Under the pieces are notes generated by a model, which saw only the letters and a program-made list of their open reading frames with translations, made no database searches and was not told the DNA's origin. A DNA stretch of 64,000 nt, from contig NW_026516226.1 of assembly GCF_025602895.1 (NCBI RefSeq), positions 496,001 through 560,000 of the forward strand, in the 5' to 3' direction. The stretch's first letter is position 1. Each line of letters opens with the position of its first letter. Positions 1 through 64,000 of the stretch are shown here, piece after piece. Both the position numbers and the translations under genes were made by a program. The DNA is from Polychytrium aggregatum (taxonomy: Eukaryota > Chytridiomycota > Chytridiomycetes > Polychytriales).

Positions 1-298
1 TGTCCCTCTCCGCGGCCGCTGCGGCTCTGTCGCTCATCGCTCTTCATCTCCCGCAGGCCGATCTTGCGATCTATTCCCTGCAACTCCCCGTCTGGACGCA
101 CACAACATAGACAAGCCCGCCGCTTGGCCACCCCCCCGGAGCTCGGCTTTCGTTTCCACTGGCACCTCTCATCTCGGCCGAGTCGCTACCTGATCGCCAA
201 CGCGAATCGCAACCCAGCCATTTGCTCCAGTCATTGTCGCCAGCGACACCACATCTTTCCGTCCAGACTTGATCATTGCCGTCGTCACACTCGGCGCC

Positions 299-2092
299 AT
301 GGCCTCTGCCTCTCACATCCGTGATTTCGATTCCAAGCGCTCCTCATTCGCCTCGTCCGCGCGGTTCTCTGGCACAACCAATCCCACCCATGTCGACCTG
401 GATGTGCTCGGGCTCTTTGGCTCGGCTGCACCGGCTCCGACCGGCTCCAACCCCAGACTCAGTACTCCCCCGCGTCCTCAGTTCAACGACATGATCTTTG
501 GCGGCGGCATCGAGTCATTCTCGCCGATGCCAACATTAGCCTCTCCGTCAGTGCCTGTGACCCAGAGCAGTAGCTCCTTTGTCTCCGGCAGGCGTGCAAC
601 AACCCAGTCTCCGGTAATCTCGCCTCTGTTCAAGTCCTCGGTCGTCGACTATGCCGATAGCGTGGTCGTACACAACTCCAACCCCGAGCCAAAGAAGCCT
701 TCCAAGCCCTCCACCGTATCAGCCTTTGGCCTGTCGCCGGTCCAGACGCTCGCCACCGGACCTGCTCCGGCGTCCGTCGCGGCCGCTTCCACCACCACGG
801 CCGCGGCGGCCAACAACCCCTCAGCGTATCGCCTGACTTCGCTGACTTATCAGGCACCCATCCACTCGCAGCCGGTAAATGTGCTGAACCATCAGCAAAG
901 TAACGCTTTCCAGCCTGCCGCCTTCAGTCCGGAGCTCGATCAAACCACCTCAAAGTCGCCGCAGTTTGTGCCTTCCTTCCTGACAAGCAATGTCGTTGGC
1001 CCCAGCCATCCGCGAAGGAAGACCAGCGAGCACGGCTCGCCTCGTCTGTTCGCAGAAACCATCTACCACACTCAACAGCGCTCACGCTCGCCCTCCACGG
1101 GGCCATCGAGCTTTGGCGTCGACGACACGTCGGAAACATACGACTATGCCACAAGTCCATCGTCGGCCCGTAGCCCCAACTTTGTGGACGATGCCCCGCC
1201 TGCGCTGTCGCTCTACAGCACAACCGAGCGCTTCTCGTCCATAAACAAGCCGCCTGTGCGGGAGCCGTTCGTTGCCGATCTTCACACAAGTGCTGCGCTT
1301 GCTCCCGAAGTCGATCAGCTCCCGCCGCGATCAACGTTCCCCCGCCCTTCGATGCTGCCCAATCGTGGGTCAGCTGGCCTTTTCGGCCGACCCTCCGACA
1401 CTGCCGCAGCCGGCTCCGCTTTTACGTTTACGGGCGGCGTCGGCTCTGGAGGCAGCGGCTCGTTTTCGGCCAAGATCTACGGCTTCGACCCTAGCCAGTA
1501 CGAAGCCGTCCTTGACTACATCGACCGAAGCTGTGGTTACGTCGTCTCGCACCGCGTCCATACCAAACGAGGCTTGATCGTCACCTTCGACAGCCTCGAA
1601 TCCTTGAACAAGGTCCTCGGACTGGATGGGAGCGACATTCCCGAGCTCGACATTATCTTGGGTGCCCGGCGACATGAAGAGGACGACCGACCGATCCAGC
1701 CTCCGTCCAACCCGATCGACATTCCCACCGGCCTCGCAAACGGCCGGTCTCACGGCGCACAGGGTCCCCACACCAGCAACACCGTGTCTGCCCAGCCCCG
1801 TCTACTGGCCGACGAATTCGCCTTCCCCAGCGACACAACCCTGCCCAGTGTGCCCCAGAGTGTCAAGCCCTGGGAAAAGGCCGGGTTCACGAAACGCAAG
1901 CATTACGATGAGCGCGAGGACTTGAGCCGAACCCGAAAGACCCAGGTCAAGAAAGTCATGAGCGAACCAATGAGCGCACACTACGATTCCAAACCTTCGA
2001 ACGAGCCCGGCTACACAAACGACGAGTCGGGTGGCATCAAGCCGCCGGGGCTCCTTTCGCGCATCGCCGACTACGCCTTTAGCTGGCTGTGA
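299..2092 (+). CDS. Nup53/Nup35-like nucleoporin
   Basis: Unspliced reading frame of 597 residues. The ATG at 299 lies in a good context (gccATGgcc); the open frame extends a few codons upstream but without another ATG. Most of the protein is Ser/Pro/Thr-rich and looks disordered, with scattered FG dipeptides (LFGS, FGLS, LFGR). Residues about 390-460 fit the Nup35-type RRM (KIYGFDPSQYEAVLDYI, then GLIVTFDSLESLNKVL). The C-terminus GLLSRIADYAFSWL resembles the amphipathic membrane-binding helix that ends Nup53/Nup35. The family is a linker nucleoporin of the inner ring of the nuclear pore that binds Nup93/Nic96 partners and the membrane; that role is inferred from the family. Identification rests on the RRM and the terminal helix, since the rest is too divergent to recognise. 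Confidence 0.72.
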   Translation: MASASHIRDFDSKRSSFASSARFSGTTNPTHVDLDVLGLFGSAAPAPTGSNPRLSTPPRPQFNDMIFGGGIESFSPMPTLASPSVPVTQSSSSFVSGRRATTQSPVISPLFKSSVVDYADSVVVHNSNPEPKKPSKPSTVSAFGLSPVQTLATGPAPASVAAASTTTAAAANNPSAYRLTSLTYQAPIHSQPVNVLNHQQSNAFQPAAFSPELDQTTSKSPQFVPSFLTSNVVGPSHPRRKTSEHGSPRLFAETIYHTQQRSRSPSTGPSSFGVDDTSETYDYATSPSSARSPNFVDDAPPALSLYSTTERFSSINKPPVREPFVADLHTSAALAPEVDQLPPRSTFPRPSMLPNRGSAGLFGRPSDTAAAGSAFTFTGGVGSGGSGSFSAKIYGFDPSQYEAVLDYIDRSCGYVVSHRVHTKRGLIVTFDSLESLNKVLGLDGSDIPELDIILGARRHEEDDRPIQPPSNPIDIPTGLANGRSHGAQGPHTSNTVSAQPRLLADEFAFPSDTTLPSVPQSVKPWEKAGFTKRKHYDEREDLSRTRKTQVKKVMSEPMSAHYDSKPSNEPGYTNDESGGIKPPGLLSRIADYAFSWL

Positions 2093-2835
2093 TCGATGTC
2101 GTGGCCGTGTGTCCCCAGGATGCAACGAGGAACCCAATACGACGACACTGCGCCCGCTTTTGATTTCCACGGAAGCTCACACGACTGCTCCGAAGCACCA
2201 ACGACCGTCGCCCGGAGAGGAAGCCGCTGGTGGCAATCGAGAGCGACGAGCGGCTTTCCCTGTGCAAGAGTTGGCCTGACGGGCCTGTTCTGTCGCATCT
2301 ATTATCTCTCCTGGAACGCCGATGCGATGGTGCCCAGGCGTTACTCGAATAAAGTTCTTCCGAGAAAAGTACGGGCCTCTGAACTTTGAGCATCCGCTTC
2401 CATAAACTTGACGAGCGTATCTACTGCGAACACATCGCATTAGTGGAGGGCAGGCCGCCCAACCAACCTGACCAACCTGGCCGTCCTGGCCGTCCTGGCC
2501 GACCTCGGGCGAATACAGGGCCGGCGGCGGTGTCGATGCCTCCCGGGGCAGACAGACGTGAGGGGTGCTTCTTGCCAATCCGCCACCAGCCTATCCATCA
2601 ACGCACCCTGAGCCAGGATCCTCGCAAGCCCGCCTGCCTTGGCTTGACTTGCAATCTCGGCATCGGCGCATCGGCACATCGGCCTCCTCGCTTCACTCCC
2701 TGACCGAGAGCAGTGGCCACACCTGTATTCCAAGCCCACGCCCGCTCGCTCGATTCCGGCGCATTCCTGCTTCCAACTCTACTCCTCGCACGTCCCGTCT
2801 CCATTCCGCCAGAGCAGTTCGGCCTTCGTTCAGCC
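2093..2835. other. Intergenic: Nup53 3' flank and IFT70 promoter
   Basis: No gene seen. It holds a polyadenylation-type signal at 2348 and a short tandem repeat of a 9-mer (variants of cctggccgt) at about 2464-2505. The last 200 bases must contain the IFT70 promoter and 5' leader; no TATA box was recognised. Confidence 0.5.
2348..2353 (+). terminator. AATAAA poly(A) signal of the Nup53-like gene
   Basis: Perfect AATAAA hexamer 256 nt after the Nup53 stop codon and well before the next gene on the same strand. Confidence 0.5.
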
Positions 2836-5800
2836 ATGTCGCGTCCGACCCACAGCGCCTATCGTGCCAGCACCGGAGTGACTTCGACCTCGGCCGTCTC
2901 GCCTCCCGGCACGACCAGCATCAACCCCAACCTCGGATTTTACCAGATTCCCGAAGGCCGCTATACCTACACGATCTACAGCTACATTCGCGACGGCCGC
3001 TATGCGGACGTGATCAAGATCCTTGGCAATGAAATGCAGACCTTTTCCAAGTCCAGGGCAGCGCTTAGTCTGATGGGCTGGTGCTACTATATGAACGGCG
3101 ACTTTGGAGAGGCTGCGAACTGGTGAGATGGCGTGGAGATAGATGTCATAGCGACAGAGACGGCGAGCAACTAAGAGAGAGAAGCGATAGTTGAGCGCGT
3201 GGGGAGCATGAAGGGCAGAGCGGCTCAACCCGAGTATGAGATCCACGAGTTGGCACCTCCCCCCCCCCGGCATATCGAGTGGCATCCGATATCGCGCTCC
3301 GAACCCCGACGGGCCATGCCGGCATTAACCTTCGTGGCCAAACCAGCTATGAGCAGCTGGTCCGATACCATCCAGAAGTCGACGACTATCGTCTCTACTA
3401 TGCACAGTCGCTCCTCAAGTCCGGTCAGTATGCTGCCTCGCTCAAGGCGTGCCAAATGATCGAGAATCCAGAGCTGGGAGAAAAGGTGAGGACAATGGCC
3501 TCTGCCTGCAGGGCCTGACGGGGATACACGCAAGATGTTGCGATACAATCGGAGTCGATACAGAGTACTTTTGTCGAGCATATGGCGATAAACTCGCCGA
3601 GATCCGCGACAACTCATCGCGTCGGATCGTATGTCCCGCCGTTTCCACGCCGGCGGCCAGATACTCAAGCTGCAGGCATCGGTAAAGTACGAAACGAACG
3701 ATCTGGCTGGATGCAAGCAGCTCGTGGATCAGTGCCCTCCGGATGATCCAGACACGATGATCAACCAAGCCTGCTTGCTCTTCAAGGTAAACTGGAGCTG
3801 TAACCGCGTTTCTCGGTCTGCGTGTTGTTCTCCCGCCTTCCCGGGTTCATCTCGCTCGATTATGTCGCATTACTGATCGAGTGCGCTTCCTTATCGGCGG
3901 GTTTTGTCTGGCTCGCCGCAAATCGGATATCAAAATCGGGGATGAGCAGGAAACAAAATACGAAGAGGCATGCCTCAAATACTCGGACGCATCCAAGATC
4001 CTTGGCTACCAGGCCGAGCTGTCATACAACATCGCGTTGTGTCATTATCAGCTCAAGCAGTATGTCCCAGCACTCAAGTATATTGCCGACATCATTGAAA
4101 AGGGAATCCGGGACCACCCTGGCAAGTAACCGGCGTGGGAGCATATGCCCACCTATCTGTGCGGTGGAGTTGGTGGTAGTGACCCATCGCCCGCCTCCTC
4201 CACCAACACTGGGACCATTTGGAGCCGGTGGTGAAGTTAGCTATTTCCTAATGCATTTGGAAATTCGCATCCTGATCTCCAGAGCTGAGCGTTGGCATGG
4301 CAACCGAGGGAATCGAGGTCCGGAGCGTCGGCAACTCGCAGGTTCTCCACGAAAGCTATTTGATCGAGGCCTTCAATCTGAAGGCTGCAATCGAATACCA
4401 ACTCAAGAACTGTAAGGATCTGGCCAGGAGCTATTTGCTACGGATTCGCTCAGATGCTTTGCTACGAGGGTATTGGATCAGGGCTATGACGTCGCTGGGG
4501 CCGCAGGCAAACCATGCACAATGGTGCTTGGATGCGACCCCGTCCTCCGACGGCTGGTGAGTCGTCGCGCTGTTGCCATTGACACAGCCACATCGCCGCT
4601 GACAGATGACGCTGCAAGAGAAGCCCTGACCGACATGCCGCCGCGCTTGGAACAAGAACTCGATCCTGTTACCCTCCAAAATCAGGCGCTGATCAACATG
4701 GACGAAGATCCCACGACAGGGTTCGAAAAGCTCAATTTCCTGCTGCAGCAGGTCTCCTGTCCGCCCGAGACCTTTGGAAACCTGCTGCTGCTCTACATCA
4801 AGTACGAATACTACGATCTCGCCGCCGATCTTCTGGCTGAAAATCAGGGAATGCCGTTTGCCAACTTGAATTCGGTAAGTAGGTGACTTCAGCTTTGGTG
4901 CTTGTAATGCCGTCGATGCTATCGGCATCTCGAGCACTTGCGTTCCTCGGACTTGCACTCCTTCTACATGGAAGCCCGTCATGATTACGCATCCGACTAT
5001 TCACTGTGTATCCGACTATCCACTGCGTATCCAACTATCCACTGCGTATCTGACCATCCGCCCCACATCATACCGGGCTGGCAGTACCTGTTTGAGTACC
5101 TCGATGCCACTTTGCTGCGGCAGTCTTCTCCAGAAGAGGCATACAAAAAGTTCGATGATCTGGCAAACAAGCACGTCGACGTTCTTCGAAAGCTCACAAA
5201 GCAGGTTTCGGAGGCACGCCAGAACCACGACGATGAAACTGTGAAGCGTGCTGTTAACGAGTACGAAGATGGGGTTGAAAGGTATATGAACATGAGATTG
5301 GTCATGGTGAAGGCAGGGGCCTCAGCTCTCGATGAGTCGGGACCCGCTGTGAAATACTTGCAGAGCAGAGAGGCATAGAGCTTTCCATATTGATCGGATG
5401 ACTTGAGCGCAGCTTGGTGTCGTATGAGCTGCACATGGCACCTTTGGTCGGAGGCATTGCGACTCAAACCAGTAAATGCTTTCCCACGGCTGCGTCCAGG
5501 TACATTCCGGTGCTCATGGCTCAAGCCAAGATCTACTGGGACCTGGAAAACTACTCCATGGTCGAAAAGATCTTTCGCAAGTCGGTCGAGTTCTGCAACG
5601 AGCACGACGTCTGGAAACTCAATGTGGCCCATGTGCTGTTCATGCAAGAGAACAAGTACAAGGAGGCCATCTCGTTCTACGAGCCGATTGTCAAGAAGCA
5701 CTATGAAAATGTATGTGCATTTGCGTGGCGGGTGTGTGTGCATTGATATGGCGAATGCATGGCAGCGACTGGTCCCCTGTGACAATTCATCAAGCGAGTG

Positions 5801-6704
5801 TTGCCGATCCCTCTGGACCGCATTGCCTGTCGAGTCGCACTCACTCAATAGCGCATCACTATGGTGTCTTTGTAGATTCTCGAGGTTACCGCCATCGTCC
5901 TGGCCAACCTTTGCGTGAGCTACATTATGACTTCACAGAACGAGGAGGCTGAGGAGCTGATGCGCAAGATCGAGAGAGAGGAAGAGAGAGTTGCATATGA
6001 AGATCCAAACAAGCGTACATACCATCTATGCATCGTCAATCTGGTGATTGGCACGCTATACTGTGCCAAGGGCAACTACGAATTTGGCATCTCAAGAATC
6101 ATGAAAAGCCTCGAGCCCTTCAACAAGAAGGTGAGCGCCTCGTCCGATGTTGAGCTTGAAGGGATGCGATCGTTTCTGCATGCATCGGCAGCGACTCGGG
6201 CCATGTCGATAGCGACTCGACGATTGCGCTCGATGGTGTTTGTGTCAAAGCATTCTGGCAAGCAACAGTTATCTAGGCTGTCGGTGCTTGCTTGATCTGG
6301 CCGCTAGAACAGACTGGTGCATCGGCTTCCCGTGCTGTCGATGCAGATCTGTGAAGCTGAGGGATACGTTTCTAACACTTGATGACTGTTGGGTCTCTGG
6401 GATCGACTGGGGTGCCACCATGCCTGCATTCGAATCCACGGATCATCAGCTGGGCACCGATACTTGGTACTATGCCAAGCGATGCTTCGCCTCTCTATTC
6501 GAAACCTTGGCAAAGCACATGATAATCCTCAAAGACTCTGTCTTCCAGGAGGCCCTGGCCTTCTTTGATGCATGCGAGCTGCACGGACGACAGATTCCCG
6601 TGGTGATCGACCCTGTCGGCGTCGAGAACATCGATCCGGCCAAGAACTCGGTTTCATATGAAGCGCGCCTGTTCAAGAGCCTGTTCCTGAGACTCTATCA
6701 GTGA
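2836..6704 (+). CDS. IFT70: Intraflagellar transport protein IFT70/TTC30
   Basis: Ten exons: 2836-3122, 3347-3485, 3661-3786, 3950-4125, 4290-4411, 4606-4874, 5085-5281, 5500-5710, 5876-6130, 6450-6704; 2037 nt, 678 residues, against about 665 in animals. Identity with TTC30 is visible from end to end, for example FNLKAAIEYQLKN, LTDMPPRLEQELDPVTL, GNLLLLYIKYEYYDLAADLL, FRKSVEFCNEHDVWKLNVAH and YHLCIVNLVIGTLYCAKGNY. The protein is a TPR superhelix that wraps IFT52/IFT88 in the IFT-B complex and is needed for ciliary assembly and tubulin modification. All junctions are GT-AG and frame-coherent. The start is the only ATG giving the family N-terminus (IPEGRYTYTIYSYIRDGRY follows). Presence of this gene means the organism makes flagellated zoospores. 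Confidence 0.97.
4991..5060 (+). repeat. 19-bp minisatellite inside an IFT70 intron
   Basis: About 3.6 diverging copies of a 19-mer beginning atccgactatccactgcgt, lying wholly in the intron 4875-5084. It ends about 25 nt before the acceptor at 5084. Confidence 0.75.
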
Positions 6705-7687
6705 CCGCCGAGCTATGTGTAGTACTGGCTGGCTGCGGAGGGGGTGGTCGTGGTGTACAGGTCGATCAGCGTTTAACAAATCGACGTGAGATATCTACGA
6801 GACAACACATTCATGTTCTTGACTGCGTTGATTTTACGAGACTGCATTGCGGTGCACTGAATCGATAGATCATTTCGTATCGACTGCATCCACTCCGGCA
6901 TAGCACCCACCGATATATGGTGATGGTCGCTTGCATTGTTGGTCGTGGGACCCATCCAAGGGCTTGAGGAGCCTCAGACGATGGTGATTTGAGGTGGATG
7001 ACAACAGTATATGATGGAGATGTGTGCATCCATGCAAAACCATGAAATTCGGCGCTGGCCAGCTGGGACAGCTCTAGCCAATCCGGCTGCCTCTGGCCAA
7101 CTGGTGGTCTCCTGCTGGATGTATTGGGCGAAAGTGACCCTGCTCCACGCCGAAGGTCAGGCCGTTGCTGAAACTCTGTTTCTCTGGAATGACCACTCGT
7201 CCTTCCACTCTTATGAATGGGCACCCTCTGCCCATTATGGGCCCGCCTGGGTGCCCACTACTCACCAGTAAAGCAGCAAGGTTGTGTTCCACCAGAGCTT
7301 CTCCCGATCTCAGAAGGAGGCAGTGGACCAAGACTGTTCGGGTGGCGTCAGCAGACAAGCGTGATTGGCATCTGCTCAAAGAATAGAGTTACGCTCGAAT
7401 GCGGAATTCCTCGCAAGATCATCCCGTCAGTTCTCTGGAACCCCATCTCTGCCAGCGGAAGGCGAATTGGTGCGGCCTTGACACCTCCTCCCACACCAAG
7501 CATCTCCGCACATGAATCACAACGGCTCTGCAGTTTCTCGCCTCGCTTTCCGCCAGGGGTGGCTGTCTAAATCCAATTCGCCTTCTCTCCTCCCCACATC
7601 GGCTTTCTCTGGAGCTTTCTGACGACATCTACAGAACTTTCTTCGCCCGACCTACGCCGTTCGACCGATGTGTCTTGCTGGCATGGA
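6705..7687. other. Intergenic between IFT70 and the secreted protein
   Basis: About 1 kb without a supportable gene on either strand; open frames here are short and show no family motif. It presumably holds the IFT70 terminator and upstream control sequence of the next gene. Confidence 0.5.
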
Positions 7688-7694
7688 TATAAAA
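7688..7694 (+). promoter_or_regulatory. TATA box of the secreted CBM19-like protein gene
   Basis: TATAAAA in the context ggaTATAAAAgctg, 123-129 nt upstream of the ATG at 7817. A similarly placed element precedes the chitinase gene. Confidence 0.6.
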
Positions 7695-7816
7695 GCTGCA
7701 AGGCTGCTCCTCATCAAGCGCCATCCATCGGCCCTCCCACGCATACATTTCCTGATAATCTCGCGGCTTGCTCTTAGGACCTCCACTCGCTTTGTACGCT
7801 TCAGTCGTTTGCTACC

Positions 7817-8617
7817 ATGATCAACTCGATGTTCCTGAGCACCCTTGGCCTTGCCATGCTCCTGGGGTCTGCTTCGGCCGCCCGTCCTGCTGCAGGAGAC
7901 TCTTGTGCTCTTGCTCAGCTTGGCGACTACAGCTGCGGCAGCGACAGCAACATTGTCGTCTGTGCCTATGTCAGCCAGACTCAGACCCAGTGGGTTGAGC
8001 AGTCCCGAGCCCCCACCGGCCAGTACTGCTACACTGACGGATACGACATCGTCTATGTGCCCATCAACGTCAAGCCCGACCCACCCACTCCCTCATACAA
8101 GCCCACCCCCAAGAGCAACTGCACTTCGTATAGTCGCGGTGCAACCCGCTGCGGCGACAGCAACAACATTGTCGTTTGCGACTACGACACCTCGGCCTAC
8201 AGCCCCACTCTTGTCTGGCTCCCCAAGAAGACCTGTGCCAGCAACTCAACCTGTGGCTTCAATGGCAACGAGATTACCTGTGTCATCAATGGAAACAAGC
8301 CCACCCCGATTCCCATCCCTCCCACCAACGGCCCCGGTTGCTCGGATCTCTGCACCACCAATGGCGACTATGCCTGTGGTAACAACAACGACATTCTCGT
8401 CTGCCACTATGACGCCAACAGCCAGCTGCGATGGATCCAGATTGGAGTCTGTCCCTCGGACCAGTACTGCTCCAAGACCCCCATGGCCAACGGCTTCTCG
8501 TACACTTGCGCACTCCGCAGCGATTACCGGCCTCAGTCTAGCCAGCCCCCCAAGCCCACGGGCAGCACTCCGCCTACTCCTACCAACAAGCCTTTCAAGA
8601 AGTGCAAGTTCCTTTAA
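7817..8617 (+). CDS. Secreted protein with three CBM19-like Cys-rich modules
   Basis: Unspliced, 266 residues. Residues 1-21 form a signal peptide (hydrophobic FLSTLGLAMLLGSASA). Three repeats follow at about 30-71, 102-155 and 175-231, each with the pattern C, G-D/A-T-x-x-C-G, N-x-I-V/L-V-C, an aromatic W about 15 residues later and further Cys (examples: CGSDSNIVVC, CGDSNNIVVC, CGNNNDILVC). Proline-rich linkers (KPTPIPIPPT) join the repeats, and the tail is Pro/Thr-rich. The pattern resembles the CBM19 chitin-binding module; chitin binding is inferred. No catalytic domain is present, so this is a stand-alone binding or wall protein, possibly one that masks chitin or acts at the host or substrate surface. 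It has a TATA box and a poly(A) signal. Confidence 0.75.
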   Translation: MINSMFLSTLGLAMLLGSASAARPAAGDSCALAQLGDYSCGSDSNIVVCAYVSQTQTQWVEQSRAPTGQYCYTDGYDIVYVPINVKPDPPTPSYKPTPKSNCTSYSRGATRCGDSNNIVVCDYDTSAYSPTLVWLPKKTCASNSTCGFNGNEITCVINGNKPTPIPIPPTNGPGCSDLCTTNGDYACGNNNDILVCHYDANSQLRWIQIGVCPSDQYCSKTPMANGFSYTCALRSDYRPQSSQPPKPTGSTPPTPTNKPFKKCKFL

Positions 8618-8737
8618 ATTATAATGGTGATGCCGACAGGCCCAGGAGCAGTCGATGGCAACAGAGCCATGGCTCGACCCAGCGCGGGAGTTGGAATGTG
8701 ATGTTACAGCGTAAGCAGAAGAATATACGATTCAAAA

Positions 8738-8743
8738 AATAAA
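8738..8743 (+). terminator. AATAAA poly(A) signal of the CBM19-like gene
   Basis: Perfect hexamer 120 nt after the stop codon, in an A-rich stretch. Confidence 0.55.
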
Positions 8744-9033
8744 CGGGAACACTGTCATTTTGGGCGGAAATCGTATGCACCCATCAGTCAGAGCGACCGT
8801 CCATCACATCTTCGATTTCCGCACCGGTGATTGTGGCATCCGGAGAGTGACGCACGGTCTTCGCTCGGAAACTGCCGAGTGATTTGTTTTTTTTCTTGTG
8901 GCTCTGTTGGACGCAGTTTATCGCGCACTACACTGATATATGGGATGGGTGTTGGTGGTGGGGTTGCTTGGCTGCGCTGCTCGGATGTTGGGTCGGTACT
9001 TATTTGGATATGGCATTCATTAAAAATCGGGAA
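8744..9033. other. Convergent 3' spacer
   Basis: Spacer between the plus-strand CBM19-like gene and the minus-strand Sel1 gene. Nothing else recognised. Confidence 0.5.
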
Positions 9034-10611
9034 TCAGGGCCACTTGCCGAGATACTGAAGGTTGAAGATGGCATTGCCCGATCGCTGTTTGGCGGACTTG
9101 CGCCACCAGAAGACGGCGGTATCGGTGTCCTGAGGGACACCTTCGCCCTTCTCGTAGCGGTGACCGAGATGGCACTGTCCATATCGATTACCCTGTTCGG
9201 CCGACTTGCGGAGCCACTCGGCTGCCTTGGTGTGATCCTTGGTGACCCCATATCCGTAGTAGTAGCCCAATCCAACCAGCCACTGTCCATACGAGTTGCC
9301 TTGGTCGGCGGACCTGCTGAACCACTCGAATGCCTTCTTGGCGTCCTCTGATACCCCTCCCCCACTACGGTAGCACTCTCCAATCCAAAACTGGCTGTCA
9401 CTGTGGCCTTCGTTGGCGAGTTGCTCAAAGATGACCGCGGCCTTCTCCTGGTCCTCGTCTGTTCCAAATCCAAGGAACAGACACACGGCCATGAGATGTC
9501 TGCACAGCCAGTCACGATCCGATCCAAACTGGTAGAGATTGAAGAACTTTTGGGTAGCGGGCGAGGTGGGGTCGTCATGGCCGTAGCCTGCCAGACATTC
9601 TTCCTCCGCAAGTTTGAAATCCCTCGAGTAGTTCTCTCGGATGATCTTGATGCCTTTCTGTTCGTCGCGCACGGTGCCCCGGCCAAGATAGTTCATCCAG
9701 CCAACCATGTGGGTGGCGATGGGATTGTGCATTGTGTTGGCGGACATGGTGCTGACTTCCTGCCAGTGAGCGAAGGCAACTTCGTCGCTCTGTTCGACAC
9801 CATGGCCGATGAACGAGAACCATGCTTGGAGGAACACAATGTGGAGACGGCCGTCCTCGTTTTCTTGATCGGCAGCCCTGGAATACCATTCGACGGCGGT
9901 ATCATAGTCTTGATCGACACCTTCACCACTCTCATAACAGCGGCCGAGGGCGATTTGGGCCCGAGATATTCCACATTCTGCAAGTCTACGATAGAGCCCG
10001 GCAGCCTTGGTATGGTCTTGGGTGACTCCAGTTCCGTTGCGATAACACTCGGCCAGGTCGAACTGTGCCATTGCGTGGTTTGTGTTGGCCGCTGATTCGA
10101 AGAGGCGGAAGATTTGCTGATGGATGGCTTGCCGCTCGGAATTGTTCAGCGAGGGTCCATAATCGAGATCGATTTGGACAATATTTGCCAGGAAGAATGA
10201 CGCGGCAGCATTGCCTTGTTCAGATTGAATTTCAAGCCAGGATCTGTCGGTTGTGACTGGATCCTCGCAGTGTAGCGAGAGGGCGATTTGGTCACTCGGT
10301 GTGAGGCGAATCCACGGCTCTCCGTCTTGATAGTAGAGTTTTGCCTTCTGGCACCACTTGCGGAAGCGAGGCAGCTTGGAGCTCAGGAGAGGACGAGCTC
10401 GCTTGCACACTCGGAGGAGGGTCTTGATTGTGATGTGATCGAGGGCGAGTTGGAAGCTGTCGTTGCAGCAGACAATGGCGAAGATGTCTGGGTTGTGGCT
10501 GAACGATGTTTGGGTTGGATCGGGCATCGACGAGGTTGTGCTGGCTTCAGCTTGGCTTTGGTGGGTGGGAAATGTCGCCGTGATTGAAGCAGGTTTGTTC
10601 ATGTTGGCCAT
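9034..10611 (-). CDS. Sel1-repeat (SLR) protein
   Basis: Unspliced, 525 residues. The chosen ATG at 10611 has context caacATGgcc; an in-frame ATG further upstream at 10737 lies in a TG-rich tract and is less likely. The C-terminal two thirds carry Sel1 repeats of about 36 residues with the signature A-x-x-x-L-G-x-x-Y-x-x-G-x-G-V-x-x-D-x-x-K-A: CYRNGTGVTQDHTKAAGLY, CYESGEGVDQDYDTAVEWY, CYRSGGGVSEDAKKAFEWF, YYYGYGVTKDHTKAAEWL and RYEKGEGVPQDTDTAVFWW. The roughly 150 N-terminal residues have no recognised domain; a short segment (DSFQLALDHITIKTLLRVCKRA) is weakly F-box-like. SLR proteins are adaptor solenoids (ER-associated degradation, chitin synthase activation); the client here is unknown. 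Confidence 0.88.
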   Translation of the reverse strand: MANMNKPASITATFPTHQSQAEASTTSSMPDPTQTSFSHNPDIFAIVCCNDSFQLALDHITIKTLLRVCKRARPLLSSKLPRFRKWCQKAKLYYQDGEPWIRLTPSDQIALSLHCEDPVTTDRSWLEIQSEQGNAAASFFLANIVQIDLDYGPSLNNSERQAIHQQIFRLFESAANTNHAMAQFDLAECYRNGTGVTQDHTKAAGLYRRLAECGISRAQIALGRCYESGEGVDQDYDTAVEWYSRAADQENEDGRLHIVFLQAWFSFIGHGVEQSDEVAFAHWQEVSTMSANTMHNPIATHMVGWMNYLGRGTVRDEQKGIKIIRENYSRDFKLAEEECLAGYGHDDPTSPATQKFFNLYQFGSDRDWLCRHLMAVCLFLGFGTDEDQEKAAVIFEQLANEGHSDSQFWIGECYRSGGGVSEDAKKAFEWFSRSADQGNSYGQWLVGLGYYYGYGVTKDHTKAAEWLRKSAEQGNRYGQCHLGHRYEKGEGVPQDTDTAVFWWRKSAKQRSGNAIFNLQYLGKWP

Positions 10612-11004
10612 GTTGATGAAGACAGGAGGGAGACAAGTGGGTGATTGCGATGGACATGAGTCAGAGAGAGGCAGGTTGTGGAGAAGTAAGCTTGACCCTG
10701 TCAAGCCAAACCCTGGCCATTGAACACACACACACAAGCCTGGCTCGATCCGATGGTTTGCTGGCTGGAGTCTTTGTTCTTATTGCACTGCCACAGGTAC
10801 TGCCACATGCATCGAATATGGAATCGATCATGAAATCGAGCCTCGCGGACTCATCATACAAGGCCAGATGCAATAGCCATTCGGTTATACGTTTATAGAT
10901 CTGAATCAAGGACGCTTTCTCGCTCAGATGATCGCCTTTGGGAGTACCTCCGGAAGCGAGAACAAACCCGACTCAACAAGGTCCCGTTTCGAGCGAGGTG
11001 CACC
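10612..11004. other. Spacer between the LDAH-like and Sel1-repeat genes
   Basis: Both neighbours are on the minus strand. It holds the Sel1 promoter and the 3' end of the hydrolase; a (CA)n run lies at about 10724-10736. Nothing else seen. Confidence 0.45.
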
Positions 11005-12221
11005 TTAGTTGTGTATTGTGCCCTGGATGAGCCGGGCAACAGCCATGGCCATTCGCGCTGAGCCGTCCGGGTCCATCATGAAGGCATGCCGGAACAACGG
11101 ATCAATGAGATGGGAAGCCTTTGGGAACAGGTTTTGGAGCGATTCGACTGCCTCGTCGGGGACCCAGTGATCGTTTGCAGCATACATGAACAGCATCTTG
11201 CCCTCGAATCGCCGCAGCGGCTTGGCTCCCTTGAAGCGATGGACCTCGGTCACTTCATGAAACCCCATCTTGAAGCAGCTGAGAGCAACTTTGTAATCAA
11301 TCAGCGAAAGCACGGCTTTCTGCAGCTCGAGCGCGGTTGCTGGATCGTGTGCCTGGTCAAGATATGATCGGACGAGTCGTTCCTTGATCCAAGCGGGCAG
11401 CAATGCAACGGCGCCAGTTATCTTGGCAGCGAGCCCATAGCGCTTCAGAATGGGACGCAGCCGCACCCCCGCAGGTGTCTGTCCAATGTTTTCGACGGCT
11501 GGCTGGAGCATAATGACCCGCTCGACAATGTCGTCTGGTCGCTGAAAAAGGCACATTGTTGTCATATCAGAGTCATGCAGCAATAGCGCCGATGCAAGTG
11601 AGGCAAGCGACGGAATCGGGCCGAGAGAGAACGGAACAGGCAAAGCTAGCGCAGTCCTCCCACCTCCATCCTGGCGGCGAGATCGCCAAGGACCTTCAGG
11701 CAAAAGTAGGCGCCGATGGAGTGACCGATCAGGATGATCTTCATCCCCGGATTGCCTTGGATTCGGTGCCGCACAAACTCCAGCTTTTGCTGCACTTGGT
11801 CCTCGAGCGTCATAGGGTGGATCGGCCGTGCTCCTCTGTGGATCCGGTGGGTCCACAGCGAGTGGCCGCCATGGGCTATGCAGCACAGTTCGTAGCGCCG
11901 GGAGTGATCCGATTGCTGCAAAAGCAGCGACTGGAGAGAGTCAAGAAAGGGCTTGTAGAACTGCGGAGATCCTGGGTTGCCTGGGATTAAGAGGATGAGA
12001 TGCGTTGGGAGCCCTCCGGGCTGCGGGCGATTCCCTCGCTGGCTTGGATGCGGATGAAGGGAGTAGCAGTGGATTGGCTGATCGTCACCAGGCAGAACAG
12101 CGATGCTGTCGTTGGCGGACGGCTGGAGACCGATGCCAAAGGGCATCCACACAAGATCCCAGAGCCAGACAGCAGCAGCGAGCAGCGCAAGGCCGACGAC
12201 CAGTGCCAGAAGCAGGCTCAT
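11005..12221 (-). CDS. LDAH-like alpha/beta hydrolase (lipid-droplet associated)
   Basis: Two exons, 12221-11664 and 11541-11005, 364 residues. The N-terminus has a hydrophobic anchor (LLLALVVGLALLAAAVWLW). The hydrolase core shows LILLIPGNPGSPQFY (oxyanion-loop region), the nucleophile elbow GHSIGAY, an acid candidate in the YAANDHWVP turn, and a catalytic His in RHAFMMD near the C-terminus. HGGHSLW and the GNPG motif are those of LDAH (C2orf43), the lipid-droplet hydrolase family implicated in sterol ester and triglyceride turnover. The splice junction (gtggga donor, tttttcag acceptor) preserves frame. Substrate cannot be told from sequence. Confidence 0.82.
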
Positions 12222-12518
12222 GGTCAGTCGCCGTCCGGGATTGTGGGATGGAGAGGATGGGTTCGAGAAACAGCTTGCGGATCAAGGCCGATCGCCAAGG
12301 CCGTGGTTGTCTCGGCGAGAGCAAGCGTGACCAGGCCCAGACCAACGGCCATGCTCCGTGCTGTGTGGATGGTGCTTGCAATTGCGATGGGTAACTATGC
12401 GTGTATTCAAGATCTAGGAAAGAAAAGGGCCGCGGGCCACGGAGACAGTGTCTTCACTATGCTTTGCGAGTCCCTCGAGCAGAATCAATGTCCAAGCCGC
12501 CATCGCCGTCGCGGCATA
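12222..12518. other. Short spacer, promoter of the LDAH-like gene
   Basis: 297 nt between the kinase stop and the hydrolase start, both on the minus strand. No element recognised. Confidence 0.4.
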
Positions 12519-15500
12519 TTATCCCTTGCCATGGAACGAAAACCCGGCAACCTCGTTGCCGCCGAGGTCTGCTGCCGACTCTGTGGGCGTCAGGACCGTG
12601 GGTTCCTCGGTGAACATCTCATCAAAGAACCTGACATCGAGATCGTTGTCCTGTGGGGATTGTGATCGGCAACAGCATACGTTAGCCCCATCGGCAGCGG
12701 AAGTACCACCGGCGTTGGCCGGAGAGATGAATCTTGCTCAGCATCATATGGGCGATCGGACGGGATCTTACCAGCTCTGGTCGGAAGGGAGGAAGAATCT
12801 CCTTGTTGAAGAGCTTGGTAAAGTCGATGGAGCTGAAGAACGGATGGCTGCGAATCTCGAGCCCGTCTGCGGCACTAGCGCCGAGTCGCAGCGATGGGTT
12901 CCGCTGCAAGAACCGAGAGATGATGTCCTTGCTCTCCGGCGAGCAGTGGTCGGGATACTCGACGACTGAGTGCAGGATGTTGTATCGGATCTGCTCGCGG
13001 TCGTCTGAATAGAATGGGTGGTATCCGCACAGCATCTCAAAGATCACCACGCCAAAGGCCCACCAGTCGGCCCCAAATGAGTTCTCGAGGCCGCAGATGA
13101 CCTCGGGAGCCAGGTACTCGAGCGTTCCCACGAGCGAGACTGTTGATGAGTCGTCGCTCTCCTCCTCCTGCTTGCTGAGGCCAAAGTCAGTGATCTTGAC
13201 GTGGCCGTCCTTTGCCAATAGGATGTTTTCGAGCTTCAAATCGCTGCAGGGATCAGTTCATCAAGAAGTAAGACTGCGAGTTTCGCCTCTTCCCCAGCCA
13301 TGGCCGATGCCATCGCCGATGTCATTGCCACCACCCCTCCTAGCAACATCCTTGGCGGATTCAAAAAAGAGTCCTTACCGATAAGCGATGCCCTTGCCGT
13401 GCAGACATTCAATCGCGAGGAAAATCTCGGCTGCGTAGAAGCGCACCCGGTCCTCCGAGAACCGACCAAAGTTGCAAATGTGAAAGTACAGCTCTCCGCC
13501 GTTGACATATTCCATCACGAGATAGAGCCGCTCAGGAGACTGGAAAGCGTAGTGCAGACCCACGATGAAGGGATGGACGATGCTGCGGAGAATGTTGCTT
13601 TCGGTCTGCGGATCGCACTGGTCTTCGGCAGTCTTGTGTAAGACTTTGATTGCATAAGCCGTTCCCGTCGACTTTTGGATGCAGAGCAAGACCTGGCGGG
13701 GGCGAGTCGTGGAAGCGAGTCGTGGAAGACACATGTTAGGCTCTTTGGGTCTTGGCAGGGCTGCTCGTGGGGCTCTCCCGGAGCCATCGTGCGGCAGCCG
13801 CGGCCGTCACTGACCTTTGCAAACTTGCCCCGTCCAATGACTTTGTGGATCTCAAAGTCATTGATGGACATCTGGGGCTGGTCCTTTGATGCACTGCCGC
13901 CCGCTGTCAGTGTGGCACTCTTGGCTGGCTTTTGCACCGAGTTGCTGCTGATCGACGTGGCGATGGCACTGGTCCAGGCATCAACGTCTTTGGCGGTATC
14001 GACCGCAAAGGTCAAGCCGTCTCCGAATTGGTCCAGGAGCTGCCATGCGTGCTTGCGGTGGGTCGAAAACGGTATCTTGTTGATAGTGGAAGTGTCGAGG
14101 CTGATCTTGTAAACGTGTTCTTTGTGGTCCTTCGTGCGCTGGGTGACCTTGAGGAATCGGTTCTCAACATAGGCATAGCAGGACAGCCACTGCTTTTTAT
14201 CTTCAAGCTGGAGCGCACCCTGTTTGTAGATGTTGTCGGTCTCGATTTTCTTCCGGTTCGAGAAGATGCCAGCGAGTCAGGACGGAGGAATCGACATATA
14301 CCCGATGCTTGCCCCAAATGAGTCCCGACGTTTAAGGAGAGGCTCATGCCACCTCTGCTGATTCCATTATGACTACCGACATCCTCTCCTCCGCACCCTC
14401 CTAATGACATGCTCCAGGAGAGGATGTTTGCAATGATATCGTGGATGCAAGCCTACGGTGGCGATGCCAATATCGCAGCGATCCCGTCCACTCCACAGCC
14501 ACGAAGTGTCGATTCCATGCCACAAGTCCATTGTTTTCAGCCAGTAGCTGTGTCCACAGTATCCTCGTATCATTCAAGAACCAAACATCGCTCGCCATGC
14601 GCACAATACTCACTCGATTCAGTATTGCGTTCGACTGAGAAGGCCCCGTGCCGGTCATCGTGTTGAGCATCTTGTACAACTCGGCCAACTCGCCCCTTCC
14701 TTCAGGCACATCCTTTGCTTGAGGACCTGCAGCTTTGGGCGTGGATCGCTCCTCGACTCCGAAGAACTCGGCCAGCTTCTGCACCCTTTTTTCGCCGGTT
14801 CCTTGGCTTGCCGAATCATTGTCATCCATGTCGTCGCCTTTATCGACCTATGTGGGAGAGCACACGATGACATTGGCTCAGCGAGTGCGACATCTGAACT
14901 CAAGACACATTAATCAATCGACGACCAGAGCACTGATTGTGCGTTGTGCTATTTAAACAGAAAGCCATTGCATCGTGGCTGTTTTCAAGCAAGTAACCCG
15001 GGGGAGCGTGCTTTTGTGTGAGAGAAGCGGTAAGGCCGGGTGATCTTACTCTGTGGCCACGCAATCCATTCTTTCCCTTGAGTTTCTTGAGACAAAAGAT
15101 CTCATCCTTCTCCCACTTGACCATTCGCTCGTAGAGCTTTTCTTCTTGGGCCACGGTTCTCTCGCCTGGTTTCCGATGGTATGCACATCGTGGGATATTA
15201 GTGCGATTGGGGTGCAGAGCGTGTCCACATCGATACCTTCTTCTAGATCCAAGCCACTGCTGCGATCAAGCAGCTGCGGGTTTTGGCAATTCAACATAGC
15301 TGTTGTCTCCATCCTCACCCTTAATCGTCGCTACTGCATGTTCCCAGAAGCTACCAAGTCTGCCGATTGAGCCTCACTAGTCGATGCACTCACCTCCACT
15401 CTCAGGTAGCATTTCATTGATAACAAAGTTTTGCACCATATCCTTGATCCCGAGACTCTGCAGTAACTCTTTGATGGCCGTGCCTGCAGTGACGTTGATC

Positions 15501-18500
15501 GGTAGCGAGATGCTTGTGAACGTCATGTTGCCAAAGTAGAATCGCATGAGCACCTTGGTGCCATCCGAATTTACGATTCCTTGTTTCTGAGCACCACGTC
15601 GATTAAGTTTGTCGAACGGTGAAGGTGGCGGGCGAAGCGACGGCGAGACATTCGTCGACAGCAACCGGATACAATTGGAAAAAACACACGCATACAGAAC
15701 GCGCAAGAGCCAAATCAGTAATGGGATTGCGAGGGTGGTATTTGGAGACACCTCGCCAAGACAAGTCAAGATAAGAACACGGGTGGCAGTCAGCAACGCA
15801 TCATACCCGCGCCTCTAGCGCCTTGGACGGCGTATAGCTTGTCTTGATGATAGAGTGAATCTCTTTCATTTCCTTCTGTCCAGAGTCGACGCCGAAAAAG
15901 TCGGCGAGCTTGCCGGTTCGCTTGACAGGCTCATCGTCCTGGATAAGGATGAAGGCAATTCCGCGATCAGAACGTGGAGCTCGGAGCGTCGGGGGTATGT
16001 CCAGGGCAAGTGCAAACCGGGCGCTCGTCAACTCGAGGGTCCACAAGCATCAGTCTTCCTCGGCAAGAATTCGCCCACACTGTTGTCAACATAGACCACA
16101 GCTCAAGAGGAGACAGCCTACATCGTCGTAGTCATCATCGTCCTTGTTCTCGCGGGACTAATCGTGCCAGGAAAATGATTGAGATGTTGCAATCCGTTAG
16201 AACTACACCCGAGCGGCACCACTCGCAAGAATATGGATGTCCCAGCGACGTCGATACAGCAAGGACAATGATTCCCAGCCGCAGTGCAACAAGAGCGACA
16301 GGAGAGAATGCAGCGTTCGGCACGCATCGTCTGTGGGAATAGAAACCGTGCATACCCGCTGGATCTTTGCCGAGGATTTTTTGCGGCTTGTCCCGCCAGA
16401 ACTGGACTCTATCGTTTTCTCATCGAGTATGGACCTTGAGGAGTTTTCGCGGATTTGGAGCTGCGATTGTGACTTTGGACGACTCATCGATCGATCCAGG
16501 GACTTGGATCCCAGAAAGTTTGTGAACTTTTTCTTGAAACTCGACTGCGAATCCGAAGTTGGAAAGCCCAGGAAGCTGTGCGCGGCTGAAGGGCGACGAC
16601 TCGAGTCAGAGTCGCGAAGGTCCATATCGCTGGAGGGAGGTCGAAGCGTCTGGACGATGGTGGACCCTGTGGTTGTTGGGATGCTTTCCATGATCGCGGC
16701 CGCCTGCCTTCTGGCCTCTATCTCCTTCTCCGCAGCCATCTGAGTGGCAGAGATGTTTGTCGGTGGTTAGATATCGGCTAGCTCGACATCAATGCTGCGC
16801 AAACCGGCATGGAGTCACTAAACCCCAGAGTTGCTTGGCATCAAAATGCTCTCGAAGCTCGGTGACATTCCCTATGCCATCGCCACGGCATCCCTTTACA
16901 GTGAAATATACAGCGGATTGAAGGAAAGTACTCCCTCTCTGGTGCAATCGCCTCACCTGGCGCAGCTTCTCGATGGGCTCGAAGCTCTTTCTCCGCCTAA
17001 GCATCTCAGTGGAGAGTCCTTGCTCTGGCTCGGTGTTGATTGCATCCCAGGATGCGTTCTACATATCCCAATTGATAAGATGTATGTCAGACTGAATAAT
17101 CGGTCTAGGCCAGAGCCATGATATCGCACTGTCTGCTGTAGATGAGCAGAGCCGCATTTGCCCATATCAGTCCCCCGGATTCGAATGGGATAGATACCCT
17201 CTTTAGTCTCGTGTCGCGGTTCTGAAGATGGATGTTGCGCAATTTCTCGACATCGACGTCGTTCTCCTTCAATGAGGCATCAAAGTCGTCCATCATGGAC
17301 TCCAGCGAGCTCTTCTTCTTCTTGAGCGCCTTGGCCATGGTGCCCTTGCGCGGCATGGCACTACGGAAGTTGAACTGGTGTGGATTGGTAGAAGCGAGTC
17401 AGAAAGATGTACCAAACAGAGTCGTGAATAGTACAAAGTCGGTATGTGGGTGTCTGGAGTGGAAAGTACCGACCTCTTCGCCCCGACCGTCAATGCCAAG
17501 CCAAGTTGTGAGTTTTGCAGACTTTGCAATGATTTGACTCTTTCGGCGCTCGTCCTCGGCTTCCTTGTCCTCCTGAGAAACGATCGTCTGCAGCGGCTGG
17601 CAGACGGGAATGCCAAGCATGTTGACAAGCTTGGTAACCGTGGATTTGACCTGCTCACAAAGGCATGATTAAATGCGCTGCCTCAAGGGCAAAACCGACA
17701 TCCGATGACTGGTTCGACAGCTCTCCTGTCCGTGTTCATGTCCATGTCCTTGTCTTTGTTTTGTCTTTGTCTTTGTTTTGTCTCTGCCGCTGTTGGTCCA
17801 AGCTTCTTGCCATTGCTGCTGCCATGAATCAAAGCAAGTCACCGCCACGCCAAAGCAACACTCGCAGTATACCGTACCAGCCGTTTGAAAATGAATCGAG
17901 AGGCTGAGCTCCAGGGCACAAACGGCCGCGATTGCAGATCCAGGAAGCCCGACTGCTTGGGGTCGCCTGAAGGGCGATAGACAGGAACGGTGTCAAAATA
18001 GCAGGCAGTATGGGTAATGCCAATCACGGGACGCCATATTCTGGGTAGCCAATGCGCATCCGCACTCCAAACACGATCGGTCGTATGTGAAGTGCAGTCG
18101 CGGTAAGCACACAAGTACTCATGTCTCCGGTACCAACTATGCGGGATCGTACGTGACATCCCGGAAACCCCCAGCGCGAATACAAGAAAACAATCGTGCC
18201 ACACAACGGCAAGAGGGGACGGTACACTGAGTGCAAGTTTGCCGTCACGTACCCTCCACTTCGATCCATAAGCCCCAGCTCGTGCGCTCTTCGGCCTTCA
18301 GGTCCAAGATGTTCCACAAGATCTCGAGAACGTTCGATACGGATGTGGCTGTTTCGACGCAGATGTGGCGAACCGTCGTCGTTCCCTCGATAGAAATGGG
18401 CAGGTTCCACCGAATGTTGGACTTTTTGCGCAGTTTGAGCTTTATCGATTTGGCGACCGGCATAGTGTGGATTGGGTCGTTGATCAGCGAGGCAATCGTT

Positions 18501-19709
18501 CGGTTTGGATCGACGCGGATTTCTGTGCAGCAGCTCCCTGGAGAACAACGCAAAGGGCACGGTCTGTTGAGCATCCCCTCTTCCCACGGCAAGCGCGCAG
18601 GTTGGCATTGAGCCATATGTTGGGCTTCTTGGCATGCGGAGCCAAGTAGAACCGACGTTGGCGAAACCGGCACTTGCCAAGCCGATCCATCGATCGGTCG
18701 GACGAATCGAGTGTTGGGCATGACGACGAACCGCGCCAACCAACATAGAGGATACCTTGACGACAGCTCACTCACCTGTTTTGTCTTCGATGACCTGAAA
18801 TATCTTGAATGTCTCGACCATGTCAATGGCCTTGATTTTGGACAGAAAGTCCATGCGCACTTCGTGAACAGTCAGAGTAGGCTGGGTTTTGAGAGAGAAG
18901 GAGGTACCGTCGTCTTCGCGGATGATCTGCACTGGGATGATGGAGCCGTGGTGGACGGGGGTTTGGAAGGACACGGTTGAAGTCAACTCGTTGAGCTGCT
19001 CTCGGAGCCGCATGAGACCAAACTCCTCGGAGCCACTGTCGTCGAGCTGGCTGGAGACCTCATCGCGAGCTCCAGCCACGGATATCGACGTGCGACTGTT
19101 TTGTCGATCCGAAAGGCTCTGACGGCTGCAGCTCGAGGCCACGCTGTTGGAGCTGAGCTGTGGCTGTATCGGGCCAGAGGTCTCCTGAGGGCTGTCGGCC
19201 GAGGTTTTTCGCCGGGTAATCGACGATGCGGCGGCAAAGAAGGAATTATGGAACTCGCTGGGATCGATGTTGGACTTTCTGCGATTTGAGTTAATCGACA
19301 ATTTGATGTCGGTGGGCTGCAGAGAGCTCGATCCGCCCGAGAGGGTTCTCGCAAATCTGCTGAAGCCTTTTGGAGCCGGGTCTACTCGCAAGGTCGCAAG
19401 GCCTAGCGACGGGCTCTGTCCTTGGCTTTGCGTGCTGGCGCTGTTGGTGCCGCTGGTTTGGGGCTGGCCAGGAGCGCCACTGCTGTACCCGAGGGGAATG
19501 TGGCTCGTGGGTTTGAAGGTAATGTCGGGTGAAAGTAGTCCATTTGCGATGGTAGCAGCCTCGGATGGTACGTCCAGCTCGGGTGTGTGTGGGAATGAGG
19601 GCTGGGTGGGCGACGGATTGTTACTGCCTCTCCGACTCTGGTTAGGCGAGGACTTGGACGAGGCGGACTGGCTCAGCTTGAGGCTCCGGCCGCTGTTCGA
19701 GTTGAACAT
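12519..19709 (-). CDS. AKT-like AGC kinase with three RA-like domains and a PH domain
   Basis: Fifteen exons: 19709-18776, 18522-18253, 17966-17878, 17650-17474, 17374-17198, 17058-16957, 16739-16356, 15938-15807, 15586-15394, 15165-15050, 14847-14614, 14249-13815, 13692-13379, 13243-12772, 12650-12519; 4161 nt, 1386 residues. Residues 1-250 are Ser-rich and disordered. RA/ubiquitin-like folds lie at about 255-330, 338-432 (WGLWIEVEG, RFIFKRL) and 756-858 (KVLMRFYFGNMTFTSISL, GERTVAQEEKLYERMVKW). A PH domain is at about 940-1040 (KQGALQLEDKKQWLSCYAYV). The kinase (about 1067-1335) has GRGKFAKV, AIKVLHK, YRDLKLEN, ITDFGLSK, T-loop SLVGTLEYLAPEV and DWWAFGVVIFEMLCGYHPF. The tail DVRFFDEMFTEEPTVLTP resembles AKT, with turn motif TVLTPTE and hydrophobic-like motif VAGFSF. 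It probably couples Ras-type GTPases and phosphoinositides to AKT-type signalling. The weakest junction is donor gtcggt after exon 4. Confidence 0.85.
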
Positions 19710-20796
19710 GGCCAAGCAGCGTTCAGATGTCAAGGGCGCTAGATGCAAGCCAGTCGAGGGTGTGTATCAACCGATTCACAGGGCGTGGGAGCTGAGGGCT
19801 GGAAGGCCCAGTGCAGAGTGGACGCGAAGTTGCTGACAGAGAGCAGGCCAATGCTCAGGCGGCGGCAGGATGAAGGGGAATGCTTTGGATCGAAGTTGCG
19901 TCAGGGGATATATGACAAGCAATAGGATATATCGACAAAGAGCCCACTTTCCGCGAGATGAGGGAAGGATGGGAAGCGCAGAGCGAGACGACGGCCAGAC
20001 GGCGAGAGTGTGTGCTTACTTGATTCGCCCTGGGCATCGGGGGCCACAGAAGGCAAAAACCTTCAAGGCGCAATGCTGGTCGGATTCGGTTCAGCGATGT
20101 GCTTTGCTGTGGTAAACTGCAGTGTCGCAGCGATAAACCCATTGGTGATAGAGACAATGGGGTGCGTGGAACAAAGACACACTTCACAGTATGTCCGGGT
20201 CTGAATCTCGCGCGCTGCAACGACCGTCAGCCAGCCGGACGACGGATGACGCTGCGTGCCGACCGACGCTCAGGATCAGGCCGAGGTGATACGAGGAGGG
20301 CTGTAGGATGCGAGACAATCGGCTGCGTATGATTGCAAGCCCATCATGGCTTGCGAGAGGCAGAAGGGGGCATTGAACAATGCTCAGCGCGCAGAGCATC
20401 GAGGCCAGGGCATCGCGCCTTCACTGCCACGGATGCTGGCCGTCGCCGAATCACGTGGGCTGCCGGATCATCGGCATCGGAGGTTCCGCGGTCTGGCGAG
20501 CCTTGTGGGTCCCAACAAGGGCGTCAGCGGGGAACGGAGCAGGCTCGGACGAATGCTGGAGCGCAAACGACAACGGCATTCCAGAGCCGAGTGCGAGTGA
20601 GCAGATGCGCAACGGCATGCGTGAGAGAGTATCGACGGGAGCGTTGCCGGCAGTGCCTCGCTGAGGGAGGGGGAAACGAGATTGGAGGAGGACCAGCGGC
20701 GACAGATGCAGACAACCCGAGAGCACTATGATGCGACCGGTGAGCCGGAAGAGCTGTGTCCATCCTGTCGATAGAGAAGCAAGAGCAGATCACGAT
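19710..20796. other. Divergent promoter region, kinase side
   Basis: Together with 20909-21358 this is the 1.6-kb spacer between the minus-strand kinase and the plus-strand carrier. Frames here are short and unrecognised. Confidence 0.45.
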
Positions 20797-20908
20797 CCAT
20801 GCCGACGCAGTAATGCCCGCGCAGTAATACCGACACAGCAATGCCAACGCAGCAATGCCAACGCAGTAATGCCAACGCAGTAATGCCAACGCAGCAATGC
20901 CGACACAG
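20797..20908 (+). repeat. 14-bp minisatellite, eight copies
   Basis: Eight tandem copies of a 14-mer, consensus taatgccaacgcag, exactly 112 bp. The central copies at 839-894 (offset from 20000) are the most uniform; the outer copies are degenerate. It sits about 450 nt upstream of the carrier ATG. Confidence 0.9.
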
Positions 20909-21358
20909 CCGTGTTGACGGCGAGCCCCGTCCGGTGGCAGAGATATTTGTTTGGCCCAACAGCACCGCCGGCAACGACATCACCCAGAACATCACCCACA
21001 TCACCCAAATCACCACCCAGAACATCGCTGGCACCGGCATCGCTGGCGGGCATCGTTGGCAGCCGCTCTGCTCCGTGTGCGTTTGCCCGTCCGTTTGTTT
21101 CCCTCGCCATTTTTTTTTTTTTGCGTTGTTGGCTTGTGCTGGCGATGTGCTCGCCACCCCTCGCTTTTGCACCACGCCTCGCCTGTGTCCCCAGCCATCC
21201 CGACAGCCCTCGGCCAAGGCCTGCCCTTACATCTCGCAAGCCTGCGTCTCCTGCCGACCATTCTGCAGACCCTCCCGGTGCTGCTTGTTCCTCATCGGCC
21301 GCCGCTGCTGCCGCCTCTGCTGTCTCACGTCCGCCCACTTCTCGCCTAGTCGCCAGCC

Positions 21359-24300
21359 ATGTACTTTGGATCAAAGCCACAGCCAGCCGACCCGTTGGTG
21401 AGCAATCCATTTGCACTCGTTGCTTGCGCATTATCCCTGCCATGCTGCCGGGGGGCGAGCAATCCACATGCCTGGGCTCCAGAACTGCCCTGCCTCGTCC
21501 ATCCGTTAATACAGCTCTCTCTCTGCGACCTTGCCTGTCTCTATCGCCCTGCCTCGCTATGTGCGTCGACTGGTAGACGGCCGAAGATCCCGCAGCCCGG
21601 AGCCTGAGGATCAAGTCGCTCTTCAGCAAGCTCGACACCCGAAGGTCCGGCCGTATCGATCGATCCGATCTCGTCCACACCTTCCGGCAGCTTTCCTCGA
21701 CACATCGCATTCAAACCGGTGGCAATCGCCTGGCTTCAGGTCCCTCGCCAGTATCACCAGCGTCACCAGCACCACCAGTACCACCGGTATCGCCCAACAG
21801 CACGGTCGAGTCGGCTCCCTTTGAGCTCTATGCGGACGAGCTAATTGCGCTCTGCGACCAAACCAAGAACGGCTCTATCGGTCTGGCCGAATTCACCAAG
21901 TTCGTGGAGAGGAAAGAGCTGGAGCTGTGGGGCCTATTCAAGCAGGTAAGCGACTATCTGCTGGGGTGTGCGCCCGCAGTCACCAAGCCTCGCAAGAGGA
22001 GCCAGGGCAAGCAAGCAAGCAAGCAGGCCTCCTCACACAGGAAGAGGGATCCGAGACGGCATTCGGCAGCGAGGCTTGTCGAACTTCCGCTGCATCTCGC
22101 CTCGTCTTGATTTGTTTGAAGTCCATCGCTGGGCTGTTGAAACATGGAGCCAAGTCCAACTACCGCATGGGCTATTAGATCGAGGCATCGTTGGAGTGTC
22201 AAGTTGGTTGAGGGGAGGGAATCGGGTTGGCCAGTTCGGAGGCGATCGCCACCACAGATCGTGCTAAATCGACGGATGGGACGCATGGCTCTCCAGATCG
22301 ACACATCCCAAGATCACATCATTCAGCCCTATGAGCTGAAGAAAGCGCTCCATGCTTCGGGTGAGTTTTCCGTTGGCTCCGGTGCAAGCTAGCATCATCG
22401 CATCGCTATAGTTTTTCCGTCGTCGCATATTCGGTCCACTGAGCTGCTCCACTGGACCGATCGATCATCCGACAGGGATATGCGTGACGGACGATGAACT
22501 GGATGTGTTCATATCGCACATCGACAAGAATCGAGATGGTGTGATCGACTTTGACGACTGGAGGGTGAGTCTGCGCTTTGCTGAAAATGCGAGATCGATA
22601 GATCCGCGACCCACACAAATCTTGGTGGCGGGTGTGCCGCTCTGCTCAGCCGGGTACCAACGCCGCTGACTGTCGGGGTGTCGGGCTCGGGCTGCCTCTC
22701 GCTATCACTATCTGGACTCGATCATGGCCCTGACTTGGCTGTGGCGCTTATCGCTCATCCTGCCACCGCTATTTGCCCCAACGCACAGAACTTTTTGATC
22801 CTGCTGCCTCACCACCCAACCCTGGACAACATCTTCAGTTACTACATCAACATGTTCGATGTCGACTTCAACACCGACTCGGACGTGAGCTTCCCGCAAT
22901 GCCATGATGAGAGCCAGACAATCGCCAACCGCCTCAAGTACTTCCTCGCCGGTGGCATCGCCGGCGCAGTGAGCCGGACGGCCACGGCGCCTCTGGATCG
23001 GCTCAAGGTGCTGCTCATGACACGAACAAAGCCCGACGCTCCCAAAGGGCACATCATCGACGGCATGATCAAAATCTATCGAGACGGTGGCCTGGTCTCG
23101 TTCTATCGCGGCAACGGCCTGAATGTTCTCAAGATCTTCCCGGAGAGCGCTTTCAAGTTCTTTGTCTTTGAATATGCCAAGGGCTGGATCTCGCACCTCC
23201 AGGGCCACGACCGCAAGGATGAAATCGGCATCCTTGGTCGCTTTGTTGCCGGTGGACTCGGTGGGCTGGTTTCGCAGTAAGTGACTGTCCTCCTCGGCTT
23301 TGGCATGTGACAGACGTCATGTGTAGCTTCGAGTTACTGCGAACAAGATGACGACACGGGCTGCTCCTGGAGTTGCGGGTTGTTGGGCCTATATATGTGT
23401 TGCCGAGCAAACGCAATGACCAACTGTCCTCGTCCGGTGCACGCCACGGCCCAGGTTCGCCATTTATCCCCTCGAGCTCCTCAAGACGCGGATGATGGCA
23501 CAGATATCGCACGGGGTTGAGACCACGGCATCCCAAGCTGCGTCTGCCGCACATGTCGCGCCGCCGCCGAAACGGATCGGGGCCGTCGCCATGACCCGGC
23601 AAATGTGGAACGAGGGAGGCATCAAGCTCTTCTACCGCGGCTGCATCCCCTCGCTGATTGGCATTGTTCCGTACGCTGGCATCGATCTCTGCGTGTTCGA
23701 GACCCTCAAGATGGGATACACACACTACCTGAGAAACCTTCCAGGATCGACAGGCGAGGAGCGACCCAGCATGGTCTCGATTCTGGTCTTTGGAATGGTC
23801 AGCGGCAGCTGTGGCGCCGTCGTGATGTATCCGCTCTCGGTCATCCGGACACGGTAAGTTGAGCTTGTGCCCGGGTCTGGCCCGAGGGGTGCGGGAGCAA
23901 GCAATGCGATGGCTTGGATATACGCCCGTGGTCATGGTTGCGAAGCGGAGGACCTCTGTCCCTCTGTCGTAGCGAGCCAGTGTGTCGTCCAAGTTGAGAT
24001 GGCGACGTGTGTCTACAGACTGCTCCGACATCACGTTGATGGCTCCAATTGTATCGATGTTGCTGGTACAACCACCACTGGCATGCCTGCAATGGTGGAA
24101 TCGCGACGGCTGCAATCCTTGCTGGGCTTGGGGTCGTCGGCCATTCGTTGGACGCAACCAGCCTGCAAGCGCAAGGCACACCCTCGCATCCGCAGCGGTA
24201 CACAGGCGCCTTTGATGCCGTGCGATATACCTATAGAAACGAGGGTGTCCGTGGATTCTACAAAGGACTTGTTCCAACGCTCCTGAAGGTCGTGCCTGCG

Positions 24301-24581
24301 GTGTCAATAAGGTTAGTGATCCGGCTGCATCATAAGACTGACTGACTCTGGCAGAAAACGATCAGATGGCCGAAGCAATCATGCAAATCGAACCGCCATG
24401 GCGATCGGGATGGAGGGGCGGTGGCAAATGATCATCCACAGCCTGTCATGTGCGTTTTTCATGGAGCTTTGCTCACTCGCATTCTCTTTCCCGCGACCGT
24501 CCTTTGCCTGGAACTCGACGTCTGCGGCCCCGCAGTTACCTGGTCTATGAACGCTCCAAGGTTGCTTTGGGCGTTGCATAG
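21359..24581 (+). CDS. SAL1: Ca2+-regulated mitochondrial ATP-Mg/Pi carrier (SCaMC/Sal1)
   Basis: Eight exons: 21359-21397, 21577-21945, 22297-22360, 22476-22564, 22789-23276, 23455-23853, 24162-24311, 24536-24581; 547 residues. The N-terminal half has four EF-hand loops: DTRRSGRIDRSD, DQTKNGSIGLAE, DTSQDHIIQPYE and DKNRDGVIDFDD; the second and third lack some canonical ligands. The C-terminal half is an SLC25 carrier with three repeats marked by PLDRLK, PLELLK and PLSVIR plus YRGNGLNVLKIFPESA, YRGCIPSLIGIVPYAGID and YKGLVPTLLKVVPAVSI. The family exchanges ATP-Mg for phosphate across the inner mitochondrial membrane when cytosolic Ca2+ rises. A Ser/Pro-rich stretch (SPVSPASPAPPVPPVSP) separates EF-hands 1 and 2. 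Confidence 0.95.
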
Positions 24582-25585
24582 CCGCGCCGCAAACATCCAT
24601 CGGGCTCACCGCTCGGCCAGCCATCACGATCCTCGCTCCTCGTGTGCGGCTCGGCTTTCTCAATGTTCCCTACCTCCCTCCCTCTCGCGCTCTACTGCCC
24701 ACTGTTTGCTCTCGACATTCTCCCCGCCCTCCAGCCCTACATCCGGCCCTATCTTTGGGCAACACCTTGGTTATGCGCCCTGGCCAGCTACATAGCACCA
24801 ATATAGCAGTCCTTACCGAAAATGGACCCTCCCCCATCAAAAGAACAGCCATAGGGGTCTTTTCCAGTTGCTGTCTGGGCCGTGGTCGTTGCAACTGAAC
24901 TGCGCATGTATAAATACGTTCTCCCAAAGACATGGGTCATGGCACGCGGTGGTGGTCGCGGCCGGCAAGGCAATCCAAGTCAACGAGCATGTGTTATTCA
25001 AAGTAGATGCAGGGTTGTGATGGAGGTTCGTGGCGCAAGGGTGGGGATCCGGGGTGAACGGAGTGAAGAGGTCATGGCAGTGGGGCGCTAGGAGTCGATA
25101 CAACGCTTGAAGGATGAATATGATATACGGATGAATGCATGGACGAATGAGCGGATGAATGATGGTGTCGATTTGATGGGGGGGTGAAGATGAGGTCATA
25201 CCAGCTTGATGATGATCACAACAACCGGACCAGGATCGGCAAGCGACCCAAGGTGTGCAAGGGTTGTTGGGAAATGCATATGCATGTACAGATGAAGCGA
25301 GATGGAGGATGTGCAATCGGGGAACAACAGAGAGTGGAGGGGTGTGTTCGCATCACCAACACAGAGCGAATTGACAAAACTGCTTTGGGGGGGGGGAGGA
25401 GTGGGAACTACGAAAGCAATAGCGATTGGGACCTCCGAACTTGTCCAAGGATGGAGCGGGGGGGATTGCTCTATGAGTCTAACGATGACCAAAAGTTGTT
25501 GGGGAGAAAAGCAAGAAAGCGAGAAAGCGAGAAAGCAGAGAGAGGCAGGATGAGAGCCAAAAGGGAGACCCAGGAGGCGATCGGC
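24582..25585. other. Convergent 3' spacer between carrier and GNA1
   Basis: 1 kb with no gene seen. It holds low-complexity purine tracts, including a run of gcgagaaa units at about 25510-25541 and a G run near 25386. Confidence 0.5.
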
Positions 25586-26832
25586 TCAATAGTACACCGA
25601 CATAACGACCTCCTTCTGGGCCATGCCGCACTTGGCGTAAAAGCCGATGTTGTGCTGCGAACAGGCCAGGAGAGTCTTGTAGGCTCCCTTTTCCTTGCCG
25701 ATGAACTTCAGGGCCTCGATGATACTTGCGGTTGACAAAGCATCGAGCGGGAGACAAGGTAGCGTGAGATTGTCAGTAGAGAGAAGGACAGTGAATGAGT
25801 CTCGGCGGGTACGACCGGATTTCGAACAGAAGAGCGCATTGTGGTCCCTACACCGGTGCTTACATCTTGCCAAGGTTCTTGCCTCGGGCACAGTCGTTGA
25901 CAACAATGTCCTCGATGTGGCCAACGCGACCGGCCTCGTGAATGAACTTGTCCTCGATCATGATGGTGCCAAGACTGTGGTGAGACGCCAGGCAGGAGAT
26001 AGAAAGAAATGGCGTAAGATGGGCTGTGTAGGTTTCGCTTGTTGAACAGAACAGAGGGACAGAGGGACAGAGGGACAGAGGGACAGAGGGACAGAGGGAC
26101 AGAGGGACAGAGGGACAGAGGGACAGAGGGACAGAGGGACAGAGGGACAGAGGGACAGAGGGACAGAGGGACAGAGGGACGGAGGGACGGAGGGACGGAG
26201 CAGATTGCATACCCGACAATCTTGTTGCTGGTGAGGTCCTCGATAGCGATGCAGTAGTAGATTTCGTTGAACCGCTTCAGGCGGGCGAACCGCTCTGGAA
26301 GGGTGAAGTGCGAGAAGCAGGGGAGTTGTGTGAGCAGCATGAGGAGTACGAGCGCCAAGTCGATAGAGCCAACAGAGTATACGCAGAGATGGACTCTGTA
26401 TGTGCTTACCCTGGAAGAGCTCCTCCGTCAGATTGCCGACAGTGGTGAGCTGCGAGAGGGTCTCGACATAGCCTGGAACAAAGGATCGAGGCCGAATCAG
26501 CAACCAGTCTACTTGGAGGGGGGGAGCCAAGGGGCAAGGCCAGACCGCGACCTTTCCAGGGGAGAGAAGCAAGGCGACGTGATACCTTTGTGGAAGTCAT
26601 CGCTGGCCAGGGGACGGATGGCGTAGTTCTCGTGGAGCATGCCGCGAACCTCGTCGGAGAACAGGCCCTCGGAATCAAACTGATAGTCGGGTCCGGAGAG
26701 GGTCTCGATGGTCAAGTAGGCGACCTCGGGCAGAGCGCCTGGGACGACAGCGGCCTTCTCCGCAGGAGCGGGCTCCGAGGGCCGCATGCGGAACAGCGAC
26801 ATGATGGCGCGAGGCAGGACAGCGAAGGACAT
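25586..26832 (-). CDS. GNA1: Glucosamine-6-phosphate N-acetyltransferase
   Basis: Five exons: 26832-26586, 26472-26410, 26294-26213, 25974-25864, 25724-25586; 213 residues, slightly longer than the typical 150-190. The GNAT fold is clear: IRPLASDDFHKGYVETLSQL, NEIYYCIAIEDLTSNKIVG, EDKFIHEAGRVGHIEDIVVN, the acetyl-CoA loop CARGKNLGKIII, and TLLACSQHNIGFYAKCGM. The enzyme acetylates GlcN-6-P in the pathway to UDP-GlcNAc, the precursor of chitin and GPI/N-glycans. Splicing joins are frame-coherent. Intron 3 contains a 150-bp octamer array starting about 12 nt inside the donor. An extra N-terminal segment of about 65 residues before the GNAT core has no recognised motif. Confidence 0.93.
26051..26200 (+). 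repeat. ACAGAGGG octamer array in GNA1 intron 3
   Basis: Sixteen perfect copies of acagaggg (26051-26178) followed by 2.75 copies of acggaggg. On the coding strand it reads as pyrimidine-rich ccctctgt units. Long open frames across it (repeating SLCPSVPL) are products of the octamer, not genes. Confidence 0.95.
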
Positions 26833-27021
26833 TGTGCTGGGGAGTGAGGTTCTGGAAGAGGCGTGCGGATGGATGTGCGGATGTGCGGTGCTATTTGGAC
26901 GACGATGCGGCTGCTGGTGCGAATGCAGAAGGACGGCGCCAGAGAAACGACGGGATGAGGCTTGCGACTGAATGCAGAGGGAGTGCTGGTGGTGCCTCGA
27001 CCGGGCTGGTGCGCTGCCGGC

Positions 27022-27027
27022 TTTATA
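27022..27027 (-). promoter_or_regulatory. TATA-like element upstream of GNA1
   Basis: Minus-strand TATAAA (cgTATAAAgcc), about 190 nt upstream of the GNA1 ATG. Distance and context are plausible but unproven. Confidence 0.4.
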
Positions 27028-27542
27028 CGAGGAGGCAGCCGGGGGTTGGAAGACAATGCGCCGGGACGAACGTGGGCAGCACAAGGGTGGGCAGCGTTAC
27101 TGCGACGAGCCGGGTGCAGCGGCAGCACGAGCACATGTCGGGTGGGGCGGTGTGGACGAGAAAGCACATGGAGAGACACCTGGCGCAATCGACAGCAGTT
27201 GGGCACTCTCAGAACGATACACTTCCCGGTGCGGCAGTTGGTTGGCTGGTTTGTGGGCTTGGCTCAGACCACAGCGCGCATGCAGTATGTGACGACACGG
27301 GCTGTCAAATACAGCAGTCGCGCATTGGTTCATCCATTTTGCCATCCATCCAACCATCCAACCATCCAGGAAAGGCAGGCGGGGACACCATCGCCACTGC
27401 ACTGCCACTGCACTGCCACTGCCACCGTGCACGTGTGCGCGCAAATGAAGACTTCATCAACGCGCGCAGCAGCCCTGCGCAGCTTATCGGCCCGCGCAAC
27501 GCTATTGGACAGCGCCTTTATCACCACACTTGCACACGCACA

Positions 27543-27632
27543 CACACACGCTCTCTCTCTCGCTCTCTCTCGCTCTCTCTCTCGCTCTCGCTCTCTCTCT
27601 CTCGCTCTCGCCCTCGCTCTCGTCTCCTCACA
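27543..27632 (+). repeat. (CT)n/CTCG low-complexity tract upstream of IDH1
   Basis: About 90 nt of ctctctctcg units, 170-260 nt before the IDH1 ATG. Such pyrimidine tracts are common in fungal promoters and may mark the promoter. Confidence 0.7.
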
Positions 27633-27803
27633 CACGCACAGGCCGAACCAGTCCGAACAGCGCAAATTTTTTTTCCGTTTTTCTGTGCTCGGTTGCCCAC
27701 AGACACACGGTCCAGATTCGCTTTTCTTCGCCGACATCTCTCGATCGCCCGAGCGTCTCCGTCTGGATCTCATTCCATTTCGCATCCGCACCGTCCAAGC
27801 ACC

Positions 27804-30255
27804 ATGCTCCGAAACGCTTCCAGATCTGTCCTCAGAGCCTCTACTGTAACTATCGTCTCCAGCGTATGCCCAATGCTGGCCCCAGAGTGGTTGTCATTGG
27901 CGTGGCAACCCTCCCGCCCCTGGTCAACGCCTTGACACGGGCGAGATTCATCTTCTTCCCCGTGCTTGCCGGCCATGTGCATGTGAGAGCCGGGCCTGCT
28001 CTCGGCAGCCGGGTCAGCAGGCATCCCTGGGCCGCCGCGTATCCATCCGATGTGGCTGTCTTTTTGGAATCGACGATGGCGCTGCTCTCCTGCAAGCAAG
28101 CCCGCGCAGCCGACCTGTGGAAGCTGCCATTCCGTTGGCAGCCCTCCTCCTTTCCAAGCGCCACTGGTTGCATCGGCTGGCGGTGTCATACCCGGACAGC
28201 GCATCGGATACAAAGCGGCCCAGCAGCCTGGAGATTTGCAAGTCGTATGAATCAAATGCCAGCGACAGCCAACGGTGCCGAGCGGGATATTCGCAATCCA
28301 AGGCCGCGGTGCCAATGGACGGCGGCAGTGGCGATAGCTGTGCATGGTGTTAATCGCCTCTCTCTGTGACCATTCTTCTCCACCATCCCTTGACCATATC
28401 AAACATGTCCTGACTGAACGACCCCTCCTATCCGAACTCGTATCCTGCCATCGCCGAATCCGCACCACAAACCTGCAATTCGCTTGCATCACCAGCCCCT
28501 GAGCAGAGCCTTTGGAACTGCCAGCACCAAGACCTCTTTCCCCGTTATCGACAAGGTACAGATGCAGCTAGTACTAATCCCGTTGCCAGCGGCAGGGTTT
28601 CAGGATGTCCCTGTCGTGCTGGCCCCTGCTGCAGCCGAATCGTGAGCCGGCGCGACCGGACGGAACACCTCCCCGGACCCATGCGACGCCATTGCTTGAT
28701 CCTCACGCCCCTGTGACCCATATTTTGGTCTCAGTCTAGCCTGCCTGGAACCGTTTACGGCGGTGTTTACACCGTCACCCTCATCCCCGGTGATGGTGTC
28801 GGTCACGAAATGGCCAACTCGGTCAAGACCATCTTCAAGGCCGCCAACGTCCCCGTCGAATGGGAGCAGTTTGACCTCTCCGGCTACACCGAGACCGATG
28901 CCAAGCTCCTGAAGCAGGCCACCGACTCGATCCGCCGCAACAAGGTTGCCCTCAAGGGTATGTGTCGCACCTCCCCGGCTCGATCACTATCCGATTTGGA
29001 TAGCCAGTCCCGATGAAACGCGACCATGGGCATGTTCGATATTTGGCGCACCTCTGGTCCATTGCTTACAGCGCCTCGGCTTCTGGGAATCGCTTCGCGC
29101 GTTGGGCTTGTTCAGGTATCCTCTACACCCCCATCTCCCGTCTCGGCCACCAGTCCCTGAACGGCTTCCTGCGCAAGGACCTCGACATCTACGCCTCCCT
29201 CTCTCTGGTCAAGAACTGGCCCGGCAACTGGTCCACTCGCCACAAGAACGTCGACCTTGCCATCATCCGTGAAAACACCGAGGGTGAATACTCCGGCATG
29301 GAGCACGCCGTAAGTCGTCATGCTCTCGGCACCCGCCGCGTTCAGGCGCGAGGATAGCCACCGATGCTGATATGGTTTGATCGAACTCCCGGCTCCCAGC
29401 CCGTTCCCGGCGTCGTCGAGTCCCTCAAGATCGTCACCAAGGAAAAGACCGAGCGCATTGCCCGCTTCGCCTTTGACTTTGCCCTCAAGAACGGCCGCAA
29501 GAAGGTCACTGCTATCCACAAGGCCAACATCATGTGGGTTCGCGCAGCAGCCGGGGGCGGCCAAGTCTGTGTGGAATGACACCACCTGTCGGCGCACCTG
29601 CAAGCGCGGGACTGACGATGTGAGTCGCCGACATTTCGTTTTCCAGGAAGCAGGGTGACGGTCTCTTCTTGAACACTTGCCGCGAGGTCGCCAAGACCTA
29701 CGAGAGCTCCGGCATCAAGTTCGATGACATGATTGTCGACAACGCCTCGATGCAGCTTGTCTCCAAGCCCCAGCAGTTCGACGTCATTGTCTGCGGCAAC
29801 CTCTACGGCAACATCCTCAGCAACATTGGTGCTGGTATCGTTGGTGGACCTGCCCTGGTTCCCGGTGCCAACATTGGCCGTGACTACGCTGTCTTCGAGC
29901 CTGGATGCCGTCACGTCGGCAAGGACATTGAGGTAAGGTTGCCTTGGTATCGGCAGGCTTGCAGCAGAAGCGGCGCCGCTTGTGTGTGCGGTGGCTCTAC
30001 CATGCTCGATTGCCTTCTTTCGCTCATTGACGACGATGTACTTGATGTTCCATTCAGGGCCAAAACACCGCCAACCCCTTCGCCATGATCCTCTCCTCGG
30101 TCCACCTCCTCCGCCACATCGGCCTGGAGGACCACGCCAACCGCATCTCCACCGCCCTCCTCAAGGTTATTACTGAGGGCAAGACCCTGACCCCCGATCT
30201 CCAGGGCAAGAGCAGCACCACCGACTTTACCCTTGCCGTTATTGCCAACCTCTAA
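27804..30255 (+). CDS. IDH1: NAD-isocitrate dehydrogenase, regulatory-type subunit
   Basis: Seven exons: 27804-27845, 28496-28555, 28735-28957, 29116-29309, 29400-29533, 29647-29932, 30058-30255; 378 residues. The start is a mitochondrial presequence ([14 protein letters not shown]). Family motifs include [83 protein letters not shown] and [12 protein letters not shown]. The stretch [11 protein letters not shown] matches yeast Idh1 (DIYANVALFKS) rather than the catalytic Idh2, which has an Arg there, so this is most likely the regulatory subunit of the TCA-cycle heteromer. The 650-nt first intron separates the two halves of the presequence. Confidence 0.94.
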
Positions 30256-31515
30256 GTGCGCAAAGAGGATATTCTTCCGCCAAGGGAAGTAAGCTGAAGC
30301 GGTGCATCGACGATAGATTCCGGGAAACCGTCTCCACTTTTTATGCGTCTGGGCATTTCAATCCTGGTACCTCCCGCTTCACCTCGTCCTGTGCCTCCAC
30401 ATGCTTGCTTTCATTCCTCATTGTCTTGGCGGGAGTGAATCGTAGTTATGAGCAGATAACGAAGGAAACGAAGTAGATGGGGGGGGGAGACAGGAGAAAA
30501 AGGGAAAGACTGTATCCCGGTCTCCAATAATCTATAGCTGGCTGCAATGGACACACCCTATTTTTGGCGGTGTATTTAGAATGAAAATGAGAATCCAAAA
30601 CGAAACGTACCCAACTCTGCCTGAGTCGGGGCTGTCCGCCTTTCTTATGGGTCCCGAAACCCGAATCATCGTCCGCCATGACCAAGCAGTGTGTCCAAGG
30701 ATACGAATACTGTGGCTGCCTTTGGGAATACTTCGTGGAGGCTGGATGGATTCAATGACCGCGCTCAGGGGCATCACTGTCCCGGTTCACTTCGAACAAG
30801 CTATGATTGCTCATGGAGACGGACCAGCGAGGGTCATTGATATGCGGGAGGGAGCTATGGAACACTCGACCCGAAACCAACCCGCCAGTCGCCTCTCACC
30901 GACGATCCCACACTCCGCTCCATGCCATATGCAATGCAATGCAATCAGCGGGGGACACTCGACTTGCTTGCTATTCGCCAGGAATATATATCTTTTGCGG
31001 CAGCCATGACGTGGAGAGGTGAAGCGGAGCGTTAACATTCGCAGTCAGGTGTTGGGAGAGAAGAAGGTGAGGGTGGGGGGAGGAGGAGAGGGAAGACGAA
31101 GCAGGGAGGTAGTAGGAGGGGCGAGCCAGAAACAAAATGACGACAACGAGAGTAATGATAATAATAGCAATAACAATCAAGAAGTGGCCACAGCTCGCGC
31201 GAGCTATGGATAGAGCCCAGCGCAGATACAGGTCGTGAAGCCAGTGAAAGACCAGAGTGTGTTCTGGGGAAGGGTGGGGAGAGCGGAGTGAGCCAGCGGT
31301 CGGAGATCATGAATCGAACGGAATCTATGTCTTGGCCTTGCTGAAAGGCAGAGGCTCTGCTCTGGGCTTTGAGCGGTGTGCTTGGAGTCCTACCATCGCT
31401 CAGTCCGGTTCTTGCGGAGCGGGAAGGGGGGGGCCTTCCCTCTCCTCCTCCTCAAAGGGCAACTGTGCCTTACGTTGGGCTTGCTGTCCTCTGGATGAAC
31501 GCAGCCGAGAGCTGG
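30256..31515. other. Convergent 3' spacer between IDH1 and velvet gene
   Basis: 1.26 kb, no supportable gene. A G run lies near 30481 and AG-rich stretches near 31060-31120. Confidence 0.5.
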
Positions 31516-34500
31516 TCATATTCCGAGTGCGCTGCCTTTGCTGACTCGCCGGGCTTGCCTTGCAAGCAAACTTGTCCCTTGCTCGGCGAAGCATGATGTT
31601 AACGGCGTGGCCACTGTTACAAAAATCAAAATAATCAATATCAAATAAATAGCAAGGGTGGACGATTCCCAGCAGCGGCGCATCCGCCAGCGACATGGCG
31701 AGCGGGCGAGCGTTGATCAGCGAGTGTCGGTTGTTGGATGGTGATCGGGACAGGCCGGGAAGCGCGAAGATCGTTTGACCGGGCCAGGGCAAGCGACCGT
31801 AATCCGAGTTCAGTCCAGCATCACAACCGGCATTGATGTATGGATGCATTCCCAAGCCGGATTGTTCGAGGGTTGATTGAGTGCCCATAGTTTGAGGGAG
31901 ATGGGACCAAGTACGATAAGGTAAAAGCTGTCAGCCACATTTCGGGATCGGAGGAGAAGCAAGTCGACCCGCAGACACATCGACAGACAGAGGGGAGAGA
32001 GGATACACACCACCCTCCACCCACGTCGAGGAAACACCATGATCGAATCTACGGCCAACACGACAAACCCAGCAGATCGGCTCTGAGCCCCAGGGAACGT
32101 CAAGCAAACTGTGGCTCGTTGGCGGCTGTCGTGACACTCACCGTCCATCCCCGGAAAGTCCTTCCAGTTATACGACTCGAAGGGATCGCTGACGGCTTCG
32201 GCCAGGATGGTACTCGAGGCCGGATTCGAGCTGATGCTGCCAATTCTTTTGGGGGGGGGAAACGAGAGGGGTGTGTGCGCATTCGTTAGCCACGCCTGCC
32301 CGAGCCCAGCCAGCCACCTCCTTATCCGAACAACGAGCTTCCCTTGGCCAAAAACACCAAAACAGCCATAGCAGACACAATGAAGAAACCAAAGCCCAAA
32401 GACGAATGTAAAAAAGAAGAGGGAGGCATGACCAAAAACGAACGGCATGCCGCGGACTGAATCGGGGGAGGGAGAGGGAGGGTTTGGAGAGGAAGCGGCT
32501 GTTATTTGGCTTGAGTGGCGGATCCTCTCCGTCCCGACATCCGGCAGCTGCTTCTGCAGTGTCCCGGTTCCTTGAGAGCAATGCAGCGCGGTGTGATGCG
32601 GTGCAGGTTACAGGTTGCAGGTTGCAGGTGGCGGGGCGGACAGGTTGGTTGCGAAAACCTCCGGAATCTCGTCTGCTTGGTCGAAGAGCGAGGGAGCAGC
32701 GGCCTCGTCTGTGCCCAGCACATTGTTGCGTGACATGCCTCATGCCACAAATGCAAGGCTCCGACGGTTGGTCCTGGGGGCTGTCCGCAGATTCCAAGAT
32801 CCGAGCTCGGCCGCACCAGCTGGTCGGTTGGCAGGAGGAGGAACCGACAGCCATCCTCGGCCTCCCCCGCTCTCCCCCCCCCCAACCTTCGAGCGAAAGC
32901 GCCGTGGGCACAACAGCAGACTCGAGATGCCGCATCTTGATCCGGAGTGTGGGAGGGTGCCTCAAGGGTGTGGCAAAAACAAGGAGTGATTGCCACGCTT
33001 CCCTGAGGGTCGCATCGGGACTGGTCGAAATTCGGCTCGAAGCAAACCGACGCGCGCCACATCCGCTATGGCCGACGGTGACGAGCGAGAAACGGAGCCC
33101 AGCCGGACAGGACCGCCCAGAGAGAGATTCCGGCAGTTTGCCCTGAGTGAAGCGAGGGGCCTGTGGCTGCCGTCGAGGGCAAGAGATGCCGCAATTCTCG
33201 TCCTGCAGCGAGTGCCCTGCTGAATGCTGTCTGTGTCATGGCTGGGAGGCACGGCTTGTCGGGCGAGGCAGCAGCGTCCTGGTCGTCGCCTCAACCTCCG
33301 CTGGTGCCACTACTAACACTCTCGGGCTGCATTTCGATCGGCAGTCGTCCTGGAGCATTTAAGGCACGGCTTGCCAAAAAATGAGAAAAACGCAGAATCT
33401 GCAGCGGAGCCAAGCATCTCCGAACTACCGTTGAGGAGACATTTCACTACAAACCTTGACATGTATGCCACTCCTCAGCACTCGCTCCTCCGCTCTCCCA
33501 AAAGAACATGCATGCACACGAGTGCTGTGTTGGCTAAAGCCAAAAAGAAAGAAAGAAAAAAAAACTTCACCAGAAGGCACCCCCTCCCTTCTAGGCTGGC
33601 GGCAAGCGCTGAAAGCAAGGTCAAACGGAATGCTGCCATACCTCTGCGGATCCACTAGATTGTACAGGAAAAACTTGAGTCGGTAGTGGCCTTCGATCCG
33701 AACGCACAGGTGATCGAAGATGAAGAACACGCCTGGTTGGCCACGCTCGTCCTTGAGAAAGTAGCTTTGGGATATCGTCGTGCCAAAGAGGGTAGGTATG
33801 CAGTCGTCTGTGGTGAAACGAGGGCCCGGTGGGAGTTGTGTGGATGACGAGGAGATTGGTGGTCGGGAAGCAGACGTTGGCCGTGGCGGCTCTGACGAGC
33901 TGTCGTCGTATGAAGGCTGCGGCGGCAGGTAGCGCTTCGTTGGGCTTGTTGAATGGCCGTCGGCAGCAGTCGGCAACGATGGCGGAAGCGGCAGTGGTAG
34001 CCTACTTGTCAGATCGCTTGGCTTGCCTGGGATCATGGGAGGAAGGATTGGGGCGGGATAGCCATCGCCATCGAGGCACTTGGAGTACGACGGGCCTTGA
34101 GGAGGGAATACAGCACTCCGATTGGGATGCAAGACGAGGCTGAGGTCGGACCGTGAGGGCGGATCACTCTCATTTACCGCCCAGAGCTTAACAAATACCA
34201 CAAACGAAATGGCTTCCCTCATGTACTCAGGACTGCGTCGCGCACGCCAGCGTCAAGTGTCGGGATCCGAATGTGAGTTTCATTGATTGGGTTGAAATTC
34301 CGTCAGACAAGGCAGGCGAGGGCGAAAGAGACGGAAAGAGAAAGAGGGAGAGTTGTCGTGGGGAGGAGATACGGGGAAAGAGAGAATGGTCGATCAGTCA
34401 GTGCAAGCAAGCGACGATCTCGTGTGCACGCAAGTGACAATGCCCCGGTGCTGCTACTTTGAAAGTATGGCTGCCGACATTGGCGGCATGACGCAGTAAA

Positions 34501-36818
34501 CTTCACACCAAGCAAAGAGTCGAACCGCCGGTCGTTTATTCCCTCTCCCCCTCAGCAACCAACGGTCAGGCTGTGTCTCGGTGGGCATATCGTTGGTATC
34601 GAACCAGCCGTCTGAACAAGCCGACAGCAGCAACAGCAAGACTCGCACTCCGTTGACTATGCTCATGTCCCGATATCGAATGACAGCCTCCTTGGCCTCG
34701 CGAGGCCAGTGCCCAGCGCAGAGTCCACAAGTCAAGCATCCGCACAATGTCCAACAGCGTTGGGTAGATCCATATCCTCTCGACTGACAAGGGATTGAAT
34801 GCCGTCGTTTCCTGGTCGCTAATCTGTCCTCTCTTGTCCTGATGCGCTGGCTCGACTCTGCCAGCAGTGATGCAAGCCATTGCGCCAGGCCCGGATATGG
34901 CTGTCCATTCGTTGGGATGCGTCAGCTCGACTATCGAACCGGCCTTCCTTCGTCGGCCTCATTCGTTCCATGAACGTATTGTCTCGATTGCCCACGATCC
35001 ATCCAAGGCGCCGGTTTGCTCGAGTTGCTTTTAAGAGCCAGCCATCGACTCGATCATTGCAACCGCTCTGTCGCCGTTGCGAGCATGCGGGAGCGTTTTT
35101 CCTCGTCCAAATCCAGGGCCCCGGGCGACGTGCATCGATATCATGTGCTTGAGCTTCAAAAGTCCCCCCCCGTCGCAGAGCACCAACTACAATATGAGCA
35201 GCGGAACGACACGAGGTAGGTAGGACCGCTGAAAGACAAGGCCGATAGCAGTGACGATGTCGTCAAAGCCCGGAAGCAGAGACAATCCCAATTGATAGCC
35301 CTAGCAGGAGGGCGTCGAACTGGTGATGCTCGTCCGTTTCATGTCCGGAGGATTCCGAGTCAATCCGTAAGCGAGCTGAACCGAGCCACGTCGCCGGTGG
35401 GCCCTATCCTTTCACTTCTGCCCATTTCCTTGCCGAGCGCCTCCGAGATCGTGTATGCCCATGAAATCCTGCTACTGTCTCATTCAGCTGCCTTGGTGGT
35501 GTGGAGATTCCCGGAATAGAGCCATCTATCGGATGGACGGCTATAGATGGATCGAGGAGTCGAGACTCACGAAGCAAGAGAATAGAGCCGGCCACAGCCA
35601 TGGCCATAGACATAGCCCCAGCCCCAGCCCCGGCGAGACGCAGGCGTGCATTAGCCAACGTACTTAGTAATGATCTCTCCCGTTGATTTCCGCCAACTGA
35701 GTTTGAGAATAGGGGCTGGGTCGATCGGCCGATAGTTTGCCTTCTGTCCAAGACCACAGCATCGCGCCCGGAGGGGATGCTGCACCAGTTCAAGTATGTA
35801 GTCACTGCGTCGACATTGAAGAGAGGAGGAAAGGAGGAGAGACGAGGACGATGATGAGTATGATTGACATATCGGATCCGAGGCACAGCTATTCGTTCGG
35901 ATGTCGGCGGAAGCGCCGGATCGCGTGATGCAGGAATTCAAGCACGATTGATTCGACAACAAAAAAACATATATGCTGACGACGCAACGAACGAGACGCA
36001 ACGAACGAGACGCAACGAACGAGACGCAAGACGGAAAAACGAAGTCTCCCAGTAAGGAGTTAGAAAAAGTGAAGCATTGCGAGCGAAAGGGTAGGGGGAG
36101 GTGCAGAGCAAGTGCCACTTCATGAAAGCAACCAGATTGTGGCCGCCAATGGTACCAAGGGCTGCGACAGATCTTGCATCCAAAGCCAGGTATTGATATG
36201 AAGTTGCCAAAGCCAGTCCGTGGGTCTGCTCTTGGGATGAGGGCAGCTCCTCTCCGAGGCTCAACCAAGCACACCTTTCGGTTCAAATGTCCTGTCTGAT
36301 CGTCACTTTCCGTCCAGCTCGATTATATCGACATCGATGGTGCTCGGTTGAACGTGGTCCGATCCGATCCGATCCCATCCCATCCCATCCGATCCCATCC
36401 GATGGAGGAATACGCTTTCGGAAAGACCGTGAAGAGTCGATTGCAAAGGCAGGTAACATGCGATCCTGCTGATCCTGTTAATCCTGCTGATCCTGTTGAT
36501 CCTGTTGATCCCGTCACGTTTGGATTCCGTCGAATGGAATCACCACGAAGAAAAGCAGCAGTCGAGGGCAATCCGATCGTGATGGGGCAGCGTTCGGCAG
36601 TGGATTACAATGCCGTCGCCATCCAGATATGATCAAGTGCGGATAAGAAGCAATTTGGAACAAGCATCTCCACTCGAGCCAGGAATGAAATTGTGGAGGA
36701 AGGCCGGCAGATACACATGGGGAAAACGGGGGGGGCAACCCATAGAGCCGGTCAGACTGGTGGCAAGGAAACAGAGAATCGGACACTACCTTTCACCCGA
36801 TTCCAGACGATCGACCAT
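31516..36818 (-). CDS. Velvet-domain regulator (VelB-like)
   Basis: Exons 35804-35664, 34232-33642, 32245-32142 and 31613-31516, with a tentative first exon 36818-36790 (MVDRLESGE) that supplies the needed phase; 963 nt, 320 residues. The velvet domain is complete: DYILELVQHPLRARCCG, YRPIDPAPILKL, FVVFVKLWAV, then after an insert TLFGTTISQSYFLKDE, GVFFIFDHLCVRIEGHYRL, STILAEAVSDPF, WKDFPGMD and the terminal ATPLTSCFAEQG. A Pro/Ser-rich insert of about 100 residues splits the domain, as in Aspergillus VelB. Velvet proteins are NF-kB-like DNA-binding regulators of development and secondary metabolism. The first exon and its 985-nt intron are the least certain part; the other four exons are well supported. 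Confidence 0.85.
35981..36030 (+). repeat. 14-bp tandem repeat in velvet intron 1
   Basis: Three perfect copies of gacgcaacgaacga plus a partial fourth. Confidence 0.85.
36359..36404 (+). repeat. GATCC/CATCC pentamer run in velvet intron 1
   Basis: About nine pentamers alternating gatcc and catcc. Confidence 0.8.
36462..36514 (+). repeat. 9-bp repeat (gatcctgtt) in velvet intron 1
   Basis: About six copies of gatcctgtt/gatcctgct. Confidence 0.8.
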
Positions 36819-38180
36819 GGATGTACTGCACGCTTCAGCGATGCTCAAAGGTTGATGTGAGTAGCGCAGAGAGAGAGCGAAAGAGAGGGAGCTTGCAGGC
36901 AACGCAGACGACGGGATTCGAAAAGGCGGCAGAGGATCTGGAACTATGCCGACGGGAAGCGCTGTTGCCAGTCGGAGACGGATACGAACGGAAGGCGACA
37001 GCAATAGGCAAGACAAGAGAAAAAGGGGAGCCCGATGGCGTGGCGACGTTCGGCAGCCGAGTTAGAAGCGGCAAGTTGGCCACGGAGCTCGGGGATATAG
37101 CGGCGATCCCGATCGATCCAAGAACAAGAACAAGAAGAACAAGAAAGTGACGGCAGAAGAACCCCCAGCGACAGCCTCACCACCGACACAAGATTTTATC
37201 GGCACCGGAGCCAGACAGACGGGGGCAAAAGCACGCCGCACGGGCCGCGGAAGGCCGGGGTCGTCCGAATGGAGCCGAGGGCGATGCGCACCCAAGCGAC
37301 TGATGGCGTTGGAAATCCGCATGGCCGACAACGATGCATTTCGAAGCCGATGCGCAGTGCCATGAAGACACCGTGCAGGAGCAGGCAGTACCCTACCAAG
37401 GCTCGGGGCCAGAGGCGAATCGCAGATGGCGGTTGAATGCGAGGCGGCAGTCGAGATGGGAAGGACTCGCAGGACGAGCCGGAGGTATCCCAGTGCGAGG
37501 CTGATAGAGAGTGGTGGCTTGAACTGCCCCAGCAGTAGCAAAGGAATCCAAAGGCGACCGCAGAGGAGCACGAAATCGAGAGCGCGTTAGCAAAGGACAC
37601 AGGACTGGGCGGCACACCCTTGCCATGCACGGAGCGAGCGTCTGGGGCCACACAGGGCACCAACAGCCGGCAAGCGCAAACGTACCGCCGCGGCCGCGGT
37701 GCGGATGCTGCGGTCCCGGCCTCGCAGGGACACACTACCGAGCCCAAGACAGCAGAGCGGGGGGGGGCAGAAGGCCCTGCCGCCGAGGACAGCCCAGCCA
37801 GCCCAGCCAGCCCGCGAGGGACTCGGCATGGAGGCGACCCAGAGTGCCGTGAGCACGTGACACGCTGGATGTCACACGGCGCGGGTGTATCCAGGCGGGC
37901 GGGCGCGGCGATTGGTCGGGGGCGCGCGCTTCGCTGAAGGTGGCTCTGGAAGTGAGTCACCGGGCGGGCGCCAATCCGGGCGGGCGGGCGGCGCTGTGCA
38001 GAGGAGGGGGGCCTTGTGAGGGCTGGGTGCTTTCTGGTCTGGTCTGGGAGGGCGTGGGATGTGCAGCTTGCGACGACATCCAGCGAATGCGAAAGCTGAT
38101 GGTGCTGGAGCGACACGCACATCTGCAATTTACATGTGCATACTCGGATGTATATGTGAACAGGTCTGTATCCAAGTCCG
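36819..38180. other. Long gene-poor spacer, velvet-proximal half
   Basis: Start of a 2.7-kb stretch (36819-39565) between the velvet 5' end and the chitinase 3' end. GC-rich, especially 37700-38000. A 360-codon minus-strand frame (37196-38278) is rejected as coding because its composition is Pro/Ser/Arg/Cys-rich without any domain and it runs into a TA repeat. Confidence 0.45.
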
Positions 38181-38232
38181 TATATATATATGTATGTAAG
38201 AATATATATATGTATGTATATATATATATATG
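38181..38232 (+). repeat. (TA)n/TATG microsatellite
   Basis: About 50 nt of tatatata interrupted by tgtatgtaag. Confidence 0.85.
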
Positions 38233-38894
38233 CAAGCTCAATGGAGCCATTTGCACACTTGCGCATCTGCATTCCCACACACCCGCACTCTCTTGGGCTG
38301 CAAACACAGCGCCTTCACAGCTTGTCTGTCGTTGGTGTTCCACTCATCCCGCGCGCCCGCGCGCCCGCCTTCCATCCATCGGCTTCCCCTCCTTTGTTGC
38401 CAGCATCGGCCGCTGACGGGAAATAGAGTTTTCCGCCCACCTGCCGCTTTCGGAATGCCGCCGTGGCCCGCGACGCGCCACTCTGGGCGACTCCTCAAAC
38501 CTTAAACCCAACAAGGACCATCCGTGCCGGCGCCTTTCCGTTTCCCTTTGGGCGGCAAGATGCATCGCAAGGAGTATTGCAGTGTGACTGGCCTACCTCT
38601 TCGTCGGCCGGGATCGCTGCAGTCGAGTTGGAGGTTATATCCGCCGCTGCGTGCGCTGCCTCTGGTCATGGCCAGCGAAAGCGCGAGGGCGAGAATCTCG
38701 GTCGCCCTTCCCTCACCCGCCTTTCGCTTGTGGGCACAAATGCCGCATGCGCCGCTCCGAAAAATAGAGTTTTCCAACTGCGCGAATCCAGAAACAGCGG
38801 GGGGAGTCCATTCTGGTTGTGCGCCCAATCGCCGCTGGCAATTCTGCCTTGTCGCCAAAGGCCCTTCTGGACGCGGCCAGGCAGAGAAGAAACC

Positions 38895-38977
38895 CTGCAC
38901 ACACACACACACACTGCACACACACACACACTGCACACACACACACACTGCACACACACACACCCCTGCACACACAG
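38895..38977 (+). repeat. (CA)n microsatellite with higher-order CTG-CACA unit
   Basis: Runs of acacacac interrupted regularly by ctgc, giving about four units of 16-18 nt. Open frames across it (His-Thr repeats) are spurious. Confidence 0.9.
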
Positions 38978-39565
38978 CCGTGGCCCATCGATCTCGACTG
39001 CACCGCTGCTCCCACCATGGCCCGAGGGAGGGGGTTCTCAAAGCAGCCAAACCTTGCTCCAACCGTCTGGGCCACATATTCGAAGCTGCCCCTGCAGCAA
39101 TCCGAGCCGGGAGCCTGGCCGAGGATCTCTCTTCGATCAGCCACCCCATCGACAACGTGGCTACTGTCTGTGTCTGTGTGTCTGTCTGTGTCGATTCCAA
39201 CGAACAGGATCTCCGCTACCGCCACCACCGAAACCCCACCCCTCTTGAATAATCCCACCATCCACCGGCCCACACGTTGATCAGGTCCGACGAGATCAAG
39301 AGTAATTACAGCTTTTGTTATTCACGTTCGACAGATCAAAGACACAGTTAGTTCTGTAGACAGACACCGCGCCCTCCCCACACAAGGGAAAGGCTTTTCG
39401 TTTTCATTCATTCCTTTCTTCTTCTCATACGATTATAGGAGCCATAGGGGATATATCGCGTCGAGGTGCACACGGCGGAAAGAGAGCCACCGACACCAAT
39501 CGATCGCGATAGCAAACAATTACAAGGGGTTTGGGGGAGCTCAGTGTGCGAGACATGGACCCGAT
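38978..39565. other. Spacer downstream of chitinase
   Basis: No gene recognised; end of the gene-poor stretch that begins at 36819. Confidence 0.45.
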
Positions 39566-41726
39566 TTAAAGACCGGCAGCGACGGTGTTGGACCAGCCGC
39601 TGGTGTCGTGGGTGATCTGCCAGCCAAAGAAGCCAGCATCCCACTTGCCGGTGGCCTTGGCCTGGCTGATGCACGAGGCCAGGGTCGAGGCAGCCATGAA
39701 GCCGGTGTTGACGACATCGGCCTGGGTGATGGGCTTGCCAATGACGACCTTGCTGGAGGGGATACCCTTGGCGATGATCTCAAAGACAGAGGTGCCGATG
39801 AAGGGAGCCTGGGACTTGTTGAGGAGCGAGGTGCAGTCTTGGTCTGTGAAAGAGAAGGGGTGGAAGTGAATATCAACAAAATGCATATCAGCAAGACAGC
39901 GGGAACAAGAGCAATCGTTCGAGACTGTCTTGACGTCGGGTCGCTACTAGTTCACGATATTGAATGCTGGATGGGGTTTGGAAAAACACTCACAGTTGGT
40001 GGATCCCTGGTTGTAGAACTGGACGTTGTACCAATCAATGAGGGAGCCAACCTTCTGATCGACGGTCAAGTATCCGCCGTTGGGGTACTGGCCAGGGAGA
40101 TCGTTGCCGACAAAGTCTGGATGCAAACAAGCAGAAGGGCAGATAGAGAAGATGAGAAAGTGATAAGCCGAGGTCAGAGACGCGACAGATGCCACCGCTT
40201 GTCGACTAACGGGGTGGGTGTCCTGCGACGACACGATACTTACAGGGAGCCTGGGGAGCATGGGTGATGATGTAGCGAGGGCTGGGCAGGTTGTTGCGCA
40301 GCTCGGTCTGGAAGGAAACCAGCCAGGCCTCGCCGGTGCCGGCCTGGAGCGAGTTGTTGTCCTCCCAGTCGATATCGGCACCATCGAGCTGGTATTGCTT
40401 CACAAAGGCAGCAAGGTTCTGGGCAGCGGTGACGGGGTTGACGCCAGAGAGGGTGGGGAACTCGGCAGCACCAAAGGCTGTCAGAGTCGTCGACGTCGCG
40501 AGAGAATGTATATATATGTGTCAGAAATGGGGCATCCCATTATCCTATCAGATCCTTTCATGGGCAGACTAGCCTCTGCCGCACATCCTTACCAGCAACG
40601 AGAACGACCTTGCCAGCAGCGTGGTAGCTGTCGAGGTAGCTCTGGCGAGTGGCGGCATCGAGTTGCTAACAGGGTAGACAAGATCGAGACATGTCAGTCC
40701 AGGAAGGCAGTGGGACCAGCACACCAGTGGCGGAGCCTATTCACAGCGCAAGCATCATATCATGCACCACTTGCACTGCACTTACGGTCCAGGTGTAAGC
40801 CGAGTCATAGGCACCGCTGGAGAGCCAGAAGCCGAGGATAAAGACATCATAGACGTTGGAGGGAGCCGAGCCAGGGACAAAGTAGGCAGCAGGCGAAGAG
40901 TTGCCGCTGGTGTTGTCATTGTCTGTGACGGCGAGCGAGACATCATGAGCCAGAGTCTCCAAATGGGGCAAAGGGGAGAAGAAGCTCCTGCTGGACGAGA
41001 CTGATGTCCACGAGCCCGATTTCGACTTACATCCAATGATTCTGGGGGTGCCAATGGTAGGAACCGGAACAGAGCCGGTGGCGGTGGCAGTGGTGGTAGT
41101 GGTGGTGGTAGTGGTGGTAGTCTTGACAGGAGTGGTGGTGGTGGTGGTGGTGGTCTTGACAGGGGTGGTGGTAGTAGGCGACTTGGTGGTCTTGGAGGAG
41201 GTAGTGGTCTTGGGGGAAGTAGTAGTAGTAGTGGTGGTGGTGGTAGTGGTGGGAGGGGAGGAAGTGGTGGAGACGGGGTTGACAGGGAATCTGGCGCCGA
41301 GCAGAGGAATCAACGTATGAGCAACACGGACCAGACAGAGCCAAGCGCTGCAGATCAACTACTGCCCGCACGCGATTACTGACCCACAGTACAGGGAGCT
41401 GCCGTTCTGGATGCAGACCGTTCCGCTGCCACAGGACATCTGGACAAGGGATCCGGCAGCACAGACAGAGTAGCCGGCAGAGACACCCGAGTTGGTGCAG
41501 AGGACTATGGGCAAAAGCGCAGAACAGCGATCGTTAGGACAGGTGGGGCGCGCCGATGCGAGTATGGCCAGGTACTTCAGGTACTTCAGGTACTTCAGGC
41601 ACTTTGGCGCACAACGTCTGCGGCGAGGCGGAGACACCTACACTGGCCCTCAGTGCAGGTGGGCGCGGCCGAAACCAGGGCCGAGAAGATGGCCGAGGCA
41701 AAGGCCAAGCTGGTCAGAAGCTTCAT
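39566..41726 (-). CDS. GH18 chitinase with CBM19 and Thr-rich linker
   Basis: Eight exons: 41726-41642, 41504-41384, 41290-41031, 40922-40786, 40665-40593, 40477-40244, 40116-39994, 39843-39566; 436 residues. Order: signal peptide (KLLTSLAFASAIFSALVSA), CBM19 at about 22-69 (CTNSGVSAGYSVC, MSCGSGTVC, NGSSLYCG), a Thr/Ser/Pro-rich linker to about 150 (likely O-glycosylated), then a GH18 barrel. The catalytic signature DGADIDWED is at 257-265, with the acid/base Glu at 264. YDVFILGFWLS, WYNVQFYN and GWQITHD are typical of fungal class III/Cts1-type enzymes. The domain order is unusual: the binding module precedes the linker and barrel, whereas yeast Cts1 has it at the C-terminus. Secreted chitin hydrolysis or wall remodelling. 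Confidence 0.95.
41571..41602 (+). repeat. 10-bp repeat in chitinase intron 1
   Basis: Three copies of aggtacttca within intron 41505-41641. Confidence 0.8.
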
Positions 41727-41857
41727 GGCGAGCGGAGGTTGGGAAGCGACGGAGGTGAAGGAGGTCTGGGATGAGGTGAGTGCGGCAATCAGCTATCAGC
41801 CGGGCCTGGAGACGATCTGAGGGATGGAGACGGTGGGTCGGGCGGATGCCGGCGCCG

Positions 41858-41864
41858 TTTTATG
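41858..41864 (-). promoter_or_regulatory. TATA-like element (CATAAAA) of chitinase
   Basis: Minus-strand CATAAAA, 132-138 nt upstream of the chitinase ATG; spacing is close to that of the TATA box of the CBM19-like gene at 7688. Confidence 0.4.
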
Positions 41865-42476
41865 GTCTGCTCGGCTCTTTCCTGTCTGCTTGTCTGCGTG
41901 TTCGCTTGGTTGGCTGCTTGGTTGGCTGCTTGGCGGGCTGCTTGTTACGTGACCAACCACTGCCAAGTGGATGAACAATCGATGCTGCCTGCCGGTTGCA
42001 CTCCCCCATGCCTGCTGGCACACGACGTCGCACCAGAGCTGGCTCTTTGCGATCTATTGCCGGCCATCCAAGGGCAGCGAGACCCCATGGCCTTGCAGGC
42101 GCGATGGTAGCACTCACCCTCGTCCCCCCCACCGCACGTTCTCTGGCGCAGCCTGTCCATCGTGACCTGCACAGGCGCGGTCATGCCCGTCTGTTCGGTT
42201 TGGCGAGACCCCAGCGCTGCTGTTGTGGGAAAGACCGCAAAGGCGGATCGGCCCCGGCTCGAGACCTGGCTCCCCCTCAGCGAGCAGCGCGCACGCTCAC
42301 GCGGGCAGGTCATCTGAGCCCGCCACCGCACTGGGCCTTTGTCGGCCAGGGCGTTGGTGGCCGGGGCGTGACGGCTCACGTGTCTGTCCGCGCGTGGAGC
42401 TGTTCGAGAAGCAGCCGTTGGCGGCCGAGGCATGGCGCGGGTGGGGGGTGGGTCACTGGACGAGGCCGGGGAGGCA
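41865..42476. other. Spacer upstream of chitinase
   Basis: No gene seen. A short ggttggctgctt repeat lies at about 41908-41944. Confidence 0.45.
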
Positions 42477-42552
42477 TGTCTGAGCGTGAGTGCGGCGACT
42501 GAATAGATACGTGTCTGAGCGTGAGTGCGGCAACTGAATAGATACGTGTCTG
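42477..42552 (+). repeat. 35-bp tandem duplication
   Basis: Two consecutive 35-nt copies beginning tgtctgagcgtgagtgcggc, differing at one base, followed by the first 6 nt of a third copy. It lies in the 3' flank of the cystinosin gene. Confidence 0.9.
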
Positions 42553-42562
42553 CAGTTCGACT

Positions 42563-42568
42563 TTTATT
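42563..42568 (-). terminator. AATAAA poly(A) signal of the cystinosin gene
   Basis: Perfect minus-strand hexamer about 245 nt after the stop codon. Confidence 0.45.
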
Positions 42569-42811
42569 TCAACAGCGCATCTGTCGTTCGGCTGCACCCA
42601 AAGAGGTCTCGGGCAATCGACCGCCCGTTGGTGGGTATCATATGTTGGAGCGTCTGCGGATATTTGCGGACAATTTGCATCCATGCCAGGATCCCGCTGA
42701 GTGGGGGGGGGAGCAGACCTGTCGTCCCGTGCCCGTCTGTCATTTGGCTCGGCCCAGAGCAGGGCATACCAACCAAGGTCACCGGAGACCACTCGAGGGG
42801 GCTCCTCATCC

Positions 42812-44892
42812 TCAAGGACCATCGGTTTCCAGCAGCAGGCGCACTTCGTCCTGACTGTGGACCTCCCTCTGAGTGTACAAGACATAGTGCTGCACCATAA
42901 ATATGACGTTGAAAGCGAGCGAGGTCAGGCCGAGGCCAAGCTTGATGGGGTTCTGTGGTCGTGTGCGGAATTGGTTAGTGACCGGCCTCGATTACGGGCA
43001 TAGGATCGGCCGCAGACAGGGTCCTGTCAGGTGGGGGGAGGCAGCACATAGATTACAGAGTTTCGCCTCCGCTCCAGTCGGACCAAGCACACGCATGGTC
43101 AGGCTTGTCGTGGTTGGAGGGAGGGGCACTTACCCCAATGATGCCGTTCCAGTTCCCTGAGATGTAGGCGTCCAGCACCAGCTGAGTGATTGACATGATG
43201 CCTCCGGCAAAGTCAAGAAGAATACCGCCGATGCTGTAGCCGATTGTGGATTGCCGTCGGTAGTTCAGGTAGGCCTGCGTTGACCCCAAGCAAAGACGAT
43301 TCGCCGCTGTGTGAGAGATGGTACCTTACGATCACACGGCCCGCTTGGAGATCATCTGGAGAGCCGATCCATGATTCTCCACAGGGCATTTCCCAACACC
43401 AACACCAACACCAACACCAACACCAACACCAACACCAACACCAACACCAACACCAACGCACCCGTCCTCGAGGCTGCATGCCCCGATTCGCGCACTGAAC
43501 TCACCTGGGGTGTGTACTTGAGCAGGCTCGTGGCCATTTTCACGTAGCTGAGATAATAGACCACATCCAGGAGCAACACATATCCCACTGCCGTCCCCAG
43601 AAGCACGACGCCGAGTCCGGCCAGCGACCAGTAGAAGAAAATCCAGACGGGCCGGTGCACTCTTTGGCTCGGATGGCGCTCATAGACCAGCGCCTGGCTT
43701 ATCCCGACGAGCTATGACCAGAGAACAATACAAATCGGGTCACCTCTATGGACCACGGGCACATCGCGGCCTCCCGACTTGCCATCGACGAGGCGAGGCG
43801 AGGCGAGGCGACTCATGAACCAGTGCTGCGTGGGACCGCATGGCACGCGGTCAACCATAGCTGACACAATATTTACCAGGGCCAGGAACGCATGCACACT
43901 GAAGCAGACGTCGTTGAGGCCAACGAGGTTTTCACTCCCCCAGCGGTTCTTGTACTGGTCGCGGATCAACGGGCTTGCGAAAAAGATGACATTGTAGAGC
44001 TGCAAGCATGATCGTCAGAAAGACAAGGCCGAATGAGATCCGACCCTGGCATTCATCAGGAATCGGGACAACGTTGCCAACCGAGAGCCGGTGTGGGCCG
44101 ACATCATCGCCCTGGATGCCGCGGCAACCCGTGCAATGTCTTTACCGAGTAGCATGTGAATCCGATAAAGTTGAGGGCAAGGAAGTCAAAGGAAAGGCCA
44201 GTGACGCTGGGTTGAGAGGGATAAGCGGTGAATCTTTAGCATCGGGTGTGTTGGATGTCCACGTCCGGGGCGTGAGCGGGCTGGAATGGCTATGGGTGGC
44301 CTGTGCGGGCGTGCTCACCTCTTGCGTCGGTAATTGAGAAGCAGCTGCAAATGCCGTCGCAGAGACCATGATTCGGTTTTCCGGCAGGACCAAAGCCGTC
44401 CAAGGGCGAGGGTATGGTCGAAGGGATGAGAGTGGGCGTCGGATCTGTCGCCGGATACCCTTGCTCTTCGGAACCGGATCGGCGGTGCGGTGACCAGTCT
44501 CCTCGCCTGACGATCAAGGTTGCCTGCTGCAGCGAGCCCTGGACCAAAGCACCTCCCACGGGCCTACCTGGGGATAGAAGCTGGCACTCCAGGCCACGAA
44601 ATAGCCCTGGATGCCATTACCCGCAGCCAGTAGCATTGTCGAGAGGACCAAGGAGCATCGGGGGGGACCGAGGTGAGTTCATCGGGAGAGACACGCAGCG
44701 GGAAGCATCACCCCCCGTATCGGCCGCAGATTTGTTCTGAAGCTTTCATGCTCCTGCCCATTGTTCATGCAGCTTTCCTCTGTGGTTTTGGAGAACCAGC
44801 AGGGACAAGCACGTCGCCTCTGTATCTCGCTTCGGACATACCCATCCAAGTAGCGCCGAGATGCGCTCGAGGCCTTCGCCGTGCTGGGCCAT
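42812..44892 (-). CDS. Cystinosin-like lysosomal/vacuolar cystine transporter
   Basis: Eight exons: 44892-44842, 44606-44568, 44344-44319, 44206-44146, 43999-43877, 43711-43505, 43274-43134, 42952-42812; 262 residues with seven expected membrane helices. The first PQ loop is spread over three small exons: GYFVAWSASFYPQ, LLLNYRRK, SVTGLSFDFLALN. NDVCFSVHAFLAL and YERHPSQRVHRPVW follow, and the second PQ loop is KYTPQAYLNYRRQST with GILLDFAGGIMS. Cystinosins export cystine from lysosome or vacuole with protons. The long glycosylated luminal N-terminus of animal cystinosin is absent. Exon 3 is only 26 nt. The tail HSQDEVRLLLE has no clear animal-type GYDQL sorting motif. Confidence 0.93.
43393..43458 (+). 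repeat. (CCAACA)n hexamer in a cystinosin intron
   Basis: About eleven copies of ccaaca within intron 43275-43504, ending 47 nt from the donor. Confidence 0.95.
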
Positions 44893-45425
44893 GCTTGCTT
44901 GAGCGGAACAGAGGAAGAGGTTCACAGGAGGCAAGGAGAAGACGCAGGAGCGGTCGCTGTCGTTAGCGAGCCCGAGCCGCTCCCCGCGGCTGCGTCGCTC
45001 GCAAACATCGATTGCGACATGCGCGGTCGGGAGGAGCCACAAGAAGCCGGCGTCGGGAGGAATACTTCCGACAGGCTTCCTGGTTGGATGGGCCGGCGGG
45101 CTGACCTCCAGCACCACCTCGGATCAACCAATCGCATACCCGGCGACGCAGACCAGCGGATTCCCATAGGATGGTTTAGGGGCACCATCGCCGAGACCAA
45201 CCCCCACAGAAGCCAAGACAGGTCAGACTCCCACTGCAGCAGTGTATACTATACACATGGGCAAACGGGACACCACACCCGCTTCCACGATCATGCAGTA
45301 TGTAATGACTTGCTCCAGCTGAGCCATATACAATTGAACAGATCACCTCCGAGTGGAGACCCCCGGTCGCTCTCCGGTCGCCACAATGGACCTGCGCTGC
45401 TCAAAGTACCGAGCAAACAGAGCTC
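44893..45425. other. Spacer between SDR and cystinosin
   Basis: 533 nt; cystinosin promoter and SDR 3' end, both on the minus strand. No element recognised. Confidence 0.4.
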
Positions 45426-46954
45426 CTATGCAGCCTCGCGACGCTTCAGAATGCTTGCAGCGGTCGACTCGGACCACTGCCATGTCGCCAGGGCCGCATC
45501 GGGATCTGAAGCCAGAGCGCTGGGCCGCTTCTGGGTGCCCGGCGAGATAAAATGCCGGCCCGAGACGTCGCTGTCCCTGATTTCGGGCGAGAGCGCCAAG
45601 TAAACCTGGGTCTTGGCGGCCTTGTCCGGGTGGGTTCCAAAGAAGTATAGGAACAGACCAAGCAGCCAGCCAATATAGTTGGCCTTGGGTTTGGTCGCCA
45701 TGGCCGATCGGACGAAGCCGGGCTCGCACGAGTTGATGCGGACCTTGGAGTCTTCCCCAAGGCGCCGCTGGAGCTCCACGACCTGATGGATCTGCGCCAG
45801 TTTGCTGAGGCCTGTGCGGCAGAGTCGCAAATCGGTCAGCGAGGCGACAGGAGATCGCCAATACGGTCTGCACAGCGAGGCGACCAACGATATCGTTTTC
45901 ACCAGTTGGCTCTGACATCCTGTCGTACCGTAGTTTTCGAGAGGATCAGCAGTCACGGGCGTGCACATGGCATCCCAGTCGACAGCCTTGGGGTTGGACG
46001 GCAGGAATTTGCAAAAGTAAAGAGAGGCGTGTGCGGGACTGCTGACGTTGACGATGCGGGCATCGCCCTTGATCCGAGCGGTTTTGTCCAGCGTGGGCAG
46101 GAGCAGCTGCGTCAGCAGAAAGTGCGATAGGTGGTTGACCATCACTTGGCTCTCGATGCCGTCAGTGAGCCGCCATTCCACAAAAGCGATGCCGGCATTA
46201 TTAACGAGAATGTCCAGGGAGTCATGCTTCTCGAGAAACTCGCTAGAAAGCAGTTGCGGGAGGGGGGTTTGCGAGTTCGATGGAGGGTGAGTCAGTGCAG
46301 CGACGTTAGCGCAGATACAGTCGATGATCAGTCTGCAGGAAACGGCCCTAGGTGGCCAGAGACACCCAAAACAGCCAGTGGGTGATGAGGGGGGCTGAAA
46401 CGGAAAGGCCACCAAACATGGCACCCGGCCGGCCAATGCCAACTGCCTCACCCAAGCCTTACCGGGCAAACGCCTGGACAGACACAAGGTCTTCGTTGTC
46501 GAGGATCATATATGAGGCCCGGTGCTTCATACCGACTTCCGCACTGCACGCATCCACTGTGGGTTAGAGACTCAAACACAGACCGAGGGGGGAGAGAGGG
46601 GGAGGAGAGCCGTGCTCGAAGCGATACCTGATCAGTTGCAGAGCTTCCTCGCCTCGTTTGCTGTTGCGAGCTGTGAAGATAACTTGGGCACCCGATCGGA
46701 GGAGGTGCAGCGTGGTGCTGAGACCGAGTCCTGGGCGAGAAAGTGCAATCGGCTGTCTGAGTGTGCTGCTGGATTGCGATGGGACCAGGCCAGCCGGCCA
46801 GTGCACCCAGCAATGATAGCAATGATAGCAATGATAGCAATAACAGCACCAAGTCGGTCGTGGTGCCCGCGGGCTTACCCGAAGTACCGCCGGTGACAAC
46901 CGCCAGCTTCTCCGAGTGGGATGTTGATTGAGGCTTTGTGCTTGGCTCTGTCAT
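45426..46954 (-). CDS. Short-chain dehydrogenase/reductase (RDH/WWOX-like)
   Basis: Five exons: 46954-46879, 46730-46628, 46543-46463, 46242-45929, 45811-45426; 319 residues. Rossmann signature TGGTSGLG at 21-28, NNAG at 101-104, NVSS in the catalytic Ser region, and the Y-x-x-x-K pair as YGLSK (Tyr191, Lys195); PGFVRSAM follows. A hydrophobic stretch (IGWLLGLFLYFFG) after the active site suggests membrane association, as in retinol-dehydrogenase-like SDRs. The third exon is chosen from two in-frame possibilities: the acceptor tgcag before 46543 gives EDLVSVQAF and keeps the frame. Substrate unknown; lipid aldehydes or ketones are typical for this group. Confidence 0.9.
46810..46845 (+). repeat. 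9-bp repeat in SDR intron 1
   Basis: Four copies of caatgatag within intron 46731-46878. Confidence 0.85.
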
Positions 46955-47187
46955 GGCAGGGGTGGTATGAGGGCAGTCGAAGGACAGATGAGGGCCGAGG
47001 GCCCAGACGAGGACAACTTCGGGAACCCCAGTGAAAAACTCCAGGCAGGCCATTCGCACACAACAGCAGCCTCTCGTGCAGCACGGCTGTTTTGCCGTGT
47101 GAGCGTGTGGGTATGAGCCGTGCGCGCACAGGGCGGCCAGCACGCGCTTCAAGGGCTTCCCACGCCCGGTATCGTCGCAAGTGACAT

Positions 47188-47230
47188 CGCAGCGGTATCG
47201 CAGCGGTATCGCAACGGTATCGCAACGGAT
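47188..47230 (+). repeat. 11-bp repeat (cgcagcggtat)
   Basis: Four near-identical tandem copies, 234-276 nt upstream of the SDR ATG. Confidence 0.85.
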
Positions 47231-47579
47231 GGGCAGTCGTGAGCTGTCGACACCAAGGAAAGCGACTTGGTTCCCAGGGGTGTTTTGGTTTGTTTTGCTT
47301 TGACCACGTCGTCGCATGGTGGTTCGATGGAAATCAGGAGACCCTCGTGGTCACTCAAAACGCAAGTGGGTCCTGCTTGCCCGCACGGCAGTCCCACGAG
47401 AATGCTGACCCAGAAGCCTCCAGACTGAACGCACTGTCGCATCCGTGATACTGGCTGCTCCCCGAGTCAGCAACATAACCAATGTGATTGCCAAGCAAGA
47501 CCGATGGCGATCCCACGGCTGGCTCGCCGCAGGCCTCGTCGTTCTGGATTGAGGGGTGGGGAACACCGCCCAGGCCTCT

Positions 47580-47621
47580 GTCCATGTCAACGTCCATGTC
47601 AATGTCCATGTCAATGTCCAT
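47580..47621 (+). repeat. 12-bp repeat (gtccatgtcaat)
   Basis: Three and a half copies, in the 3' flank of the CDGSH gene. Confidence 0.85.
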
Positions 47622-47796
47622 GCCCAATCATAGGACCGCCGATCACCTCGATCATCCTCGACGCCTGTTTGCAACGGCCACCGCCATGCTGAGCCTTGTG
47701 AGCTACTGCTTGCTACGCGATCAAACACACGATCGTGAAAGAGTCGATATATTCCCTTAACGAGCAGGGCTATTTCCAGTCGCAGGAACTCAGGGT

Positions 47797-48864
47797 TCAC
47801 TTGTGGTAGGGGACAACGATGTGGTAGACGGCGATAGCGACAACAGCCACGACGGTGCTGGCGGTCATCAGCTTGCGCAGCTTCGCTTCACGATCGTACT
47901 TTTCCTTGAGGTCCTGGTTGGCCTTGAGCAAGAACTGGCAAAGGCACAGTCGGAACAAATGGTACAGTTAGGAGTCGTCACCAGAGACCGTGGGCAACGA
48001 GCTCTCTGCCTGGCAGAATGCTTGCGTTGCGATCAGATGCTTTGGCGGGCTGGCTGAGTTACCTCGTTGTATCGCTTCAGGCCCTTCTCCTTTCTGTGGG
48101 TGCCATCACAGAAGGGAGCGGACTCGGCGAGCTTGCAGCCACACAAGAAGTACTTCTTGGCCTCATCGACGGTGAACTTGACGGGCTTGAAGGAGCTGCC
48201 CTTGTGCTGCAGGCGGTGTCAATGCCGGCTGATTAGGCATCGCTCTCAGGGCACCAACAGGCGCTGCGTGCTGTATGTGCCGGATGGGCCAGGAACTTAC
48301 GCTTCCGTCACAGAATGGCTGGTTCTGGCTCCTGGTTGTGGGAAAGGCATCGAGTGTGAGCGCAAGCCGATGGAGACCATGTGAGTTGAACCAGCCTGGG
48401 TGGGCTATTGGCCCTCGAAGCCGTGCGGACAGCAGATCGATCACCAGGCCGATCAGCAAGCTGGTAACTTACTTGCCGCACGAGCACCAGTAGTAGTCCT
48501 ACCAACGACAAGGTGATTCCGGGGAGGTGTGGATCAGTAAAAGCTAGGCGCGCCAAGGGCAAGGAATGGCGATGGCCCGGGATCCTGTGATCGACGGCGG
48601 CCATTCCGAGAGACAATGCAACATCAACGCCAGCGAGAGGAGGGGGCAGTGGGGCGAATCGGATCGCCCGGCATGGCCAACCCAACGACGGGAAGCAGCA
48701 GCTGCCCGCCCTTGTCGACCAATTGTGTGTCGAATGCATCCGCGAAGGAACGGGCAGCCAATCTGGATCGCGCACTCGGCTACCTTGCCAGGCTCGAGAT
48801 CAACGGGGTAAGGAGCCGCGCGGGGGAGATCGGGGACGGGAGCAGTCTCGGTGGTGGTGGACAT
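47797..48864 (-). CDS. Tandem CDGSH iron-sulfur protein with C-terminal membrane helix
   Basis: Five exons: 48864-48784, 48498-48473, 48331-48301, 48206-48063, 47934-47797; 139 residues. Two CDGSH cores are complete, each with the three-Cys one-His ligand set of a redox-active 2Fe-2S cluster: CSCGKSQNQPFCDGSH (Cys32, 34, 43, His47) and CGCKLAESAPFCDGTH (Cys68, 70, 79, His83). After a charged linker (EKYDREAKLRK) a hydrophobic helix at about 116-135 (LMTASTVVAVVAIAVYHIVV) ends four residues from the C-terminus, which looks like a tail anchor. Animal CISD1/2 have one core and an N-terminal anchor, and CISD3 has two cores and no anchor, so this arrangement differs from both. Likely on a mitochondrial or ER membrane. 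Confidence 0.9.
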
Positions 48865-49344
48865 GGCGATCGGCTGGCTTGCTGGGTTGCTTGCTGGGTT
48901 GCTTGCTGGGTTGCTCGCTGGATTGCTCGCTGGTTGGCTTGCTGGATGGATGGCAAAGACGCAAACGCAAAAGCGGCGCAAATCGAATCCTTTTCGTTGC
49001 GGTTCGGCGGCACTTTTGGCTGGAGCTCGTTCTCGGCGAGGGGGAGCGAGAAGGTGGCGAGAGCTCGGAGAGAGCGCGCGAGAGCAACCCGATGCGCAGC
49101 AGCCAGCCTTCCTTTTTTGGGAAAAGCAGCCACGCACCGGCCGCCGGCTGGCTGGTTTCATCCCAACACTTTGGATCCTGCCACACCCGTGGTCTTTCTT
49201 GCGGCGGACAGCGAGGTGGTCCATTGGCCGGGGATATTGCGGACCGGACTACACAGATCGGCAGTGTATTTCGGGCACTTGGGTGCATCCGCCATATTCC
49301 GAGAGCGACCGGTCTGGTTGAGAAGGGCCAGGAAAGCTCCCGGA
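48865..49344. other. Spacer upstream of CDGSH gene
   Basis: 480 nt between the orphan solenoid stop and the CDGSH start; promoter of the latter. Contains a 12-bp repeat. Confidence 0.45.
48875..48946 (+). repeat. 12-bp repeat (gggttgcttgct) just before the CDGSH start
   Basis: About six imperfect copies starting 11 nt upstream of the ATG, so it is probably transcribed as 5' leader. Confidence 0.85.
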
Positions 49345-52300
49345 CTACTTGGCGCTGGAGACCCACTCCAGAAACGAGTTTGCGCTGTTGCCCGATCCAT
49401 ACCCAAGCATCAACATGCTGCCACCCAGGCTTGCTGTCTGCTCGCTGGTGCCGAGAGCCATCAGCGACCCGAGCTCCAAGGATGCACTCGTTGCCACCGT
49501 CAGGCGTCCGACAGAGACTTGGTCCTTGACAATCACCATGGCTTGCGCTAGCGATACAGGTGTCTGCATTTGTCGCTCGAGTCGGAAAAAGATCCTCGAG
49601 AGAGGAATCAGGTGCTTGTGAATGGCCGCAAGCCCACTGATCCTGTTCGCGATCGCAATCACAAATATAAATTGCCAGCGTTAGCTTCATCAACAGCCAT
49701 CCGGTCTGAGCTCACGATTCTACCATCTCACCATTTGCCCTGTTTGCTTCGGTGATCGCTTTGAGGCCCTGTATCGAATACAATACGCCCGCAATAGTCC
49801 ATAAAGAGAGACGGGTCCAACTCAAAGACGCGCTTCAGGATCGGATGGAGGGATTCCCGCAGCTTGCCATCAAGCTGACGTCGAGTCTCGGATCCCTCAT
49901 TCCCTGCCGCTGCCGCTCCCACCGATGCCGGTGCTGGTGCCGATGCCGATGCTGGTGCCGATGCCGATGCTGCCGAGTCTTGTTCAGGCCAATAGTTTGG
50001 CACAACCGAGCGGTCCTTGTCAAAACACAGGCTCCTCAAAACTCGGTCGATGGCCGAGGCGACCTTGCGATTCAGGAACGCCTGTGTGCCCCCGCCAAGC
50101 GGGTTCAGCGCCAAGGACGATGAAAATAACCCGTGGCCATAGGATAGCGATTGAGAGCTCTTTCCGGTCGGTCCGCTGTTGCGCCGCTCGAGCTGCCCCA
50201 CCAGTCGCGAGGGTTCCACGAAAAACGGGCTGGTTTCGTCAAAGAACTGCGAGGACGGTGCTTGCATCTTGGCTCTGCTCGAAGGTGCGGGCGCCTGGGG
50301 AGGTGGTGGCGCTGCGTACTCAACACCCGAGACAGGAGTGGTCGGCTTCTTGGGCTCTAGAGGTGGCTGTTGCAGGGGTGACTGCTCGGGCTGCTCGGAC
50401 TGCTCTGCTTGACCATGGGCTGACTGATGGGGTTCCCCTTGTGGAGGACGATCGACCTGCCGAAGTAGTGCCTCTGGATTGAACTGGGTGTCTCCAGACG
50501 CATATATCGGCGGAGCAGATCCCTGTCTCGGCTTCAAAGCGGCGGCGGTCGTCTCAGTAGTAGTGGCAGCGGGCTCGGTAGGTCCCAAGGGGGCTCGGAA
50601 GGATGTCTGCTCACGGTCGGCTTGCATGCCGCCATCACCGAGAGCACCCGCCACCGCTGACCTTTCCGCCTCCATTTCGCTTTGGGTCCATGTAAAATCG
50701 AGCGGGCTGATGCGTGAAATCTCGGAGATCTCTGCAGCGCCAACCATTTTGGAGAGATCGCCTGGATCCAGCCGCGAGTTGACGTTCATCCATGTGTGAT
50801 CTTCGACAGCGGTGGTCCTGTCGCCTTGAACCTGGAGCAAGGCGGCGTCAACGCCGTCGTGCTCGTTGTGCTCGTTGTGCTCATCCTTGACAGCAACTGT
50901 CGCGCGCGCACGGGCTACATCGCCGGTGTTCAGTATCAAGGGGCGGTCTTCTGGAATTGTTTGCGCTGGCGCTGCCAGGACCGCGAGCGCAGTAGCGTTC
51001 TGCGCCAGGTCCAGTGGCAATGTTGGCGACAGCAAGCCTTGGTCGTGCTCCGAAGTCTCCGAGTCTGTTATGGCAGGCGACAGCGGCGGTCCACTGAGGA
51101 GGCCGTCCTTGCCCAAGAAGCCCGTGAGATCTACAACCTTGGAGGGCTCGGTGTCAGCCATGATCTCGTTGAGCGACATTTGTCCCTGATCATGGGATGC
51201 GGGATGCCGCTTAGCACCATCTTGTGCTACGCGGGTTATGGAAGTGGGGCTGGAGGCTGTGGCCGATGCCGGTTGCGGGCCGTTTGCTGCTGCCGGTTGT
51301 GTCGTGACGACGGGTGACCTGTGGTTGCTGTGTACAAGGGAATCGGCGACAAAATCATCGAAATTCAGGGTGTCGCTTGTGGGAGCAGCGCCTCGTTGGC
51401 GTACAGCATCATCTTGGTCGATAGGAGCCATGCCGCGCCAAGGATTTCGAGGGGCTCTGTGTCCCTGGCCACGGCTTAGTGATGGTACTTCGTCCGAGAA
51501 CAAAACTGGGCCGGTGGCCCAGTTTGCAATCTCGTCGATGTGACCTTGTCTGTCTCCTTGGTACACACTCGGGGAAGGCCGCCGATCAGCTGCTGGATTC
51601 AGCATCAAATCACTTCCTCGCCCTGACGCCGTGACTCTTGAGCTGCCTTGCAGTGGATAGGCTAGCGCCCTCGACCCGACACTTTCGGGAGTCCAGTGCG
51701 CGAGTTCCTTTGATTTGTGAACGTGCTCCTGGCCAGGGAATCTGAGAGATCGATCCTGACCAAGACCCTCCCGTATTAGAAAGGACGCTGACGGACCTGC
51801 ACTTGAATGAACCTTCGAGTCAGAGATGTGCTGATAGAATGAATTGATGATGTTGCCCTCGTCCGAAGAGAGGTGCTCGCCAGAATCCTTTGCCGCTGTC
51901 GCGTGGCTGGGGTGATGTGATGGCTCTAGCATGGGCAAAAACGGATGTCGATCAGGGCCCAGCGGGATCCGATTGTCACAAAGCGGCCGCCATTTGATGA
52001 ACCGTGTTCCTCTTTGTCAGCAAGCTCGGTTGTCCCCCTCTCAAATATCCAAGTAAATTGATCAAGCGATCCTCTACTTCCTCGTCCAACGGTAACATCT
52101 CATTACCTGTGGTCCTAGCCAAGCGAGGGGCGCATGGCTCATCCAGCGGCCGTGAGGGCTCAGCGAATCGTTTGTAGTTCAAATCCGGTGGGGAAAGGAG
52201 CTCAGCGACCAGTGCTTCTCCCGGATACTCGTCAGATCGGTGGGCCATGCGCGAGTGATCCGCGACGGCTGCCCCTGACTGCCCAGCGAATGGCATCGGA

Positions 52301-55300
52301 GATAGACCTCGAAGAAGTTCGTCCGGAGACAAGTCGCAAGCAAATGCGCCCTGGGTTGCTGTCGATGCGGATGCGTGCGGAGCTACATACCGCGCGGGCG
52401 TGCTCAAGCTTGGTCGCTTGGTAAACCCTGTCGGTGCATAGGCGCTGCCGAAATCTGTAGGCGCGTCGCTGCCCGGCGACTCATGCGAGTTGTAGTACAG
52501 CGCTGCGAGATGCCACTTCTTTCCATATCCCAAGATTCGCTCGACCAGCGCTGAAATGTCTTCACATTGATCGACAGGATCGCCGTAATCGGACCTGTCA
52601 CTGGAAAGGCGGTCACTGGAGGGCGATGCAAAGGGGCAGCCCCTGACAATGTCGTAGAGGGTCGAGAGAATATTGTAGTCCGCGAGTTGACTAGATTCGG
52701 GCACCGACGGGTCTCGCGTTGGACTGAGTCGGCCATCAGGGGATTCCATGCGATCGGGTGATCCTGGATACGGGGGAACGCCAATGCAGCTTGCACAAGT
52801 CTCCAGACACATCATCCGAACTGCGACTTCCGAGTCCCGTCGGAGACGCCACAGCAGCGGTATAGCGGTTGATAGGGCATCGAGGCAGCAATATGGCGCC
52901 GCTTCGCTGCCATAGCCGGTGCCTTCGATGGCCCCCTTGGTTACCAGGGCGATCGAGAGTCGATTGACAGCCGATTGTCTGGAATCTGTCTGTTGGTACA
53001 GGAGCAAGTGGTGGAGTAGATCTGTGAAGAACTGCATAAACGCAAATCGAACCGGAGGTGCGCGCTGTGGCCCTTGGGCACATGAGTATGAGTTGATAGC
53101 AACGAGCAAGAGAGGGGCCAGCAAAATCGAACGGTGGCAGGCACGTTTGAATATAGATGGGCACATTCAAATGTGTGTGAGCAAATACATGGCTGTTAGA
53201 TGGGCGTCGGCACGAAATCCTTCATTTGTCTTGCATCAGCGGCCAGCCCATCGTCGCGTGCACTGCCGTGAGCGTTCGCGGCATTAGAGCACATCCTATG
53301 GCCAAGACAATGCGAGCGGTTACCTGGTGGATTCCCTGGATCACGAGCGAGATTCACTGGAAAGTCCTGGGAAAGTCGAAACGGACAAACAGCGAAGCAG
53401 TGCGCCGTCACAAAGTAGGTCCAAGAGCCAAAAACCTCGCATTCCTGAGTCGTGACAGGCTCGCTAAAAGCGATTCATCGCAGCGAATGATGGCCAAGAG
53501 CGGCGTGGAAGCCCGCCATTGGTCGTCGAGATAGAGCAGCAGAGCGGCACGGGAAGATCGATATATGGACAAGGTATGAGATTATAGTGATGCAGGGGGA
53601 GGAATCCCGGATGCAGGGTTGCCCTTTGGCTACCCGAGGCAGAGTGTACCAGCTCGCAGTACCAACTAAATCGATGTCTTGGCTAGAGCATTACCTTTCG
53701 GACGTCCAAAACTCGGTCAACTCCCGGAAGATGGCTTGAAGGGAATGTCTAAGTGGCGACAGTACCAAGTCGTTGGAATGAGGGTCGGAGAAACCATCCC
53801 TATATGACCGACATAGCCCATCTTCGCGATGGACAATGTGCTGGCACGGGTCGCCGTTGAGGCTGTGAATCGCCAGCGCATGCGCTGAGGCGAGTCGAAT
53901 TTGATAGGAAGGGTCGTCAAAGAGCGACAGAAGGCACATTGATATCTAAAAACCAGAGTCACCGGTAACACACACAGGTTAGAACCACAACTACAGTGGA
54001 ACCAGCGCCATGAATCTCGGCCAATGACTTTGCGTCGCGCTTGAAGCGGAATCAAGTCGCTGTAAGGAAAGATTCGGCGCCATTACTTGCCGGAAACAGG
54101 TGGTTGGATATCTGTGCCATAAGACGAATGCACATCAGCCTTAAATTGATTAGCGCACTCAGGCTTGGCAGCTTGATGGAAATGGATGGGAGCGCTCGGC
54201 GCTGATACCGGCTAATTGAGGCACGCGGATCGACGGATCGCAGACAGGCGGTCGAGAGAAGCCACTTGGCCACGGCCTCAGCCACTTCGGAAACTAGGAG
54301 TGGAAGAAGGAGAAACGCGAGCCCACAGTTCGATAGCAAATTCGGTGACTCGAAGGTTGACCGCCGGGTCGAGCAAGGTCCTCTCCGGGAGGGATCTGGT
54401 GTCGGTGGGGGTGTGTGTGCTGGTAAAACATAACAGCCTGGATCGACACAACTCCGTTCAGCTTACCTCCAGTTGATGTCCAGTTGCCTTTGTCCAGTTT
54501 GTCCGGTTTGTCGAGACCACCGGTGTAGACTCGGATAATCAGGTTCTCGCAAAAGCGCCAGCAGTGATCGTCTGACCCTATTTGTGCAAGCAGCGGGATC
54601 GCAAAGCTCTGGAGGAGCACCACTGCTTGCTTGCTCTCCAGCCAAGTTGCTATCCAGTCTCCCAACTCTGTCTTGAGCACCAGGGACGCCAGCGGTGACG
54701 ATCCCGGCTGGGCACTGTAACCTCGCCACCCGATGGGATCAATTGTTTCAACGAGAGATTCCGAGAGCTTGGATATGTACTCGGATATCCGGGAGACAAG
54801 ACGCATCTGCTCTCCCACAGAGTCATTCAACAGATCCTGTGTTCCTGGCCTACACCGTCGAGATTCGTCCGAGTCGCCCCATCCCTGCTGAAAGTCCACG
54901 ATGAGCGCGCGAATAGATGCCAACACCTTGGAGCTGTGCTTGCGGCACTCAGGGCTCCACAGGCCGACTCGCATCACAGGGTTGACTATGTGTTTCAGGA
55001 AAATGATGGGATGGCCCAGCAGATGAACCGAGTCAGGCGGCGAAACGGAGTGAACCGACACAGGGAGTAACCGCGAGCTTTCGCCGAGAAGAGAAATAGA
55101 GACCTGTCAGGGTGTATGGAGGGTGTGAAAAGTCGGTGCCAGCTGCGTTACTTCAAGGAAGGATCGCCACATATCCACCATATGCATGATCTGCTCGGTA
55201 TCTGGCTGGGTAATGAAAGTCGACCGGTAATCGAGGCATGCAGCCCGCATCCAAAGCAGACGAGTGCGGTACTGCAATGCCCATCGACGCACACCCACAC

Positions 55301-56586
55301 ACTAGCAGTTCGCTACAATGCTCCCACCTTCATTTGATCGACCAGTCCTCCGTAGTCCTTGCGGACCATGGATGATGCCCGCTTGAATATGGCTTTGGCA
55401 AAGCCCTCGGCAGCGACCAGCGCCTGCTCTTGTCGAATGTCGTCATATCCGCCCACCATAAAGGCCAGGCACGCGGCAAGCATTCCCCATAGCTTGAGGG
55501 TCTGCTGGGGTATCTCTTTGTGTTTGTGCAGCAGGAAAGGGTGTGCCTTGAGATCGAGCAGGCTCGTAGCGGACTGGACAATGACGCTTCGGATCTCGGG
55601 AAAGCTCGATGGATGATAGTTTTGAATAGTGTCTGAGCCGACCCGCGACATGGGCTGTGATGCAAATACCCTCTGGAGCTTGGAGCTGCATGGGTTGAAA
55701 GGATAAGCCGATTAATTGCCGCGGTGCAAGGTCGAAGCGCCGTCTACAGCATCCACCCATCCACAACCAGAAGCGGCACGGCTCATGCTCCAAGCCGGCG
55801 AGGCAGGCGAGGCAGAGACGGCGATCCCTCCTCACGCACGGGAGTGCAAGTGTAGAGGACTGACAGACAGCCGTCTGGCACCAGCCAAGGGCCCCAGTGG
55901 ATATGATATCTCAATCCAGTCCAAGCCCTGCCCTCCACCCACCGATCGAGCTTCTTGAGAAAGAGCACAAGAAGCTTCAGCAGCAGAAACCGGATGTGCA
56001 GCGATATCCGCAGGCCCACATCCGGTCTGGAGGCGGTCTTTTGGGAAACGGCAGAGTCCAGTTGTCGCTCTGTCGATTCCAAGCTCCTCGGGAGATCAGA
56101 TGCAACATCCTCGATACACAGCGAGTAATTCAAGGCCGCCAGGACGATGCGAACAGCCGTTACGCGGGATGAAGGGTCGATCAACAACGAGCCCTGGCTG
56201 GACTCGGGGGGAGGAAACTGGGAGACGAGTATGGGGAGCAGCTTGGTGGTGAGTTTCTTCTCGGCGCTATGCTCGCCGTATGGCCCAGGACGCAGGACAA
56301 TCTCGAGCAGACCACCGACGAGCCGATGCTGAGCTGGATGCCACAGCGACGAAGGCGGCGGTTCGTGCAAGGCCGCATTCGGATCGCCCATCCTGGCGGC
56401 GCTGTGGACCGTCTGGCTCTGCAGCCTCGCGGAATCGGATATGGGGAGAGGGGGCAGCCGGACTCGGGCAGCTGCAGAGGCGAGTCTTGCAGATGGTGCA
56501 GATGGTGCAGATGGTGCGGATGGTGCGGATGATGTGGATGATGCGATGGTGCGGCTGTCCTGCAGACCCAAGAGAGCGCGAGCCAT
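49345..56586 (-). CDS. Large orphan protein, probable alpha-solenoid with long disordered region
   Basis: Ten exons: 56586-55943, 55685-55328, 55271-55152, 55103-54467, 54293-54091, 53945-53695, 53463-53324, 53072-51980, 51906-49732, 49642-49345; 5919 nt, 1972 residues. I do not recognise the family. Residues 60-950 are rich in amphipathic Leu/Ala helices (KKLTTKLLPILVSQF, LLDPSSRVTAVRIVLAALNY-like stretches, YQIRLASAHALAIHSL), consistent with HEAT/ARM repeats. About 960-1830 is Ser/Pro/Gln-rich and looks disordered, mostly in one 2175-nt exon. The last 140 residues return to ordered helices (LRESLHPILKRVFELDPSLF, HKHLIPLSRIFFRLERQM). Intron 5 uses a GC donor. Exons 6-8 are the least certain joins; the frame is preserved throughout. 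Shares a short bidirectional promoter with a NuSAP-like gene. Confidence 0.68.
56489..56540 (-). repeat. 9-bp coding repeat (Ser-Ala-Pro)n in the orphan N-terminus
   Basis: Five units of a 9-mer encode SAPSAPSAPSAP near residues 18-32. A later in-frame ATG (about 56391, MGDPNAALHEPP) is an alternative start that would exclude it. Confidence 0.75.
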
Positions 56587-56775
56587 CGGGCAAAACCGGG
56601 GCCGATGAAACCGGGACGGAGAAGTGGCCACATTTGGCCAAAAAAGGAATCCCCGAGCACGCCGCCTCTGGCCGTGACAGCCCTCTTGGGCGGGCCAACA
56701 CAACACCCAGCCCGCCGCCTGCCTCCTGCCTCCTTGCTTCTCTCGACCAGCCCGAGCCCAGAGCGGCCAGCAGCC
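56587..56775. promoter_or_regulatory. 189-bp bidirectional promoter, orphan solenoid / NuSAP-like
   Basis: The two start codons diverge from this segment and nothing else fits between them, so both promoters and leaders must share it. No TATA box recognised. Confidence 0.6.
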
Positions 56776-59297
56776 ATGGATATCAGTCTGCCCGAAGATC
56801 TCGACTCGTGCAGTCGCGCCGCCCTCCAGAAGCTGTGCAAAAAGTACGGCCTGAAGGCCAACGGGAAGGTAACGACTGCCCTCGCCCTCGTCTATCGCAG
56901 CGCCTTGGCTATCTCTGCAGCAGCGACATCCCCAGCAGGGCAGACGATGCCACCGCTACATAAGACTAACGACTTTTGTGCATGTCCGCGATAAGAATGT
57001 GGACTTGATCAATTCACTCCGTGCCCTGGCCTCGAGCTCCGGTCACTCGTTTCCCGAAACTGCCGATAACGATAGCTCCACCGGGCATTATGTGAGTGAT
57101 CAGGACAGCCAGGATAACAGCGGCCATGCAGCCGATGTACTGGGGAGCAACGACGCCCAAGTGGAAGGTGCCAATGGAGAATGGACCAATCGAGAATGCG
57201 CCAAGTATGCCTCTGGTATGTTTCCCGCGTGCTCTGGAATCGTGATTTTCTGTCCGGCTCCAGTCGGCCCCGAGTTGTGGGATATGTTGCGGCTGATTTG
57301 AATTCCCCCCCCCGCCTTGTAGAAGCCCTTGACCAGGTGGCTGATCTTCAGCTGGGGCTCAACCGGATAACGATCCATGAACAAACGGTTGACCGACATG
57401 ATATCAACGTGTCCCTCCTAGTAACGGGTGTTGATGAACTCGCAAGCCACTGCAAAATCGATCGTGTGAGCGAAGATATCACGCAGAACGTCACCGAGAC
57501 ACTAGCCGCAACCATGCAACCACTCAACACACAAAACGGCATCGAAACCGGCGCCGCCAGCTCGCCAGCGCATGCCAATGAAGACAGCTTCGAACACGAA
57601 CCCACATCAGGTGCGTGGGCGATACCGGATTTGATCATCGGAAATGATGGCAGCTGGGTTGCAGCCAAGGTGCAATCACTTGGCTTTATGCGGCTGATGC
57701 GGCTGGTACGGCTGGTACGGCTGGTGCGGCAAGGCCATGCTAACCCAAAAGCAAACCTCGGATCACCTATAGCGACCAAGATTTACGATGCAGTTTCAAG
57801 CGAATTTATGAGCGAGCTTGAAGAAAGAGTGATATTCACAAGTGCGTCCATCTCCGAAGCGCTCTGTGGGAGCCCAATTCAATGCGTCAATTCAGCGGGC
57901 TCATTGAACTGATACTCTGATTCTCACCTTCGAACAGGGAACAACATGACTCCCGAGGAAATCCAGGCGCTCTGTGGATTCACTCCAAAGGCTGTCAAGA
58001 CCAACAAAAAAGTGGGAATGTTTGATGCGGTGCACAGGCGACAGTTTCAGCATATGGCGAGCATCTCAGAGCACTTTGCAGCCAAGCGCCAGACGACTCC
58101 CAATCCATCTCGCACGACGCTTTCCCAAGTTCAATCCTCACAAAAGCGGGTGGTCGTCTCAGCAACCGACAAAAGCCCCCAAACACTGAAGAAACGACGA
58201 ACCGAGAAGGGCGTCGCGGAGATAAAAAATGTGCACACCCACAAGCCCCAAGTCTCAAAGGTACGCTTACAATCAAAACCCAAGGCGGTGGTTTCACTCA
58301 GAAACGACACGGACAGATATCGCGGTGATGTTCACAATACGGACCGGCAGCTAACATACGATTCGAACGGCAGGGATCAACCAGCAGCTTCAGCAGGTGC
58401 GGGAGCACTCATTCAGTACACGCTAACTCCCCTCTCTGCATTGCAATAACCGAGTTCCCGGCTGTGGACTCTGCGTCATTATAAATGCTCCGAATGAAAC
58501 TGCGCGTGTCATTAACGCACCATCGTTCGATGCTACCCTATACAGTCGTGGCAGCCTCACAAAGCTTGCTACTGGATTCAAAAGCGCTCCTCTAGCAAAG
58601 GGTGGAAAGTCATCCTTGCCTGTAGTTCGACCAACACTGACATCTCAGCGTCGCGAGCTCATGTCCAAGGTCAAAGCTGGCGCAGATAGCCAGTCCAATC
58701 CAGGAGCATCGGCCGAAACGAACGCCATGAATATGGAGCTCCGAATCGCTCCGGCGCCACTGGCAGAGCCGCGAGCTGTTCGATCAAAACCCGAGGAGGT
58801 TGCAGCCACAAGCGCGCCGTCTCCTCTCACAATCGAGAACTTACCCGGTGGACTGGTCACGGAAACTGCCGCTTCAAAGCGCTCCCTTGATGCAACAGCC
58901 ACGCCTGTCAAGAAGGAGATTCAGAAAAGCCCACCAAAGTCCAAGCTGACCAAATCGCCGTCCATGTCCAATATACGGTCACATCTCAATCGAGTCGAGC
59001 ACCCAAATAGGATTCGTCGGGCATCCATCAGCACCACCAACCTGCCACTGACCAACGGAGCTGCAAGTGCGCCGCCGGTCAAGAAGAAATTTGATCTTGC
59101 CGAAAGCCTGTCGCGACCGCTCACATGGATTCCTCACAAGGGTACGGCGGGTTTACAGCCAGGGGGAGCGACTTTAAACTTGTGCTTGCGCGCTCTGGAA
59201 ACCGAACTCGCTCCTGATATTGGATTCCCTATGTATTTTTCTCCTCCATACCATACCAGGGAAACTGAATGAATGGGGTGCATCTCAGAAGAAATGA
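56776..59297 (+). CDS. NuSAP-like nucleolar and spindle-associated protein
   Basis: Seven exons: 56776-56868, 56996-57215, 57323-57610, 57752-57841, 57938-58396, 58455-59141, 59260-59297; 624 residues against 441 in human. The N-terminal 31 residues are SAP-like (LDSCSRAALQKLCKKYGLKA; human NuSAP has LDSLKYSDLQNLAKSLGLRA). A conserved block KKVGMFDAVHRRQFQHM with ISEHFAAK matches the NuSAP helix, and the C-terminus FDLAESLSRPLTWIPHKG joined by splicing to KLNEWGASQKK matches human FDLKASLSRPLNYEPHKG then KLKPWGQSKE. The middle is basic, Ser/Pro/Lys-rich (about pI of a microtubule binder). NuSAP bundles microtubules near chromatin in mitosis. Exon 5 could instead end at 58260; the chosen join keeps the frame with a 58-nt intron. 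Confidence 0.85.
57689..57729 (+). repeat. 9-bp repeat in a NuSAP-like intron
   Basis: Four copies of cggctggta/cggctgatg within intron 57611-57751. Confidence 0.8.
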
Positions 59298-60407
59298 ACT
59301 CCCAAACGGCGTTAATCCGCGCATAAGAATAAGGGGACGCCGACTGCCTCGACGACGGGCCAGATTGCTTCTTCTCCACCTAAAGGCGATCGTGCCCACA
59401 ACGGCACCGAATCATGGAACTCCGTGGTTGCACACTCTGTGGCTGTATTTCTCTGTGCGGCTGTTACCTCCGTGTGTCGACAGTCAATTTTGTTGTGGAT
59501 TTGGAAACACACGGTTTTGAATACATCCGATCGATAACATTTGGGGATAACGGACCGCCATAAGGTGATCTTTGTTACATCACTCAGCTGAGCCGCGAGG
59601 CATCACTGCGGTGACTACCCGTGACACGCCCAATGGCAGCTACGCTCAGGATTCAGAGGGCTCCCAGCGGCGCAACGAGGCGCCTCGGTCTTACAGCGTC
59701 TCCAAAATGAAATGGTACACCCCCGTTTTGAGCCATGACAGTGGTTTTTTCTGTGACTTGAATACACCCACCCGCTCATTGCAATCATGGCCAAGCACAA
59801 CACCCTCGATTTCCGCATCGCTGCACTGCGACCGGTGGTCTTCACTCGGAGGCTGCCAAAGTGATCTGCTCTATTTCTTATGGCATAGCTAGACGCATGC
59901 CATCGCATACTACGCTGACAAATGGGTTGTGGGCAGGTGCCGCATTTCCCCCTGAATACAGTGTAAAGTGCACCCCCCCCCAACGAGACGAGACTCTAGA
60001 GAAGCCTTCCACAAACGTTCGCTGGGTGAGCTCGACGCCTCCCTAATTTACTCTGGGTGTCTGGAGCCAAGTGAAACGCGAACCGCCTCACTATCGACCT
60101 ATATGTCAAGAAACCGCTACTCGTATGGAGCCGTCCAGAGGATCGAATGCATGTACCTCACCAACGCATCTCGATGTCCATGGCTGTCGATCAGATGTAT
60201 TCACGACCGCAATCCGACAAATCGAGGCCATACCGTTGACAATGCCATGAAACTGTTGGCTTGATCTCTAATGCGACTGCTCTATTCTCTCGGTTTGAGG
60301 AGACTGGCTTTGTCCGAATACGTTGTATCCGTTGTCGTCGTATACGCAACAGTATTTGGTTGGGACGAGATATAACTCCGAAACTTGCAGGCATCTGGCT
60401 TGGCAAG
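59298..60407. other. Convergent 3' spacer between NuSAP-like and ABCC genes
   Basis: 1.1 kb, no gene recognised; frames are short and without motifs. Confidence 0.5.
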
Positions 60408-63400
60408 CTAGTGTGCACCACTTGGATGACGCTTGTGTGCCGAATCAGATGCAATTTGGATGAGATCGTTCAATTCACCGGTTTCTTCACACATACGGCG
60501 ATAAGCGCTTCCTTGTTGGAGCACGAGATTGAGGGGAGTGTCCATTTCGACAACTTGACCATGATCCATCACAATGATGCGGTCGTAGTCCATCACAGTT
60601 CTGAACCAGAGTTTCGTAGCATGTCATTCAGAAATGAACAGGGTGAGCTATCGGTAACAACGGCCATACATGGCATTCGGCTTCCTGTGGATGCAGCAAC
60701 CGTATTTCCGGGATGCCAATCACATTCACCCAAAGAAATGCCGAGGGTGAGGCATCTTACCGCAGCCGGTGGGCGATACACAGAACCGTTGCTCCGCTAA
60801 ACTCGCTCCGGATGGTTTCTTGGATACGCCTATCGCTTTCAGCATCGATACTTGCCGTGGCTTCGTCCAGTATGATGACCTTGCTTCGGCGCAAAAGCGC
60901 ACGAGCAAGACAAATGAGCTGTCGCTGTCCTTGGGAAAAGTTTCCTCCGTTCTCCGCAACCTTGGTCTCCAGGGTGATCGTGGGTTGATTTGCGGAGAGC
61001 CCGATGGAACTATTTTCATCCGTCGCGGAGTGGAAACTTTCGAGAAAGTGCACCCGGCCAATTGCACTCCATAATTTTGAGTCATCGTGTTCGCCAAGCG
61101 GATCAAGGTTGGTTCTCAAAGTACCCGCAAAGAGCACGGGATCCTGGGGGATGATGGTGAGCCGCGAGCGCAAATCCTGTAGACCAATCGAAAACACGTC
61201 GATCGAGTCGATGACGATCGAGCCCTCGATGATGGGTAGAATCCGGAATAACACCAGCGATAGCGACGACTTCCCAGCCCCGGTCCGCCCTTGGTCGCAG
61301 AGAACGCGGGAGGGTGAGCGGCTGGATAGGGACAAGCTTTTGGACCAACGAATACATATGACCGCGCAGCTTCGAAAACGTAAGCATATGCACTCACCAA
61401 CGACGCCAATTTTCTCTCGGGCATGGATGGTGAATGTCAAGTCTTTCAAAACCTTGGGTTGGTCGGCAGTGTACTGTGCCGAGACGTTGACAAGGCGGAT
61501 TTCGCCATTCTCGGGCCACTGAAAGGCGCAGCCGTGAAGAGCATAAGCGACAGGCGTCACGTCCACCAGAACACTGAGAAGTCTACATACGTTTTCTGGA
61601 GGCCGATGACCTTCGATGATGCCAGGAGGCTCCTGTTCAATTTCGAGATACTCTCGCACACGCTCCACTGAGTTCATATTCATCTCCATTTGCGCGTGGA
61701 TCCGGATGACCCACTGAATGCAAAGAGGGTACAGCAGACATCAGTCCCTTTTCATGTAAATCAATAGCCCCACAAAGCAGACTACATACCAGCAAAATAT
61801 CTGTAAACTGTAAGGCATATATCAGCGATAGCCCCGCTAATCCAGCCGGAATTGCTGTGGCCGTGACAATCGCTGCGGCGGCGAGGACGACGACAGCGCC
61901 GATGAACTCAATCCGGACTCCGAGCCATCGATTTGTCGTCCAGAGCCAAAAGTGCGCTCGATTGTTGGCGTCGATCCTAGCAAGCGAGAAATAGTAGCGT
62001 ATGAGTTTGCATGGTGCTAAATTCATCCGCTCGAGGGACGCCCTGATACCACCAATCGGTGAGCAAATCTGCCGAGCAACTTCCTGCACAGAATAGAAAT
62101 GTGCAAGTGGAATACCTCTCAAACACCATGTCGGTGAAACGTTGCTGGTCACCGTATGCACGGATGGTGGAGACGCCACTAGATCAAAGGACACAGTCAG
62201 ATGGAAATCCGGGTGCTCGGTCAAGTATTAGCTTCAGCAGATGCAGATCCCTACTTTAGTGTTTCGGAGAGTAGAGAATAAACAGGACTCCGCGAGACGG
62301 AATCGAGCCGCTTGAGCTCACGGGAACAGTTCAGATACTTTTGGGCCGTTCTGAGATACAGATATACTGGACGAAATGTCGAAGAGTAAATCAATTGCAG
62401 TCGATTGGCGGGAGAAAACGGTCCTTCGTAGAACGAGTGGCATTGCCAATCAAGAAGCGTCGTTGAGAAATCAACGTACCGATTGGAGCGATGGTTACAA
62501 GAAAGACAGGAGTGATGATGGAAATAACCAAGAAGATTGTGACGCAGTCCAGGGCAATGGAAACAAACGACCCAACGATCTGGATAACATTTTGATCGAT
62601 TCGTTCGATGTCACGCGAAAATCGATTCATGATGCGCCCAAGAGGCGTTGTTTCAAAGAACCGCATGGGAGCTCGAAGAATTCTGTGTAGCAGTTCGCTG
62701 TGTAGCTTTTCGGACGCACGATATGATCCTTTCAGCTCCAGCAACGAGAAAGCTTGCTCCGTAAGCAAGAGTGTAACGCCGATGAGACCGTAGCTGTTGC
62801 GGAAGTGTAATTCCGGTATCAGTAGAGGTCTGAGGCTAGCAGAACAGCAACAACCACGAAGGCGCTCAGAGCCATTCGCCCGTTCGCCCACCATCCTACC
62901 ATCCAAGATAAAAATCCACGCTGCCATTCAGCAACTGAAACTGAATGCCGGAGGTATTCGCAACCATATTCCACCAGGAATGGAACTCGGTGGCACGATC
63001 CGGACTAAGCGTGAACATCGTGCCCAACGCAGAGGCAAAGCTGAGGGAGCTTTCAGACTCTGTCCATTTCTTGATCCACCAGTCACTGAGAACCTGAAGT
63101 CCGTTGATCAAAGCGACAGCCGATAAGAACGGAACCAAGAAACTTGCCCCTCCTGTGGCCTGGAAGCTGAATAGCGGCGAGACGCAAGTCAGAGAGTGAC
63201 AAGTTATTCAACTCGACGAGATCTAGGCAATGTTGGATCAATATCGCGCCTAATAAGGTCGTCAGGGCCGATAAACTCCAGTCTCAATAAACCATAGCGG
63301 AAAGCTAACTCTGAAATGCGGACCAAGACATCGGCATTTCGCCTTGTCTAAATCAATGCGGAAACACGATCTGGTATAACTTACTAGGTTTTGTATACAT

Positions 63401-64000
63401 CGATGCTAACCGATCCGGTCGATTTTTCCTCATCTTCCACCAACTTTCTGGCATTCGAATCATCTGCATGTGTGATTCCAAGATTATCCTCCTCCTCCAC
63501 GGCATTCTCGGATTGCATTTGACCAGCCTCAGGCAGCACGAGGTTTTCAAATATGGCCGAGACGCCACTGCTTGCTACTGTTTCGAATGCACCGTCTGCG
63601 ACCACTTCCCCGCCCTTCATCACCACGATCTTGTCGGCCCGATGTGCAGTCAAGCTAACGGCGTGAGAGACCAGAATTCGAGTTCTGCCTTGGAGGAACC
63701 CGAGAACACAGTGCTGGAATATGTGGCGCGCTGTCGGTGCATCCACGGCGGATAGTGGGTCGTCCATGAGAACCACCGACGCGCGGCTATAGGCAGCTCG
63801 GGCAAGAGAAACCCGCTGCTTCTGCCCGCCACTAAGATTGATTCCCTAAATATCAATGTAGGAAACCCGTGAATACGTATTCCACATCGTCGCGCATGCT
63901 TGTACGCCTCCATGGCACCAATGATACACAGGTAGCATAAGCCAGCGACCACTCCAAGACCTCACCTTTTCACCAATTTCCGTCATATCCCCATCCTCGA
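60408..64000 (-). CDS. ABCC (MRP-type) transporter, C-terminal part
   Basis: The 5' end lies beyond the window. Exons: 64000-63966 (partial), 63845-63385, 63166-62900, 62793-62480, 62366-62255, 62178-62116, 61976-61790, 61713-61591, 61518-61398, 61289-60761, 60600-60408. NBD1 remnants: [29 protein letters not shown] (Asp in place of the catalytic Glu, usual for ABCC NBD1) and VSHAV. TMD2 has the family hallmark [40 protein letters not shown] and [17 protein letters not shown]2: [10 protein letters not shown] (split by an intron after the first Gly region), [18 protein letters not shown], signature FSQGQRQ, Walker [13 protein letters not shown] and the H-loop IAHRLR. ABCC exporters move glutathione conjugates and organic anions across vacuole or plasma membranes; substrate unknown. 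Confidence 0.95.

Follow-up and report, generated by a model that had tools for sequence, protein, structure and literature searches.

A chytrid gene for an AKT-like AGC kinase with predicted RA domains and a PH domain devoid of AKT-type lipid-site residues

Introduction

Within a 64,000-nucleotide stretch of Polychytrium aggregatum DNA (the window), one locus raises two questions: whether Ras-associating (RA)-like domains, a PH domain and an AKT-type kinase are encoded in a single chain, and which upstream input such a kinase would read. The original prediction held that Ras-family GTPases and phosphoinositides could recruit the kinase together, by-passing PI3K. On balance, we slightly favor an AKT-like kinase that no longer reads PIP3 and is controlled by Ras-family GTPases, whose binding we infer.

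Gene model and conserved family

The gene, spanning 12519..19709 on the minus strand, is composed of 16 exons separated by GT-AG introns, which splice from 19709 to 12519 without a stop into a single open frame of 1398 codons (1398 aa) and a TAA. Exons 1-4 (19709-18776, 18522-18253, 17966-17878 and 17650-17474), 5-8 (17374-17198, 17058-16957, 16739-16356 and 16157-16122), 9-12 (15938-15807, 15586-15394, 15165-15050 and 14847-14614) and 13-16 (14249-13815, 13692-13379, 13243-12772 and 12650-12519) all lie on the minus strand. The frame coherence of the predicted 15-exon model is retained, but the count rises to 16 through an optional 36-nt micro-exon, SRENKDDDDYDD (16157-16122, minus strand), with or without which the frame stays open and for which conservation is indecisive. 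The exon 2 acceptor lies at 18522 or 18537, either of which leaves the frame open. The encoded protein opens with a low-complexity N-terminal region, followed by two RA-like domains in tandem, a linker and a third RA domain; PH domain, AGC kinase and Pkinase_C tail complete it.

The family comprises 30 relatives, from chytrids, blastoclads, Anaeromyces and aphelids, among the 120 best of 2,940 matches; animal RSKs dominate the matches listed, so that Mucoromycota or Dikarya may also have members, and the other 90 of the 120, which name and Pfam content mark as RSK or PKC, were dropped. P0121-P0124 stand outside the family counts, P0125 was used in A1 and A2 alone, and A2 leaves out P0030 and P0032. 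Exons 2-4 and 9-16 are at least half covered in 21 to 30 of the 30 relatives, and exon 1 in 22, with an identity of at most 17%. Exons 5, 6 and 7 (aa 491-711) reach half coverage in 4, 8 and 10 of 30 relatives, respectively, which suggests a variable linker and marks the least certain stretch of the gene model. Exons 4, 9 and 12 carry short motifs on the minus strand: the first KLxxxLG-type motifs of the family alignment, VTKLVNMLGI and KSAKLTTWLGI, in exon 4 (17474..17650); the conserved motif KRTGKLADFFGV, preceding the third RA domain, in exon 9 (15807..15938); and the conserved motif KRVQKLAEFFGV, with the linker between the third RA domain and the PH domain, in exon 12 (14614..14847). A linker motif of KLxxFFG type is also present.

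RA3 is present in every aligned row and the N-terminal RA pair in most. The predicted RA-RA-RA-PH-AGC order is shared within a conserved family and is not confined to the P. aggregatum genome. Among the literature matches listed, titles and abstract openings describe no fungal RA-PH-AGC kinase. The query region including the kinase retrieved the family, whereas residues 240-1060 alone found no homologue at E<=0.001 among 7,963 candidates, presumably because RA domains and linker share too few exact words; a search with the PH-kinase piece returned mostly RSKs among the 120 matches listed.

An RA protein and a kinase from two neighboring genes, fused by the model, would account for the public model of this gene (P0121, 100% identical), which is 324 aa long and covers the kinase alone, and for the short kinase models P0122-P0124 in other organisms; moreover, the 30 longer relatives could not be short, since the search admitted solely proteins of ~769-2,446 aa (0.55-1.75 times the query length). 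Against this stand the RA Pfam domain beside the kinase in 27 of 30 relatives (all except P0009, P0017 and P0020, for which none is listed), P0018, which bears a Trinity-style transcript name and carries RA, PH and kinase, and P0001, whose 1,234 aa occupy 3,702 bases of a 4,024-base contig with little space for introns. Exons 10-13, encoding RA3, linker and PH, align to all 30 relatives. We regard two genes as highly improbable and reject that reading; the single gene originally proposed is borne out by its one open frame and by the relatives that join RA and kinase.

RA domains

RA3 (aa 770-862; 15580-15394 and 15165-15074, minus strand), with Arg782 in strand 1, is above the Pfam cut-off for both RA_2 (E 9.3e-13, two RA_2 stretches in the protein) and RA (E 1.2e-11, residues 781-859), in a scan of the spliced protein that listed matches to E 1. 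A model of this domain in the relative P0014, at a pLDDT of about 90, has a ubiquitin-like order of strands and helices, and RA3 is accordingly predicted to adopt an RA/ubiquitin-like fold.

RA1 (aa 256-344; 18944-18776 and 18522-18425) and the first part of RA2 (aa 345-401; 18424-18253), both on the minus strand, are located by Pfam and by alignment to RA3; the last strands of RA2 (aa 402-431) fall in exon 3 (17878..17966, minus strand) by an 82-column hhalign alignment of RA2 to RA3. The pair is a weak Pfam match in the query: with RA_2 it scores 26.2 bits (E 8.5e-6), just short of the cut-off of 27. Of six relatives scanned, five exceed the cut-off for RA and/or RA_2, with P0012 below it, and four of these five contain two RA stretches, each at E<=1. 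In hhalign, the RA1 and RA2 profiles match RA3 at E 6.7e-7 (probability 92%) and 2.9e-5 (74%); RA1 compared with RA2 gives 4.4e-4 (34%), and the PH and kinase control profiles reach E 0.054 or worse. These comparisons point to an RA/ubiquitin-like fold for RA1 and RA2 also, and the three RA-like domains of the original prediction are upheld by Pfam (RA3), by the profile matches of RA1 and RA2 to RA3, and by the Pfam scans of relatives.

RalGDS R20, K32 and K52, which we take to be its Ras-contact residues, served as reference positions. The RA profiles match RalGDS RA weakly (E 1.4e-4 to 1.1e-3, probability 20-53%), and RA3 matches Grb14 RA-PH at chance level (E 0.6). Strand 1 of RA3 is basic in 30 of 31 sequences at the residue that an inferred register equates with R20, and helix 1 is basic at the K52 position in 29 of 31, where the query has Ser; in strand 2 of RA2, the K32 position is basic in 19 of the 24 rows having RA2.

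RA family membership by itself is no proof of Ras binding, and some RA domains bind otherwise. The RA domains might be ubiquitin-fold scaffolds that bind no GTPase and instead keep the kinase autoinhibited or contact other proteins, as the missing K52-type base in the query RA3 and the weak Pfam matches of its RA1 and RA2 would allow. The retention of RalGDS-type contact bases across RA3 and RA2 argues against pure scaffolds, and we consider them unlikely. Several observations count against GTPase gating: besides the query Ser at the RA3 K52 position and the weak RalGDS matches, Lys occupies the RA3 K32 position in just 3 of 31 sequences, and the N-terminal RA pair is absent from all three blastoclad models.

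The AGC kinase

The kinase domain (aa 1080-1322; 12871..13856 with introns included, minus strand) matches Pkinase at E 9.1e-66. Its catalytic residues K1109, E1124, D1199 and D1217 are intact, and the K/E/D/D set is kept in all 31 family sequences; the kinase is predicted to be catalytically competent. The C-tail, encoded by exon 16 (12519..12650, minus strand), matches Pkinase_C at E 1.4e-5, likewise above the Pfam cut-off. In alignment with a presumed AKT1 sequence, the last 37 letters of its tail included, it contains a putative turn motif, VLTPTES, and a hydrophobic-motif-like VAGFSF (12551-12534, minus strand).

By sequence, the best relatives of solved structure are AKT2/AKT1 (309 bits), followed by PKC eta (270) and SGK1 (269), in line with the AKT-like AGC kinase and C-tail originally proposed. 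The activation loop, STVSLVGTLEYLAPE, places Ser1234 (13137-13135, minus strand) at the T308 position, which is S in 16, E in 4, T in 3 and another residue in 8 of 31 sequences; the query Ser could be phosphorylated. AKT F309 and C310 are kept in none of the 31, the family loop being mostly x[ILV]VGTLE versus TFCGTPE. At the D323 position, 30 sequences have Gly and one has Asn; at the D325 position, an acidic residue (D or E) is kept in 7 of 31, and the query has E. Thr occupies the T450 position in 18 of 31 (query LTP), and the F472 position is Phe in 14 and a gap in 13.

In the kinase tree, which includes two AKTs and no protist AKT, the family forms a clade with 100/100 support and AKT1/2 lie beside PKC at 92/84. 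A single clade of family and AKT does not appear in the tree, yet at a p-AU of 0.191 it is not rejected either; AKT orthology is one possibility. The same genome encodes two further AGC kinases with TFCGT loops, which we take to be Sch9-like (partial) and Ypk-like; they pair at 95/92 outside the family clade. A Sch9 or Ypk identity is thereby rejected, in line with the contrast that the original prediction drew. Of 99 kinase matches listed for the genome, 20 were fetched, and a second, canonical AKT is possible, which counts against the favored reading.

PH domain and lipid signaling

The PH domain (aa 955-1045; 13959..14231, minus strand) has no Pfam match to E 1 in the query; PH exceeds the cut-off in three relatives scanned (P0125, 6.4e-7; P0018, 6e-10; P0012, 8.1e-10), and the family PH profile matches AKT1 PH at E 8e-13 in hhalign. 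An AlphaFold2 model of exon 13 has pLDDT block means of 91-97 across its residues 11-100, and all 50 Foldseek matches listed from the PDB are PH domains or PH-containing proteins. Profile comparison indicates that this domain is homologous to AKT PH. A likeness to the GTPase-binding PH domains of Exo84 and PLCg2 was dropped, the matches being too unspecific.

According to one AKT study, the lipid headgroup is held by K14, R25 and R86, and in autoinhibited AKT1 D323-D325 touch K14/R23/R25 (PMC8379990); another uses the R25C substitution as the control for no PIP3 binding (PMC11429874). The query has L/L/C/L at K14/R23/R25/R86, with Cys972 (14180-14178, minus strand) at the R25 position. Arg or Lys is found in 0 of 31 sequences at R25 (Cys in nine including the query, His in four) and in 0 of 31 at R86 (His in 11); K14 is basic in nine (eight Lys, one Arg) and R23 is R/K in eight. 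Two alignments agree on these counts. The recruitment by phosphoinositides that was first proposed is not supported as far as an AKT-type site is concerned. PH domains may have binding sites for lipids or proteins elsewhere, which counts against the favored reading.

The protein could still be an ordinary AKT with extra domains, its PH sensing phosphoinositides (perhaps PI4P, PI(4,5)P2 or PI(3,4)P2 through a non-canonical site) and its RA domains only refining targeting. The PH profile match speaks for it, as do the P0014 PH-kinase model, whose nearest folds are AKT1/AKT2 chains, the eight Lys at K14 and eight R/K at R23, and a PTEN_C2 domain in the genome, with which some 3-phosphoinositide metabolism may exist, a point against the favored reading as well. 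Weighed against these are the R25 and R86 positions, the replacement of D323 in all 31 sequences, and PI3Ka domains found solely at Vps34-like and PI4KA-like loci, no class I PI3K being seen in the genome by this search. A PI3K_rbd search gave no matches, but its controls were equally silent and it is no evidence of absence. We judge an ordinary AKT to be rather improbable.

Discussion

The favored kinase would keep the AKT build of PH, kinase and C-tail and exchange its upstream input, from PIP3 to GTPases. The PH fold is retained but lacks the residues of an AKT-type PIP3 pocket, and the kinase no longer has the acidic residue by which AKT clamps this pocket. GTP-loaded Ras-family GTPases would bind the RA domains and thereby place the kinase at the membrane, unlock it there, or both; GTPases would then act on an AGC kinase directly, with no class I PI3K in between. 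Ras binding and PI3K by-pass are plausible for the predicted RA domains; we infer GTPase binding, the identity of the GTPase, the release of inhibition and the substrates.

More tentatively, and with some doubt, we suggest that an AKT-like kinase persisted in early fungi and aphelids with a changed input, direct binding of Ras-family GTPases through RA domains, leaving PIP3 unread. The RA-PH-AGC family would then date from the aphelid-fungal common ancestor as a direct Ras-to-AGC line, later gone or replaced in later fungi. A review records neither class I PI3K nor Akt in the limited set of plants and fungi that it covers, and reports Ras in the fungi (PMC6304743). If our proposal is true, the Ras-PI3K-AKT module was rewired, not lost, in zoosporic fungi and aphelids, and the family would be a natural experiment in which AKT-type kinase output can be told apart from PIP3 sensing. 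Database names ("RAC-alpha serine/threonine-protein kinase") and kinase-only public models have hidden it.

Among known systems, AKT/PKB shares the order of PH, AGC kinase and Pkinase_C tail and is the closest solved relative by sequence and fold; it differs in having no RA domains, in the PIP3-site residues and D323 that the family lacks, and in a hydrophobic motif starting with F, where the query has V. Fungal Sch9 and Ypk are likewise fungal AGC kinases with C-tails, but fall outside the family and carry TFCGT loops. Grb7/10/14, RIAM/lamellipodin and PHLPP share RA followed by PH; none of these is a kinase, their types being adaptor or phosphatase. In class I PI3K and Raf, a kinase shares its chain with a Ras-binding domain of ubiquitin fold; the former is a lipid kinase and the latter a TKL kinase, whereas the family described here joins RA and PH to an AGC kinase. 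The ciliate kinases TtPHK2 and TtPHK10, described as AKT-like PH-AGC kinases with N-terminal ankyrin repeats (PMC3823935), offer a further comparison, with ankyrin repeats in place of RA domains and in organisms with class I PI3K.

Gene structure

The RA-PH-AGC kinase gene, running from 19709 to 12519 on the minus strand, comprises 16 exons separated by GT...AG introns and one frame of 1398 codons followed by TAA. Whether exon 2 begins at 18522 or 18537, and whether or not a 36-nt micro-exon (16157-16122, minus strand) is included, the frame stays open, in all four combinations. Pfam, listed to E 1, places RA_2 (9.3e-13, two stretches), RA (1.2e-11), Pkinase (9.1e-66) and Pkinase_C (1.4e-5) on the product, all above cut-off, with no match for a PH domain. 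At least half of each of exons 10-15 is covered in 30/30 relatives, of exon 16 in 28/30, and of exons 4 and 9 in 29/30, falling to 23/30 and 21/30 for exons 2 and 3 and to only 4/30, 8/30, and 10/30 for exons 5, 6, and 7. On the open frame, domain matches, and coverage, we conclude that the three RA regions, the PH domain, and the AGC kinase belong to one gene, as the original prediction held, although the linker in the middle and the start of the model are less certain. Among the relatives, P0018 (EukProt, with the Trinity-style transcript name 'Partr') exceeds the cut-off for RA, PH, kinase, and Pkinase_C, and P0001 has 3702 coding bases on a 4024-base contig.

The public protein P0121 (324 aa; window 12519-13856) matches the C-terminal 324 residues at 100% identity, agrees with our splicing of exons 13-16, and sits on a 646282-base contig, as long as the window's contig C157; the public model of this locus thus seems to be kinase only, hiding the RA-PH part. 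The kinase-only models P0121-P0124 turned up in a search with a shorter query, and P0122-P0124 are short models in other organisms that likewise hide the RA-PH part. DNA search of the 64.7-Mb assembly revealed a single copy, the two other matches being 79-base pieces at 76% identity. Many kinase matches are paired across different contigs (e.g., C118/C386 and C218/C404); judged by these pairs, the assembly seems partly uncollapsed, and the gene nonetheless occurs once.

The neighbouring Sel1-repeat frame (9034-10779, minus strand; 581 codons stop-to-stop) contains five Sel1 stretches (Pfam, 1.2e-57). Two tandem arrays are present, with a 14-bp unit at 20799-20901 (7.4 copies, 86%) and the 8-bp unit ACAGAGGG at 26051-26200 (18.8 copies, 99%).

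RA domains

Pfam identifies RA3 (aa 770-862) clearly; in the predicted model of the relative P0014, this domain shows a ubiquitin-like strand/helix order at pLDDT about 90, within a whole model of mean pLDDT 68.8 and pTM 0.46. The N-terminal pair, RA1 and RA2 (aa 256-344 and 345-431), falls just below the Pfam cut-off in the query (8.5e-6); RA and/or RA_2 exceeds it in 5/6 relatives tested, with two stretches in four, and P0012 lies below. When profiles built from the family are compared, RA1 and RA2 match RA3 (6.7e-7 and 2.9e-5) and each other (4.4e-4), against 0.054 or worse for PH and kinase control profiles, in line with the three RA-like domains originally proposed. Matches of the RA profiles to the RalGDS RA domain are weak (1.1e-3, 3.4e-4, and 1.4e-4, versus 0.24 for the PH profile and 0.38 for the kinase profile). 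By coverage, the pair is present in 24/31 rows; the seven others, including all three blastoclad models, start later and reflect either truncation or real absence.

A motif, KLxx[FWML][FL]G[VI], is repeated between and beside the RA domains (window 14614-17650, aa 432-948) as KSAKLTTWLGI, KRTGKLADFFGV, and KRVQKLAEFFGV, with a looser copy, VTKLVNMLGI. Relatives have up to four copies; by regular expression, at least one occurs in 30/31 sequences and none in P0086. Elsewhere in the genome, the best single-exon RA match (7.1e-9; G000:C68:508076-508345) lies in a 408-codon open frame separate from this gene.

Family and kinase domain

The search for relatives yielded 30 family members among the best 120 matches listed, 27 with an RA Pfam domain (all except P0009, P0017, and P0020) and 15 with PF00169; it admitted only proteins 0.55-1.75 times the query length, which kept shorter models out. 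Among the matches listed, these 30 members come from sources that include the chytrids Rhizophlyctis, Spizellomyces, Powellomyces, Geranomyces, Clydaea, Nowakowskiella, and Siphonaria, the blastoclads Allomyces, Blastocladiella, and Sorochytrium, Anaeromyces, the aphelid Amoeboaphelidium, and Partr (P0018), presumably Paraphelidium. The names given by annotators to family proteins are RAC-alpha, RAC-gamma, Sgk1, and AGC protein kinase, and a literature search covering titles and starts of abstracts of the best matches did not find the RA-PH-AGC architecture.

A tree built from 44 kinase domains unites the 31 sequences in one clade (100/100). Three groups separate within it, namely the aphelids together with Partr (98/92), the blastoclads (100/100), and the 25 remaining rows (97/89), and the query falls among chytrid rows; this separation by lineage is as expected of vertical descent. 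AKT1/AKT2 adjoin PKC (92/84), the Sch9-like and Ypk-like sequences of this genome form a pair outside the family (95/92), and a constraint uniting the family with AKT is not rejected (p-AU 0.191). The best solved relatives by sequence are AKT2 and AKT1 (309 bits versus 270 for PKC eta), and by fold P0014 has as its top six matches AKT1/AKT2 chains that contain both PH and kinase (target TM 0.59-0.65), at an rmsd of about 15 Å, indicating that PH and kinase are placed differently in the model. The predicted AKT character of the kinase thus holds at the level of likeness, and orthology is neither recovered nor rejected by the tree. Kinases fetched from the assembly represent 20/99 kinase matches, and a canonical AKT may be among the rest.

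The catalytic K, E, D, and D are intact in 31/31. The activation loop mostly reads x[ILV]VGTLE versus TFCGTPE in AKT: position 309 is Phe in 0/31, position 310 is Cys in 0/31 and Val in 20, and position 313 is Leu in 25/31. The T308 position holds S in 16, E in 4, T in 3, and others in 8. RSK has an activation-loop Ser used by PDK1; the query residue, Ser1234, could still be usable by PDK1, and the site could not be in relatives with E, K, or V. The query tail retains LTP and VAGFSF; many relatives lack the hydrophobic motif or do not align there, with a gap at 472 in 13/31.

PH domain and upstream input

The AKT1 PH domain matches the family PH profile (E 8e-13). The structure predicted for exon 13 consists of seven strands followed by a C-terminal helix (pLDDT 91-97), and its 50 listed PDB matches are all PH domains or PH-containing proteins, among which AKT PH structures rank 9, 11, 21, 30, 37, and 38. 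AKT1 coordinates the PIP3 headgroup through K14, R25, and R86, and its autoinhibited form contacts K14, R23, R25, N53, and Q79 through kinase residues D323-D325, according to one account (PMC8379990); R25C serves as a control without PIP3 binding in another (PMC11429874). With AKT1 aligned in, Lys/Arg occupies the K14 position in 9/31 (8 Lys, 1 Arg), R23 in 8/31, and R25 and R86 in 0/31, where Cys (9, including the query) or His (4) and His (11), respectively, occur; the query has L, L, C, and L. Judged from these residues, the AKT PIP3 site is absent from the family PH. Position 323 is Gly in 30/31 and Asn in 1/31, and only 7/31 have D or E at position 325, so the AKT lipid switch is conserved on neither side. 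The original proposal of joint recruitment by Ras and phosphoinositides is therefore not sustained for an AKT-type lipid site.

The genome has PI3Ka domains at two loci (three matches), one fragment being Vps34-type (1.3e-15 versus 1.1e-3 for p110 delta) and the other PI4KA-type (2.5e-9 versus 4e-3), with no class I PI3K seen among these matches. The PI3K_rbd search was silent in the genome and equally in controls, and one PTEN_C2 domain is present (1.1e-20). Class I PI3K is described as inferred lost from fungi (PMC3823935), and, according to a review, the few fungi that it covers have Ras but neither PI3K nor Akt (PMC6304743).

Ras-family proteins in the GTP form would bind the RA domains, placing or unlocking the kinase, with the PH domain as a putative structural or protein-binding module. 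At positions we take to be the RalGDS Ras contacts, RA3 is basic in strand 1 (30/31, register inferred) and helix 1 (29/31), and RA2 in strand 2 (19/24 rows), which would favour GTPase binding; Ser at helix 1 of RA3 in the query and Lys in only 3/31 at RA3 strand 2 would count against it. A predicted GTPase input without an AKT-type lipid site should replace joint recruitment, and we class the RA-PH-AGC proteins as a family of AKT-like AGC kinases whose input has probably been exchanged.
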